From a virus: a stretch of 44,411 nt of DNA. Of this stretch, positions 1 to 44,411 are shown in pieces (within the stretch, counting starts at the first letter, position 1; each line of letters begins with the position of its first letter). The DNA lies in the IMG/VR virus record IMGVR_UViG_3300027985_000521, positions 1 through 44,411 of that record. One strand, 5' to 3'. The translations under genes were made by a program, and so were the position numbers. The notes below the pieces were generated by a model. It was not told the origin of the DNA, searched no databases, and saw nothing but the letters and a program-made list of their open reading frames with translations.

Positions 1-779
1 TGTATAACTCCAGTTGCTGTATCTAAGTCACAAGCTATCTGGTTTGATACGCTAAAATTAAGCAAGTCTTGATAACTGGTAGTTACAGCATACACCTCTC
101 CTGTCTGGTACATATGGCCAAAAACAGTCGGCAGTTGGGAATTGCTATTTATATTTGAAAATATAACTCCAGTAGAGCTATCTGAAACACGTACTTCACC
201 TATACGTGTTACTATAGCAGGAGGAGTTGTTGTGTACTGACCTGGAACAGTATCTGATAGATACAAAGTATCCCCTACTGAAAATGAAGAAGTATCTAGG
301 TCATGAACCCCACCAAACACAGTAATATACCCTATATCTCCGTCGGCTATGTCGCTGGTAGCAATCCCTTTAACCACTGAGTTAACATAAGTGTCGGCTA
401 ATGCAAGCTCAATCTCAGGTAAGAAGTTAGTGGCATCTACTCCAGTAATTTTACAAGCGTACCCGTTAAGTATAGTAGCTCCAGAGTTATTAACAACTCT
501 TAACAGCATTTCAAAACCGTACTGGATTACTACTCCATCTACCTCACACATACCCGCGATAGCACCGTGTTCTTTATCCCAAAATATGATACCTTCTTGG
601 TGGGTAGGGGCGTCTACTGTGATATCAAATACCGCCTTCTCTAACGGTATAGCTGCATGAGTTTCTATCTCGGTTAAAACTTCAGATCGGTTTAAGACTT
701 GCTCTGCGCTTCCTGTTCCTCCCTTCTTTATATCAGTAATATCCCCGCTTGCTAGTACGTCATCTAGTTGAATAGTCAT
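1..779 (-). CDS. Virion/tail structural protein, N-terminal part (runs off left edge)
   Basis: The ATG at 779 follows a good ribosome binding site (AGGAGA), and the frame is open for 259 codons to the window edge. The product is beta-rich. Residues 97-105 (NNSGATILN), 138-157 (around ATSDIADGDIGYI) and 169-180 (GDTLYLSDTVPG) match a pattern I know from modular phage tail and virion proteins, in which a bound-state segment is followed by 'Gd.lYls..pG'. It is the last tail gene in the leftward late block. Its missing C-terminus may be the fragment at 44137-44411, but direct joining of the two ends is out of frame. An exact function such as fibre, appendage or hub cannot be assigned. Confidence 0.8.
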   Translation of the reverse strand, partial: MTIQLDDVLASGDITDIKKGGTGSAEQVLNRSEVLTEIETHAAIPLEKAVFDITVDAPTHQEGIIFWDKEHGAIAGMCEVDGVVIQYGFEMLLRVVNNSGATILNGYACKITGVDATNFLPEIELALADTYVNSVVKGIATSDIADGDIGYITVFGGVHDLDTSSFSVGDTLYLSDTVPGQYTTTPPAIVTRIGEVRVSDSSTGVIFSNINSNSQLPTVFGHMYQTGEVYAVTTSYQDLLNFSVSNQIACDLDTATGVI

Positions 780-787
780 GCTATCTC

Positions 788-1225
788 CTATGAATAAATA
801 ACTACGTCAGTTAAATGTAAGACTGTTTCTCCGGCAAATATGACAGTCTCTGAATCTGAGTCCCACCCAACATCTGTTATAGCTATAAATTGTTGCCAGT
901 CCCCATATTCTGTGTCAGTTTCTGGACGTAACCATAGCAGATATAAGACTCCGGTAGTTAGGCCAGAATCAACTGTCAATGTTCCGTCATCCCTATCTAC
1001 TTCAGTTCGTACTCCTAAGTCTACTGATGAATCTATACGGTATCTTAGTTTAACTGCTTGAGTCGGTCTAGACACAGCCACATTCCACTCTATAGTAAAC
1101 GATGTGTCTGTTCCACTTATATAAACATCGGTTAACGGAGTTAATGACGGATTATATTCTTTAGGTTCTATACAATCCCCGTCAGGAGTGATAGAGCAGG
1201 AACCTGTAGCTTCTTGACATGGCAT
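788..1225 (-). CDS. Small beta-rich protein of the tail-fibre cluster, unknown function
   Basis: This is a 145-residue product starting at ATG 1225 behind AAGAGGT. After a Cys-containing N-terminus (MPCQEATGSCSI) the rest alternates short beta-like stretches. Residues from about 35 to 145 resemble a fibronectin-III or Ig-like fold, with 'TSFTIEWNVAV' near the start and evenly spaced tryptophans. No catalytic motif is visible. It lies between two tail-fibre-region genes with 8- to 10-nt gaps, so a role in the adsorption apparatus is inferred from position only. Confidence 0.7.
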   Translation of the reverse strand: MPCQEATGSCSITPDGDCIEPKEYNPSLTPLTDVYISGTDTSFTIEWNVAVSRPTQAVKLRYRIDSSVDLGVRTEVDRDDGTLTVDSGLTTGVLYLLWLRPETDTEYGDWQQFIAITDVGWDSDSETVIFAGETVLHLTDVVIYS

Positions 1226-1235
1226 ATACTACCTC

Positions 1236-1805
1236 TTATTGTGGTGTAGTTGTTCCTGAGTATAGTGGAAGCATCGACCAGAAATCTTCTTTAGTTTCTG
1301 GAGCTTCTATAGTCCCGCTAATTACTTGACTCTGTATATTTCTGGCGGCTTCCCATACTTCTACGTTCCAATCCCATACCTCCTTGCAAAATGGGTAATG
1401 AGTATACGTAGGGTTGTTAATGTAGCTGGCACAGTTGTGTACATTTGTAAATACAACTCCTTGTGCTATGTTATATGAATCCACAACAGACTGTATAAAT
1501 TCTGTGGTTGCCTCTGTAGCTGATTCTATTAAAGTAGATAACTTTTCGGCCTCAGTGGTGACATCCAACCAAGTACCATCCTCTTGCATCTGATAAGATC
1601 CTGAAGATGGCCTTACTTCAGCTTCAGCGACAAAAGTATTTATATAGATACGCTCTTGACTGTCTGAGTTAGAAGGATCATAATCTGGATTTTCTTCCTT
1701 ATCCCAATATTTGACAGGCACTTCATTAGCTGAAGCAAAATTACCAGTTACAATATCACCTGCTTTGAGGGCATTACTTACTGCTCCTATTTTTACAAAG
1801 TTCAT
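1236..1805 (-). CDS. Hypothetical tail-region protein, possible fibre accessory
   Basis: The 189-residue product starts at ATG 1805 behind AAGAGGATA. The first 60 residues look like a small beta domain (VGAVSN-like start, 'KAGDIVTGNF'). Residues 80-130 are helical and the C-terminus is rich in Trp and aromatic residues (KEVWDWNVEVWEAARN), ending in a Pro/Thr tail. Size and position just after the two adhesin genes would suit a fibre-assembly or chaperone protein. I recognise no family, so that role is a guess. Confidence 0.65.
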   Translation of the reverse strand: MNFVKIGAVSNALKAGDIVTGNFASANEVPVKYWDKEENPDYDPSNSDSQERIYINTFVAEAEVRPSSGSYQMQEDGTWLDVTTEAEKLSTLIESATEATTEFIQSVVDSYNIAQGVVFTNVHNCASYINNPTYTHYPFCKEVWDWNVEVWEAARNIQSQVISGTIEAPETKEDFWSMLPLYSGTTTPQ

Positions 1806-1814
1806 ATTATCCTC

Positions 1815-2942
1815 TTAATTGAAATTTATTCCGTAAATACCTGTAACTGTTGGCTCGTTGTACCCACCAGAATTAGCAACGCCGACAAAAATGGACGTTT
1901 CAGTAATACCGGTAATGTACAAAGTACTTCTTGAGGTGTCAGTACCGATGGCTGATACCTCATCAACTTTATGATAAAGAGATTGGTTTGCAAAAAGGTT
2001 ACTCACAGAGAATAATTTACCAATCCTAGCATCGAGAGTAAATGGCGTTGTCGTTGTAACCCTATAACCTAACCCCTCAATTAAAATAACGTCAAAATCA
2101 CTAAGATTATATCCAGTACCAGACCAATCAACTGTTACACTAACCCCTGCACTGCCTTCCCATATAGCAGTCATGTCACCGGAGCTTTTTGTTGCCGGCA
2201 AGTATTCATCTACTTTCCAAACTTTTACACGGCAGAGTGTAGAAGAAATTACAGCCGATAGTACGCCAAAAGGGTGACCAGAAACGTTGCCGTTAATACT
2301 AGCCAAGTAATCCCTACCTGTCTGTACTATTATTTTACCGTTTGACACCGAGGCTTTAACTCCATAGATAGCACCAGCTGAAGTATACACCCACCCAGGG
2401 TCACCCCACCCTGTAATAGCTGAACCAGCATTACTATCTGAGTTGTAAATCTCAGCAACAACAACCAAGTCCCTGTTAAGATAGTCAGGCCCAAGTTCGG
2501 AAGTAATGTCAATTTCATATCTGGAACTTACAGCAACATTGGAGCCACCGTTAACCATTAAGGTTTTAGAGGTGTTCCTAGTGGCATACCGTTTCTTGTA
2601 GCCAACAATACTATTAATATATACCGTTCCAGCTGCGGCAATAGTAAACCCCGTTAAGCTAGTTGCGCTAACAGTCACAGATAAGGATGTATCTGCATCA
2701 CCGACAGATAATATAGAAGCCCATGCAGTAGGATTAGCTTGTATAAATTGCTTCGTAACTACATTGCTTCCCCTGCTTTGTCCCGAAGCATTACCACTAA
2801 GTATTGTTATATATTCAAAATCTGTCCAAGAGTATCCAGATGGTAGACTATATGATCCCGCCCCATTCAAACCTACCGAGAGAATGACAACCTCTTCCAG
2901 CACACCATCAGCTTGCCCAAAAATATCGTGTAGAGATTTCAT
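1815..2942 (-). CDS. Tail fibre/adhesin protein with duplicated receptor-binding-like modules
   Basis: The 375-residue product starts at ATG 2942 behind AAGGAGA. It lacks the T7-type anchor of its upstream neighbour. Residues 257-375 are a C-terminal module starting IWEGSAG..VTVDWS.T.Y.LSDFD.I and ending IYGINFN. The same module ends the neighbouring fibre at 2952-4529. The N-terminal part has a weaker version (YSLPSGYSWTDFEYITIL, about residues 31-48). The DNA of the shared part (about 2092-2160 and 3157-3225) is also strikingly similar, so the module was copied recently or is maintained by recombination. It is probably a distal fibre or receptor-binding subunit carried by the anchored fibre. 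Confidence 0.75.
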   Translation of the reverse strand: MKSLHDIFGQADGVLEEVVILSVGLNGAGSYSLPSGYSWTDFEYITILSGNASGQSRGSNVVTKQFIQANPTAWASILSVGDADTSLSVTVSATSLTGFTIAAAGTVYINSIVGYKKRYATRNTSKTLMVNGGSNVAVSSRYEIDITSELGPDYLNRDLVVVAEIYNSDSNAGSAITGWGDPGWVYTSAGAIYGVKASVSNGKIIVQTGRDYLASINGNVSGHPFGVLSAVISSTLCRVKVWKVDEYLPATKSSGDMTAIWEGSAGVSVTVDWSGTGYNLSDFDVILIEGLGYRVTTTTPFTLDARIGKLFSVSNLFANQSLYHKVDEVSAIGTDTSRSTLYITGITETSIFVGVANSGGYNEPTVTGIYGINFN

Positions 2943-2951
2943 TCAGTCTCC

Positions 2952-4529
2952 TTAATTTCCATATTTGATTCCATAGATTTCTGTTAGAACAAAGCTACCG
3001 GGAGAGACTACCGTAAAACTGGTGTCTGTAACTCCATTACTGTTTAAGTAAGTTGAGTTATCCCTAGCCACTGAGACACCATATGTTTTCAGTAATGAGG
3101 GCGTGATTACAGTTGGAAACCTCCTTGTCGGTAGCCCGGCAACAAGGAGTATTTCATCAAAATCACTAAGCCTATAATCAGTATCAGACCAATCAACTGT
3201 TACCCCATCACCAGCACTACCAGACCAAATAGTGGTTCTGCTGCCACCTTGTTCAGTTCCCTCACCAATACCATTAACAATATTCCAATCGTCTGAAGCT
3301 GCTCTATATTGGAACGTCAACGAAATATTAGCGTTTCCTGTATAGAAACCTTCTGTATCACCGTAGACAGTGCCAGTCACATAGAGCCTAGTAGCATTAG
3401 AAACTGTGCCATTAACATCAAATACAGTTACCCAATCACCATCACTCAAATTGGTTGTAGGTAACGTCATTGTGATATCACCTGCCGAAGCATCTACTGG
3501 ATATGCTTTACCAATCTCAGCCGTAAAATCCGCTGTCTGGATACTTTCAGGAACTACAGTACCACCTCCAATGGAGCCCCAATCAGTGCCATCATGTCCT
3601 TCAAAACTACCAATATCAGAATTAAACCTAAGCATACCACTAGAGGCAGCAGGCCTTTGAGCGGTCGTGCCAACTGGCATTTCTGCTGCCCCCGTGGAGC
3701 TAGTCTTATGTACTATAAAAGCGGCTTCAACACTATCAGCGGCGGCCTCCGCCCTGTCAGCTTCACCTGACGCGACTACAGAACTATCATAAGCGTCCTG
3801 CGCGCAGTTAGCCGCATTCTGAGCATTCTCGGCAGAATTAGCCTCTGCTAACTGAGCCGCATTCCTGTATGTTGCAGACTCGCCTGCAGAAGCCGCCGAA
3901 GCTGTGGCTGATAAAGACGCGCTACTTGCTGATAAAGTCGCTTCAGCGGCCGCAGTTTCAGCAAGGTCTTTATACCCCTCAATTACTGAAATATCGTAGG
4001 CTAAAACCCAATACCCTGCAGTTAAGTCATCTGGAAAACTTGTACCGGATATGTGAGCTTCTACGCATACGTACCAGTTACTATCAGGCGCTACTATAAC
4101 ATCTCCCACAAAATAGTTCTGCCCAGAAACTTCCCAGTTGCCTCGCCACGCTACTGAAATCGCCGTTTGGTCAATGACCAATTGCTGTTGCTGAATTATC
4201 ATAACCGCACGGTCTAACGCGGTTTCAATAGAATTTACATCCAGAGCATCTCCGTTAATTAAATCAACTTCTTGAGTCCTTGGAAGCTGCCTATATATTT
4301 CTATGAACCCGTCTACTGCGGCATTGCTACAAACACAAGTCCCACCTTGAATACCGTCAACAGTAGTTACGTCATAATCGAGACCGCGTACCCATGAAGA
4401 CGCAAGGCCATCTGGGTCTATATACTGAATAAAAACGTCAGACGCAGCAAATATTTTGAAACTAAAAGCGTAGCTTCCAGGTCCTGTATATTTATATCTG
4501 ATAAGTGGGCTTAAACTGTCTACGGTCAT
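2952..4529 (-). CDS. Tail fibre protein with T7-type N-terminal anchor
   Basis: The 525-residue product starts at ATG 4529 behind AGGAGA. Residues 1-120 (RYKYTGPGSYAFSFKI, ending DVNSIETALDRAV) match the T7 tail-fibre N-terminal domain that attaches a fibre to the tail. Residues 128-178 (WRGNW..G..Y..GDVI, then YWVLA) look like a small carbohydrate-binding module. Residues 185-272 are an Ala/Ser-rich coiled coil. Residues 285-320 have the 'GTTAQRP..SSGMLRFNSD...EGHDGTDW' pattern common in fibres. Residues 431-525 form the C-terminal module shared with the next gene. It binds the cell surface during adsorption. No intramolecular chaperone motif is evident. Confidence 0.9.
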   Translation of the reverse strand: MTVDSLSPLIRYKYTGPGSYAFSFKIFAASDVFIQYIDPDGLASSWVRGLDYDVTTVDGIQGGTCVCSNAAVDGFIEIYRQLPRTQEVDLINGDALDVNSIETALDRAVMIIQQQQLVIDQTAISVAWRGNWEVSGQNYFVGDVIVAPDSNWYVCVEAHISGTSFPDDLTAGYWVLAYDISVIEGYKDLAETAAAEATLSASSASLSATASAASAGESATYRNAAQLAEANSAENAQNAANCAQDAYDSSVVASGEADRAEAAADSVEAAFIVHKTSSTGAAEMPVGTTAQRPAASSGMLRFNSDIGSFEGHDGTDWGSIGGGTVVPESIQTADFTAEIGKAYPVDASAGDITMTLPTTNLSDGDWVTVFDVNGTVSNATRLYVTGTVYGDTEGFYTGNANISLTFQYRAASDDWNIVNGIGEGTEQGGSRTTIWSGSAGDGVTVDWSDTDYRLSDFDEILLVAGLPTRRFPTVITPSLLKTYGVSVARDNSTYLNSNGVTDTSFTVVSPGSFVLTEIYGIKYGN

Positions 4530-4541
4530 TTCGTTCTCCTA

Positions 4542-6503
4542 TTATTGTTGACGCATACGTTCTCGCTGTTTAATCTGTTCAATTTGAATACGCTGTTTCA
4601 AATTAAATCTTGGGTCCTCTAAAAGAGCACTTCTAGCGGCTGCTCGGTAATCTAGAATTATGCCGTGAATTAACTCAGCTCTACCTGCATCATGTGCAAA
4701 AGCGTTATACAGCGGCGACTGCATCATCTCAGCTATTTTATCTCTCAACGGTGGTAGCGTGCCAAAGCCCTTTCCCGCGTAAACCATCATAGCTTCATAT
4801 TCTTGTGGACTGAGGGCCACTCCAAAAGCGTTGGCTCTAGTTACTGGAATTTTGACACCAATCTTACGCATCTCAGAGGCGACAGGGTCTTTGCCCGTAA
4901 TGGGACTAGCTATAGACGGGTCAAGAAAATGATCATACGTCATCGGTTCACCCCATAAATCAATCTTATTTGTGACCTTCTTTGACCAGAAGGGAACCTT
5001 ACTTATGAATGCTTCAAAGGGACTATTTATCTGTTTTACATTTGGGTCAATATTTCTAGTAACTCTTTTCTTGACGACGTTAGGAACAAAGCCTGACCCA
5101 ATCTTGGTCATATAAATTTTAAATGGCTTTATGCTGTCCTCTCGCCTACAGGAGTTTAGCATATCTACTACATCACTCAAACCGCTAACCCAATGGTCAT
5201 CTAGCATCGCGTCGCTCAGAGCGAACACATAGTCTGCGGCCATCTCATCAATAGTATTTTGAGCATCGGCATCCATTTCATGGTCTATATTAGACGCCAA
5301 TTGTTGATAGGACGCCTGAGCTTTAAAGAAGAACCCGTATGGCCCTAACATGTCTAGCGGGATATGCCCGTCGGCAAGCCTAATTGTATTTTCCTTATGC
5401 CCGTCTTTCTCCCATAAATCTCTAGCTTGGGCGTTGACTGGCGCCTGACCGTCTAGCCTGTCACTGAGGGTATATCCTACTCCTGTAATAACAAGAGTTC
5501 CTGCAGCCATTCTTCCAATAGCTTCAGCTCGTTCAGCGCCGCCGGCTTGAAGTGCGGCTACAGTACGGTTACTGTATCCTTTAATCGGAATCGCAGCCAA
5601 CGGAGTTCTACTAAGACCATAAGACATAATATTAACCATTGTACGCCTAAAGGGCACGACCCATCGCATTCCTGGTATGTCATGTCCTTTTTCCGCCATC
5701 GCCTGATCCATCTTACCAGCGGGCCTGTTAGTATACGTGCGTATATCGGCATCATCAAGTCCTTTTTTAATAATATCTAAATCACTGCCTGATAGTGCCT
5801 CATTCATAAAATCAGTGTAGTGCTTGTTTATTTCAGCCCCATCAGAACTCATACTAAGAGCTTTACGCATAGCTTGTTTTGAAATTTCAGCTCTGTAGTT
5901 TATGATTTTAAAAAACGTATCACCGATAGTTAGTGCTTCTCCCGGAGTGTTAGATATTGTCCCTAAATAGTCTAAGCCTTTGACCAGAATTTGATTTGAC
6001 GTATTAAGATTAGCGCCCTTAATGGCCCTATGCTGCCATTCTATCTTAGCCTGCTTAGCAAGTTCTTTTGGCATGTTTAACTGAGCTAATGCAGCTTCAT
6101 TTGACGCAGCGCGTTTCAGAAATCTATACTTAAGGAACCTTATAGCATCTACGGAACCCTTGGCCAAACCCTCTACCTCTGCCGCGACTTCTTTAAACTG
6201 CTGAAGGCCTTGTGGAGTAGATAAAGACTGTACGGCCGACGACATAGCGGTTTCTAAAACTCTTGACGTCAAAGGAACACAGTTAGACACTACATTAACT
6301 CCGTGCGTTCCAGGGTCAGACAACAAAGAGTTAACGTAAAACTCGTAGGCCATATCAATTTTTGACGCCTTTTTAGTATCAGGCTGCGGCGTAGAGTTAT
6401 ACAATGACCCTTCACTGTCTAGCTTATTTAATAGTGCATTTAATTCAGTATGATTCGCCGCTGCAGTTTGACCACAGGCTTTACCTAGATAATCTTCAAG
6501 CAT
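4542..6503 (-). CDS. Large internal virion (ejection) protein, C-terminal partner
   Basis: The 653-residue product has an ATG at 6503 that shares one base with the stop of the upstream gene (TAATG), so translation is coupled. It is mainly helical, with a hydrophobic patch at about residues 330-350 (RMAAGTLVITGVGYTLS). A preceding 'MRWVVPFRRTMVNIMSYG' stretch resembles the conserved C-terminal region of very large phage ejection and polyvalent proteins (LPD38-like). In many phages this sequence ends a single giant protein. Here it is a separate gene following a 1227-residue partner. The inferred role is as part of the internal core that enters the cell with the DNA. No enzymatic motif is seen. 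Confidence 0.7.
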   Translation of the reverse strand: MLEDYLGKACGQTAAANHTELNALLNKLDSEGSLYNSTPQPDTKKASKIDMAYEFYVNSLLSDPGTHGVNVVSNCVPLTSRVLETAMSSAVQSLSTPQGLQQFKEVAAEVEGLAKGSVDAIRFLKYRFLKRAASNEAALAQLNMPKELAKQAKIEWQHRAIKGANLNTSNQILVKGLDYLGTISNTPGEALTIGDTFFKIINYRAEISKQAMRKALSMSSDGAEINKHYTDFMNEALSGSDLDIIKKGLDDADIRTYTNRPAGKMDQAMAEKGHDIPGMRWVVPFRRTMVNIMSYGLSRTPLAAIPIKGYSNRTVAALQAGGAERAEAIGRMAAGTLVITGVGYTLSDRLDGQAPVNAQARDLWEKDGHKENTIRLADGHIPLDMLGPYGFFFKAQASYQQLASNIDHEMDADAQNTIDEMAADYVFALSDAMLDDHWVSGLSDVVDMLNSCRREDSIKPFKIYMTKIGSGFVPNVVKKRVTRNIDPNVKQINSPFEAFISKVPFWSKKVTNKIDLWGEPMTYDHFLDPSIASPITGKDPVASEMRKIGVKIPVTRANAFGVALSPQEYEAMMVYAGKGFGTLPPLRDKIAEMMQSPLYNAFAHDAGRAELIHGIILDYRAAARSALLEDPRFNLKQRIQIEQIKQRERMRQQ

Positions 6504-9500
6504 TAATCACATACCTTTTTTAAAATATTCTCAGCTTGCCACCTGAGTTCATTAATCTTAGTATTATGCTCAGCCATATTTAAATGGGTGTCAATATCGG
6601 CCCATCTGAGCACTGCCGATGCTCTTTGGGCGGGGGTGTTAAGCATGGCATACTGACCTGCCAGAGCCTGAGACATCCTCATATCAAAAGACCCATCTGG
6701 CCCTACAATATAATTTCTATCAAGAGACTTAAGGATATTCTTAAGAATCGCCCTATCGTTTTTACCTTTGAAGTTAAGTGACCTAAATACGTCAAGACTT
6801 TCTGCACTTGGTGCTCCTGTTTTTAACTGGGTTGACAACATGCTGTTTACTGCTCTAAGTTTATCGAAAGCCAGCACAGACATAATGTCGTCAGGATGGG
6901 TTAATATGACACTAGCCATTTCTCCCATTTGGGCTTGAGTATCCATAAGAGTCCGGCTTATAAGTTGCACCGACTCGTCTGAAAATCCCTCATATGGAAC
7001 TATGCCTAGGTCGTGTTCTGGATTAACTCGTTTCGCACTAGTAATTAACATCTGGCCAGAAGAGTCCCTAAAGCTAGCATGAGTCTGTAATAGGCTGGCC
7101 ATGTCGTCCATTGTGTTAAGCTTAAATATATTTATTCTACCGCTGCCCCCTATATAAGCTGGCATGTAAAGATCGTCAATGAAACGCACTCCAAAGTGAT
7201 CTTCTACCCTATTTAGCTGCTGCCCTAATTTAAGGGACTCGGCATCAGTAAGCTGGTCAAGCGCGCTTCGATTTCTGTACGTTCCAACTTGCATTGAAAC
7301 CCCTGCTTGATCGCTAACTGATAAGTCCTGGCGGGGTACTAAACTGTCACCGGACTCTATTTCCCAATCTTGCATAGAGCTATATTCACTTACTCGTCTA
7401 GCTTCATCTTCTTCGGCCAGTTGGCGTAAAGCAAGATCAGCATCTTCAAAATCTACGTCATTGGCATCGGCATACCTAGCCACGACGTCGTCGTAATTAG
7501 CTGCAAGTTCTTTTGGCGAAAGACCTTCTTGGTATTTATGGATTTCTTCATAGGCTATAGCCCTCGCATGATTACGAGATATATCATTAAGGGCTCCCAG
7601 CCTGTTAGAACCGCTGAGCATATCTCCATACAGAATCATAGCCTTTTTAGCCTGGCGTTCATAGGGAGACCCTTTAAGGTTTTTTACGTCGGCTGCGAGA
7701 ATATTACGAACTACAGCTACTTCGTCTAACTTATTATAATACTCATAGGCTTTTCCTAATTCTTTATGCGCCTCAGCAGACGGGAAGCCCATAGCTTTAC
7801 GCAGAAACTCCTCTCGCTGCTTACGGTATTGCTGGAAACCACTATTCGCTTTTCTAAACTTAGAGGACACATTGGCCTCCTGCCCTAAAAGCTTAGCCTC
7901 AGATGCACCGAGATTTTTTGACTCTACTGACCACCATTGATTAAATTTAACCCCTTTAGGGTCAGTTATTTGCCAAGCTTGAAAGTCTTCGCGCCCTTTT
8001 AAGATATCTTCAGCTGAAATTCTGAAAGACCCTTTATCGTTAGTAACTGTAACATTACTAATCATAGACCGATCCCAGCCGTAAAGCTTAGCGATAGCTT
8101 CGACTTCGTCGTCTGGCAAAGCCTTGAAAGTCTTAACTTTATTGTCAGTAGTATCAAAATACGGAGTTTCAACTTTCAGACGGTCAGCCGCTGGGTATTT
8201 AGGTCGCATGTCCGCAGAACCTTTAGGCGGCCAGATTTGCTGCTTTGACGTTCTATATTTATTATACAACCTGCCTAGCGCTGTACGCATATCTCCGACA
8301 GTTTTTATATTATCATAATCAAATATCCGTGAAACTGCGTTTGAGGGTTCTGCCTTCGGAAGGCTAGAAAGATTAGGCTCAAACCGAATTATATGCTTAT
8401 CTTCGACATAAACAAGATGGTCGCTAATGTCATAGTCATGAGCTTTAAATCTGGACTGCCCGGCCTCCACTGCTTTTCGCATAGCAATAGAACCTGGGGG
8501 AGCCATATACTTAGGGTCAAGTTCGTCAATACCGCCGCGATAATACGTATTTTTAATACCTTCAAAAGAATCAGGTTTTACCGCCTCTAACTTCTTAGCC
8601 ACTTCTTCGTCAATACCATTTTTATATATCTCAAGCATTTCTTCTTCCGCTTGTTTATATAGGCGTATTAAAGGGGCTTTTTTATTCGGATTAGCCTTTT
8701 TAAAGGCATTTAAAAGTTCTTGGTTCCGGGCATTTACGTCATCAATAAAGTCAGCCCCATACATGCCTTTAGCTAGACGCTCTTTAAATAAGTCAGGGGC
8801 TTTTTTAACTGCGTCTTCTATTGACATACCTTCTTTAACAAGTCGTGCTCTGAGAGCTGTTATGGCTTTCTCCATAGAAGCAGGAGTGACTTCGCCATCA
8901 ATTGTTTCTAAAGCATTCTCGCCATACCAGTCTGAACTCACTTTATTTCTAACCGCGTTATGTATTCGCTTAGAAACTATAGGACTTGAGGCTTCACTAA
9001 AAGGCAAGTCTGGCGTCTTATTAACTACAGAGCTTTCTCGTTCAGCTTTTATAATCTCCGTCTTAAGTATCTGCATAGTTTTAGCTTCATCGGGGGTTAA
9101 TTCTGTTTTATGAGCTAAATCTATGACCTCTCTAAATACCTGTCGAACCTCAGGGCTACGAAGGTCCCCTGCTTCAACTTTAACCTGTATTGATGCTCGC
9201 TCTGACTCTACGCGTTTAGCCATATGCTTAAACTTCTCCGCTTGAATCTGAGCGTAGTTTTTCCTGGTCGCCTGATTAGCCGAGCTTGAAGAGTTTATGT
9301 TAAAAATAGTCTGGTCTTCAGATAGCCCAGTAGACTTAGCTACTGGCGGCGCCGTTAAAGGATCATACTGACCAGTTGACGCCCTTTCTATTTTCATAGA
9401 AACTGTTTTTTCTATCGCTTCAGTAATAGCATTAGAATTTTTACTAGTGAGTACGCCTCTAACTTTGTTGATAGCTTTTTCCGCGGCTAGTCCATGCACT

Positions 9501-10186
9501 AATCCGAATCCGATGCCAGCTGCCATACCTAAATAGGGGCGTGTTTCAGCCAGCTCTTCGGCTGCGTAAGTTATACCGTATTCACCAGGAGACGCCGCTA
9601 AAAACATTTTAAGACCGTAAGCTCCGCCTATTTTCCAAGAAGCCGCGCCGCCAGTCATTAAAAATTCTATCGGAGAAGTGACTTCAATAAGAGGCTTGTC
9701 TTCTAACGCTATGGCCTTAGAAACTTCATTAGTCCCCATAGCTAAAGACTTTGCGTAATTACGAGCATGCCGCTTTTGTCGTAACTCTTCGAGTTCAGCT
9801 ACGCTATCTGGTATAGTCAGCATACCGCGTTCTCTTTCCACGGCCTGAGCGAATAATTCTTTAGGAGTAGACTTAGTTGGTTCTATAGTCATCTCCGAAT
9901 CAGTAGGGGCCTGGGAAACTGCGGTCGGTGTCGAAACTTCGGGTGTTGTCGGTATTGAAACTTCGGGTGTCGTCGGCGCCGAAACTTCAGGTGCCGTCAC
10001 GACCGCTGAGGGGGCTTCCGGAGCTGGAGTCTCTATTTTTGCAGCTTCAGCCATCAGCTCCTGCTTTCGCCGTACAGCATTAACCTTATCTTCTATCTCA
10101 AATCCAGCCTGTAAAGCTAAATTTGCGGGGTTATCATCACTATAAAACTCAGCAAATTCAGTTTTTATTTTGTAGGCATTGTTCAT
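6503..10186 (-). CDS. Very large internal virion (ejection) protein
   Basis: The 1227-residue product starts at ATG 10186 and overlaps the previous stop (ATGA). The order portal, capsid, tail tube, then three or four large helical proteins mirrors the T7 gp14-gp15-gp16 core. Residues about 50-95 hold a Pro/Thr-rich linker with repeated PEVS-PTTPEVS units. Hydrophobic stretches lie near residues 175-235. A segment at about residues 548-605 contains YYRGG, and later HIIRFEPNLSSLP. That layout is loosely like ADP-ribosyltransferase domains of polyvalent proteins, but this is only a suspicion. No lytic transglycosylase motif was found. It probably acts during genome ejection. Confidence 0.75.
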   Translation of the reverse strand: MNNAYKIKTEFAEFYSDDNPANLALQAGFEIEDKVNAVRRKQELMAEAAKIETPAPEAPSAVVTAPEVSAPTTPEVSIPTTPEVSTPTAVSQAPTDSEMTIEPTKSTPKELFAQAVERERGMLTIPDSVAELEELRQKRHARNYAKSLAMGTNEVSKAIALEDKPLIEVTSPIEFLMTGGAASWKIGGAYGLKMFLAASPGEYGITYAAEELAETRPYLGMAAGIGFGLVHGLAAEKAINKVRGVLTSKNSNAITEAIEKTVSMKIERASTGQYDPLTAPPVAKSTGLSEDQTIFNINSSSSANQATRKNYAQIQAEKFKHMAKRVESERASIQVKVEAGDLRSPEVRQVFREVIDLAHKTELTPDEAKTMQILKTEIIKAERESSVVNKTPDLPFSEASSPIVSKRIHNAVRNKVSSDWYGENALETIDGEVTPASMEKAITALRARLVKEGMSIEDAVKKAPDLFKERLAKGMYGADFIDDVNARNQELLNAFKKANPNKKAPLIRLYKQAEEEMLEIYKNGIDEEVAKKLEAVKPDSFEGIKNTYYRGGIDELDPKYMAPPGSIAMRKAVEAGQSRFKAHDYDISDHLVYVEDKHIIRFEPNLSSLPKAEPSNAVSRIFDYDNIKTVGDMRTALGRLYNKYRTSKQQIWPPKGSADMRPKYPAADRLKVETPYFDTTDNKVKTFKALPDDEVEAIAKLYGWDRSMISNVTVTNDKGSFRISAEDILKGREDFQAWQITDPKGVKFNQWWSVESKNLGASEAKLLGQEANVSSKFRKANSGFQQYRKQREEFLRKAMGFPSAEAHKELGKAYEYYNKLDEVAVVRNILAADVKNLKGSPYERQAKKAMILYGDMLSGSNRLGALNDISRNHARAIAYEEIHKYQEGLSPKELAANYDDVVARYADANDVDFEDADLALRQLAEEDEARRVSEYSSMQDWEIESGDSLVPRQDLSVSDQAGVSMQVGTYRNRSALDQLTDAESLKLGQQLNRVEDHFGVRFIDDLYMPAYIGGSGRINIFKLNTMDDMASLLQTHASFRDSSGQMLITSAKRVNPEHDLGIVPYEGFSDESVQLISRTLMDTQAQMGEMASVILTHPDDIMSVLAFDKLRAVNSMLSTQLKTGAPSAESLDVFRSLNFKGKNDRAILKNILKSLDRNYIVGPDGSFDMRMSQALAGQYAMLNTPAQRASAVLRWADIDTHLNMAEHNTKINELRWQAENILKKVCD

Positions 10187-11910
10187 TGCATAGGTCCTGA
10201 AGTAGTATTAATATCCTGCATGTAATAGGCATACTGCAGACGAAGGTTAGTGGCGTCTCTTGTGTATCTTTTCCTAATTGTAGGGTCAGCTAAAACAGAC
10301 GCGTGATTGGCCTTAGTTAGCCCATAAATCTGCGCTAAGTCGTAAGATGCCATTTTATATTCTCTAGCTATAGCGTAAGACTTTTCTTCCGGAGTTTTGT
10401 AAGCTTGAAGATCGATGTCTAGGTGCCTAAGCCCGCCGTTTTCAAGTCCTGGAACGTCGACCAGGTGACCTTTCTGCAACTTAAATTGCGCAAATTGCCG
10501 ACTTGGATTCTGTGGGTCAAATATCTTCTTCTTAGTCTCATAGAAAGCTAGTTCAGGGGAAGTACCGTCTTCTTTAGCCTTCATTATCGCATCCGCGAAC
10601 ATACGGCGCATACTATGACTTTCAGCAGCTACTTCCTCGCTTATAAACTTAGTAAATGGCCCAGGCTGCGGCAAAATAGAGTTTATGAATTCATTTGAGT
10701 TATTTATTAAGTTTTTGATATTCTCGTCTCTTAGGGCTACCGCTTTTTTATAATACTCCGCCCGTTTCGGCCCAAGTGATGCCCACTCTTCTGATAATAA
10801 AACATTCGGATTATCCGCTAGTTCTGGAAGCCTTTGCATAGCCAGTACTTCAGCGTCAGTCGAACTAGCACTATGCTCCATATGGTCGTCAAATAGCTTC
10901 TCAGCTTTAACTCGCATTTCTGGGTCCGTAACCATATTAAGAATAGCTTTGTCTCCCGTCTTTAATGATATATCTAAAATACCAGTAAACTGTTCTTCAT
11001 TCTGCTGTTTTATTAAAGCGGCCTGCTCCTTCTCTGCGGTAAGACGACTCGCGTTTTGCCTAGCTCGCGCATCGACAAATTTATTAGCCATCTTGATAAG
11101 TGAATCAGTTCCAACTAAAGGAACCTTTGATTGAAATTGCGAGTCTATGCCACCGGCTATCTGAATATACCTTTGAGCTAAGCCGAAGTCTTCTTTAGCT
11201 ATCGCAGTTTCTACTATAGTAGGAAAAGTCTTTTCCATCAGAATTTGCTGTTGTAAAACCGCCGCCTCCGGATTTCCGGGATTTTGCTTAGCAATTTCTA
11301 CCATTTGGCCCCCGAGAACATTCATCATCTTCTCAGGGTCTTTCATGTCTAAAACTAATCTTCGCTCCAAGGCTTGCTCTTTAGCCATACGAATTTGGTC
11401 CTGCCAAACCGTATTTTGCTTAGCTGCATGCTCAGCGCCTTTAGACAAAAAATTATTTGTCATCTTTTTCAAGGGCATAGTCTGTTTCAGCTTTACAGAC
11501 TCATCAGACCCGGCAGAAATTTCTGACATTATATTATTAATACTCTCTTGATAATTCTTGTAACCGTCTACTCCAGCACGCCCGACTTGTGTCTCATATT
11601 CGATAAACAGGCTGGTCATTTGGTCTTGAGCACTAATCATATTTTCTTCGGCTCTTGCGGTAGCTTGGCGATCATGATAGTCCATCGCGGCGTTAGTCCA
11701 AACTTGAGCCATATTAGCTGCGGCAGCTGGGGCGTCAGAAACTATGATTTTCGGGACAGGCATATCCGTCCGACGTATATTTGCGGCATTAGGGTTTATA
11801 TAAGGGGCGCGTATACTTGAGACCGCGCTAGAGCCGTCTACAAGTACCGGGTTAAGCATGCCCCTACTAGTGTTTCCAGTCTGAACACCAATTGATGGAA
11901 GCTTAGCCAT
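10183..11910 (-). CDS. Internal virion (ejection) protein, gp15-like position
   Basis: The 575-residue product starts at ATG 11910 and overlaps the upstream stop as TAATG. It is almost entirely predicted helical and rich in Ala, Glu, Lys and Gln, with long heptad-like stretches (about residues 60-330). It has no signal peptide or membrane segment. It sits directly after the gp14-like gene and before the giant core proteins, the place of T7 gp15. I see no catalytic motif. The call rests on gene order, composition and length rather than a recognised signature. Confidence 0.7.
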   Translation of the reverse strand: MAKLPSIGVQTGNTSRGMLNPVLVDGSSAVSSIRAPYINPNAANIRRTDMPVPKIIVSDAPAAAANMAQVWTNAAMDYHDRQATARAEENMISAQDQMTSLFIEYETQVGRAGVDGYKNYQESINNIMSEISAGSDESVKLKQTMPLKKMTNNFLSKGAEHAAKQNTVWQDQIRMAKEQALERRLVLDMKDPEKMMNVLGGQMVEIAKQNPGNPEAAVLQQQILMEKTFPTIVETAIAKEDFGLAQRYIQIAGGIDSQFQSKVPLVGTDSLIKMANKFVDARARQNASRLTAEKEQAALIKQQNEEQFTGILDISLKTGDKAILNMVTDPEMRVKAEKLFDDHMEHSASSTDAEVLAMQRLPELADNPNVLLSEEWASLGPKRAEYYKKAVALRDENIKNLINNSNEFINSILPQPGPFTKFISEEVAAESHSMRRMFADAIMKAKEDGTSPELAFYETKKKIFDPQNPSRQFAQFKLQKGHLVDVPGLENGGLRHLDIDLQAYKTPEEKSYAIAREYKMASYDLAQIYGLTKANHASVLADPTIRKRYTRDATNLRLQYAYYMQDINTTSGPMQ

Positions 11911-12713
11911 TAGTCTCTCCCGTAATAATCGGAAGCTGCTTGAGCCCCGGTATTAAACAAGCCAGATAACAAACTGCTGCCTATCTGGGTGTTATTCTGA
12001 TTATAATTTGTATCAGCCCCAGCCATTCCAGCATCGCGTGCGCTGATTGCTGAAGCTCTATCCGCAGCATTTGAAATTATAGACTCAGTTATCATTCCAG
12101 CTGCTTGAAGTTTGCTATTAGCCAAAGACATATTTGCCGCGAGATTTCCCTCCCATAGAGTTTTCTTAACGGCCATATTACCTTCCCATAAACCTTTAGC
12201 CCGAGCATTCGATATCTCGGCGGCCTTAATATCCGCGTTATGCCTTATAACAAATGAGTCAAGAGCCTCAGCGGTCTTCTGGTCAATAATAACATCTGCA
12301 TTACTATCTTGACCCATAACTGTGCCTGACGCAGCCTGTTGAGCCTCGATGCCGCCGCGCTCTACAGCTCGCTGTTTAGCTAAAAGCCCCTGGTCAAGCT
12401 CTTCAGCATTCCACATCTGGTCAAGCTCTTCTGCTAGCAGCCTATCATTATATACAGTGGTCGCCCAGATTATATTAGCATTGGTCTCAGCAGTAGCTAA
12501 AGATGCGTTAGCTTGCAGCCTACCGGTTGCCATAGCCATAGCGGCATTAGCTTGACTAATTGCCGACCTAGCTGCTATATTTGTCAGCGCAGTATTATAA
12601 TTTGCTTCTGCGTTATACCTATTCCACGCTAGCTGACTTTCGTTTTGCTTACTCGCACTATTAGCAGAAATTATAGAACTTATAGCTTGAGCCGCGATTA
12701 TCATCCACGCCAT
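11910..12713 (-). CDS. Internal virion protein, T7 gp14-like
   Basis: The 267-residue product starts at ATG 12713 with TAATG overlap to the nozzle gene. The N-terminus MAWMIIAAQAISSIISANS is hydrophobic and is followed by long Ala/Asn/Gln-rich helices up to about residue 215. The C-terminus is Gly/Asn/Ser-rich (around NYNQNNTQIGSSLLSGLF). This pattern is typical of podovirus core proteins that follow the tail nozzle gene, and T7 gp14 is the best-known member. It is expected to form part of the channel through the outer membrane on ejection. Confidence 0.75.
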   Translation of the reverse strand: MAWMIIAAQAISSIISANSASKQNESQLAWNRYNAEANYNTALTNIAARSAISQANAAMAMATGRLQANASLATAETNANIIWATTVYNDRLLAEELDQMWNAEELDQGLLAKQRAVERGGIEAQQAASGTVMGQDSNADVIIDQKTAEALDSFVIRHNADIKAAEISNARAKGLWEGNMAVKKTLWEGNLAANMSLANSKLQAAGMITESIISNAADRASAISARDAGMAGADTNYNQNNTQIGSSLLSGLFNTGAQAASDYYGRD

Positions 12714-14548
12714 TATATATCTCCTACCTCAACTGAATCTACGATACCTCTAACAGTCATTGGCAAAGGCAAATCTTGTTTAATATAATACCGAGTATTA
12801 CGACCTACACTCTCAGGAAGATCATATAATATCCATCCGGAAAACAGCGGAATTTGCTCTCCTGTCATATCAGAAACGCGTCTAAAAGGAACTTCTTCTT
12901 CGCGATCGCCTTCAAATATGTCAGATATGCCTACTTTACAGCCTATGGTCTTATAAAAATCGATATACAGCTGTACATACCTTTGGTATCGGCCTAATAT
13001 AGTTCCGTTATTTCCGGGTACGTCAACTAAGTTAGGTTTAATTATAGTTGTATAGCTTAAACCTACTACGACATCTGTATAAGAATTATTAAGTGTTATA
13101 CTGCCGTCTATTACTGTTCTATTTGGGTGTACAGCCCCATTGGCCAAAATAGCTACATCGAGTCCTTCTAAATGATCAAGCCTAGTTAACTCACTAGTAG
13201 CAGCTCCACTATAAACTGCGTAGCTATCTAAAAATCTAGCGTCAAGTGGTGAATCAGACTTAAACATATCATCAAGTTTTTCTAGGTAATACTTGTCCTC
13301 CCCGTCTACCTCACGTTGAACTATAAACCAGACGTCGTCCTCTCTAGTTTCACCTGGGATGCACGCAACCGACTTATAATTACCTTGAGTAGTATGTTGG
13401 TGCCATCCTACTACTTTATGCTGCCTCTGGTAAGTGATAGCTATAATACGCCCGTCTTCACGAACACACCATATTATACTGTCTGGAGTTTGTTGATAAG
13501 CCCAATCAATTATGGAATAATTTTCAGTTAAATGAGGCGACAAAATAGCCATGTCAGACGTTTTATAGCTATCATATGTATAATCATAAACAAATTCATT
13601 CACCGTTCGGCCATGGCGCTCTACAAATAGCGTCGTCAATCCAACTAATAATGGTTTATTTGCCTCTGACCCATTATTAGTCTGCCGCTGTGCTAAAATA
13701 TTTGTTGGGGTTAACGCTGTCTGAGTAGACCCTTGAACAGTCCACTCATTACCAATCGTTCCTATATGTAAAGATTTACCTGACGTAATCCATACTATTT
13801 TATTTTGAGTCCCTGAGTCAAGTGTAAATGTAATTGCATCTGAGTCAAGTAAAGGGGAGCTAACGCCAAAGTTTGAAAAGTCCCCTGCTTGAGAAGTCCA
13901 CACGGTTTGCCTTCTCGTTAAGTTTGCTGCGAACACCAGTCTTTGCTGATGGAAAGTTACGCGCTCGGGATATCCGTCTGTCGAATTCCATTCAGAAGGC
14001 TGGTCTGTGAAAGTTATTTCAGTGAGCTCCCAACAATAGTGCCCCCATCTTTTTATAATATGCGGAAGCAGACCTGATTGAGCTATATACATTTCATCAG
14101 CAGACTGTGCCCAATCAAAATTTTCTATATCCCAGGCACTAGGAAGAGTGAGCATTACTACTTCTCCAGCTGTTTCTGAAACAGATGTTCCTGGAGGGCA
14201 CTCAGTTATAGGAGGGTCATCATATACTATTAATCCGTCTCTGTATCCAAAAACGAGTCTTGCAGTGCCATCAGTATGCCTAAAGAAAACTAAATCATAT
14301 GCCTGTATTTCATTAAATATAAAAGAAATTTGTCTTACCTCAGGATTTGCGGTGTCAAGTCCTAATGAAGTAAGATCATAAATAAACTTAGTTCCTGGGC
14401 GCCTAACCGCGGGTCCTTGTGTAGCACAAATAGCATTGACCAGTTGTTCACACCCGTTTTTGTATCTTTCAAAATCAACCCTGTCGTTCATTAAAGGGGA
14501 TAACTCACCCGCTGTAAATGAATGCTTAAGTCTATGAACTGTAGGCAT
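12713..14548 (-). CDS. Tail nozzle / tubular protein B-like
   Basis: The 611-residue product starts at ATG 14548 behind AGGAG. The N-terminal pattern, F.AGELSPLMNDRVDFERY followed by GC..L.N......GP..RRPGT.F, is characteristic of the large podovirus nozzle family. The rest is beta-rich with repeated Trp/Tyr positions (VTFHQQRLVFA, 'VERHGRTVNEFVYDY'), as expected for a beta-propeller-like nozzle. Length is normal for the family. It follows the gp11-like adaptor and precedes the core proteins, so it likely forms the tail tip that receives fibres and releases the core. Confidence 0.88.
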   Translation of the reverse strand: MPTVHRLKHSFTAGELSPLMNDRVDFERYKNGCEQLVNAICATQGPAVRRPGTKFIYDLTSLGLDTANPEVRQISFIFNEIQAYDLVFFRHTDGTARLVFGYRDGLIVYDDPPITECPPGTSVSETAGEVVMLTLPSAWDIENFDWAQSADEMYIAQSGLLPHIIKRWGHYCWELTEITFTDQPSEWNSTDGYPERVTFHQQRLVFAANLTRRQTVWTSQAGDFSNFGVSSPLLDSDAITFTLDSGTQNKIVWITSGKSLHIGTIGNEWTVQGSTQTALTPTNILAQRQTNNGSEANKPLLVGLTTLFVERHGRTVNEFVYDYTYDSYKTSDMAILSPHLTENYSIIDWAYQQTPDSIIWCVREDGRIIAITYQRQHKVVGWHQHTTQGNYKSVACIPGETREDDVWFIVQREVDGEDKYYLEKLDDMFKSDSPLDARFLDSYAVYSGAATSELTRLDHLEGLDVAILANGAVHPNRTVIDGSITLNNSYTDVVVGLSYTTIIKPNLVDVPGNNGTILGRYQRYVQLYIDFYKTIGCKVGISDIFEGDREEEVPFRRVSDMTGEQIPLFSGWILYDLPESVGRNTRYYIKQDLPLPMTVRGIVDSVEVGDI

Positions 14549-14560
14549 TACAAACTCCTA

Positions 14561-15169
14561 TCAATCAGGGTTGACAAATTTGTCATTTTCAGGGTCGCTG
14601 TCGTACGAAATATAGTCATTCTCTCCGTTCGCATCGGCCTCCCAGACATTAGACTGCTCGACTATAAACTGGTCGTTTAACTGTTTAGTTAGAGACCTAG
14701 TTCCAGTCAAAGCTGGCGACATAAAGACTGCCATACCGAGACCTAACAAAAATGAAAAAGTTGTTGAAAAAGCCGCTGGGTTAACTTCTTGATGGGTATA
14801 GTATAGGTATATGCCGTCCTCGCCTGCCGCGGTTTCACAAAATAAAGTGGGGCCCCTATCCGAGCCAAGAATTATCCACCTAGTAGAACTGCCTCTAGGA
14901 GCTATATCTCGTGGCACTAAACACCCAGCGGGTAAAGCGTACGGATATAGATTAGAAGGTATCTCGCTTTCATCGAGATCAAGGGCGGAGAGTTTCTTAT
15001 ATCTACGTGCGAAAGGCCAGTCAAACTTAGTAAGTAACTGATCCCGTAGGCTATCAAAAAATACTTTAGCCATTCTAGCACGCTTGTTATCTTCGTCTAT
15101 CGATCTGATAGATTCCAGGCCAAGATGCGCCAAAGCTAGGTTGCAGATATCGACTTTAGATTGTGGCAT
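14561..15169 (-). CDS. Tail tubular protein A-like head-tail adaptor
   Basis: The 202-residue product starts at ATG 15169 behind AAGG. The N-terminus KVDICNLALAHLGLESIRSI, followed by DED..RARMAKVFFDSLRD.LL..FDWPFA, is the signature of the T7 gp11 / P22 gp4-like adaptor family that forms a ring under the portal. Length fits the family. The final 20 residues are acidic (GENDYISYDSDPENDKF). It lies directly upstream of the nozzle gene, the usual order. Confidence 0.9.
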   Translation of the reverse strand: MPQSKVDICNLALAHLGLESIRSIDEDNKRARMAKVFFDSLRDQLLTKFDWPFARRYKKLSALDLDESEIPSNLYPYALPAGCLVPRDIAPRGSSTRWIILGSDRGPTLFCETAAGEDGIYLYYTHQEVNPAAFSTTFSFLLGLGMAVFMSPALTGTRSLTKQLNDQFIVEQSNVWEADANGENDYISYDSDPENDKFVNPD

Positions 15170-15178
15170 AAACTAACC

Positions 15179-15508
15179 TTACTGAGCAGGAGGAACGTTT
15201 GGTTTAGGCGGCTGGTTCGCTTCGCGTTCACGTACGTCTAAAATTTGGGCGACCACTTTAGCTTTCGATTCTTTTTTTAAGGCCACGTTAAACTTATCAA
15301 GAATTACTTTTTTAGCATCCTCAAAAAGCCAAGTAGCTTCAGTAAGCTCAGCTTCTGAAGCCGTCAAAAAATCAATAGCTGCGTCTTCAAGTGGCACGAA
15401 ATGCAACGGACACTTTTTAAATGTTTCGACGTCACCCGGATTATACCTAATAGGCCTACCGCCCGCCGGAGGAGTAATATAACACTTTCGTCTGCATACG
15501 CATTTCAT
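15179..15508 (-). CDS. Small Cys/Pro-containing structural-region protein
   Basis: The 109-residue product starts at ATG 15508, overlapping the previous stop as ATGA. The N-terminus carries a C-x-C..C cluster (MKCVCRRKC) and a 'RYNPGDVETF' stretch. The middle is helical (residues 43-93), and the end is a Pro-rich tail (PPKPNVPPAQ). The N-terminus resembles small phage proteins of the head-completion region, but I cannot name the family. The function is unknown. Confidence 0.65.
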   Translation of the reverse strand: MKCVCRRKCYITPPAGGRPIRYNPGDVETFKKCPLHFVPLEDAAIDFLTASEAELTEATWLFEDAKKVILDKFNVALKKESKAKVVAQILDVREREANQPPKPNVPPAQ

Positions 15509-15678
15509 GATTCTTTTTGCTCCTTTGACTCTATCATAAAAATAGTAGTCATATTATGTTTCTTCTCAGACCCAGAAGCCGTTGCAAAAGCTGCACGAAT
15601 TGCGTCTACTGCAGAAGCAACTGCTATCTTCTGGGCCGCGCTAAGGGCCTTATAGTTATCTTGGTCTGTATAAGCCAT
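15505..15678 (-). CDS. Small hypothetical protein after the capsid genes
   Basis: This is a 57-residue product. The open frame reaches a TTG at 15690, but the ATG at 15678 (MAYTDQDNYK) has GAGG at the right distance and is the better start. The protein is a probable helical hairpin with an Ala-rich centre (AAQKIAVASAVDAIRAAFATA). The stop overlaps the next start (ATGA). The T-run of the terminator at 15689-15718 almost touches its ribosome binding site, which would limit its expression relative to the cement protein. Function unknown. Confidence 0.6.
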   Translation of the reverse strand: MAYTDQDNYKALSAAQKIAVASAVDAIRAAFATASGSEKKHNMTTIFMIESKEQKES

Positions 15679-15688
15679 TTCATACCTC

Positions 15689-15718
15689 AAAAAGCTCGGT
15701 AATAGAATATTACCGAGC
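15689..15718 (-). terminator. Rho-independent terminator after capsid/cement genes
   Basis: On the minus strand an 11-bp perfect stem (GCTCGGTAATA / TATTACCGAGC, 15718-15708 and 15704-15694) with a 3-nt loop is followed by TTTTT at 15693-15689. It lies between the cement protein and the rest of the late block. It probably acts as a partial terminator, giving the capsid genes more message than the tail genes. T7 uses a comparable site after its capsid gene. Confidence 0.9.
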
Positions 15719-15743
15719 CTTAGAATTTACACTAACGTGCTAT

Positions 15744-16097
15744 TTATTTATTAGTTTGACCACTGTCTAAAATGATTCCGGCAGTTACTGTACCTGCTGT
15801 AATACCTGTAAGAGCAATTGTAACAAACTCTTTAGTTTCAGAAGGTAATGTAAAAGTCACGCCGCCTTCATTCATCTCAGTAGCTGAAGCAGGCACAGTA
15901 AGGAGCGCGTCTGTCGCGGCTCCTACAGTAGCACCGTCAGTAACTGCAATAGCAGTCATATCAGTTACGCCTACGCCTGACGCGAAAACTTTCAATGGAC
16001 GTCCGGGGCCGGGCCTGATACACCCAAGATCAAGAACAGCCGGAGTCGCGTCAAATGCGGCTTCATCAAGAAACATTGATTCATAATCAAGTATCAT
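15744..16097 (-). CDS. Bbp16-like capsid cement (decoration) protein
   Basis: The 117-residue product starts at ATG 16097 behind a strong AGGAGG. The N-terminus MILDYESMFLDEAAFDATPA, followed by DLG and GPGRPLKVF, matches the cement protein family of Bordetella phage BPP-1 (Bbp16) and relatives, which stabilises the shell from outside. The remainder is a beta-sandwich-like Ala/Thr/Val sequence. It is directly downstream of the major capsid gene with an 11-nt gap and upstream of a terminator, so it should be made in large amounts together with the shell protein. Confidence 0.88.
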   Translation of the reverse strand: MILDYESMFLDEAAFDATPAVLDLGCIRPGPGRPLKVFASGVGVTDMTAIAVTDGATVGAATDALLTVPASATEMNEGGVTFTLPSETKEFVTIALTGITAGTVTAGIILDSGQTNK

Positions 16098-16108
16098 TAT
16101 AGTCCTCC

Positions 16109-17131
16109 TTAAGCCACAACGGCTTCAGTTGTAAGCAGAGCATCACACTGTTTCAGAGGAATACCGGAGATGTTCAGCTGGTTTTGGACTCCGTATACAT
16201 CATCCATACTCAGAGCCATATTGTTTTTTCTGAGCGCGGCCTTCTGGAATCTTGAACGTACTTGGCGGTTCATATAGAAAACCGGGCGGCAGGCGTTAAG
16301 ATACGGAATCGCATTAGTTGCGTCAATCATGATATCGCAAAGTGTATTAATCGCGGCTTCATCAAGAGTTGCGCCAACCTCAACATTCGCGATTCGAACG
16401 ATATAACGCCAATCTTTAACAGCAAGACCGTGCTGCAGACGATAATGTGTAGCCAAGCCACGAAATACTTTACCTTCCGCGTCACGACAGTCAATTTCAC
16501 CGAGGTCTTCAGTTTCAATACCAGCCTTAGAACCTTTTGGGTAAATTCCAAACACAGACATTTCACCCCAGCCTACAAGCCATATAGATGCCTGAGAGTC
16601 CGCAGTAGAACCTCCACCTGACAGAACATGGTCCATGCCAAAATCATTTGCCTGAGGCTTATTAGCTGGAGTACCGAGAACGTCATAACGGGGAGACAAC
16701 CCAAGAAAACCTGCAGGATTGGAAACCAAATCTCCATAAAATAACGCGTCGGCCAACTGCTGATTCATACCTTCAAGAAACCTCTTATCCTCGTTAAGAC
16801 GAAACTGAGCGATATCTCGAGACATTCTTGCGAGTACTTTATCAACTTCTGACCGGCCTTCAAGCAGGCCAATGGTATCACTAACCTGAGCTGTAGAGCC
16901 TTTAGTTGGTCGAATACCATAATTGAGTTTACGCCAAGTTCCTTCAGGAAGCGTAGCGTCGATTGTATGAGTATGCGAGGTGGTCTCATTTGCCTCGTAA
17001 AAAGGCATGTCATCGAGAACCTCATTTGTTTCCGAGAGCAACTGACCTACAGCGGCCAGGGTTCCATCCGGCTCTAGTTGTTTGGTGAGCTCGCCAATTG
17101 TTGGCCATCCGCCACTTGGATCATATACCAT
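16109..17131 (-). CDS. Major capsid protein (epsilon15/BPP-1 type)
   Basis: The 340-residue product starts at ATG 17131 behind AAGGAG. Length and sequence style (P.eANE.TSH, LPEG.WR.LN.GI.P.K.ST, 'NEDKRFLEGMNQQLADALFYGD') fit the epsilon15 gp7 / BPP-1 Bbp17 capsid family, which has the HK97 fold. The gene is framed by scaffold and cement genes as in those phages. It forms the icosahedral shell. No frameshifted minor form is apparent at its 3' end. Confidence 0.88.
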   Translation of the reverse strand: MVYDPSGGWPTIGELTKQLEPDGTLAAVGQLLSETNEVLDDMPFYEANETTSHTHTIDATLPEGTWRKLNYGIRPTKGSTAQVSDTIGLLEGRSEVDKVLARMSRDIAQFRLNEDKRFLEGMNQQLADALFYGDLVSNPAGFLGLSPRYDVLGTPANKPQANDFGMDHVLSGGGSTADSQASIWLVGWGEMSVFGIYPKGSKAGIETEDLGEIDCRDAEGKVFRGLATHYRLQHGLAVKDWRYIVRIANVEVGATLDEAAINTLCDIMIDATNAIPYLNACRPVFYMNRQVRSRFQKAALRKNNMALSMDDVYGVQNQLNISGIPLKQCDALLTTEAVVA

Positions 17132-17142
17132 TATAATTCTCC

Positions 17143-17784
17143 TTACTGTTTAGGCACGTCATTAGGGTACATTCTATGTGCCATACTAGTTCGCGCAGGT
17201 TTAGTGGACTGCGCTCTACCTTTAATAAATCCGCCCTCTTTTAGCTTTGTACCAAGACTCAAGAGGAAATTAAGAACTACAGGACTATTACCATAGCCAG
17301 TGTCATTCAATACTTTAGTAAGCTCTCCATTAGGGTCGTGAAAAGCTAGACCTTGTCGAATAACGGCGAGGTTTTCATCCTTTTTATCACCCCACTGCTC
17401 GAGTTGGTTTATGCCAGCCTGATGCATCGCCGTGCGCGTAGAAGCATCATGACTCGCGAGTACTTTACCAAACTGTTGTAGTGAAGCGTCTACCTGCTCC
17501 TGAGTAAATCCGTTCGCGTTTGCGAATTCCCCAAACTCTGCAGGTACTCCCTTTGGCAACTTATATTCAGTGGCGGCAGGTACTACGCGTTCAGTTTGCG
17601 AAGACTCGTCTGAAGTATCCTGAGCTTGTGGTTGCTGTTGGGCAGTTTGCGTATTTGTATTTTGCTGAGATACTGAGTCAGCAGAAGACTGTTGTGCACT
17701 TGAGGTCGCTTGAGACTGCTGGGTATCTGCAGCCTGCTGGGAAGCGTCCGATGCGTGTGATTGGGCGGAAGCGTCTTGGCTCAT
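17143..17784 (-). CDS. Capsid scaffolding protein
   Basis: The 213-residue product starts at ATG 17784, overlapping the upstream stop (ATGA). Residues 1-70 are Gln/Ser/Ala/Thr-rich and disordered. A helical region follows (residues 80-140, EQVDASLQQFGKVLASHD), and the C-terminus is basic (KPARTSMAHRMYP), suited to binding the capsid inner surface. Composition, length and position between portal-side genes and the capsid gene are typical of podovirus scaffolds, which guide procapsid assembly and then leave. Confidence 0.85.
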   Translation of the reverse strand: MSQDASAQSHASDASQQAADTQQSQATSSAQQSSADSVSQQNTNTQTAQQQPQAQDTSDESSQTERVVPAATEYKLPKGVPAEFGEFANANGFTQEQVDASLQQFGKVLASHDASTRTAMHQAGINQLEQWGDKKDENLAVIRQGLAFHDPNGELTKVLNDTGYGNSPVVLNFLLSLGTKLKEGGFIKGRAQSTKPARTSMAHRMYPNDVPKQ

Positions 17785-18080
17785 TTATTCACCTTTGATT
17801 GTTTTGCTCTTTCCAGAAGAAGCATTGGATAAAATTCCGGGTCTGCCTCTTCCAATAACTGTAGGATTTGTAACCCCACAGACCTCTTACCTTCTAGATA
17901 AAACGTTTGGCTGTTGCCCGTAAATATGTCACTATGGATATCACATAAATCTAGCAATTCCCAAATAAGAACTTTTCCTGCTTCAGTTCTCATTACGTTT
18001 AAAATTGCAGTAATTAAAGAGTCACGCTCTTTTTGCTGTGCCTTTTCTATAGCCGTAGCCGTTTCAATATTCGGTATCAT
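17781..18080 (-). CDS. Bbp19-like small phage protein
   Basis: The 99-residue product starts at ATG 18080, one base after the portal stop. The pattern F/E..GK.L...LLDLC, then a middle part, then YLEGKRSVGLQIL.LLEEADP is the Bbp19-like domain found next to portal and scaffold genes in BPP-1-like podoviruses. It is soluble and helical. Its exact role in head assembly is not established to my knowledge. Confidence 0.8.
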   Translation of the reverse strand: MIPNIETATAIEKAQQKERDSLITAILNVMRTEAGKVLIWELLDLCDIHSDIFTGNSQTFYLEGKRSVGLQILQLLEEADPEFYPMLLLERAKQSKVNK

Positions 18081-18081
18081 A

Positions 18082-19782
18082 TTATATCATCTGTTGGCCT
18101 TCTAACATCGCTATTCCAGCTTCTGCTTGATTTTTACTAGCTTGAGCTTGTTCAGCGGAGATTGAAGACTGAATTTGAGCCGCGGCGGCTGCTTCTTGTT
18201 TTTGTTTCTCTTGAGCCATTATTTTAGCTCTATCCGCCCGGCGTTTATTTACATCATTCTGAGGCCTTAATACGCCTATACGCATTCCAGTTATATCTCC
18301 AACAAATCGAGCAGTATAGTCAAGGTCTATATTATCCATAACTGTCTGGTCGATTGGAGCGACATTTGCTAAGAAGCCCATATATGTTTTAATTCCATCC
18401 ATGGCTATAAGTTTCTGCGCCGCGGCTAATGGGCTAACTACATTTATCTTATATTCACCCAAGTCACCAATAAAAGAAGTATCTATAGGCTCAATAGCCC
18501 CACGCCTCATAAGGATATTAAAAGCACGCTCAATAAGAGGATTAAACATCTCAAAAATAAGCCTCTGTATTACTGGGCCAAGCCTAAGAAGTTTTTCTTG
18601 TCCTTCTTCATGAACCTGTGCAGCTTTTAGAGGTGAAGCATTAGGATCACGTGACGCAGTAAGAAAAACATCATTAAAGAAACACCGCTGAATTCTCTGT
18701 TCTACTCTCTCAACGGCGCTGCTTACGCCAGAATAGTCAAACCGTAATTCATAAAGGGGCTTAATCCCATCAGCTCCTGCAATTCCTGGATAATAGTTTT
18801 GGCCCCCTGGGAGAGTATTAAGTTTACCTTTCATTCTAGCTGGGGCGTTAATAGGAGGGTCGATTGATTTATGAGTCGCCATAAGAAAAGCTTTCTCCAT
18901 TTGTTGGAGTCTTTTAATATCTGGCAGCGCTCTTGAACCTGGCCCTATGCCAAGTATATCACTTCCTATTGTATTCCATCTAGAAACTATATACGGCATC
19001 TCATAGAAACCATCTTTTATAAGTGGAGCTTGAGATGTGTCAGCTTTTTGTTTATTTGATTTACCATCAGAAAGAATATATACTACTCGGGTAAAAGCTT
19101 TATCCTCATACTCATTCTTAGATACCCACTCTAAAATACATACGTCAATAACATTTATACCGCTCTCATTATTATCAACTTTCTTTTTCCAATCATCTGG
19201 GGCGTTTGGAAAGTCATCTACTATTTGCTTAATAGATTTAAAAGATGTTCTGAAAAAGTTATCGAGCCTGCCTCTTGAATCCATCGTAAAACAGTATTCA
19301 CCAACTGTGAGAAGCTCAAATCTATACGGAGACCCAGTATTATCGGTGTCTTCCCCCAGAAATATACATGCAGTCCCAAAACCAGCATACTCAATATAAA
19401 AACTGTTAATAATGCTATAGAAATTGCTAGCGTGAAATCCATCGTGAATTTTGTCTGTGCCTTTTTGAAGCCAAGCCTTAAGTTGTTCAGTATCATTAAG
19501 CTTATCATCTGCCCATGTCCTATCAAACCATTTCATTGAAGGCGAAGTTAAACCTCCATGCATGCCAGAAGTTAACACATATAGCGCGTCTTCGGCTATA
19601 CTATTAATAACCTTAGTAGAAGTAAGTTTGCGCTTACGGGGCTTAGTGACTGTCTGATAAATTCCACGACCAGGTAAAAGATATTCAGAAAGCTGACGCC
19701 ACTCTGCTTCCCATTCATCACGTTCTTGTAAGGCTTCTTTATATAGAGCGTATGCCGTCGTAAATGATACGTCTGCATTCAT
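18082..19782 (-). CDS. Portal (head-to-tail connector) protein
   Basis: The 566-residue product starts at ATG 19782 with ATGA overlap. The N-terminus ALYKEALQERDEWEAEWRQL.EYLLPGRG and the later GPGSRALPDIKRLQQMEKAFL are hallmarks of the podovirus head-to-tail connecting protein family. Length is normal. The C-terminal 60 residues are an Ala/Gln-rich helix (QEKQKQEAAAAAQIQSSIS), as in the barrel domain. It forms the dodecameric ring through which DNA is packaged and ejected, working with TerL (21782-23170) and the gp11-like adaptor. Confidence 0.93.
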   Translation of the reverse strand: MNADVSFTTAYALYKEALQERDEWEAEWRQLSEYLLPGRGIYQTVTKPRKRKLTSTKVINSIAEDALYVLTSGMHGGLTSPSMKWFDRTWADDKLNDTEQLKAWLQKGTDKIHDGFHASNFYSIINSFYIEYAGFGTACIFLGEDTDNTGSPYRFELLTVGEYCFTMDSRGRLDNFFRTSFKSIKQIVDDFPNAPDDWKKKVDNNESGINVIDVCILEWVSKNEYEDKAFTRVVYILSDGKSNKQKADTSQAPLIKDGFYEMPYIVSRWNTIGSDILGIGPGSRALPDIKRLQQMEKAFLMATHKSIDPPINAPARMKGKLNTLPGGQNYYPGIAGADGIKPLYELRFDYSGVSSAVERVEQRIQRCFFNDVFLTASRDPNASPLKAAQVHEEGQEKLLRLGPVIQRLIFEMFNPLIERAFNILMRRGAIEPIDTSFIGDLGEYKINVVSPLAAAQKLIAMDGIKTYMGFLANVAPIDQTVMDNIDLDYTARFVGDITGMRIGVLRPQNDVNKRRADRAKIMAQEKQKQEAAAAAQIQSSISAEQAQASKNQAEAGIAMLEGQQMI

Positions 19783-20144
19783 GATGTTTTACCTGATATA
19801 ATTGATGAAGCCGTAGTCGCAGCCTCTTCCTCGTCTAGTAGAGGACTAGTTAAAATAGTGTCTTGCCGTCCTTTTTTCTGAGCCTGAGACACTGTATACT
19901 CGCCTTTCATTTTGTTTGCGAGCTTTTCATTTTCTTCAGTCCAATCTACCTCATCAGCCTTAGTTATAACCGGCATCGCGGTAGCCTCAAAACTGGACCC
20001 TGAGTTCATGGCCGACGCCATCATCATCTGTGACATTTGAGACATCGCCTGAAGCGCCGCCATCATTTCAGCTTGAGCATCTTCATTTGCTGTATTATCT
20101 ACAGTGGCTGAAGGCGGGTCGCCACCACTTTTTGAACTTCCCAT
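19779..20144 (-). CDS. Small Gly/Met-rich protein upstream of portal
   Basis: The 121-residue product starts at ATG 20144 behind GGGGT. The N-terminus MGSSKSGGDPPS resembles that of the next gene upstream (MGIGGSKGGDSGG). It is followed by an Ala/Met/Gln helix (MMAALQAMSQMSQMMMASAM). The C-terminal half is charged and ends with Ser/Thr residues. No family is recognised. Small Gly-rich proteins before the portal occur in several podoviruses and may be head or ejection components. Confidence 0.65.
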   Translation of the reverse strand: MGSSKSGGDPPSATVDNTANEDAQAEMMAALQAMSQMSQMMMASAMNSGSSFEATAMPVITKADEVDWTEENEKLANKMKGEYTVSQAQKKGRQDTILTSPLLDEEEAATTASSIISGKTS

Positions 20145-20146
20145 AA

Positions 20147-20773
20147 TTACCCCAATATATTTTGTTTTGCTCCGAGAGTCGCTTCCTCGTCTTCAGTAGC
20201 TATGGTTTTTGCACCCGTTGTAACCCCTTTAGAGGTCTCAGTCGCTGTAGAAGTTTTACTATATACTGAGTCATCTCCTCGAGTTACAGTGAAACCTGTA
20301 AAGCCCTGTGGATTTCCGTAAGTTTCGATAGCCGTCTCGAGAGAAGCCTGTTCGCCGGCCCCCCATATAGTAGCAAAATAATCATTAATCATTTTACTTT
20401 TCTGCTCGTCAGTCACTGAATAGTCTGCTCCAGACAGCCGAGCATTAGACTGATTCTGAGTTATCTCAGTATTAATATAATCAGTAGCCGCTGACGCCGC
20501 GTCCATGTAATTGGAATACTGCGCGTCTCTATCAGCTATGCCTTCCTGCCTTTGTTGTTCGGCTAGAGAGGCTCCATAATCCACCTGTGACTGCGCTGCC
20601 GCGTCAGCCGAAGCTTTATTACTGGCTGCTGTCGCAGCAGCCATATTCTCCATCATACCACCCAACATTTCTTCATACATCGCGGTATAATCAACCTCCT
20701 GAACGGGCGCTTGATAAACCGGAATTGCTTTACCGCCGCCACTATCCCCACCTTTTGAACCACCTATTCCCAT
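20147..20773 (-). CDS. Gly-rich/helical hypothetical virion protein
   Basis: The 208-residue product starts at ATG 20773 behind a strong AGGAGG. The N-terminus (MGIGGSKGGDSGGGKAIPV) is disordered. Residues 28-120 are an Ala/Gln/Met-rich helix with a possible coiled coil (EEMLGGMMENMAAATAASNK). The C-terminus is Thr/Ser-rich. It shares its N-terminal style with 19779-20144, which suggests a related or exchangeable targeting segment. A virion location is inferred from its place between TerL and portal. Confidence 0.65.
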   Translation of the reverse strand: MGIGGSKGGDSGGGKAIPVYQAPVQEVDYTAMYEEMLGGMMENMAAATAASNKASADAAAQSQVDYGASLAEQQRQEGIADRDAQYSNYMDAASAATDYINTEITQNQSNARLSGADYSVTDEQKSKMINDYFATIWGAGEQASLETAIETYGNPQGFTGFTVTRGDDSVYSKTSTATETSKGVTTGAKTIATEDEEATLGAKQNILG

Positions 20774-20785
20774 ATCAAAAACCTC

Positions 20786-21262
20786 CTATAATAGCGACCC
20801 TGTATCAGTTTCTTCATCACCAGGAAATAAAACAGTACCGTGAATATTTTTGTCACGTTTACCTGACCTAGTATTTTTATATTTATTAGTTGGGTCGCCT
20901 TTTGAAGACAACCTACCTTGTTGTTGTTCGGCTAAAGTAGCATAATAGTCGTCCCATTTTGCCTGTGACTCTCTAGTTCGACTACCCATCATAGTATTGA
21001 AAAAATCCGCAGAAATATCTTTACCGCCTACCCAGTCTTTATGCTGGCCGAATTCTTCCTCTCCGGATATAACTTTTCCAGTATTAACCATAGCCTGCGT
21101 CCCTGCGGTTCCAAGGAAATCAAAATCGGCTATATTACTGCCCCAGTCTCCGAAAACTCTTAAACCTTGAATTGGGCTACCAATTGTACTCGTTATATTC
21201 CCTATAGTCGTCGAACCTGATTTTTCAGTATTACTGCGACTATCTGCGCCAATACTACCCAT
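20786..21262 (-). CDS. Hypothetical protein, head-gene cluster
   Basis: The 158-residue product starts at ATG 21262, overlapping the upstream gene by 8 nt, with GAGGCGAG before it. Its first 60 residues are Ser/Gly/Thr-rich (MGSIGADSRSNTEKSGSTTI). It then has a 'GLRVFGDWGSNIADFDFLGTA' segment and a basic, Lys/Arg-rich C-terminal third. No domain recognised. Position suggests a structural or assembly role. Confidence 0.65.
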   Translation of the reverse strand: MGSIGADSRSNTEKSGSTTIGNITSTIGSPIQGLRVFGDWGSNIADFDFLGTAGTQAMVNTGKVISGEEEFGQHKDWVGGKDISADFFNTMMGSRTRESQAKWDDYYATLAEQQQGRLSSKGDPTNKYKNTRSGKRDKNIHGTVLFPGDEETDTGSLL

Positions 21263-21785
21263 TTACTCGCCTCGTTTTAACTGTTAGCATAGCATCGACT
21301 ATTTTACCCCGACTAGTTATTCCGCTAGGCAAAATACCAATTTTTTTAAAACCAACTTTTTGAACAAATATACAGGCCACTCTGTTATTTACAGGGGTCA
21401 GGCCATATAGAGAATGTAAATACTCATGCCCGCTATCGTCCATCCATTCATTTAAAACTTGGTCTGTACAGCTTTTGGCCAGAAATAATGACTGTTTTGT
21501 ATTGTTTTCTGGATGCATACTGAAATGAACCTGAGCTGATCGACCGGTGAAATTATCTATTGCAAATTCCGCGCAGACTCTCTTATCTTTCAAGTCTACC
21601 ACATGCCAAATACGATCGCCGATCTTTTTAATCATTTTCTGGACGGTGTCCCACGTTGGGTCTACTACATCACACAAACGATATTTCAATGTGTCTGCCA
21701 TATACAGGGACTGCCAATAATACTGGACTAAGTCCCTCGGCATGCTGAGTAACGGCACGATAGCATAACGCTTCATATCTGTCAT
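21255..21785 (-). CDS. GNAT-like acetyltransferase-fold phage protein
   Basis: The 176-residue product starts at ATG 21785 with ATGA overlap to terL. The segment LYGLTPVNNRVACIFVQKVGFKKIG (about residues 127-150; key features are the 'N..A..F..K.GF...G' spacing) is the C-terminal half of the GNAT fold, in which an Asn-containing helix is followed by a strand. The acetyl-CoA loop (R/Q-x-x-G-x-G/A) is not evident, so it may be inactive or divergent. Such proteins are frequent between terminase and portal genes in podoviruses, with no settled function. Confidence 0.7.
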   Translation of the reverse strand: MTDMKRYAIVPLLSMPRDLVQYYWQSLYMADTLKYRLCDVVDPTWDTVQKMIKKIGDRIWHVVDLKDKRVCAEFAIDNFTGRSAQVHFSMHPENNTKQSLFLAKSCTDQVLNEWMDDSGHEYLHSLYGLTPVNNRVACIFVQKVGFKKIGILPSGITSRGKIVDAMLTVKTRRVNG

Positions 21786-23170
21786 CGAAGAAACTCCAAT
21801 GGATCATAGCTCTGAGTTCCATGAATACCCTCTATTATATCAAGCATGTCTTTCGTTAGCCCTAACCTTGTCATATCAGGAGTAACTGTCTCTTCCATTT
21901 CTAAATCTTCGGCGTGAGTCAAGGCTGCGGCGTCTCCCAAGTCAGTAGATCGAAAACCTCGGTTTAACAGACTCTGCTTGCTTTCTAACTGCATCTTACC
22001 ATAGTTATTAATTATGAAATGTGGGGCCGACAGGTCGCGAATGAGTTCATCGTTAGGAGGCAGGTATGGCGGCGCTGCTGGATTACAAATGTGATTTTTT
22101 AATCGGCCCCACATTTCATCTTTCTTTCGGTGATACAACTCATCATAAGTCGCGCCGCCGAAATTAATGGGTATAACCTTATCTTCATGGCCAAGCTGAT
22201 TAAGCCTTGACCAGAGAGCTTCACCTCGCCCAGCATCGGTAAATATATAGTTGGCTCTCCACTCCCTTATGAGGTCAGATACTCTTGTAGCAAGAGCCAT
22301 CGGGTCTATTCCTTGATAAACTTCAGGCTCGAAATACATACGGCCTTGACGACGTTGAATAACAGCTCGATCCCCTTTTTCAGCATACGCAGGGTCAACA
22401 CCAATGATACGAGGAGCAAAATTATAGTCACAAGGAGAGAGTTCAACTGTTGTACATAGACGTATTTTGTCCAAGGGGATGAGCGTGTCTTCAGAGGAGG
22501 CAGACCACGAGGTAAAGAATTCCTGCTGAATCAGAGACTCGGGCATACCTGCTTTTCTTTCTCTATCTATATCTTCAAGGGTAGGAAATCCAGTATCATG
22601 AGCGGTGAGTCTTTCATAGAACCACGCTGGGTTGGCTTTCGCCATCTGAGCCATCTGATACATGTGATTCATACCGCGAGGAGTGCCGTTAAACAGGGCC
22701 CACCCACCATTTTCTGCTAACACAGGACGCATGAGCTCCCAGATACCAGGTTTGTGTAGTGAAAACTCAGTATATATCTGGCCGACAGGATTTGTTCCAA
22801 CTACCGCATCAGGATTATCAGAACCTAGAAGGTGTATGAGAGACCCATTAGAGAGCCAGACTTTCATCTGCTGATCAAGCTTTCTAGCAATACATTCTCT
22901 GGGTATATAATCAATAAAGCGCTGACCAGAACCGTCAGCGCCTTCCCAAATGATAGATCGTACCTGATTGGCATAGGGAGCTATATAGTGGTATAGCCCC
23001 TTACGTTGAAGGGCTTTCGCCGCGAGGATATTTATGCCGGTTAAGTCTTTCCCATTTCTACGAGGCCAGACAGACAAGGCCCTCAAGCCAGGCAAGTCTT
23101 GAAGCATGTAGTTCCACAACGGCTTTTGGTAGCCGCGAAGTGGAAGTATAGGAAGTTGAATAACTGACAT
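21782..23170 (-). CDS. terL: Terminase large subunit
   Basis: The 462-residue product starts at ATG 23170, three bases after the small subunit gene. It has a Walker A-like P-loop PRRNGKD (36-42), a candidate Walker B GQIYTEFSL (131-139, weakly conserved acid) and a coupling motif FNGTPRG (161-167). The C-terminal RNase H-like nuclease has acidic residues in GVDPAYAEKGD (258-268), FTDAGRG (311-317) and DLGDAAALT (411-419). It translocates DNA into the procapsid through the portal and cuts the concatemer. No clear Shine-Dalgarno is present, so translation is probably coupled to the small subunit. Confidence 0.93.
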   Translation of the reverse strand: MSVIQLPILPLRGYQKPLWNYMLQDLPGLRALSVWPRRNGKDLTGINILAAKALQRKGLYHYIAPYANQVRSIIWEGADGSGQRFIDYIPRECIARKLDQQMKVWLSNGSLIHLLGSDNPDAVVGTNPVGQIYTEFSLHKPGIWELMRPVLAENGGWALFNGTPRGMNHMYQMAQMAKANPAWFYERLTAHDTGFPTLEDIDRERKAGMPESLIQQEFFTSWSASSEDTLIPLDKIRLCTTVELSPCDYNFAPRIIGVDPAYAEKGDRAVIQRRQGRMYFEPEVYQGIDPMALATRVSDLIREWRANYIFTDAGRGEALWSRLNQLGHEDKVIPINFGGATYDELYHRKKDEMWGRLKNHICNPAAPPYLPPNDELIRDLSAPHFIINNYGKMQLESKQSLLNRGFRSTDLGDAAALTHAEDLEMEETVTPDMTRLGLTKDMLDIIEGIHGTQSYDPLEFLR

Positions 23171-23173
23171 ATT

Positions 23174-23662
23174 TTATTGTATGTTGTTAGCTATCTGAAC
23201 TACTACTTGGCCAGACCCACTTTTAAGTGCTTCTTTAACTTGATCGGCCAGGTTAATTGGATTCCTATCTTGCAGTGCTGCGATGGCTTTAACTACGTTT
23301 GCTAATTTTGCCGTGGCTTTATCATCATGAGCTTGTATATTCGTTGTCAGCTCTAAGGCTTTCTCTAACGCAGCTTTCTCAATTTGAGCAATGAGAGGCT
23401 GCTGCTCAATTTGTCTAAATAGAGAAATTATACTAAGTTTGGCCCTAGTAACTTTCTCAAGGTCAGTTGCAAACTTTTCTATATCGGAAGTTTCCGGCAG
23501 AGATGTTGGTTCAATCTTCCGAATCCATTGACCAATTTTAATTTCCTGCTCTATCATAGCTGGAGTATACCCATAGATAGAGGCAAGGTCTTGAATAGAT
23601 CTGCCCAAGAATTCGTAGTCGAATTTGCAGGCGTCCCGCTTGTATAATTGGAGGTTTGACAT
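23174..23662 (-). CDS. Terminase small subunit (probable)
   Basis: The 162-residue product starts at ATG 23662 and is the first gene of the leftward late block. The N-terminal 45 residues (KFDYEFLGRSIQDLASIYGYTPAMIEQEIKIGQW) form a helix-turn-helix-like unit of the kind that binds packaging sites. The rest is helical and suited to ring formation. Position immediately before terL is standard. The start lacks a strong ribosome binding site. A packaging (pac) site may lie in or near this gene, but none can be pointed to. Confidence 0.82.
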   Translation of the reverse strand: MSNLQLYKRDACKFDYEFLGRSIQDLASIYGYTPAMIEQEIKIGQWIRKIEPTSLPETSDIEKFATDLEKVTRAKLSIISLFRQIEQQPLIAQIEKAALEKALELTTNIQAHDDKATAKLANVVKAIAALQDRNPINLADQVKEALKSGSGQVVVQIANNIQ

Positions 23663-23704
23663 TGATCGTTTCTACGTATTTTTGTAATAAATTCAACTCC
23701 CTAT

Positions 23705-23734
23705 ATTATACATAATAGGGTGTTTCCACAGCAA
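23705..23734 (-). promoter_or_regulatory. Candidate sigma70-type promoter for the late block
   Basis: On the minus strand a perfect -10 TATAAT (23710-23705) lies 18 bp from a weak -35 TTGCTG (23734-23729). The -10 sits inside a near-palindrome, CCCTAT...ATAGGG (23699-23720), that could be an operator. It is 43 bp upstream of the small terminase start and correctly oriented. No experimental support. Confidence 0.5.
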
Positions 23735-23749
23735 AGTAAAGTGTTTTTT

Positions 23750-23767
23750 TATACGTATATACGTATA
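23750..23767. promoter_or_regulatory. 18-bp perfect palindrome, candidate operator
   Basis: TATACGTATATACGTATA reads the same on both strands. It lies between the divergent transcription units, just upstream of the candidate late promoter. Its core octamer GTATATAC recurs in the tandem repeats at 25.5 kb and before the gene at 34659, so it may be the binding site of a phage or host regulator. Confidence 0.55.
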
Positions 23768-24098
23768 GGAGTAAAAGCCTAAATCTGATCCATATCGCGC
23801 GTTTTAAATAGTCTTTATATTTGTATAGGCGCTATATAGGAATTAAGTGTGCATAGGAAATTTCGCTAAATTTGCGTAGTTTTGTATTCTAGTATAGGAA
23901 TAGTCGTTATACATAGATACGTAGAAAAGATTGGTATCGAGAAATAGCGGTGTGGGTGTCAGAGTGCTCACCTCTAGGATCCGAGCCACTAATTTTCCCC
24001 GGGCGGGCCCTACAAACACATCTACATAATTTACTTTTCAGGTTCGTTATCACTGCAAATTACGATAAATATATCCACCACCTAACTAGGTCGGGGTG

Positions 24099-24124
24099 TC
24101 ACAGGTTTCAGGCTTATAACTTTT
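24099..24124 (+). promoter_or_regulatory. Early leader element, copy 1
   Basis: TCACAGGTTT, a 3-nt gap and then CTTATAACTTTT lie upstream of the first early gene. Nearly the same arrangement recurs at 24375-24399 before the second early gene, and both are followed by ACTAAGGAG-TTAC-ATG. TATAAC may be a -10, but no -35 fits at 16-18 bp, so this may be an activator-dependent promoter or a duplicated leader. Confidence 0.5.
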
Positions 24125-24152
24125 ATTTATTAATTCCACTAAGGAGGTTACA

Positions 24153-24353
24153 ATGGGTATCTACGAATTATCAGACGCAGAGGTTATAACAGCATTAGAT
24201 TTTATCAACAGGAGATCACATGAAGAACATCAGGCAATGGCTCAACAGATTCACAGTTTCGATATTTCTGATTTTATTGTACATGATAGCAGGATGGTTA
24301 GACTCGATGTAGAACGAGGCTACAACCTGCTATTAACACAGAGCTTCGAATAA
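24153..24353 (+). CDS. First early gene, small hypothetical protein
   Basis: The 66-residue product starts at ATG 24153 behind a very strong AAGGAGGT. It has an N-terminal helix (MGIYELSDAEVITALDFINR) followed by a His/Gln/Glu-rich middle (RRSHEEHQAMAQQIH). No domain recognised. As the first gene of the rightward block with an optimal ribosome binding site it should be expressed early and strongly, typical of host-takeover or regulatory proteins. Confidence 0.7.
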   Translation: MGIYELSDAEVITALDFINRRSHEEHQAMAQQIHSFDISDFIVHDSRMVRLDVERGYNLLLTQSFE

Positions 24354-24374
24354 CCAATTAACCAGATCCGAATA

Positions 24375-24399
24375 TCACAGATTTATACTTATAACTTTT
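24375..24399 (+). promoter_or_regulatory. Early leader element, copy 2
   Basis: TCACAGATTT, then CTTATAACTTTT, matches the element at 24099-24124 with one indel. It sits in the 97-bp gap before the second early gene. Sequence after it also matches copy 1 around the ribosome binding site, so the whole leader appears duplicated. Confidence 0.5.
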
Positions 24400-24404
24400 T
24401 TTAT

Positions 24405-24428
24405 TCTATTATCACTAACGATAATAGA
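24405..24428 (+). other. 5'-leader stem-loop before second early gene
   Basis: TCTATTATC pairs perfectly with GATAATAGA around a 6-nt loop (ACTAAC). It ends 10 nt before the AAGGAG of the gene at 24451. There is no T-run after it, so it is more likely an mRNA-stabilising or regulatory hairpin than a terminator. Copy 1 of the leader lacks it. Confidence 0.55.
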
Positions 24429-24450
24429 TACTTCAACTAAGGAGATTACC

Positions 24451-24780
24451 ATGGATTTTACAAAACACCTCGATGAAACCAAAACCGTTGACGCCAAAAC
24501 CGTAGTAGATTCATCCACACCTTGGAAAGATCGTATCGTGCAATTCATGATCAATTCAAAAGAAGCAGCACTCACTGACAAAGAGATTCTCGAAGCGACT
24601 GATCCAAACTACAACACCGAAAACTTTGAGAATCGAAAACACTGCCTCGACAGTCAATTTACATACATTCGTAAAGACTTCAACATTCGTACCAAGAAAG
24701 TTGACAATAAGACTGTTCTACTCGGCATTCAACGAGAAGACAAGTTGACTCCGTTCAAGAACGCAGTTAAGTACTTATAA
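24451..24780 (+). CDS. Second early gene, small hypothetical protein
   Basis: The 109-residue product starts at ATG 24451 behind AAGGAGAT. Residues 26-85 could form a small winged-helix-like domain (PWKDRIVQFMI, LTDKEILEAT, a linker, DSQFTYIRKDFNI, then a strand pair KVDNKTVLLGI). This is a fold guess, not a family match. It ends just before a strong terminator and so forms a two-gene early unit with 24153-24353. Confidence 0.7.
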   Translation: MDFTKHLDETKTVDAKTVVDSSTPWKDRIVQFMINSKEAALTDKEILEATDPNYNTENFENRKHCLDSQFTYIRKDFNIRTKKVDNKTVLLGIQREDKLTPFKNAVKYL

Positions 24781-24790
24781 CCACACATCG

Positions 24791-24821
24791 AGCGCTGATC
24801 TTAGATCAGCGCTTCTTTTTT
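24791..24821 (+). terminator. Strong rho-independent terminator
   Basis: AGCGCTGATC (24791-24800) pairs perfectly with GATCAGCGCT (24804-24813) around a TTA loop and is followed by TCTTTTTT. It closes the early two-gene unit. Downstream genes from 26054 therefore need their own promoter. Confidence 0.93.
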
Positions 24822-25260
24822 GTCTCTGTTGCACCTCGACCCCACCATGCCCTGTCCCGTGTCGCCGGCACCAACCAAACCGTGTCACCCATTCTGGCTC
24901 GTAATGTTCTGTCCCGCAAGTTCTGTTTCAAACCACCGGTATCTCTGGCTCTGTAACTTCTGACTCGCACCGACCAATTATAAGCCCGTCACTCTTAACC
25001 GCTGGACTTGTGCCCCCCCCTACAGCTACGCCGCCTCGCCCTCATTCAGAACCAGAACCTAAACTCACACTTTACAACTACGCCGCCTAGCCCTTATTCA
25101 GAACCGAGTCTGAGTGCCACAGGCCAATGAAAACGAGGGATACGACGCCGCCATTCTGGTTGCGAAGGTCTTGGTTTCGGCCAAATAGTTGATGCCCTAC
25201 GTCACAGAGCACTTATATGCCCAAGAGTTGCACGTTCCCAGTCTGATTTTCTTCATATTG
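24822..25260. other. C-rich non-coding island with degenerate repeats
   Basis: About 440 bp without a plausible gene on either strand. It is conspicuously rich in C on the plus strand compared with the AT-rich surroundings and contains an 8-C run at 25013-25020. It includes a 33-bp direct repeat (25021-25053 and 25073-25105, 30 of 33 identical). A weaker repeat starts CTGGCTC at about 24894 and 24946. It lies between a strong terminator and the AT-rich/iteron tract. It could be part of a replication origin, a structured non-coding RNA or a packaging site. Nothing in it identifies which. Confidence 0.6.
25021..25105. repeat. 33-bp direct repeat pair
   Basis: The two copies begin TACAGCTACGCCGCCT (25021) and TACAACTACGCCGCCT (25073), with a 52-bp period and three mismatches over 33 bp. 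They lie in non-coding, C-rich DNA. Confidence 0.85.
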
Positions 25261-25325
25261 AGGGAAATGAGAGGAAAATTAGTTATATAGGGAAAACTAA
25301 ATGGAGTAAAGGGAAACAGTTTTTG

Positions 25326-25430
25326 CTTTCCTCTTAAAAAAAATGTAATAATTTTATATATTTATATATATTTTTTAGGAATTTAGGGATATTATATATA
25401 TATATATATAGAAATGACTATTTTTTGATG
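25326..25430. other. AT-rich tract with (TA)n run
   Basis: This is nearly pure A/T sequence, including an alternating TA run at about 25391-25410, placed between the C-rich island and the tandem repeats. It would melt easily. That is what is expected of a DNA unwinding element next to initiator-binding repeats, but unwinding is inferred. Confidence 0.55.
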
Positions 25431-25443
25431 TATAACTCGGGCA

Positions 25444-25580
25444 GTACATACAGTACATACACTGCCACTGAGTATACATACATACACTGCTGGTATATAC
25501 ATACATACATTGCTGATATATACATACATACTCTATCAGTATATACATACATATATACTCTGATGGTATATACATATCTC
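25444..25580. repeat. Tandem iteron-like repeats (about 24-27 bp period)
   Basis: About five degenerate units share the core (G/A)TATATACATACATAC, with cores at about 25472, 25493, 25516, 25539 and 25566. They are separated by CTG/CAG-containing spacers such as CACTGCTG and TATCAG. A minus-strand open frame through here reads as repeated VCMYT-like residues and is an artefact of the repeat. The array precedes the HTH gene (26054) and the primase-helicase (26500), the usual setting for an origin or a regulatory array. Confidence 0.75.
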
Positions 25581-25966
25581 GTAATATGACTCTATAAGAA
25601 ATAGGATAAAAAAAGGTACCTCTTTTCCTCTTTACCTCAGAAAATTTATGTAATAAAATCATATACTTAACTAGCATGACACGAAAGGCAATGAAACCAA
25701 GCATCCGTAAATGTGGTACCTCTAACTAGCTGATATTATTAATAAAAAAAATGCATTTTTTTATTTACGCATAAAAATTTCTGAGGTATAATAAAAAACG
25801 CTAAAAAAATACACCTTAACACTAATAATACAAGGTAAATTGAACCTCGAACCTTATAAATAGGGGGTAAAAAATATGTCACATTTTTCCTAAAAACCTC
25901 AAAAGCTACAAAAGCTACAAAAATATTACAAAAATGTTATAAAAACTGGGGCCGAACACTAAATCC

Positions 25967-26010
25967 TTGACAAAAAAATGAGGAAACCCGATCCATATTG
26001 AGGAAACACG
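25967..26010 (+). promoter_or_regulatory. Candidate promoter/operator with 20-bp direct repeat
   Basis: A perfect -35 TTGACA is at 25967-25972, but no good -10 follows at 16-18 bp. TGAGGAAACCCG (25979-25990) and TGAGGAAACACG (25999-26010) form a direct repeat with a 20-bp period, two helical turns, consistent with a protein bound on one face. It is 44 bp before the HTH gene and so may control it. The repeat unit's flank GATCCATAT also occurs at 23787. Confidence 0.45.
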
Positions 26011-26053
26011 TTTTGCCCCACCTCTAAAACTACTTAAATATAAAGGACCTGCC

Positions 26054-26437
26054 ATGACTAAAATCCTAAAAAGCGACCAACCAGAAACAAAACTAGAGAC
26101 GCAAGTAGCACAAGTAATAAAGAAAAAGTTAACTCCTGATCAAGTCTCTGAAATAATATGGTTGGCACAGCATCATGTTGCTATAGTAAAAATTGCTGCG
26201 TATTATGAGGTCAGCTCGTCGACGGTGAAATACCACCTGGACAATGCTCCGCATCGCATAATTCCAGCGTCTATTCCTTCATTGTTATTATATAAAGAGT
26301 TGATTGAAACAATGCAAAAGCAGCAAGAGCTACCATCTGAGCAAGAACATCTTGAGGTTATACAACTGAAAGCGGATAGTATATCTAATCACATATCGTC
26401 CATAACTCGTAATATATCTGAAATATTTTCAGCATAG
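26054..26437 (+). CDS. Helix-turn-helix DNA-binding protein
   Basis: The 127-residue product starts at ATG 26054 behind AAAGGA. Residues 27-62 form a clear HTH: LTPDQVSEIIWLAQHH, then VAIVKIAAYYEV, the turn SSSTVKYHLD, resembling resolvase or sigma region 4-type recognition helices. The C-terminal half is helical (LKADSISNHISSITRNISEI), probably for dimerisation. It lies between the repeat-rich non-coding region and the primase-helicase, so it could be the factor that binds those repeats, as regulator or origin-binding protein. This partnership is inferred from position only. Confidence 0.7.
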   Translation: MTKILKSDQPETKLETQVAQVIKKKLTPDQVSEIIWLAQHHVAIVKIAAYYEVSSSTVKYHLDNAPHRIIPASIPSLLLYKELIETMQKQQELPSEQEHLEVIQLKADSISNHISSITRNISEIFSA

Positions 26438-26499
26438 TTAATACAATTACACAGCTAACAATTAACAATTAGCTAAACTATATTAATAAAAGGACGATC

Positions 26500-28971
26500 A
26501 TGAAAATAACTACTCAAGATAGATCATTACTATCTCTTCATGAACAATCATCACTAAAGTGGATATACTCAAATATTCCGCAGTCTCTTAGTGAAATAGA
26601 ACAATGGATACCCTGTTACATAATTGGTCAAACTGATAGTGAGAATAAACCTGTTACTTCTCCAAAGCGACCAATTGGTGGGCCGGGTCAGGCATTTGGC
26701 TATTCACTTAACAATTTAATACCAAAACTAGATGATGATAATTATCAGCATTTTGGTTTTGTACTCAAAGATACAGATAATATAATAATCATTGATGTAG
26801 ATGACTTACCTCCGAATTTCACATATAACGACCTGCCACAACCTGTTAAAGATTTGCTAGAGTATAGACCTACGTATATGGAACTCAGCCCGTCAGGTCA
26901 GGGTGTACATATAATATATAGTACCGAAAAGGCTGAGCTAGCGCATCTTAAAGCAAAGACAGATTCCCTGGTCGATATGACAGGAACCTTATTTATTCAC
27001 ACTCAGTTTTTAACTTTTACAGGGCATAAATTTGAAACGCCATTTACATCTAGTGAAGTATCTACCATAAAGGCGCGGCTTCTTGAGGCTACTTTAGTTA
27101 AACCGAGAATTACAAGTTCTGACCAGGCATCACCTATGTTACAGCCACAGCAAGGGATTCCTACAAACCACGGACTTGGAATTCAGACAGTACACTATTC
27201 CATGGATACTTTGAAAAATGCGCTCTTTAAGATACCTCCATCTGTAACCTATTCTAAGTATGAACATATAATCAGGCATACCTATAATCAGTTTGTAACT
27301 CCAATGCCGAATATATCTGATTATGACCACTGGAGGATTATAGCCGCGGCGTTGCATCATGCAAGTGCTTTAATAGGACAAGCCCATGAAGGAGCTGCAC
27401 TTTTTGCTGAGTGGTCATCTCAAGATGAGCTCAATTTTGTTAATATTGAAGACGCGATGGCAAAATACCATGCGAATCCACCAAAGACTGACCAAGAAAT
27501 AACGTATAAAACCCTGTTTAGACTAGCGAATAGCTTGAAACCCAACTGGCCGTATCTTAAAGAAATAGGACCAAAAGATGACCGGAGATTAGTCCCAATT
27601 GAAACCAATAGTTTTAACTGGATTGAACTGTTTAAGTTTTTTGGGCTTCAAGTATATCAGAATTCAATATCTAAAGCACATCATATAGAAGGGCCGAAAC
27701 TATTATTAGACAAATACTTTTCAAGTGGCGAGCCAATAGTAGACAAAGAGAAACTACAAACTCAGGCTTTTATGTTTGGCCAAGATAATGGCATGCCCAA
27801 TGCTGGTCCTAGTTGTGCTTCACTTGGTGCCAGAGCACTACTTACGACTAGAATTGAATTTAATCCTATTAAACGGTGGATTGAATCCGCGCCTCCGCTT
27901 GAGAACGAACCGGGATCATGGTTTCAAGCGCTTTGGGATACGCTGACATTACATCCTCATGCTGACGAAGAGCTTTGTAAATCCTATATGAAAAAGAATC
28001 TTATGGGGGTTATAAGGGCACATTGGTATATGGGGTCTTATGCTGCTACTACTGGTGTAGTTATATTACAAGGGCCTGAACAGACATTTAAATCTACTTG
28101 GATACAACAGTTATTACCTCATAACTTATCTCAGCATTATGTTGTGGCATCTCAAGCAGCGCTATCTAAAACTTCGGTCAAAGAACTACAACTAGAAGCT
28201 GGAGTCGCACAAATATGGTTAAAAGATGAGATTGAAGAGTTTCTGAAAAGCGGCGACGCAGCACTCAAGAATTTTCTTGTGCAGTCAGAGGATTTTTATA
28301 GACCACTATATGGAACGACGCCTCTTCCAGAAAGGCGTAAATGTGTATTTTTTGGCACAACTAATAAAAAAGAATTAGCCATAACTGATGATGGCTCGCG
28401 GCGTATTATGGTGATTCCAGTATTGGCGTGTAATACGACGGCACAAGCTAAACTACCTATGGTAAAAGTATATCAAGAGTTACTGCAAGAGTTTAAGAAT
28501 ACGCCAGCATCACAACAACCGAATTTGTGGATTTTGTCAGCTGATGAAATTAAGAAGACTAATGAGATAAATAGTAATGTCCACAAAGCTGACCAAGAAG
28601 TGGACCTCTTAATAAAAGAAACTTTTGTATTTTCTGAAACGTTTGAACTAGATACATATCTTACTGAACGAGGAGCAGTCAGATATGACGACCCTAGAGT
28701 TATGACACTAACTCAAGTAGCTACTGCTATAAGAGACCGTACAAATCAGATTGTAAAGGTATCTGTGTTGAAACATTCTCTGGCCAGAGTTTTAGGTGTC
28801 TGGACAAAAACAGCTCAAGAACCTGTACAGATGGGGGCTATTACAATTGAAAATGGTTTATTAAAATATCGAGACTCCAAAGGTAGAGTAAAACGTTCTG
28901 GTTACTTAATGCCGATAGAAGCTTCTATCTTTGAACTTGGTTACCTCAAGCAACAAGAAACTCTGAATTAA
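26500..28971 (+). CDS. Replicative primase / VirE-type helicase
   Basis: The 823-residue product starts at ATG 26500 behind AAAGGA. The N-terminal part has primase-polymerase features: IIIDVDD (96-102), SPSGQGVHII (130-139) and FLTFTGHKF (170-178). The C-terminal half is a VirE/D5-like superfamily 3-type ATPase: Walker A GPEQTFKST (525-533), a Walker B-like acidic pair in WLKDEIEEF (573-581), and FFGTTN..........DDGSRR (618-635), the sensor and arginine finger region of VirE proteins. It should prime and unwind DNA at the phage origin, with the family A polymerase (36766) as replicase. It lies just after the candidate origin. Confidence 0.88.
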   Translation: MKITTQDRSLLSLHEQSSLKWIYSNIPQSLSEIEQWIPCYIIGQTDSENKPVTSPKRPIGGPGQAFGYSLNNLIPKLDDDNYQHFGFVLKDTDNIIIIDVDDLPPNFTYNDLPQPVKDLLEYRPTYMELSPSGQGVHIIYSTEKAELAHLKAKTDSLVDMTGTLFIHTQFLTFTGHKFETPFTSSEVSTIKARLLEATLVKPRITSSDQASPMLQPQQGIPTNHGLGIQTVHYSMDTLKNALFKIPPSVTYSKYEHIIRHTYNQFVTPMPNISDYDHWRIIAAALHHASALIGQAHEGAALFAEWSSQDELNFVNIEDAMAKYHANPPKTDQEITYKTLFRLANSLKPNWPYLKEIGPKDDRRLVPIETNSFNWIELFKFFGLQVYQNSISKAHHIEGPKLLLDKYFSSGEPIVDKEKLQTQAFMFGQDNGMPNAGPSCASLGARALLTTRIEFNPIKRWIESAPPLENEPGSWFQALWDTLTLHPHADEELCKSYMKKNLMGVIRAHWYMGSYAATTGVVILQGPEQTFKSTWIQQLLPHNLSQHYVVASQAALSKTSVKELQLEAGVAQIWLKDEIEEFLKSGDAALKNFLVQSEDFYRPLYGTTPLPERRKCVFFGTTNKKELAITDDGSRRIMVIPVLACNTTAQAKLPMVKVYQELLQEFKNTPASQQPNLWILSADEIKKTNEINSNVHKADQEVDLLIKETFVFSETFELDTYLTERGAVRYDDPRVMTLTQVATAIRDRTNQIVKVSVLKHSLARVLGVWTKTAQEPVQMGAITIENGLLKYRDSKGRVKRSGYLMPIEASIFELGYLKQQETLN

Positions 28972-28990
28972 CTGTTGAAATTATTTTCTC

Positions 28991-29081
28991 TGGTGTTATT
29001 TTGTTATTTACTGGATTGATCATATTTGGTATATTAAAAATAAAAAACTGTGAAACTCCACGAGTTCACAAAATAACACCA
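28991..29081. other. 14-bp perfect inverted repeat enclosing a hairpin and a promoter
   Basis: TGGTGTTATTTTGT (28991-29004) is the exact reverse complement of ACAAAATAACACCA (29068-29081). Inside the 63-nt spacer a second stem forms (TGTGAA-A-CTC with GAG-TTCACA, 29050-29070 region, one bulge), which partly competes with the right arm. A sigma70-like promoter also lies inside. The element ends 7 nt before the AAGGAGG of the next gene. Read as RNA it is a structured leader, and read as DNA it could form a cruciform or operator. Confidence 0.7.
29007..29035 (+). promoter_or_regulatory. Candidate sigma70 promoter for the 29.1-kb gene group
   Basis: The -35 is TTTACT (29007-29012), followed after 17 bp by the -10 TATATT (29030-29035). 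The same -35 and spacing recur in the promoter at 33883. It would restart transcription after the primase gene. Confidence 0.6.
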
Positions 29082-29098
29082 ACCTTAAGGAGGATGAT

Positions 29099-29386
29099 AT
29101 GAGTAAACTAAACCAATGTATCGAGCATGCACAAATGTGGGTTAAGCGAGGCAAGGAGCATAGAAGAATGTCATATCAATTAGAAAGGCCGTGGCATGAT
29201 CCTAAGAAGCTATCCCACAGCATATTTTGTTATGATTCAAAAGTGGGAATGGGTACTACTTTGCCTAAAGACTTCTTAGGTGATATAAACAAGCTTCTAT
29301 GTGAATCAAGGCAAAATGAACTTCAAGGGGAGATAGACGATCTTCAGAAAAAGCTTGATAATATGCAAACTAATGGATGCAAATAA
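29099..29386 (+). CDS. Small hypothetical early protein with coiled-coil C-terminus
   Basis: The 95-residue product starts at ATG 29099 behind a strong AAGGAGG. The N-terminal half is basic (WVKRGKEHRRMSYQLERPW). The C-terminal 30 residues form a short coiled coil (LQGEIDDLQKKLDNM). No family recognised. First gene of the unit driven by the promoter at 29007. Confidence 0.65.
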   Translation: MSKLNQCIEHAQMWVKRGKEHRRMSYQLERPWHDPKKLSHSIFCYDSKVGMGTTLPKDFLGDINKLLCESRQNELQGEIDDLQKKLDNMQTNGCK

Positions 29387-29418
29387 CAAAAACACTACAA
29401 AAAAAGGAGATGAAAATT

Positions 29419-29736
29419 ATGATGTCAACAATCAGTAATAAACAATTAGCTTTGGCTTTGGTGACTCGTGGTATTGAAGTAGAAAAGAAAAAACTCATTG
29501 CAGAAATTGACGACCCCCGTACTCCACGTAGTCTTGAAATGTTAGGTAGAATAGAGAAAAAACTTTTAGCGCTTCTTGAAAATAGCGATCATGAAAACAA
29601 AGAAGAGATGGATGACTTGGCTCAGGCAATTTTCAGAGGTTTTTATGATTATTGCGCGTCATCTAGATCATCTAGTACTAATACTGATATATTAAAAGAG
29701 CTGATCCTAGTAATGGTAGCTAAGCATGAAGATTAA
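29419..29736 (+). CDS. Small hypothetical helical protein
   Basis: I choose the ATG at 29419 because AAGGAG ends 9 nt before it. The frame itself is open from 29377 but earlier ATGs are badly spaced. This gives 105 residues, helical throughout (KQLALALVTRGIEVEKKKLI, LGRIEKKLLALLE), with a Ser-rich patch (SSRSSSTN) near the end. It overlaps the next gene by 11 nt. Function unknown. Confidence 0.6.
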   Translation: MMSTISNKQLALALVTRGIEVEKKKLIAEIDDPRTPRSLEMLGRIEKKLLALLENSDHENKEEMDDLAQAIFRGFYDYCASSRSSSTNTDILKELILVMVAKHED

Positions 29737-29947
29737 TATATTAGTCATTTTAGCGATGCTTCTCTTTATTCTAAGTATAAAGGCTGACAGAGTTTTAACA
29801 GAGAACAAAAGCCTTAAACAGATGAATAGCGAGTTATTGCAAAGCAATGTCGAGGATCAAAAGGCTATGCAGAGCGCAATAGATGAGATTAAAAAACAGA
29901 ATCTCATAATTGCGAACCTAAAAAGAAAACTTGAAACTTGTGAGTAG
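29726..29947 (+). CDS. Small membrane-anchored coiled-coil protein
   Basis: The 73-residue product starts at ATG 29726 inside the previous gene. Residues 3-19 (INILVILAMLLFILSIK) are one hydrophobic membrane helix, and residues 24-73 are a continuous coiled coil ending LKRKLETCE. This architecture, short N-terminal membrane helix and long outward coiled coil, is that of an inner-membrane spanin (Rz-like). However, it is in the early block and far from the endolysin, so another membrane role is equally possible. A stable stem-loop follows immediately. Confidence 0.6.
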   Translation: MKINILVILAMLLFILSIKADRVLTENKSLKQMNSELLQSNVEDQKAMQSAIDEIKKQNLIIANLKRKLETCE

Positions 29948-29999
29948 TTATTACTGAACTAGTGCCAAATAGAAATATTTGGCACTGCTGAAGTAATAA
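29948..29999. other. Long nested stem-loop after membrane protein gene
   Basis: The outer stem TTATTACT (29948-29955) pairs with AGTAATAA (29992-29999). The inner stem AGTGCCAAAT (29961-29970) pairs with ATTTGGCACT (29977-29986). The two arms are separated by 5-nt unpaired stretches on each side. The structure starts right at the gene end but no T-run follows, so it is not a standard terminator. It may protect the 3' end of the upstream message. The rest of the gap to 30070 holds nothing else I can identify. Confidence 0.65.
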
Positions 30000-30069
30000 A
30001 TATAAGGAGAAATTTAGTAAGTGGGCAAGAAGCTGAGTTAATACAATTATTACATAAAGGAGAATAACT

Positions 30070-30675
30070 ATGAGAATACGCGATACTAAAGGAAATACTA
30101 TATATATATATAAGGACGAATCTACAACTATTAAAGAGTGTGTAGAAAACGCAGTTAAAAGAAATATTAGTTTAAGTGAAGCTAATCTATCTAAAGCTGA
30201 TCTTAGTGAAGCTGATCTTAGTGAAGCTGATCTTAGTGGAGCTGATCTTAGTGAAGCTAAGCTATTTAGAGCTGATCTATTTAGAGCTGATCTATTTAGA
30301 GCTGATCTTAGTGGAGCTGATCTTAGTGAAGCTAATCTTCGTGGAGCTGATCTTAGTAGAGCTAATCTTCGTGGAGCTGATCTTAGTAGAGCTGATTTTA
30401 GTGGAGCTAATTTAAATAGTACTACCCTGTACGGAGCAACAATACCAGACGGTATTACACTATCACTAATCCCGATTCAGGTGTCTACTGGTGTATACTA
30501 TATAACTATTTTTGATTCTCATATGCAAATAGGATGTGAATTTCACTCTCTAAAAGAGTGGTGGAAGTTTAATAACGAACAGATTATTGAAATGGACGGT
30601 AAAAAAGCACTAACATTTTGGAAGGCCTGGAAAAAACCATTACAGTTAATATGTAAAAACAATAATAGGAAATAA
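30070..30675 (+). CDS. Pentapeptide-repeat protein
   Basis: The 201-residue product starts at ATG 30070 behind AAAGGAGAA. Residues about 36-122 are 17-18 consecutive A(D/N)LSx pentapeptides, forming a right-handed quadrilateral beta helix. The N-terminal 30 residues and the C-terminal 75 residues (with EFHSLKEWWKFN and ALTFWKAWKK) form separate caps. Some pentapeptide proteins mimic DNA and bind gyrase, but nothing here proves that role. At DNA level the repeats are near-identical 15-mers (GCTGATCTTAGTGGA-like), a sign of recent expansion. The repeat also leaves the second frame open, which is an artefact. Confidence 0.88.
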   Translation: MRIRDTKGNTIYIYKDESTTIKECVENAVKRNISLSEANLSKADLSEADLSEADLSGADLSEAKLFRADLFRADLFRADLSGADLSEANLRGADLSRANLRGADLSRADFSGANLNSTTLYGATIPDGITLSLIPIQVSTGVYYITIFDSHMQIGCEFHSLKEWWKFNNEQIIEMDGKKALTFWKAWKKPLQLICKNNNRK

Positions 30676-30687
30676 AGGAGAATAACT

Positions 30688-31265
30688 ATGGCAATTTTAG
30701 ACGGAAAGAAGATTGGAGATATAGTAGAGATTAAAGGTAAGCTATATAAAGTGGAAAAAGGAAATAATTGTAAAAATGTGTGCTATTAGTGACATTTGTA
30801 GTGACTTGCCATATATTGACTGTTCTGCTATACCAGCAGTATTAGTAAAAGCGAAATATAATACAAAACCTATTGACTACTCAGGTTGCCATCCAGCAAT
30901 AGCGGAATACTTAAGGAAAGGAGAACAAATTGAGTGTATAGTATGGAATAGTGACCAGAAGCTAAAAAAATGGCCTACAAAAATTTGTATGTGGATTTGA
31001 TGTCAGCTATCCAGAATATCCATATAAAACAGCGGATGAATATTATGAACACGCTGAGCCTATAGAGCTTACCGCAAAAGTAAAGAAGGTAAAGAAAGCG
31101 TCTAAGATAGTTAAATGGCTTGAAAAGAACGGTTATATTTGTGACGAGAATGGTTGCTGGTCAAACTGTTCTGTAACAAGCTTTAAACCCGAAATGTTTT
31201 ACTATTGCAGAAGAGAGCCGAGCAGTGACTTTACATGGCTCCCTGAATGGTTGGAGGATTGTTAA
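30688..31265 (+). pseudogene. Hypothetical protein gene broken by two single-base frameshifts
   Basis: ATG 30688 behind AAAGGAGAA starts a 33-codon frame (MAILDGKKIGDIVEIKGK, then NNCKN). The continuation lies one frame later (CAISDICSDLPYIDC, up to WNSDQKLK, to about 30970) and the rest in the third frame (KFVCGFDVSYPEYPYKTADE to WLPEWLEDC, stop 31263-31265). Removing one A from the 5-A run near 30773-30777 and one from the 7-A run at 30964-30970 restores one 191-residue Cys-rich protein with natural joins (NNCKMCAISDIC and KLKNGLQKFVCGFD). Its stop overlaps the next start as TAATG, so the intact form was translated until recently. It is either a real decay or homopolymer errors. Confidence 0.75.
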
Positions 31266-31633
31266 TGACTGCCAAAGAAGCTATACAAAGATCACTGGAC
31301 GTGTGGGTATGGATGCGAGATAACAACATACCAGATAAAGGAATGTACCCCGTTTTTAAAGACGAGCATGTTAAAAATGACTGTTATGTTTGCGAATATG
31401 CTGAACAAATGCACCTACTAGACCCACATTCCTTACATTATTGTAATTATTGCCCAGTTAGTGCATGGCATGATCAAATAGATATCCGTCATACATATGT
31501 GTGTGAGAGAGATGAGGACTCTCCATGGTATGCCTATATCGATAGTTCACCTGGCAGTATAGAAGAAGAAGTAAAAGCAATAGAAAGAATGATAGAACTT
31601 CTTGAAAACGAATTAAAGCGTTTTCAGGATTAA
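31265..31633 (+). CDS. Cys-rich hypothetical phage protein
   Basis: I choose ATG 31265, 7 nt behind GGAGG and overlapping the previous stop as TAATG, giving 122 residues. Conserved-looking cysteine pairs (C-Y-V-C near residue 44, Y-C-N-Y-C near residue 63, one further Cys near residue 80) and a His (WHDQID) suggest a small zinc-binding fold. The end is a coiled-coil helix (EEEVKAIERMIELLENELKR). The pattern of spaced Cys pairs before 'SPWYAYI' is common in small phage proteins of unknown function. Confidence 0.68.
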   Translation: MTAKEAIQRSLDVWVWMRDNNIPDKGMYPVFKDEHVKNDCYVCEYAEQMHLLDPHSLHYCNYCPVSAWHDQIDIRHTYVCERDEDSPWYAYIDSSPGSIEEEVKAIERMIELLENELKRFQD

Positions 31634-31674
31634 CAACCGCATAAAGTGGATAATAAAAACAAAGGAGAAGCACT

Positions 31675-32001
31675 ATGAAAGCATTTTACGTAGTTAACAG
31701 TGACACTTATTTTGGCAAGAAAAATGACGAAGCTAAAACCATCACTGGGGTTTATGTTTGTCAGAAGTCAGATACAGTACCTAGAGCATTCAATGAGATT
31801 GCAGCTAGGTATATCAAAGCAAAAGCTTTAGGTAACCTAAGTGTAATTGAGCTAGGAGGCGTGTCTGATATTCCGGTCCGTAAGATGAATAGATCTGAAC
31901 AACTGGAATTTAAAATTGCTAAAATGTATTACCAAGAGGCTAAAGAGACGGCTATTTCTAACTTGGTCAACGATACTTTTGACCAAATCAGAAAAAAGTA
32001 A
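31675..32001 (+). CDS. Hypothetical protein, zero-frame product upstream of a putative -1 frameshift
   Basis: The 108-residue product starts at ATG 31675 behind AAAGGAGAA. It is a mixed alpha/beta protein (MKAFYVVNSDTYFG, then ITGVYVCQ, then a helical second half) and matches no family I know. It ends R-K-K-stop in the sequence AGA AAA AAG TAA. The last seven bases before the stop are A AAA AAG in register, an efficient -1 slippery heptamer in bacteria. Ribosomes that terminate would make this short form. Those that slip would continue in 31998-32561. A small upstream stem (31963-31970 with 31979-31986) also flanks the site. Confidence 0.75.
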   Translation: MKAFYVVNSDTYFGKKNDEAKTITGVYVCQKSDTVPRAFNEIAARYIKAKALGNLSVIELGGVSDIPVRKMNRSEQLEFKIAKMYYQEAKETAISNLVNDTFDQIRKK

Positions 32002-32060
32002 CGTCCTGCTCTGACGCTATAAAAAGAGCTCCGACATTATCGGAGCTCGCTCAGAGTGGG
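31992..32060 (+). promoter_or_regulatory. Putative -1 programmed ribosomal frameshift signal
   Basis: The heptamer A AAA AAG (31992-31998) is in the zero frame of the upstream gene. It is followed by a 6-nt spacer (TAACGT, containing the zero-frame stop) and a 10-bp stem CCTGCTCTGA (32005-32014) with TCAGAGTGGG (32051-32060), including two G-U pairs. Inside it lies a 9-bp perfect stem GAGCTCCGA (32026-32034) with TCGGAGCTC (32040-32048). The known bacterial example with the same heptamer is dnaX. There is no T-run after the stems, so a terminator reading is poor. Confidence 0.7.
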
Positions 32061-32561
32061 TCGGTATTAGATACAGCACAATTTAGCTGTATATACGACA
32101 CAGTTCCCGAATGCGAGACTTTAAAGGCATTTAGCTATCCTTTACGGATAAAAGGCCTGGATGGCGCGTCTACAAGTGAGGAAGATTGTTCAAATACAGC
32201 TATAGAAAAGGAGGACAAAGACCAAAGAATAAAATTAAAATTTAGGGTACCTCGAGGCATATTAACAACAAAATTTAGTAGTATCGACTCAATAAACGAT
32301 ACGTTACGAGGAACTAATTTAAAAGCAATAACTAGAGGGAGAGGGATGCTAACTCAAATAATAGGAGTTAGATACAGAAATACAAACAGAACATGGTCTA
32401 AAGTTTACTATTATGAAGCAAACCGAGATATAGAAATGGGAGACTATGTAATAACACACCCAGATCCTTATAAGGTAACACGGGTAGTAGAAGCTAAAGT
32501 ACCGCCAAGCCCTACTATAAAATATAACCCAATAGTGGGTCAAATCATAGAAAGGAGATAG
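31998..32561 (+). CDS. -1 frame extension of the 31675 gene (or separate small gene starting at 32346)
   Basis: After slippage the ribosome would read GTA at 31998 and stay open for 187 codons to the stop at 32559-32561, giving a 295-residue fusion. There is no ATG, GTG or TTG in this frame before ATG 32346, so the first 116 codons have no ordinary way to be translated alone. The reading frame is protein-like (for example RIKLKFRVPRGILTTKFSS, then RYRNTNRTWSKVYYYEA, then GDYVITHPDPYKVTRVVEAK, an SH3-like beta pattern). ATG 32346 follows GGGAG and could also start a 71-residue internal product. The ribosome binding site of the next gene overlaps its end. Confidence 0.6.
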   Translation, partial: VTSCSDAIKRAPTLSELAQSGSVLDTAQFSCIYDTVPECETLKAFSYPLRIKGLDGASTSEEDCSNTAIEKEDKDQRIKLKFRVPRGILTTKFSSIDSINDTLRGTNLKAITRGRGMLTQIIGVRYRNTNRTWSKVYYYEANRDIEMGDYVITHPDPYKVTRVVEAKVPPSPTIKYNPIVGQIIERR

Positions 32562-32563
32562 TT

Positions 32564-33811
32564 ATGATGCCACCAGAAGTTCATGCGTCAATGAGTCCAT
32601 CAAGACTTCAAAGAATTATTGATTGTCCAGGAAGTTATACTTTTGCCCAGGAGTTTGAATCTGGGCAGACTTCTTATGCGGCTGAAGGTACTCTACTTCA
32701 TCTTGCTGTAGAACGAACACTACGTCCATTAATCAAAGACCAAAGTATGTTATCATTACCTGAGTTTAAAGAATTATTAAGCCAGCTCAAAGTAAAACCT
32801 GATATTGTATCGCCTATACTTGAAAAAGATCAGGTGAATGCCGCAGAAGATTGTATTGTATATCTTAGTAATATACTCGCCGAATACGGTGAAGATTGGT
32901 CTTATTCTATTTGGTCTGAGCTCGAAGTTACTATGGCTAAATATGATCCGAGGCTTTATGACGTGGCAGGAACTGCAGACATTGTAATTCTACTTCAATG
33001 TGACGCAGATAGTAGACTCATAGTAGCAGATTGGAAATTTGGTCAAGGAGTAGCTGTATATGCTGAGGAAAACGACCAGTTGAATGCTTATGCTTGTGGT
33101 GCCGCAGTTAATGTGAATACCCTACGTTCTTACAAGCGTATTGATATTCATGTTGTACAACCTAGGCTTGATAATTATGACACTGTTAGCTATGATCCAG
33201 ATGCTTTGCTTCTTTGGATGAACGAGCGCCTTTTGCCTTCAGTCGACCTAGCGTTATCTCAGCATCCTCCGTTTAACCCTGGTCATAAACAGTGCCGTTG
33301 GTGCCCTGCAAATGTCGGGTGTAAAGCTCGTCATGCTTTTGCTAATGAAGTGGCTGCAAAAGTATTTGCGGTGGCTGACGCTGGAATTGAAAAGGTAAGT
33401 ATTGAAGAACTTGCGGACTTGCTTGAGAAGTCACGAGATTTGACGACTTATATTAGTGATATCGGAATTTATTTAAAGCGTAAAATTGAAAATGGAATTC
33501 CGGTTCCGCGTTTCAAAATTATCGCCGGAAGAGCAAATCGAAAATGGGAAAGCGAGGAAAAAGCTGAAAAGTGGATGACTCTCAATGCCAATGTTTTTGG
33601 TTTGGATCTAGGCGATTTATATACTTCAAAGTTCATAAGTCCTGCTCAGGCTGAAAAACTGAACCGTCAAATGAAAACTAATAAAGCGTTTCAAGAGCTA
33701 ATTATTAAGCCTGAAGGTACTCCAACTTTGGTTCATGAGAGTGCTAAAGGCGTTGCGATTGACTACCGAACCGCAGAAGAGAAGTTTAAAGACGCCCTTG
33801 TGGAAGAATAG
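32564..33811 (+). CDS. DUF2800-family Fe-S nuclease (PD-(D/E)XK, RecB/Cas4-like)
   Basis: The 415-residue product starts at ATG 32564 (or 32567) behind AAGGAGA. It shows the DUF2800 layout: SPSRLQRIIDCPGSY (11-25), AAEGTLLHLAVE (39-50), GTADI with D139, VADWKFGQG with D156 and K158, and N170/QL..Y (Q172). Four cysteines, C21 plus C244-x2-C247-x5-C253, are spaced as in the iron-sulphur cluster of AddB/Cas4-type nucleases. It is expected to trim DNA ends during replication or recombination. In many phages DUF2800 is encoded just before DUF2815, polymerase, VRR-NUC and SNF2 genes, as here. Confidence 0.88.
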   Translation: MMPPEVHASMSPSRLQRIIDCPGSYTFAQEFESGQTSYAAEGTLLHLAVERTLRPLIKDQSMLSLPEFKELLSQLKVKPDIVSPILEKDQVNAAEDCIVYLSNILAEYGEDWSYSIWSELEVTMAKYDPRLYDVAGTADIVILLQCDADSRLIVADWKFGQGVAVYAEENDQLNAYACGAAVNVNTLRSYKRIDIHVVQPRLDNYDTVSYDPDALLLWMNERLLPSVDLALSQHPPFNPGHKQCRWCPANVGCKARHAFANEVAAKVFAVADAGIEKVSIEELADLLEKSRDLTTYISDIGIYLKRKIENGIPVPRFKIIAGRANRKWESEEKAEKWMTLNANVFGLDLGDLYTSKFISPAQAEKLNRQMKTNKAFQELIIKPEGTPTLVHESAKGVAIDYRTAEEKFKDALVEE

Positions 33812-33823
33812 CTTAAAGTTCCG

Positions 33824-33861
33824 AATTACTATACTGTAATTACGATTACAGTATAGTAATT
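33824..33861. other. 17-bp perfect hairpin
   Basis: AATTACTATACTGTAAT (33824-33840) pairs perfectly with ATTACAGTATAGTAATT (33845-33861) around a TACG loop. It starts 12 nt after the nuclease gene. No T-run follows on either side, so it is not an obvious terminator. It lies 22 bp upstream of a promoter and could be a regulator binding site, an mRNA-processing site or a cruciform. Confidence 0.8.
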
Positions 33862-33882
33862 GCATTAAATGGCAAATAAGTG

Positions 33883-33911
33883 TTTACTTTTATTTGAAAA
33901 TATATTATTAT
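33883..33911 (+). promoter_or_regulatory. Candidate sigma70 promoter for 33975 gene
   Basis: The -35 is TTTACT (33883-33888), followed after 17 bp by the -10 TATTAT (33906-33911). It has the same -35 and spacing as the promoter at 29007. A dyad operator lies directly downstream. Confidence 0.6.
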
Positions 33912-33913
33912 TT

Positions 33914-33938
33914 TGTATGTAAAGTGGTTTTACATACA
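33914..33938. promoter_or_regulatory. Dyad operator/hairpin overlapping the expected transcription start
   Basis: TGTATGTAAA (33914-33923) pairs perfectly with TTTACATACA (33929-33938) around a 5-nt loop. Placed at about +1 to +27 relative to the promoter at 33883, it is well sited for repression. Its TACATACA half-site also occurs in the tandem repeats at 25.45-25.57 kb. Confidence 0.55.
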
Positions 33939-33974
33939 TTATCAAGCTCAACCAACACCTAACAGGAGGATATT

Positions 33975-34562
33975 ATGAGCGACACTAATAAACCCAGTAA
34001 ACAAGACATCGTTGTATCAATGGTAAAAGAAGGGATTCATACCCGTGATGAAATTCGCGCAGCCGCTGCGTGTACAACTGGAGCCCTGGCCTCATATTTG
34101 ACAGCTCTTAGAAACGCTGCTAAATATTCTGGCGAACCAATTTGTCCAGTTGAAGTAGAAAAAGAAATTGATGGAAAAGCTGTTAAAGTTTTTTCTGTTG
34201 TTTCTTATGAAGAAGCAGAGTCAATGCGAGCTGAAAAGGCTACTAGTTCAAAGACTTCAACTCCAAAAGACCCAAACGCTCGCTATCTCGCGGCTAAAAA
34301 ACGCGTTGATCGCTGTGAAAAAGCGGCAAAATCTGCAGCGGACCGCGCTGAGAAAGGTAAGACTGAAGAGCTTGACCTCAGGGCTGAAAAAGCTCGTATC
34401 GAGCTGCGTCTTGCTGAGATTGAAATGGAAACCATTACCAAGTTTTTCGAGTCTGAAGGCCTTGAATTTCCTAAAGAACCTACTAGCCCTGAAATGCTAG
34501 AAGAGACTGAGCCTGAGGAAATGCCAGAAGACGAGGAAGTGTCTGAAGACGACTTGATGTAA
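33975..34562 (+). CDS. Hypothetical protein with HTH-like N-terminus and acidic tail
   Basis: The 195-residue product starts at ATG 33975 behind AGGAGG. Residues 8-50 (KQDIVVSMVKEGIHTRDEIRAA, then TTGALASYLTALRN) look like a winged helix. Residues 95-150 form a charged coiled coil (CEKAAKSAADRAEKGKTEELDLRAEKARIEL). The last 30 residues are strongly acidic and end EEVSEDDLM. Acidic tails of this kind occur on ssDNA-binding and other replication-associated phage proteins. It is monocistronic between a controlled promoter and a terminator, so it is probably made in quantity. Confidence 0.7.
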   Translation: MSDTNKPSKQDIVVSMVKEGIHTRDEIRAAAACTTGALASYLTALRNAAKYSGEPICPVEVEKEIDGKAVKVFSVVSYEEAESMRAEKATSSKTSTPKDPNARYLAAKKRVDRCEKAAKSAADRAEKGKTEELDLRAEKARIELRLAEIEMETITKFFESEGLEFPKEPTSPEMLEETEPEEMPEDEEVSEDDLM

Positions 34563-34580
34563 TATTCGTCAGATAATATT

Positions 34581-34616
34581 AAAGAGTGGCAGTTATGTCT
34601 GTCACTCTTTTTATTT
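34581..34616 (+). terminator. Rho-independent terminator
   Basis: AAAGAGTGGCAG (34581-34592) pairs with CTGTCACTCTTT (34599-34610), one G-U pair, around a 6-nt loop. It is followed by TTATTT. It lies just after the 33975 gene and isolates it from the nucleotide-metabolism operon. Confidence 0.9.
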
Positions 34617-34650
34617 GCATACTTTAATCATTTGTACGTATATACATATG
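34617..34650 (+). promoter_or_regulatory. Candidate promoter with GTATATAC motif
   Basis: TTGCAT at 34615-34620 and TATATA at 34639-34644 give an 18-bp spacing. The -10 overlaps the octamer GTATATAC (34638-34645), the core of the 23750 palindrome. It sits between a terminator and the NMAD1-thyX operon, so a promoter is needed here. The leader would be very short. Confidence 0.4.
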
Positions 34651-34658
34651 GAGGTTTC

Positions 34659-34991
34659 ATGGAAAAAAGAGAGTTCAACAAGCTTGCCAATGATATGCTT
34701 AAGTCAGCCAAAGACGTTCTTACAAATAAAGGGGACAGTTATATGGGGGCGTCTCAAGATAGGCTGATAGCATTTAAAGAGGCTGCGTTAATCAGTAAAT
34801 GCACTCCAGTTTCAGCTTTACATGGCATGGTGGTAAAGCATGATGTATCAGTACTTGAGGCCATTCGCCGCATGGAGGCTGATACTAATTATACTCCATC
34901 AGTTGAATGGGTTGAAGAGAAACTTGGTGACAGAATTAACTATAATATTCTTCTTGCGGCTCTTATAGAAGATAGGAGGCGCGGAGAATGA
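34659..34991 (+). CDS. NMAD1 (DUF1599)-like all-alpha protein
   Basis: I choose ATG 34659 behind GGAGG. The frame is open from a TTG at 34632 but that start has no ribosome binding site. The 110-residue product has the helical pattern K..SY....QDRL..FK.AALI....PVSALHGMVVKH, and then W.EEKLGDRINYNILL.ALIED. I recognise this as the NMAD1/DUF1599-like group of MazG-related phage proteins linked to nucleotide metabolism or modification. It overlaps thyX by 4 nt (ATGA), supporting a joint role in dNTP supply. A catalytic role is not demonstrated. Confidence 0.7.
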   Translation: MEKREFNKLANDMLKSAKDVLTNKGDSYMGASQDRLIAFKEAALISKCTPVSALHGMVVKHDVSVLEAIRRMEADTNYTPSVEWVEEKLGDRINYNILLAALIEDRRRGE

Positions 34992-35665
34992 AAACACAAA
35001 GCTACAGAGACACTCATATTTGGATGATTCAAAATACTCCATCTCCAAATAGACTTATTCAATGGGCCTGTGAAACGACTATGAGGCAAGTTGTCTCGGA
35101 AGACCTCGCGACCAGTGATAAGATACGGCGCCTGTTAGAATACTTAGTTAAAGCTGAGCATACTAGTGTTCTTGAACACGTAGTATATACATTTAAGATT
35201 TCTGGCGTTTCGCGGTCATTTCTTGCACAAATAACTCGACACCGTATGGGCAGTTTCACAAGCTCTAGCCAGCACTATCAGGATTATCGGGACTATCCTA
35301 TGGTAGTGCATCCTGACTATATTGATGAGTTTAGCAAAACTGACCACAACTTAGCGAGTATTGTCGATGCCTATGTAACCTTGATAGACAGGGGTGTGCC
35401 AAATTATGAGGCTCGTCAGATTCTGCCAAACGCATGCGCCGTGAATTTAATCTGGACGGTAAATGCTAGAGCTTTACTCAATTTTATGCGGCTCAGAATG
35501 TGTAACCGAAATACCGCAGAAATAAAAATATTCGCGCAGAATATAAAAGCTCTTGTTGCACTTCATTGGCCTGAGTTTAGCGATTTGTTAGTGGCACCTT
35601 GCGTATCAGGAGCGTGTAATCAAGGAAAAATGCAGTGTGAAGAGAAATGCTGGAAACACATTTGA
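34988..35665 (+). CDS. thyX: FAD-dependent thymidylate synthase
   Basis: The 225-residue product starts at ATG 34988, overlapping the previous stop. The ThyX signature RHRMGSFTSSSQHY is at residues 84-97, preceded by EHTSVLEH (57-64), both part of the dUMP/FAD site. The C-terminal half has NARALLNFMRLRMCNRNTAE, also typical. Length matches the family. It converts dUMP to dTMP with methylene-tetrahydrofolate and reduced flavin. It is followed 9 nt later by a dUTPase-like gene that would supply dUMP. Confidence 0.93.
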   Translation: MKTQSYRDTHIWMIQNTPSPNRLIQWACETTMRQVVSEDLATSDKIRRLLEYLVKAEHTSVLEHVVYTFKISGVSRSFLAQITRHRMGSFTSSSQHYQDYRDYPMVVHPDYIDEFSKTDHNLASIVDAYVTLIDRGVPNYEARQILPNACAVNLIWTVNARALLNFMRLRMCNRNTAEIKIFAQNIKALVALHWPEFSDLLVAPCVSGACNQGKMQCEEKCWKHI

Positions 35666-35673
35666 GGTAAACT

Positions 35674-36033
35674 ATGATTGAATTTTGGTCTGAAATGGAT
35701 TTATTTTTGCGAGAGCGAGGTATAGAGACTGGCTATATGACTGATGCCGAGCGTATTACATATCTACGTGACCACACAACTGGGCTATTCATGGAAGTAG
35801 CTGAGCTCATGGATAGTTTTAACTGGAAACCTTGGCGTGATGGTGAGGATATTGACGTCAATAACCTTACAAGGGAAGTTATAGATTGTCTTTTCTTTCT
35901 ACATCACATTTGCGATGCTGCGGGCGTATCTAGAGGGGACCTGCGAAGTGCCTTCAGCGCAATACTTGAAAACAACCGTAAAAGGTATGTTGATAAGAAT
36001 TTTAGCGAGGAGGATAAAGTTCTTAACTTATAG
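35674..36033 (+). CDS. MazG-superfamily dUTPase-like pyrophosphatase
   Basis: The 119-residue product starts at ATG 35674. It has the all-alpha NTP-pyrophosphatase signature: E41-V-A-E44-L-M-D in the first metal-binding helix, N50-W-K-P-W after it, and E68..D71 in REVIDCLFFLHHI. The W-K-P-W segment favours the dimeric dUTPase branch. It would hydrolyse dUTP to dUMP for ThyX, limiting uracil in phage DNA. A dCTP/other dNTP specificity cannot be excluded. Confidence 0.8.
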   Translation: MIEFWSEMDLFLRERGIETGYMTDAERITYLRDHTTGLFMEVAELMDSFNWKPWRDGEDIDVNNLTREVIDCLFFLHHICDAAGVSRGDLRSAFSAILENNRKRYVDKNFSEEDKVLNL

Positions 36034-36077
36034 ACCAATAAACCAAAACAATAAAACTGAAGTAGGAGAAACACAAA

Positions 36078-36605
36078 ATGATTATTAAGAATGTTAGAGT
36101 AGACTGGCTTTTCGTTTTTGAACCAAATAAAGATGATAAATATAGCGCTTGTATTATCATCCCAAAGAATCATCCTCAGCTTGCTGAAATTACTGCGGCC
36201 ATTGATAAAGCCAAAGCTCTCGGCATTAGCAAAGGTACTTTTACAGACGCGCACACCAAATCCGCGACTTTTAAAGAGTGCCTGCGTGATGGCGATGAAG
36301 AGATTGAAACTGAAGAACGGCCGAAGCACTATGCTGATAGCAAATTCTTCAACGCCAATAACAAATCTAAACCCGGTGTCGTTGGTCCAGACCTTTCTCC
36401 ATTTGTCGATAAAGACCAGCTGTATAGTGGTTGCTACTGCAATGTTGATATCGGTTTCTTTCCTTACAATCATCCTAAAGGCGGTAAGGGTGTTGGTGCG
36501 GGCTTGAATAATATAATGCTTGTAAGAGAAGGAGAAAGACTCGATGACAGACAATCAGCAGATGAGGCCTTCGCAGGACTTGAAGTCTCAGAAGACTTGC
36601 AATAA
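36078..36605 (+). CDS. DUF2815-family ssDNA-binding protein
   Basis: The 175-residue product starts at ATG 36078 behind AGGAGA. The pattern is VRVDWLFVFEPN..DKYSACIIIPK, L.DGDEE, FFNANNKSKPGVV, LYSGCY.NV.IGFFPYN..GGKGVGAGLNNIM...GE.L. It fits the DUF2815 family of OB-fold ssDNA-binding proteins that accompany phage family A polymerases. It has an acidic C-terminal end. It should coat ssDNA at the fork. A further gene starts inside its 3' end. Confidence 0.85.
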   Translation: MIIKNVRVDWLFVFEPNKDDKYSACIIIPKNHPQLAEITAAIDKAKALGISKGTFTDAHTKSATFKECLRDGDEEIETEERPKHYADSKFFNANNKSKPGVVGPDLSPFVDKDQLYSGCYCNVDIGFFPYNHPKGGKGVGAGLNNIMLVREGERLDDRQSADEAFAGLEVSEDLQ

Positions 36606-36732
36606 GTCTACTAAACAAGCTCTCCATATTAAGTGTCACTTATTGTGGCAGCTAACAAGAAGAGGAGAGGTGCCTGAAGAAGTAGTTAACATTGTAATGT
36701 CTGAGTCTATTCTAGCATTAGGCATGCATTAA
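36544..36732 (+). CDS. Small overlapping gene between ssDNA-binding protein and polymerase
   Basis: The 62-residue frame starts at ATG 36544 inside the 3' end of the DUF2815 gene, 9 nt after AAGGAG, and extends 127 bp beyond it. It fills an otherwise empty 160-bp gap. The product is basic, with a helical C-terminal part (LLWQLTRRGEVPEEVVNIVMSESILALGM). No family recognised. Similar 3' overlaps occur at 29726, 38953 and 41618, so the arrangement is in keeping with this genome. Confidence 0.55.
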   Translation: MTDNQQMRPSQDLKSQKTCNKSTKQALHIKCHLLWQLTRRGEVPEEVVNIVMSESILALGMH

Positions 36733-36765
36733 CTTTATTGGCTGGGTGGGTGGGATTGGAGGATT

Positions 36766-38703
36766 ATGACAAAGATAATCATAGACTTTGAAACATATAG
36801 CCCTGAGTCTTTAATAGACTCAGGGTCAGTTAAATATATCATGCATCCAGAAGCAGATATAGTTTGTATGGCATACAAAGTAGAAGACGGCCCAGTTAGA
36901 GTGTGGGTCCCAGGTATGACTATACCAGAAATACTATTTAATCCTGAAAGCATACTATACGCGCACAACGCGTTATTTGATTTTTTAGCCTTTAGCGTTC
37001 TAGGGTATAAATACAATTTTGAAAGCATGCCCTTGGAGCGTTGGGTAGACACGATGGCTCTTGCTAACAGATATACGCTTCCTAGCGGGTTAGACCAAAT
37101 AGGAAACATTTTGGACGTCGAAGTTAAAAAAGATAAACGTGGTAAAATTCTTATTAAGAAAATATGTGTCCCGACTAAAGATGGACAGCGGCCAATTAGA
37201 GGTATACACTATTCAGAAGCAGATTATCAAGACTTTCTTAAATATTGCGCTGATGACGTCGAATCAACATATCATGTAGTCAACAGCCTACCTAGTAATA
37301 AATTGACACCATGCGGGCAGTCACTCTGGGTGCTTACGCAAAAAATGAATCTTAATGGGCTGCCTGTCGACATTGATAGTGCTCGTAAGATTCTCGACTA
37401 TATTTCAGGATACTCTGACGAGATGACTCGGCGCGTGCCAGAAATAACCGGATACACGGTAAACAAAGTTACTCAAACGGCTAAGATGCTGGAATGGCTC
37501 AACTCTCATGGCTGCAGTATGCCTAACATGCAAGCTGGCACTGTAGAGAAAGAACTTAAGCGAGACGACTTGCCTAAAGATACTAAAGAACTACTCCAAC
37601 TTAGGGTTTCTTTAGGTAAGTCATCTACTGCTAAGTATAGCAAACTTATCGATATGGAGTATAACGGAAGAGTATACAATAATTTGCAATACCATGTAGC
37701 CTCTACTGGCCGGTGGGGAGGTCGCGGTTTTCAAATGCATAACCTTCCTAGAGCTAAAGTTAAAAATCCTGAAGAGCTTATAGAGGCTTTCAATAACTTT
37801 GAACCGATTGAAGACCCAGTTAATGTGGCAAAGGCTTTGATTAGGCCAATGATCTATTCAGGCCCTAATAGAAGTTTATTGGTGTCAGACTATAAGTCTA
37901 TTGAAAATAGATTGTTGGCTTTTGTAGCAAACGACCAAAAGACCCTTCAAGCTTTTCGAGATGATGAAGATCAGTACAAAGCCATGGCGGCTTATTTATT
38001 TCAAATACCAATATCTGAAGTAAATGACTTTCAGCGGCAGATAGGCAAAGTAATTATTCTTGGTTGCGGATACGGAATGGGGGCGGAGAGGTTTAAAGAA
38101 ACCGCGGCGGCTTGGGGAATTATGTTAACTTTGGCAGAATCACAAGCTGCTGTAGACGCCTACAGAGAAATGTATCACCTAGTTAAGAAACTTTGGTACG
38201 CTCTCAAAAACGCGTGTGTCAAAGCCATAGCTAATCCGGGACGAGCTTATAAAACAAATGAGTGCATTTTTCAAGTGGTACGAGATAGAGTTGGAAGGGA
38301 CTGGCTAATGCTCACTTTGCCGTCAGGGCGTAATTTATTCTACATGGACCCATACCTCGAAGACGGAGAATACGGTGTGGCTCCCGGTCATTGGGGGGTT
38401 AATCCATATTCTAAAAAGTGGAGTGAAATGCGGTTGATACCTGGTAGGATAACTGAGAATATTATCCAAGGTTTGGCCTATGATATTATGGGTAATGGCC
38501 TATTAGAAGTCGATAAGCACATGCCTGAAGTTAACCTCATTGGTACGGTTCATGATGAGGGCATTGGAGAGATTGATGATGAAAACATACGGCCAGATAC
38601 ATTAGATACGTTTAATAAACTTCTATGCAGTATTCCAGAATGGGCTGAAGGACTGCCTCTAGAAGCAGAGGGCTATATTGCCAAGAGGTATAGAAAAGGA
38701 TGA
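36766..38703 (+). CDS. Family A DNA polymerase with 3'-5' exonuclease
   Basis: The 645-residue product starts at ATG 36766 behind GGAGG. Exonuclease motifs: I in IIIDFETYS (D7, E9), II in YAHNALFDF (D72), III Y160-x3-D164. Polymerase motifs: A in VSDYKSIENR (D375, E380), B in RQIGKVIILGCGYG (R424, K428, Y436, G437), C in VHDE (596-598). All expected catalytic residues are visible, so replication with proofreading is expected. There is no 5' nuclease domain. It works with the primase-helicase (26500), the ssDNA-binding protein and the ligase. The residue after K428-x7 is a Tyr context typical of T7-like enzymes. Confidence 0.94.
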   Translation: MTKIIIDFETYSPESLIDSGSVKYIMHPEADIVCMAYKVEDGPVRVWVPGMTIPEILFNPESILYAHNALFDFLAFSVLGYKYNFESMPLERWVDTMALANRYTLPSGLDQIGNILDVEVKKDKRGKILIKKICVPTKDGQRPIRGIHYSEADYQDFLKYCADDVESTYHVVNSLPSNKLTPCGQSLWVLTQKMNLNGLPVDIDSARKILDYISGYSDEMTRRVPEITGYTVNKVTQTAKMLEWLNSHGCSMPNMQAGTVEKELKRDDLPKDTKELLQLRVSLGKSSTAKYSKLIDMEYNGRVYNNLQYHVASTGRWGGRGFQMHNLPRAKVKNPEELIEAFNNFEPIEDPVNVAKALIRPMIYSGPNRSLLVSDYKSIENRLLAFVANDQKTLQAFRDDEDQYKAMAAYLFQIPISEVNDFQRQIGKVIILGCGYGMGAERFKETAAAWGIMLTLAESQAAVDAYREMYHLVKKLWYALKNACVKAIANPGRAYKTNECIFQVVRDRVGRDWLMLTLPSGRNLFYMDPYLEDGEYGVAPGHWGVNPYSKKWSEMRLIPGRITENIIQGLAYDIMGNGLLEVDKHMPEVNLIGTVHDEGIGEIDDENIRPDTLDTFNKLLCSIPEWAEGLPLEAEGYIAKRYRKG

Positions 38704-38978
38704 TAACAGAGCTATTAGATAACGTGGCGTTATCGCCCGTGGAGTACAAGTCCTATGAAAATGCCATGATAGATCTGCATCTACTTGGCCGCGCATTAAG
38801 AGCTTGTACATTACCCGCTCAAGTAATACCCTATTTATTCGTGGAATTAACTGGGCGTAAACGTTCAAGCGTCATAGTTAGGATTTATGGTAGATACAGA
38901 AAATTATTACCAAATCAAGACTTAGACGCATTATTTGTGTGGGCTGACAATTATGGGAAAAGCAGAAAGGCAAATTGA
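38700..38978 (+). CDS. Small hypothetical protein after polymerase
   Basis: The 92-residue product starts at ATG 38700, overlapping the polymerase stop (ATGA). It is helical, with a basic centre (ELTGRKRSSVIVRIYGRYRKLL) that looks like an HTH-type recognition region. It overlaps the nuclease gene by 26 nt. A DNA-binding role in replication is plausible from charge and context, but no family is recognised. Confidence 0.65.
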   Translation: MITELLDNVALSPVEYKSYENAMIDLHLLGRALRACTLPAQVIPYLFVELTGRKRSSVIVRIYGRYRKLLPNQDLDALFVWADNYGKSRKAN

Positions 38979-39258
38979 AAACTACCTTGATTTAGAGGTT
39001 CGTAAGTTAAATGGTTTTACTCGTAAAATAGTATGTCAAAGCCATAAAGGAATGCCAGACCGCTTAGTTGTTCTTCCTATGTATATGTGCTTAGTAGAAG
39101 CGAAAACAGAAGTAGGAACACTAAGTAGCGCACAAAAACGCGAAATAGAGCGCCTGTATAAGCGCATACCGCACGTTTATGTAGTTAATAGTGTTAAAGG
39201 CGTAGATCAGTTAATTAACTCATATAAAGCATATATGGAGGACCTAAATGAAATTTGA
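38953..39258 (+). CDS. VRR-NUC domain nuclease
   Basis: I choose ATG 38953. The frame is open from a TTG at 38935. The 101-residue product has the stand-alone VRR-NUC core: N-terminal E..IENYLDLEV, GMPDR (33-37, D36), LVEAK (E49, K51), and Q61 in SSAQKREIERL. These residues form the PD-(D/E)XK active site. Stand-alone VRR-NUC proteins in phages are structure-specific (Holliday junction-like) nucleases. It sits between polymerase and ligase in a replication/recombination set. Confidence 0.85.
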   Translation: MGKAERQIENYLDLEVRKLNGFTRKIVCQSHKGMPDRLVVLPMYMCLVEAKTEVGTLSSAQKREIERLYKRIPHVYVVNSVKGVDQLINSYKAYMEDLNEI

Positions 39259-40033
39259 ACACAGAGTAATGAACTGTCATGATTTCGATGCGACAAAATT
39301 TCACAATAATGGCTGTGTCGGTATTAAGTATGACGGCGTAAGAGGCTTCTATTATCCCGGAGAATCTCATCTATGGTCGCGAGATTTTAAACCACTATAC
39401 GGTTTCGACCATATAATTCAAGACTTGAAAGACTCTAAAGTTTCGTACCCCGTAGACATGGAATTGTACATTGAAGGTATGGAGTTTAATAAGCTGTCAG
39501 GTCGAATCAGGGACTACAATAATACTCCCGAAGCTGTAGGAAAAATTATAGATATAGTGGCTCCTGGAAATCTTCCTACGCGATTTAAACACAGACCAAA
39601 TGATACTCCACATATCCAACAGATTCCCCACTATCGAATTACTGATATCCGTAAATTACATTATTGGTATAAAGTATGGCTTAGCCAAGGCTTAGAAGGA
39701 GTTGTTTGGAAAGATATAGAGGTCCCCTATACAAACACCAAGTCATGGGGCTGGCTGCGTAAAGTGCCTATACAGTCTATTGACGCTAAGTGTATTGGAG
39801 TCTATGAAGGTAAAGGTAAAATGGCAGGAATTGCCGGGGGCATCTTTGTAGAATATAACGGTTTACAGTTTAAAGTCGGCACGATGAAGGGGTTGACTTA
39901 CGAAGACAGGTATGACATATTCATAAATCAGGATGCGTATATTGGTTTAACCTGTATAGTTGAGTTTAAAAATCTGCAGCCGTCAGGTAAGCCTCGCCAA
40001 CCTAGATTTAAAGGATGGCGATATGATAAGTAA
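39248..40033 (+). CDS. ATP-dependent DNA ligase
   Basis: The 261-residue product starts at ATG 39248, overlapping the nuclease gene by 11 nt, behind GGAGG. Nucleotidyltransferase motifs: I K27-Y-D-G-V-R32 (adenylated lysine), III-like DMELYI (E72), IV EGVVWKD (150-156), V WGWLRKVP (K172). An OB-fold follows (FVEYNGLQFKVGT, then TCIVEFKN). It is a minimal ligase, close in size to other small viral ligases. It seals nicks between lagging-strand fragments. Confidence 0.9.
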   Translation: MKFEHRVMNCHDFDATKFHNNGCVGIKYDGVRGFYYPGESHLWSRDFKPLYGFDHIIQDLKDSKVSYPVDMELYIEGMEFNKLSGRIRDYNNTPEAVGKIIDIVAPGNLPTRFKHRPNDTPHIQQIPHYRITDIRKLHYWYKVWLSQGLEGVVWKDIEVPYTNTKSWGWLRKVPIQSIDAKCIGVYEGKGKMAGIAGGIFVEYNGLQFKVGTMKGLTYEDRYDIFINQDAYIGLTCIVEFKNLQPSGKPRQPRFKGWRYDK

Positions 40034-41423
40034 TACTTGGCAGAAATTACATCAATATCAAAGAGACGCAGTAGAGTTCTTTCTCGAGCATAAAAAAGTT
40101 TATATGGCGGTAGATATGGGCTTAGGTAAAACTTTAATAGCACTGACCGCGAGAGAGAAAGTTAAACAACCTGCTATTGTGCTCGGGCCATTAGGGGCTA
40201 TCATGTCCACTTGGCCTGATGAAATTAAAAAGTGGTATCCTAATACCACTTATCAAGTTATTCACGGCCCTAAGAAAAGTTTAAGAGATATTGATAGCGT
40301 CGACATTCTTCTCATGAACTATGAGGGGTTAGCTTGGTTTTCTAAACAGGCAGTTAAGTGGAAACGACGTATGATAATTTATGATGAGGCTTCTATGGTT
40401 AAGTCTCATTCAACTACGTGGTTTAAACTACTTAAAAAAATGCGCCAGCTTTTATGGACCGAATATGCCATATGCTTAAGCGCCACTCCTGCGGTTAATT
40501 CGCTAATAGACTTATGGAGTCAGTACTTTCTATTAGACGGGGGTAAGGCTTTAGAACGAACAATATCAGATTTTAGGTCCTTATACTGCTCGTCGTTTTC
40601 TTATCCTGGCATGTCATTTGTCACCTATAATGTACGACCAGAAATGGTTCCGCTAGTACATAAAGCGGTAAAGCCGATAACCTATCGTCTGGACGCACGT
40701 GACTATCTCGATATGCCAGAAAGGATTGACAACCTGATTTACTGCGATTTGAGTGTTGTTAACCGTAGAAAGTATGATGAATTGGAAAAAGAACTATGCC
40801 TTAATATTGAGAAACTCGGGCCGACCGAATTTGTCGAAGCGCCAACAGCAGGCGCTTTGACTAATAAGTTACGGCAATTTGTTCAAGGAGGAGTTTATTA
40901 TCAGCCTAGTCATTTACCTGATTTAATAGAGCATCGGCAGTTCGCAGAAATACATAGAACTAAGCTTAACAGGCTTGAACAGATAATTGATACTTCAGCA
41001 GGACAACCTGTATTAGTAGCTATACAGTTCAAGTTCGAGCTGGAAATGATAAGATCTGTATTCCCAAAAGTTCCAGTAATAGCAGGCGGCACACCTTCTC
41101 ATATAACTCTTAAGTACATAAAGCAGTGGAACAAACAAGAAATTCCGCTGCTTTTATGTCACCCGGCGAGTTTAAGTCATGGAGTTAATTTACAGGCGGG
41201 TGGGCATATTCTTGTGTGGTATGGCTTGCCGTGGAGCTTGGAACACTATATACAGCTAGTTGGTCGCTTGTATCGACAGGGTCAGCTTAGCGCCGTTATA
41301 GTCCATCATTTATTAATGAGAGATACGATTGATGAGGCTATATATGAATCTCTTAAACAGAAAAACAGCGTACAACAAAACCTATTAAACTATCTAAAAC
41401 GAAAAGGAGGACTAAATGGTTAA
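40023..41423 (+). CDS. SNF2-family helicase
   Basis: I choose ATG 40023, overlapping the ligase stop by 11 nt. The frame is open further upstream, but those starts lie deep inside the ligase gene. The 466-residue product has Q-like LHQYQRDAV (9-17), Walker A MGLGKT (32-37), DEAS (121-124), SATP (153-156) and motif VI QLVGRLYRQGQ (411-421). This is the compact SNF2-type helicase found in many phage replication modules beside VRR-NUC, usually assigned to fork restart or recombination. Confidence 0.9.
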   Translation: MISNTWQKLHQYQRDAVEFFLEHKKVYMAVDMGLGKTLIALTAREKVKQPAIVLGPLGAIMSTWPDEIKKWYPNTTYQVIHGPKKSLRDIDSVDILLMNYEGLAWFSKQAVKWKRRMIIYDEASMVKSHSTTWFKLLKKMRQLLWTEYAICLSATPAVNSLIDLWSQYFLLDGGKALERTISDFRSLYCSSFSYPGMSFVTYNVRPEMVPLVHKAVKPITYRLDARDYLDMPERIDNLIYCDLSVVNRRKYDELEKELCLNIEKLGPTEFVEAPTAGALTNKLRQFVQGGVYYQPSHLPDLIEHRQFAEIHRTKLNRLEQIIDTSAGQPVLVAIQFKFELEMIRSVFPKVPVIAGGTPSHITLKYIKQWNKQEIPLLLCHPASLSHGVNLQAGGHILVWYGLPWSLEHYIQLVGRLYRQGQLSAVIVHHLLMRDTIDEAIYESLKQKNSVQQNLLNYLKRKGGLNG

Positions 41424-41637
41424 AGTAAAAGTCTCTAAAGTAGGCTTATCAGAAGAGCATCTATTCAGGGTTAATAAAAATGTTCTTCAGCATGTCATTA
41501 TAATGAATGACCAATTGATAAGCTGTGAAGAAATACCTTCTTCATTATCTGAGTCTTCAATTTATAGTCACATAACTTCATGTTTAAGATTTGATAGCTT
41601 ACAAAAAGGAGATGAAAATGACAGACGTAACCGTTAA
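41416..41637 (+). CDS. Small hypothetical early protein
   Basis: The 73-residue product starts at ATG 41416 behind a strong AAAGGAGGA inside the helicase 3' end. The first half is beta-like (KVKVSKVGLSEEHLFRV), and the rest is Ser-rich. No family recognised. It overlaps the next gene. Confidence 0.6.
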   Translation: MVKVKVSKVGLSEEHLFRVNKNVLQHVIIMNDQLISCEEIPSSLSESSIYSHITSCLRFDSLQKGDENDRRNR

Positions 41638-41926
41638 AGAACCTATTGGTATTCCGAGAGACTTGACTACTTGTATGATAGTAGTTGATGGCGTGCCTTT
41701 AACTCAAGTATGGCGAGGCGGCATGCTAGAGAAACTGGTACCTACTCATCCTAGTCAAATACGACCAGAGAGGGAGTCTCTACTTTGGACACCCGAAACG
41801 GATTTGGAAAAGAAAATATCTAAGCTAACCCATGCTACTAAGTTTCGTCTTAAGGACTTAGCAGAATTAATGCAACAACGGTTGGAAGAGAAGGCTAATG
41901 ATGAAGTGTTTTTAAGTGATATATAA
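41618..41926 (+). CDS. Small hypothetical protein, last rightward gene
   Basis: I choose ATG 41618, 6 nt after AAGGAG, giving 102 residues. An earlier in-frame ATG at 41612 touches the ribosome binding site. The N-terminal half is beta-like (DLTTCMIVVDGVPLTQVWRG) and the C-terminal half helical (LEKKISKLTHATKFRLKDLAELMQQRLEE). The first half suits a small enzyme-inhibitor or regulator, but this is unsupported. It ends 21 nt from the convergent late block. Confidence 0.62.
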   Translation: MTDVTVKEPIGIPRDLTTCMIVVDGVPLTQVWRGGMLEKLVPTHPSQIRPERESLLWTPETDLEKKISKLTHATKFRLKDLAELMQQRLEEKANDEVFLSDI

Positions 41927-41996
41927 GAAGGCCCTAAATAGTGTCATCTAACAATCTCCAGTTATTAGTTTTTGGTTAAGAAGAGCCTTCTTATAT
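41921..41996. repeat. 12-bp inverted repeat at the convergence of the two blocks
   Basis: ATATAAGAAGGC (41921-41932) is the exact reverse complement of GCCTTCTTATAT (41985-41996), with a 52-nt spacer holding the stop of the leftward gene. The right arm lies within the leftward coding sequence. A weak bidirectional terminator is possible, but the loop is long and T-runs are poor. Confidence 0.5.
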
Positions 41997-42145
41997 TTCG
42001 GGTATAGCTTGAGCATACAGTCGTAGCACAGGCCATGACTAACTTTAATAAATGGGCATACCGGAAGAAAGGTCTGGTAGTGCCCATTTTTATTCTTAAA
42101 TCTCAAACAGTGACAGCACTGACTCACCACCTTGCTTTTTCGCAT
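41948..42145 (-). CDS. Small Cys-rich, probable zinc-binding protein
   Basis: The 65-residue product starts at ATG 42145, overlapping the endolysin by 22 nt, with no clear ribosome binding site. Four cysteines in two pairs (QCCHC and LCYDC) and the segment 'SHGLCYDCMLKLYP' resemble small zinc-knuckle proteins. The SHG-C-x2-C-x4-YP pattern occurs in several small bacterial and phage proteins. It is the last gene of the leftward late block. Function unknown. Confidence 0.6.
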   Translation of the reverse strand: MRKSKVVSQCCHCLRFKNKNGHYQTFLPVCPFIKVSHGLCYDCMLKLYPKYKKALLNQKLITGDC

Positions 42146-42480
42146 CTAGTATCTATATGCGTAAAAGTTTTATACTTACCAATCCCGTATTGATTAGGGT
42201 AAAGGTTATTAAGTATATCATATACCTGACTAGCGTCTAAGTCTCGTACTACAATATCAGCAGCTCGTCCTTGCAGGTGTTGACTACTCTTGGCCCCACC
42301 TACTTCCTTATTATGAGTAGGACACCTAAAGCAACAATTAATAATAATTGGCTTGTCTACCACTGCTCTGAGGTTTTCAAGAACAGCTAGAAGCTCTGCG
42401 TCTACAGTGTCGCCACCGCATCCGCACTTACATTCAAACTCTTTTCTTTTAAAATTATGAGCAGGAAACATGCTTACCAT
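42124..42480 (-). CDS. Endolysin, M15-family peptidase
   Basis: The 118-residue product starts at ATG 42480 behind AGGGG. Zinc and catalytic residues of the M15 (D-Ala-D-Ala carboxypeptidase-like) fold are visible: H68 and D75 in SSQHLQGRAADI, and H108 and D110 in THIDTR. An N-terminal Cys cluster (FECKCGCGG) is common in the single-domain phage members. There is no signal peptide, so release to the cell wall must depend on a holin. It cuts peptidoglycan cross-links at the end of infection. Confidence 0.92.
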   Translation of the reverse strand: MVSMFPAHNFKRKEFECKCGCGGDTVDAELLAVLENLRAVVDKPIIINCCFRCPTHNKEVGGAKSSQHLQGRAADIVVRDLDASQVYDILNNLYPNQYGIGKYKTFTHIDTRCEKARW

Positions 42481-42481
42481 A

Positions 42482-42823
42482 TTAAGCCCCTATGACTTCA
42501 TTTACTTCAGCTTCAAGAGCATCAAGTATAGGTAAGAGTATCTTATCATCGTACTCAGACTCAGACGCCAAAATAATATTTCTGGCCTGCGGTATGAGGG
42601 TTTCAGAAACAACTTTGATATTGCTGAAATCCATCATTACTGGAGCTAGTGTTTCCACAGCGTAGTTATCTATTTTGGTATCAGTTTTGTCTGCCAAGTG
42701 TCTCAAACCGTTAATTGCCTCGTCCCTGTATTTAACGAGGTCTGCGCTTTCAATAGCACTTACAATAGCGTCAACAACTATAGGGATACCTATTCTGAAT
42801 ATAGCTTTAGCTGCTAAGTTCAT
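42482..42823 (-). CDS. Small hypothetical protein of the lysis region
   Basis: I choose ATG 42823, 9 nt after GGAG and overlapping the previous stop (ATGA). A start at 42838 has no ribosome binding site. The 113-residue product is helical. Its N-terminal stretch (AAKAIFRIGIPIVVDAIVSAI) is moderately hydrophobic but too polar at both ends for a clear membrane helix. It lies directly before the endolysin, where a holin or antiholin is often found, so a weak case for that role exists. Confidence 0.6.
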   Translation of the reverse strand: MNLAAKAIFRIGIPIVVDAIVSAIESADLVKYRDEAINGLRHLADKTDTKIDNYAVETLAPVMMDFSNIKVVSETLIPQARNIILASESEYDDKILLPILDALEAEVNEVIGA

Positions 42824-42954
42824 TTTTTCTTTCTCCATTTTTTAATTAGTCTTTTAATTACCAGCACCACGCTAGTAATGTTTATCTTAAATAGGCGGTC
42901 TTCTAAGTCGTGACCTCCATCTTTAGGATCTTCTTTAGGCCATGTGAAAGGCAT
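42820..42954 (-). CDS. Small 44-residue cationic protein
   Basis: ATG 42954 overlaps the upstream stop (TAATG), and the stop TGA overlaps the next start (ATGA). This tight coupling on both sides supports translation. The product, starting MPFTWPKEDPKDGG, has an acidic N-terminal half, a short hydrophobic stretch (ITSVVLVI, residues 26-33) and a Lys/Arg-rich end (KRLIKKWRKKK). An amphipathic membrane-active helix is plausible, which fits a lysis gene, but a holin role is not shown. Confidence 0.55.
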   Translation of the reverse strand: MPFTWPKEDPKDGGHDLEDRLFKINITSVVLVIKRLIKKWRKKK

Positions 42955-43673
42955 TATGGAATCTCAGTATTTGTTTCTGTATTTGTTGTAGTAGTCTCGG
43001 TAGTATTGGTAGTAGTTGTATCTCTTGATCCCACATTCTTAACAGTTTCTACCGCTCCATATACCATTAATCCAGTTTTAAGCACGCTCCCTCCAGTTTC
43101 CATGCCTTTAACCGCTATCTCTTTTTGATTCTCAGCGTAAGCTGCGTAGGCTTTAAAGTATCCATCATCTCCTCCCGGTTGACAAATATCCTTAGCTTTA
43201 CCAAATGTCTGCTTAATCATCTCCATAGTTTCTTGATGCATGACTACGAAAGCAATCTGGTCTGCGGGAACTCTAGAAGCTTGTTTATCTTTATTAGTCT
43301 CCTGAGAGGCTACCCACTCTCTGCATTCGGAGATCATATCTAATTCTCCTTGTGAGTATGCTGCTCTAGGAGTAGGAGGTTTAATAGAGCATCCGGCTAG
43401 AAATAAAAGTAATCCTGCTATGAAAAATCTTCCGAACATTCTGACACCTATAAACATAACATTACCCATTCCTTTAAATTCTTTATTTACGCAGTCTTTT
43501 AATTCCTCGTCATACATTAATCTGAAAAATTCCTTGTCATAGCTTAGTTCTGCTGATCCATATTCATCGTCATGATTAATGCAACAATGAGACCAATCTC
43601 GGCCAAGTAGCCTATTAAACCATAGAGTACAAGGTTCCTTAAATATACTTAGTATGTCTTTAAATATACTCAT
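42954..43673 (-). CDS. Phospholipase-like domain fused to a lipoprotein (possible embedded outer-membrane spanin)
   Basis: The 239-residue product starts at ATG 43673 with ATGA overlap. Residues 25-80 (SHCCINHDDEYGS, DKEFFRLMYDEELKD, GVRMFG) resemble small phage phospholipase A2-like/DUF1353 proteins, with a Cys-His-Asp centre. Residues 83-95 (FFIAGLLLFLAGC) are a lipoprotein signal with lipobox LAGC (Cys95), followed by KPPTPRAAYS and helices. The Thr-rich tail is disordered. A start at M73 (43457) would give a normal 23-residue lipoprotein signal, so two products may be made. The lipoprotein part suits an outer-membrane spanin. AAAGGA lies about 12 nt before that internal ATG. Confidence 0.6.
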   Translation of the reverse strand: MSIFKDILSIFKEPCTLWFNRLLGRDWSHCCINHDDEYGSAELSYDKEFFRLMYDEELKDCVNKEFKGMGNVMFIGVRMFGRFFIAGLLLFLAGCSIKPPTPRAAYSQGELDMISECREWVASQETNKDKQASRVPADQIAFVVMHQETMEMIKQTFGKAKDICQPGGDDGYFKAYAAYAENQKEIAVKGMETGGSVLKTGLMVYGAVETVKNVGSRDTTTTNTTETTTTNTETNTEIP

Positions 43674-44137
43674 AGTCTATATAGCATGTCTCTAGGAGGC
43701 GGCTTAAGTTCAGCCTTTTCTTTTATCAAGTCTTGTAAAATTTTGTTAGTTTCCTTTAGCACTTGAACTAGGGTATCATTACTGGCCGCTTGTCTGTTTA
43801 CAGTAACAGTTAAGTCGCTAAGATTGTCAGTTACTTTTGTTATGTCATCTCTCAGAGTTCTATCGCGTTCTATAGAGTTCTGATGAGACCACATAGTAAA
43901 TACAAAGCTTCCGCCTATTACCAGTAATATCATGGCATTCACTAAAGCCCCTGCTATGGCTATGCCCCTTAACCATCCTGTTTGTGACACTTGTTCAGTT
44001 CTTATAATACTAGATTGCAATTTAATATCTTTTAGTTCTTTTGACAAATCTTTCCGTCTTTCCACCTCATACTTGTGGGCCTCGCATTCATCTTTACCAC
44101 AGTCACGTATCAGCTCGCTATAGTCTTTTTCTCCCAT
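43670..44137 (-). CDS. Membrane coiled-coil protein of the lysis region (possible inner-membrane spanin or holin-like)
   Basis: The 155-residue product starts at ATG 44137, which overlaps the stop of the tail-like gene (TAATG). It has a charged N-terminal helix (residues 3-50), one membrane helix at about 57-82 (RGIAIAGALVNAMILLVIGGSFVF) and a coiled coil after it (TKVTDNLSDLTVTVNRQ, then VLKETNKILQDLIKEK). One membrane helix plus an outward coiled coil next to a lipoprotein gene is the layout of an i-spanin/o-spanin pair. The long cytoplasmic N-terminus is unusual for that. Confidence 0.65.
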   Translation of the reverse strand: MGEKDYSELIRDCGKDECEAHKYEVERRKDLSKELKDIKLQSSIIRTEQVSQTGWLRGIAIAGALVNAMILLVIGGSFVFTMWSHQNSIERDRTLRDDITKVTDNLSDLTVTVNRQAASNDTLVQVLKETNKILQDLIKEKAELKPPPRDMLYRL

Positions 44138-44411
44138 TAACTTACCTTAATAGATTGCATATCGAAAGATAGATCATCCACTGTTATTGACATGGAAACG
44201 CTAGCAGATATCTGCAAAGCATATTCATGCCCAGCTACAACAGAGTGTGGTAATTGCATAGACCTAGATACTTCAGTTATATCTCTAGCCACTGGAATTG
44301 CTGTATCTATACTGGCTACAGCGGCCCCAAGCGTCTTGTCGTACAGCCTGACATACACAGTCCTAGAAGACACCGCAGAAGTGAAACTTAAATTTATTGT
44401 AAAACTAGTTC
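44137..44411 (-). CDS. Tail/virion structural protein, C-terminal part (enters at right edge)
   Basis: The frame is open from the window edge to the stop at 44139-44137, about 91 codons (TSFTINLSFTSAVSSRTVYV at the visible start). The sequence is beta-rich and resembles C-terminal domains of phage tail and adhesin proteins. A GTG at 44373 lies inside the frame, but the upstream codons are equally protein-like, so this is taken as the end of a longer gene. It may be the missing end of the gene at 1-779. The following gene is coupled by TAATG. Confidence 0.65.
   Translation of the reverse strand, partial: TSFTINLSFTSAVSSRTVYVRLYDKTLGAAVASIDTAIPVARDITEVSRSMQLPHSVVAGHEYALQISASVSMSITVDDLSFDMQSIKVS

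Follow-up and report, generated by a model that had tools for sequence, protein, structure and literature searches.

We favour an ordinary gene boundary followed by an intergenic hairpin as the explanation for positions 31675 to 32561 of the window, by which we mean the whole 44,411-nt stretch of viral DNA analysed (IMG/VR record IMGVR_UViG_3300027985_000521). We give this reading about an even chance and place it ahead of a −1 programmed ribosomal frameshift, with an insertion or deletion (indel) in an A-run next; the weights attached here to these three and to a fourth reading are judgements. On the favoured reading, the 108-codon gene would terminate at the TAA at 31999–32001, the sequence directly behind it would form a strong intergenic hairpin of the kind that this phage places after several of its early genes, and the 71-codon open reading frame (ORF) at 32346 would be a separate gene using its own ribosome-binding site (RBS). 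Low-level −1 slippage at the A AAA AAG that abuts the stop may still happen, without being under selection. The support for an ordinary boundary consists of the class to which the hairpin belongs, the separate RBS and the absence of the arrangement from relatives, while the chief fact against it is the intervening −1 frame, whose openness we would have to put down to chance or to the remains of a former coding sequence.

The 108-codon gene (31675–32001, + strand) lies in the early region and has no assigned function. It is preceded by the RBS AAAGGAG (Shine-Dalgarno [SD] duplex −8.7 kcal/mol), shows a codon-usage z of 4.2 against a stop-free null, and ends AGA AAA AAG TAA. The preliminary description had proposed an A AAA AAG heptamer in slippery register adjoining this stop, and the sequence agrees, with the heptamer at exactly the positions given for it, 31992–31998. 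When all intact genes of the window were scanned, 2 of 14 A6G heptamers lay in the slippery phase, the 31992 site being one of them, compared with 3.1 expected. Codon phase 0 accounted for 11 of the 14, numbers too few to claim avoidance. For a wider comparison we applied a simple gene caller to 53 non-redundant phage loci together with the window (0.8 Mb; 1,085 genes), and found that four genes (approximately 0.4%), that at 31675–32001 included, end in exactly A AAA AAG plus a stop; the −1 frames of the other three are short or contain a start, and none is both long and start-free. A gene ending with the heptamer is mildly unusual, and a −1 frame as open as this one strongly so. No SD-like stimulator was found about 10 nt upstream of the heptamer, where the preceding sequence reads ACGATACTTTTGACCAAATCAG. 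Transcriptional slippage at the run was judged unlikely because it comprises only six A's, whereas such sites have more than seven in Antonov et al. (PMC3711429).

Just 3′ of the stop lies a 23-bp two-part hairpin (32002–32063, + strand) with a minimum free energy (MFE) of −35.2 kcal/mol and a z of −6.0, and none of 200 shuffled sequences folded as well. The two stems that had been drawn for this region fold as described: a 10-bp stem at 32005–32014/32051–32060, which includes two G-U pairs, and an inner 9-bp stem at 32026–32034/32040–32048, with further pairing at 32002–32003/32062–32063 and 32016–32017/32049–32050. The spacer between the heptamer and the 10-bp stem is 6 nt, as had been claimed, and falls within the 5–9 nt expected of a dnaX-type signal. 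An intrinsic terminator on the + strand was rejected at 32002–32063, since there is no + strand T-run; the run TTTTTAT is found on the − strand only, where the hairpin is terminator-like. Because the coding strand is without a T-run, the hairpin would probably act on the transcript, through 3′-end protection or as an RNase III-type processing site, rather than in termination. No Rfam family matched within the window, and the remainder of the gap behind the stop is weak as structured RNA (z −1.5).

Similar hairpins recur behind other early stops. We folded the 80 nt 3′ of each of 23 early stops, six of them followed by gaps of at least 90 nt and 17 at tight junctions, and obtained z < −4 in four of the six long gaps (beginning at 29948, 32002, 33812 and 34563) versus none of the 17 tight junctions. 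With the 31675–32001 gene set aside, the counts were three of five versus 0 of 17 (hypergeometric ~0.006). As controls, a comparable two-part hairpin directly follows a stop at 29948–29999 (+ strand; z −4.8 over the 80 nt that follow the stop and −6.4 in the best 70-nt window), and a comparable 17-bp hairpin follows the exonuclease stop at 33824–33861 (+ strand; z −4.2 and −5.9). The fourth, at 34581–34610 (+ strand; z −4.5 and −5.4), comes after the stop at 34562 and is terminator-like, with a + strand T-run that the other three early hairpins lack. As background, z < −3 is reached in approximately 4% of coding windows. The 32002 hairpin fits this intergenic-hairpin class of the early block and is not peculiar to the 108-codon gene. 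The frequency of strong hairpins behind other early stops points to TAA 31999 as the place where the 108-codon gene really ends. At about 20 bp, and with their distribution between gaps (4/6) and tight junctions (0/17), the recurring post-stop hairpins show the pattern of RNase III-type processing hairpins. The early transcripts of T7-like phages carry intercistronic RNase III hairpins, and the hairpins here resemble them in being about 20 bp long, imperfect, placed immediately behind the stops of an early operon and mostly without T-runs; the T7-like phages are a different phage group, and processing in the present phage is a prediction.

Downstream, the 71-codon ORF at 32346–32561 (+ strand) has its own ATG and an RBS, GAGGGAGAGGG, that pairs with the anti-SD at −8.5 kcal/mol, inside the range of early gene starts. 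An SD this strong was found at only one of 131 internal in-frame starts, the other 130 being weaker; the starts listed at 29416, 40041 and 41621 were wrongly set and are left out of this comparison. The ORF weakly matches phrog_3489 (E 0.007 by protein; 6.8e-4 when one genome was searched), and the match begins at the Met of the ORF, residue 1, and at profile position 1; the phrog_3489 profile gave no match in 48 related virus records. Since it combines a full-strength RBS with a family match running from its ATG, ORF 32346 needs no fusion for its expression, and it looks like a separate gene of its own.

The fact that weighs most heavily on the other side is the −1 frame between the two genes. 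The preliminary description held that this frame is open for 187 codons to 32561 and that its first 116 codons contain no ATG, GTG or TTG, and this is borne out, the first start being the ATG at 32346, in the same frame. The start-free stretch (31998–32345, + strand) is either intergenic or recoded. Dinucleotide shuffling of 31998–32345 kept the frame open in 1 of 20,000 cases, for a site that was itself picked from a scan, and in the comparison set a −1 frame open for at least 60 codons without a start was seen in 1 of 45 gaps of at least 300 nt, that one being the gap at 31998, again a site picked from a scan. Every other gap in the block is also at most about half the length of that between 32001 and 32346. 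The open −1 frame exceeds what chance readily gives.

Whether the stretch is coding was assessed against a null in which composition is kept and stops are forbidden. Its −1 frame scored z 2.0 (p 0.02), compared with 1.0 to 8.3 for short real genes here, 2.4 for the two longer of the segments into which frame shifts divide the neighbouring gene at 30688–31265, and 0.4 and −2.0 for the gap's two remaining frames. The signal is confined to 32067–32228 (z 2.3), and 32229–32345 scored 0.0. G+C at codon position 1 minus position 2 was −0.21 in 32229–32345 and −0.065 across 32067–32345, the latter at the 1.4th percentile of gene windows. Taken as a whole, the −1 frame of the stretch leans weakly towards coding. 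Structure prediction for the 187-residue −1-frame product gave a pLDDT of 38, too poor to use. Against an ordinary boundary, then, stand 116 open codons that share the frame of ORF 32346 exactly, a heptamer, 6-nt spacer and hairpin that fit a canonical signal, and a weak −1-frame coding signal that is near that of the shifted neighbour segments and is not reached in the other frames. The gap also contains, at 32206–32216, the SD-like sequence AAAAGGAGGAC, which has no common start codon within reach; its nearest in-frame candidate is ATA 32229.

To place the block in its genomic context, we compared it with related phages. The phage encodes a PHROG 332 head-tail adaptor, a family A polymerase, a PHROG 69 exonuclease, a thymidylate synthase, a gp2.5-like single-stranded DNA-binding protein, a ligase and a SNF2-type helicase, from which we infer that it is podovirus-like. 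Its TerL relatives lie at 49–67%, the closest phages at 60–67%. The exonuclease gene (32564–33811, + strand; phrog_69 E 1.3e-69) serves as the downstream anchor and is conserved in three relatives, L067, L071 and L007. In L067 and L071 both the primase and the exonuclease are kept (37–43%) with different small genes between them, among which the 108-residue gene, the open stretch and ORF 32346 have no counterpart. L007 has its replication genes in the same order and likewise different small genes at the primase-exonuclease slot, and the sequence of a further relative, L073, ends ahead of the exonuclease and so before the block. None of the three parts is kept in any relative found. Late-gene and polymerase searches in phages found no close relatives, and a helicase search of genome contigs returned distant matches only.

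Homology searches gave a similar result. The product of the 108-codon gene had no homologs in phages, plasmids, an IMG/VR pattern search, PHROGs, Pfam, NCBIfam, PADLOC or the PDB, chance-level matches aside. Neither the open stretch nor ORF 32346 had homologs in phage DNA, phage and plasmid proteins, the IMG/VR pattern search, PHROGs, Pfam, NCBIfam, PADLOC or the PDB, apart from the weak phrog_3489 match of the latter and chance-level matches.

A real −1 programmed frameshift, as initially proposed, is in our view somewhat unlikely. The hairpin would pause the ribosome, a slip at A AAA AAG would bypass the stop, and a 295-residue fusion would be made beside the 108-residue protein, with ORF 32346 also started independently. 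The anatomy of the dnaX-like arrangement is all present: the heptamer is in phase and is that of dnaX, among the most shift-prone in E. coli (PMC5009743, PMC4066793), the spacer is suitable, the hairpin is very stable (−35 kcal/mol), the −1 frame is open beyond chance with a weak coding signal, and in-phase A6G is otherwise scarce in the genes of this phage (2/14, with 3.1 expected). Against it, the hairpin is of a generic class not specific to the 31992 site, the heptamer is without an upstream SD-like stimulator, ORF 32346 has a strong start and RBS of its own, and the nearest relatives lack the block. In addition, Antonov et al. expect overlapping genes, sequencing errors or mutational indels behind orphan singleton frame transitions (PMC3711429). 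The fuller proposal, in which an early non-structural gene carries a dnaX-like signal at its stop and yields a 295-residue fusion with an orphan middle domain unique to the frameshifted product, the downstream gene being expressed alone as well, we consider unlikely.

Comparison with known recoding sites shows both likenesses and differences. As in E. coli dnaX, A AAA AAG is in register and is followed by a short spacer and a downstream stem-loop, but the 31992 site lacks the upstream SD-like stimulator; furthermore, the dnaX −1 frame ends immediately, whereas at 31992 the stop directly behind the heptamer is that of the 0 frame, and it is the −1 frame that is long. A slip near the end of the gene would extend some of the product at its C terminus, as in lambda G-GT and in gene 10 of T7 and T3. 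The lambda, T7 and T3 genes belong to tail assembly and the capsid, the classes in which phage frameshifting is best known, and some of them are widely conserved (PMC5009743), whereas 31675–32001 is an orphan early gene. The earlier remark on the rarity of recoding in non-structural phage genes is fair without being absolute, since −1 frameshifting has been seen in cro of phage A2 on decoding in E. coli (PMC5009743). Phage A2 cro resembles the putative case at 31992 in being a non-structural phage gene with −1 frameshifting, but its frameshifted product is just 12 residues shorter than the standard one, while a shift at 31992 would lengthen the product by 187 residues. Should the frameshift prove real, known −1 recoding would gain a rare example among non-structural phage genes, one built on the textbook heptamer of bacteria and a hairpin of unusual stability, and located in a variable gene slot between primase and exonuclease. 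If it is not, the site is a caution that a heptamer, a hairpin and an open frame are insufficient evidence when a phage puts such hairpins behind ordinary stops.

We regard as quite improbable that an A-run indel, natural or from assembly, broke a single fused gene and left the heptamer and stop as by-products. The preliminary description had cautioned about A-run shifts nearby, and rightly: the small cysteine-rich gene at 30688–31265 can be read through only if two +1 shifts are made, at A5 30772–30776 and A7 30964–30970, and its final frame ends TAATG, overlapping the start of the next gene. From the cysteine pattern and this overlap we read its segments as one protein, although a homolog supporting this was not found. 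Such shifts next door make an A-run indel at 31992 likelier too, and in bacterial surveys errors or indels often account for orphan singletons (PMC3711429). However, the window holds approximately 140 runs of at least five A or T inside intact genes, and errors are therefore not general. A hairpin this strong inside a gene would be a coincidence (z < −3 in about 4% of coding windows), yet such hairpins are usual after true stops here, and the full-strength RBS at 32346 would be a further coincidence (1/131).

Reliance on a rare start codon is very improbable. The stretch and ORF 32346 would then be one gene, begun for example at ATA 32229, which lies behind the strong AAAAGGAGGAC that no common start follows and has the best SD score of the rare-start candidates in the usual window (−5.6 kcal/mol), but 14 nt separate GGAGG from ATA, too long a spacing, 32229–32345 has no coding signal, ORF 32346 offers a better start, and ATA start codons are very rare.

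Two further features of the region were observed. A pentapeptide-repeat protein is encoded at 30070–30675 in the variable slot, and L071 has a relative of it at the same place. The gap after the primase contains a 14-bp perfect inverted repeat, with TGGTGTTATTTTGT at 28991–29004 and ACAAAATAACACCA at 29068–29081.
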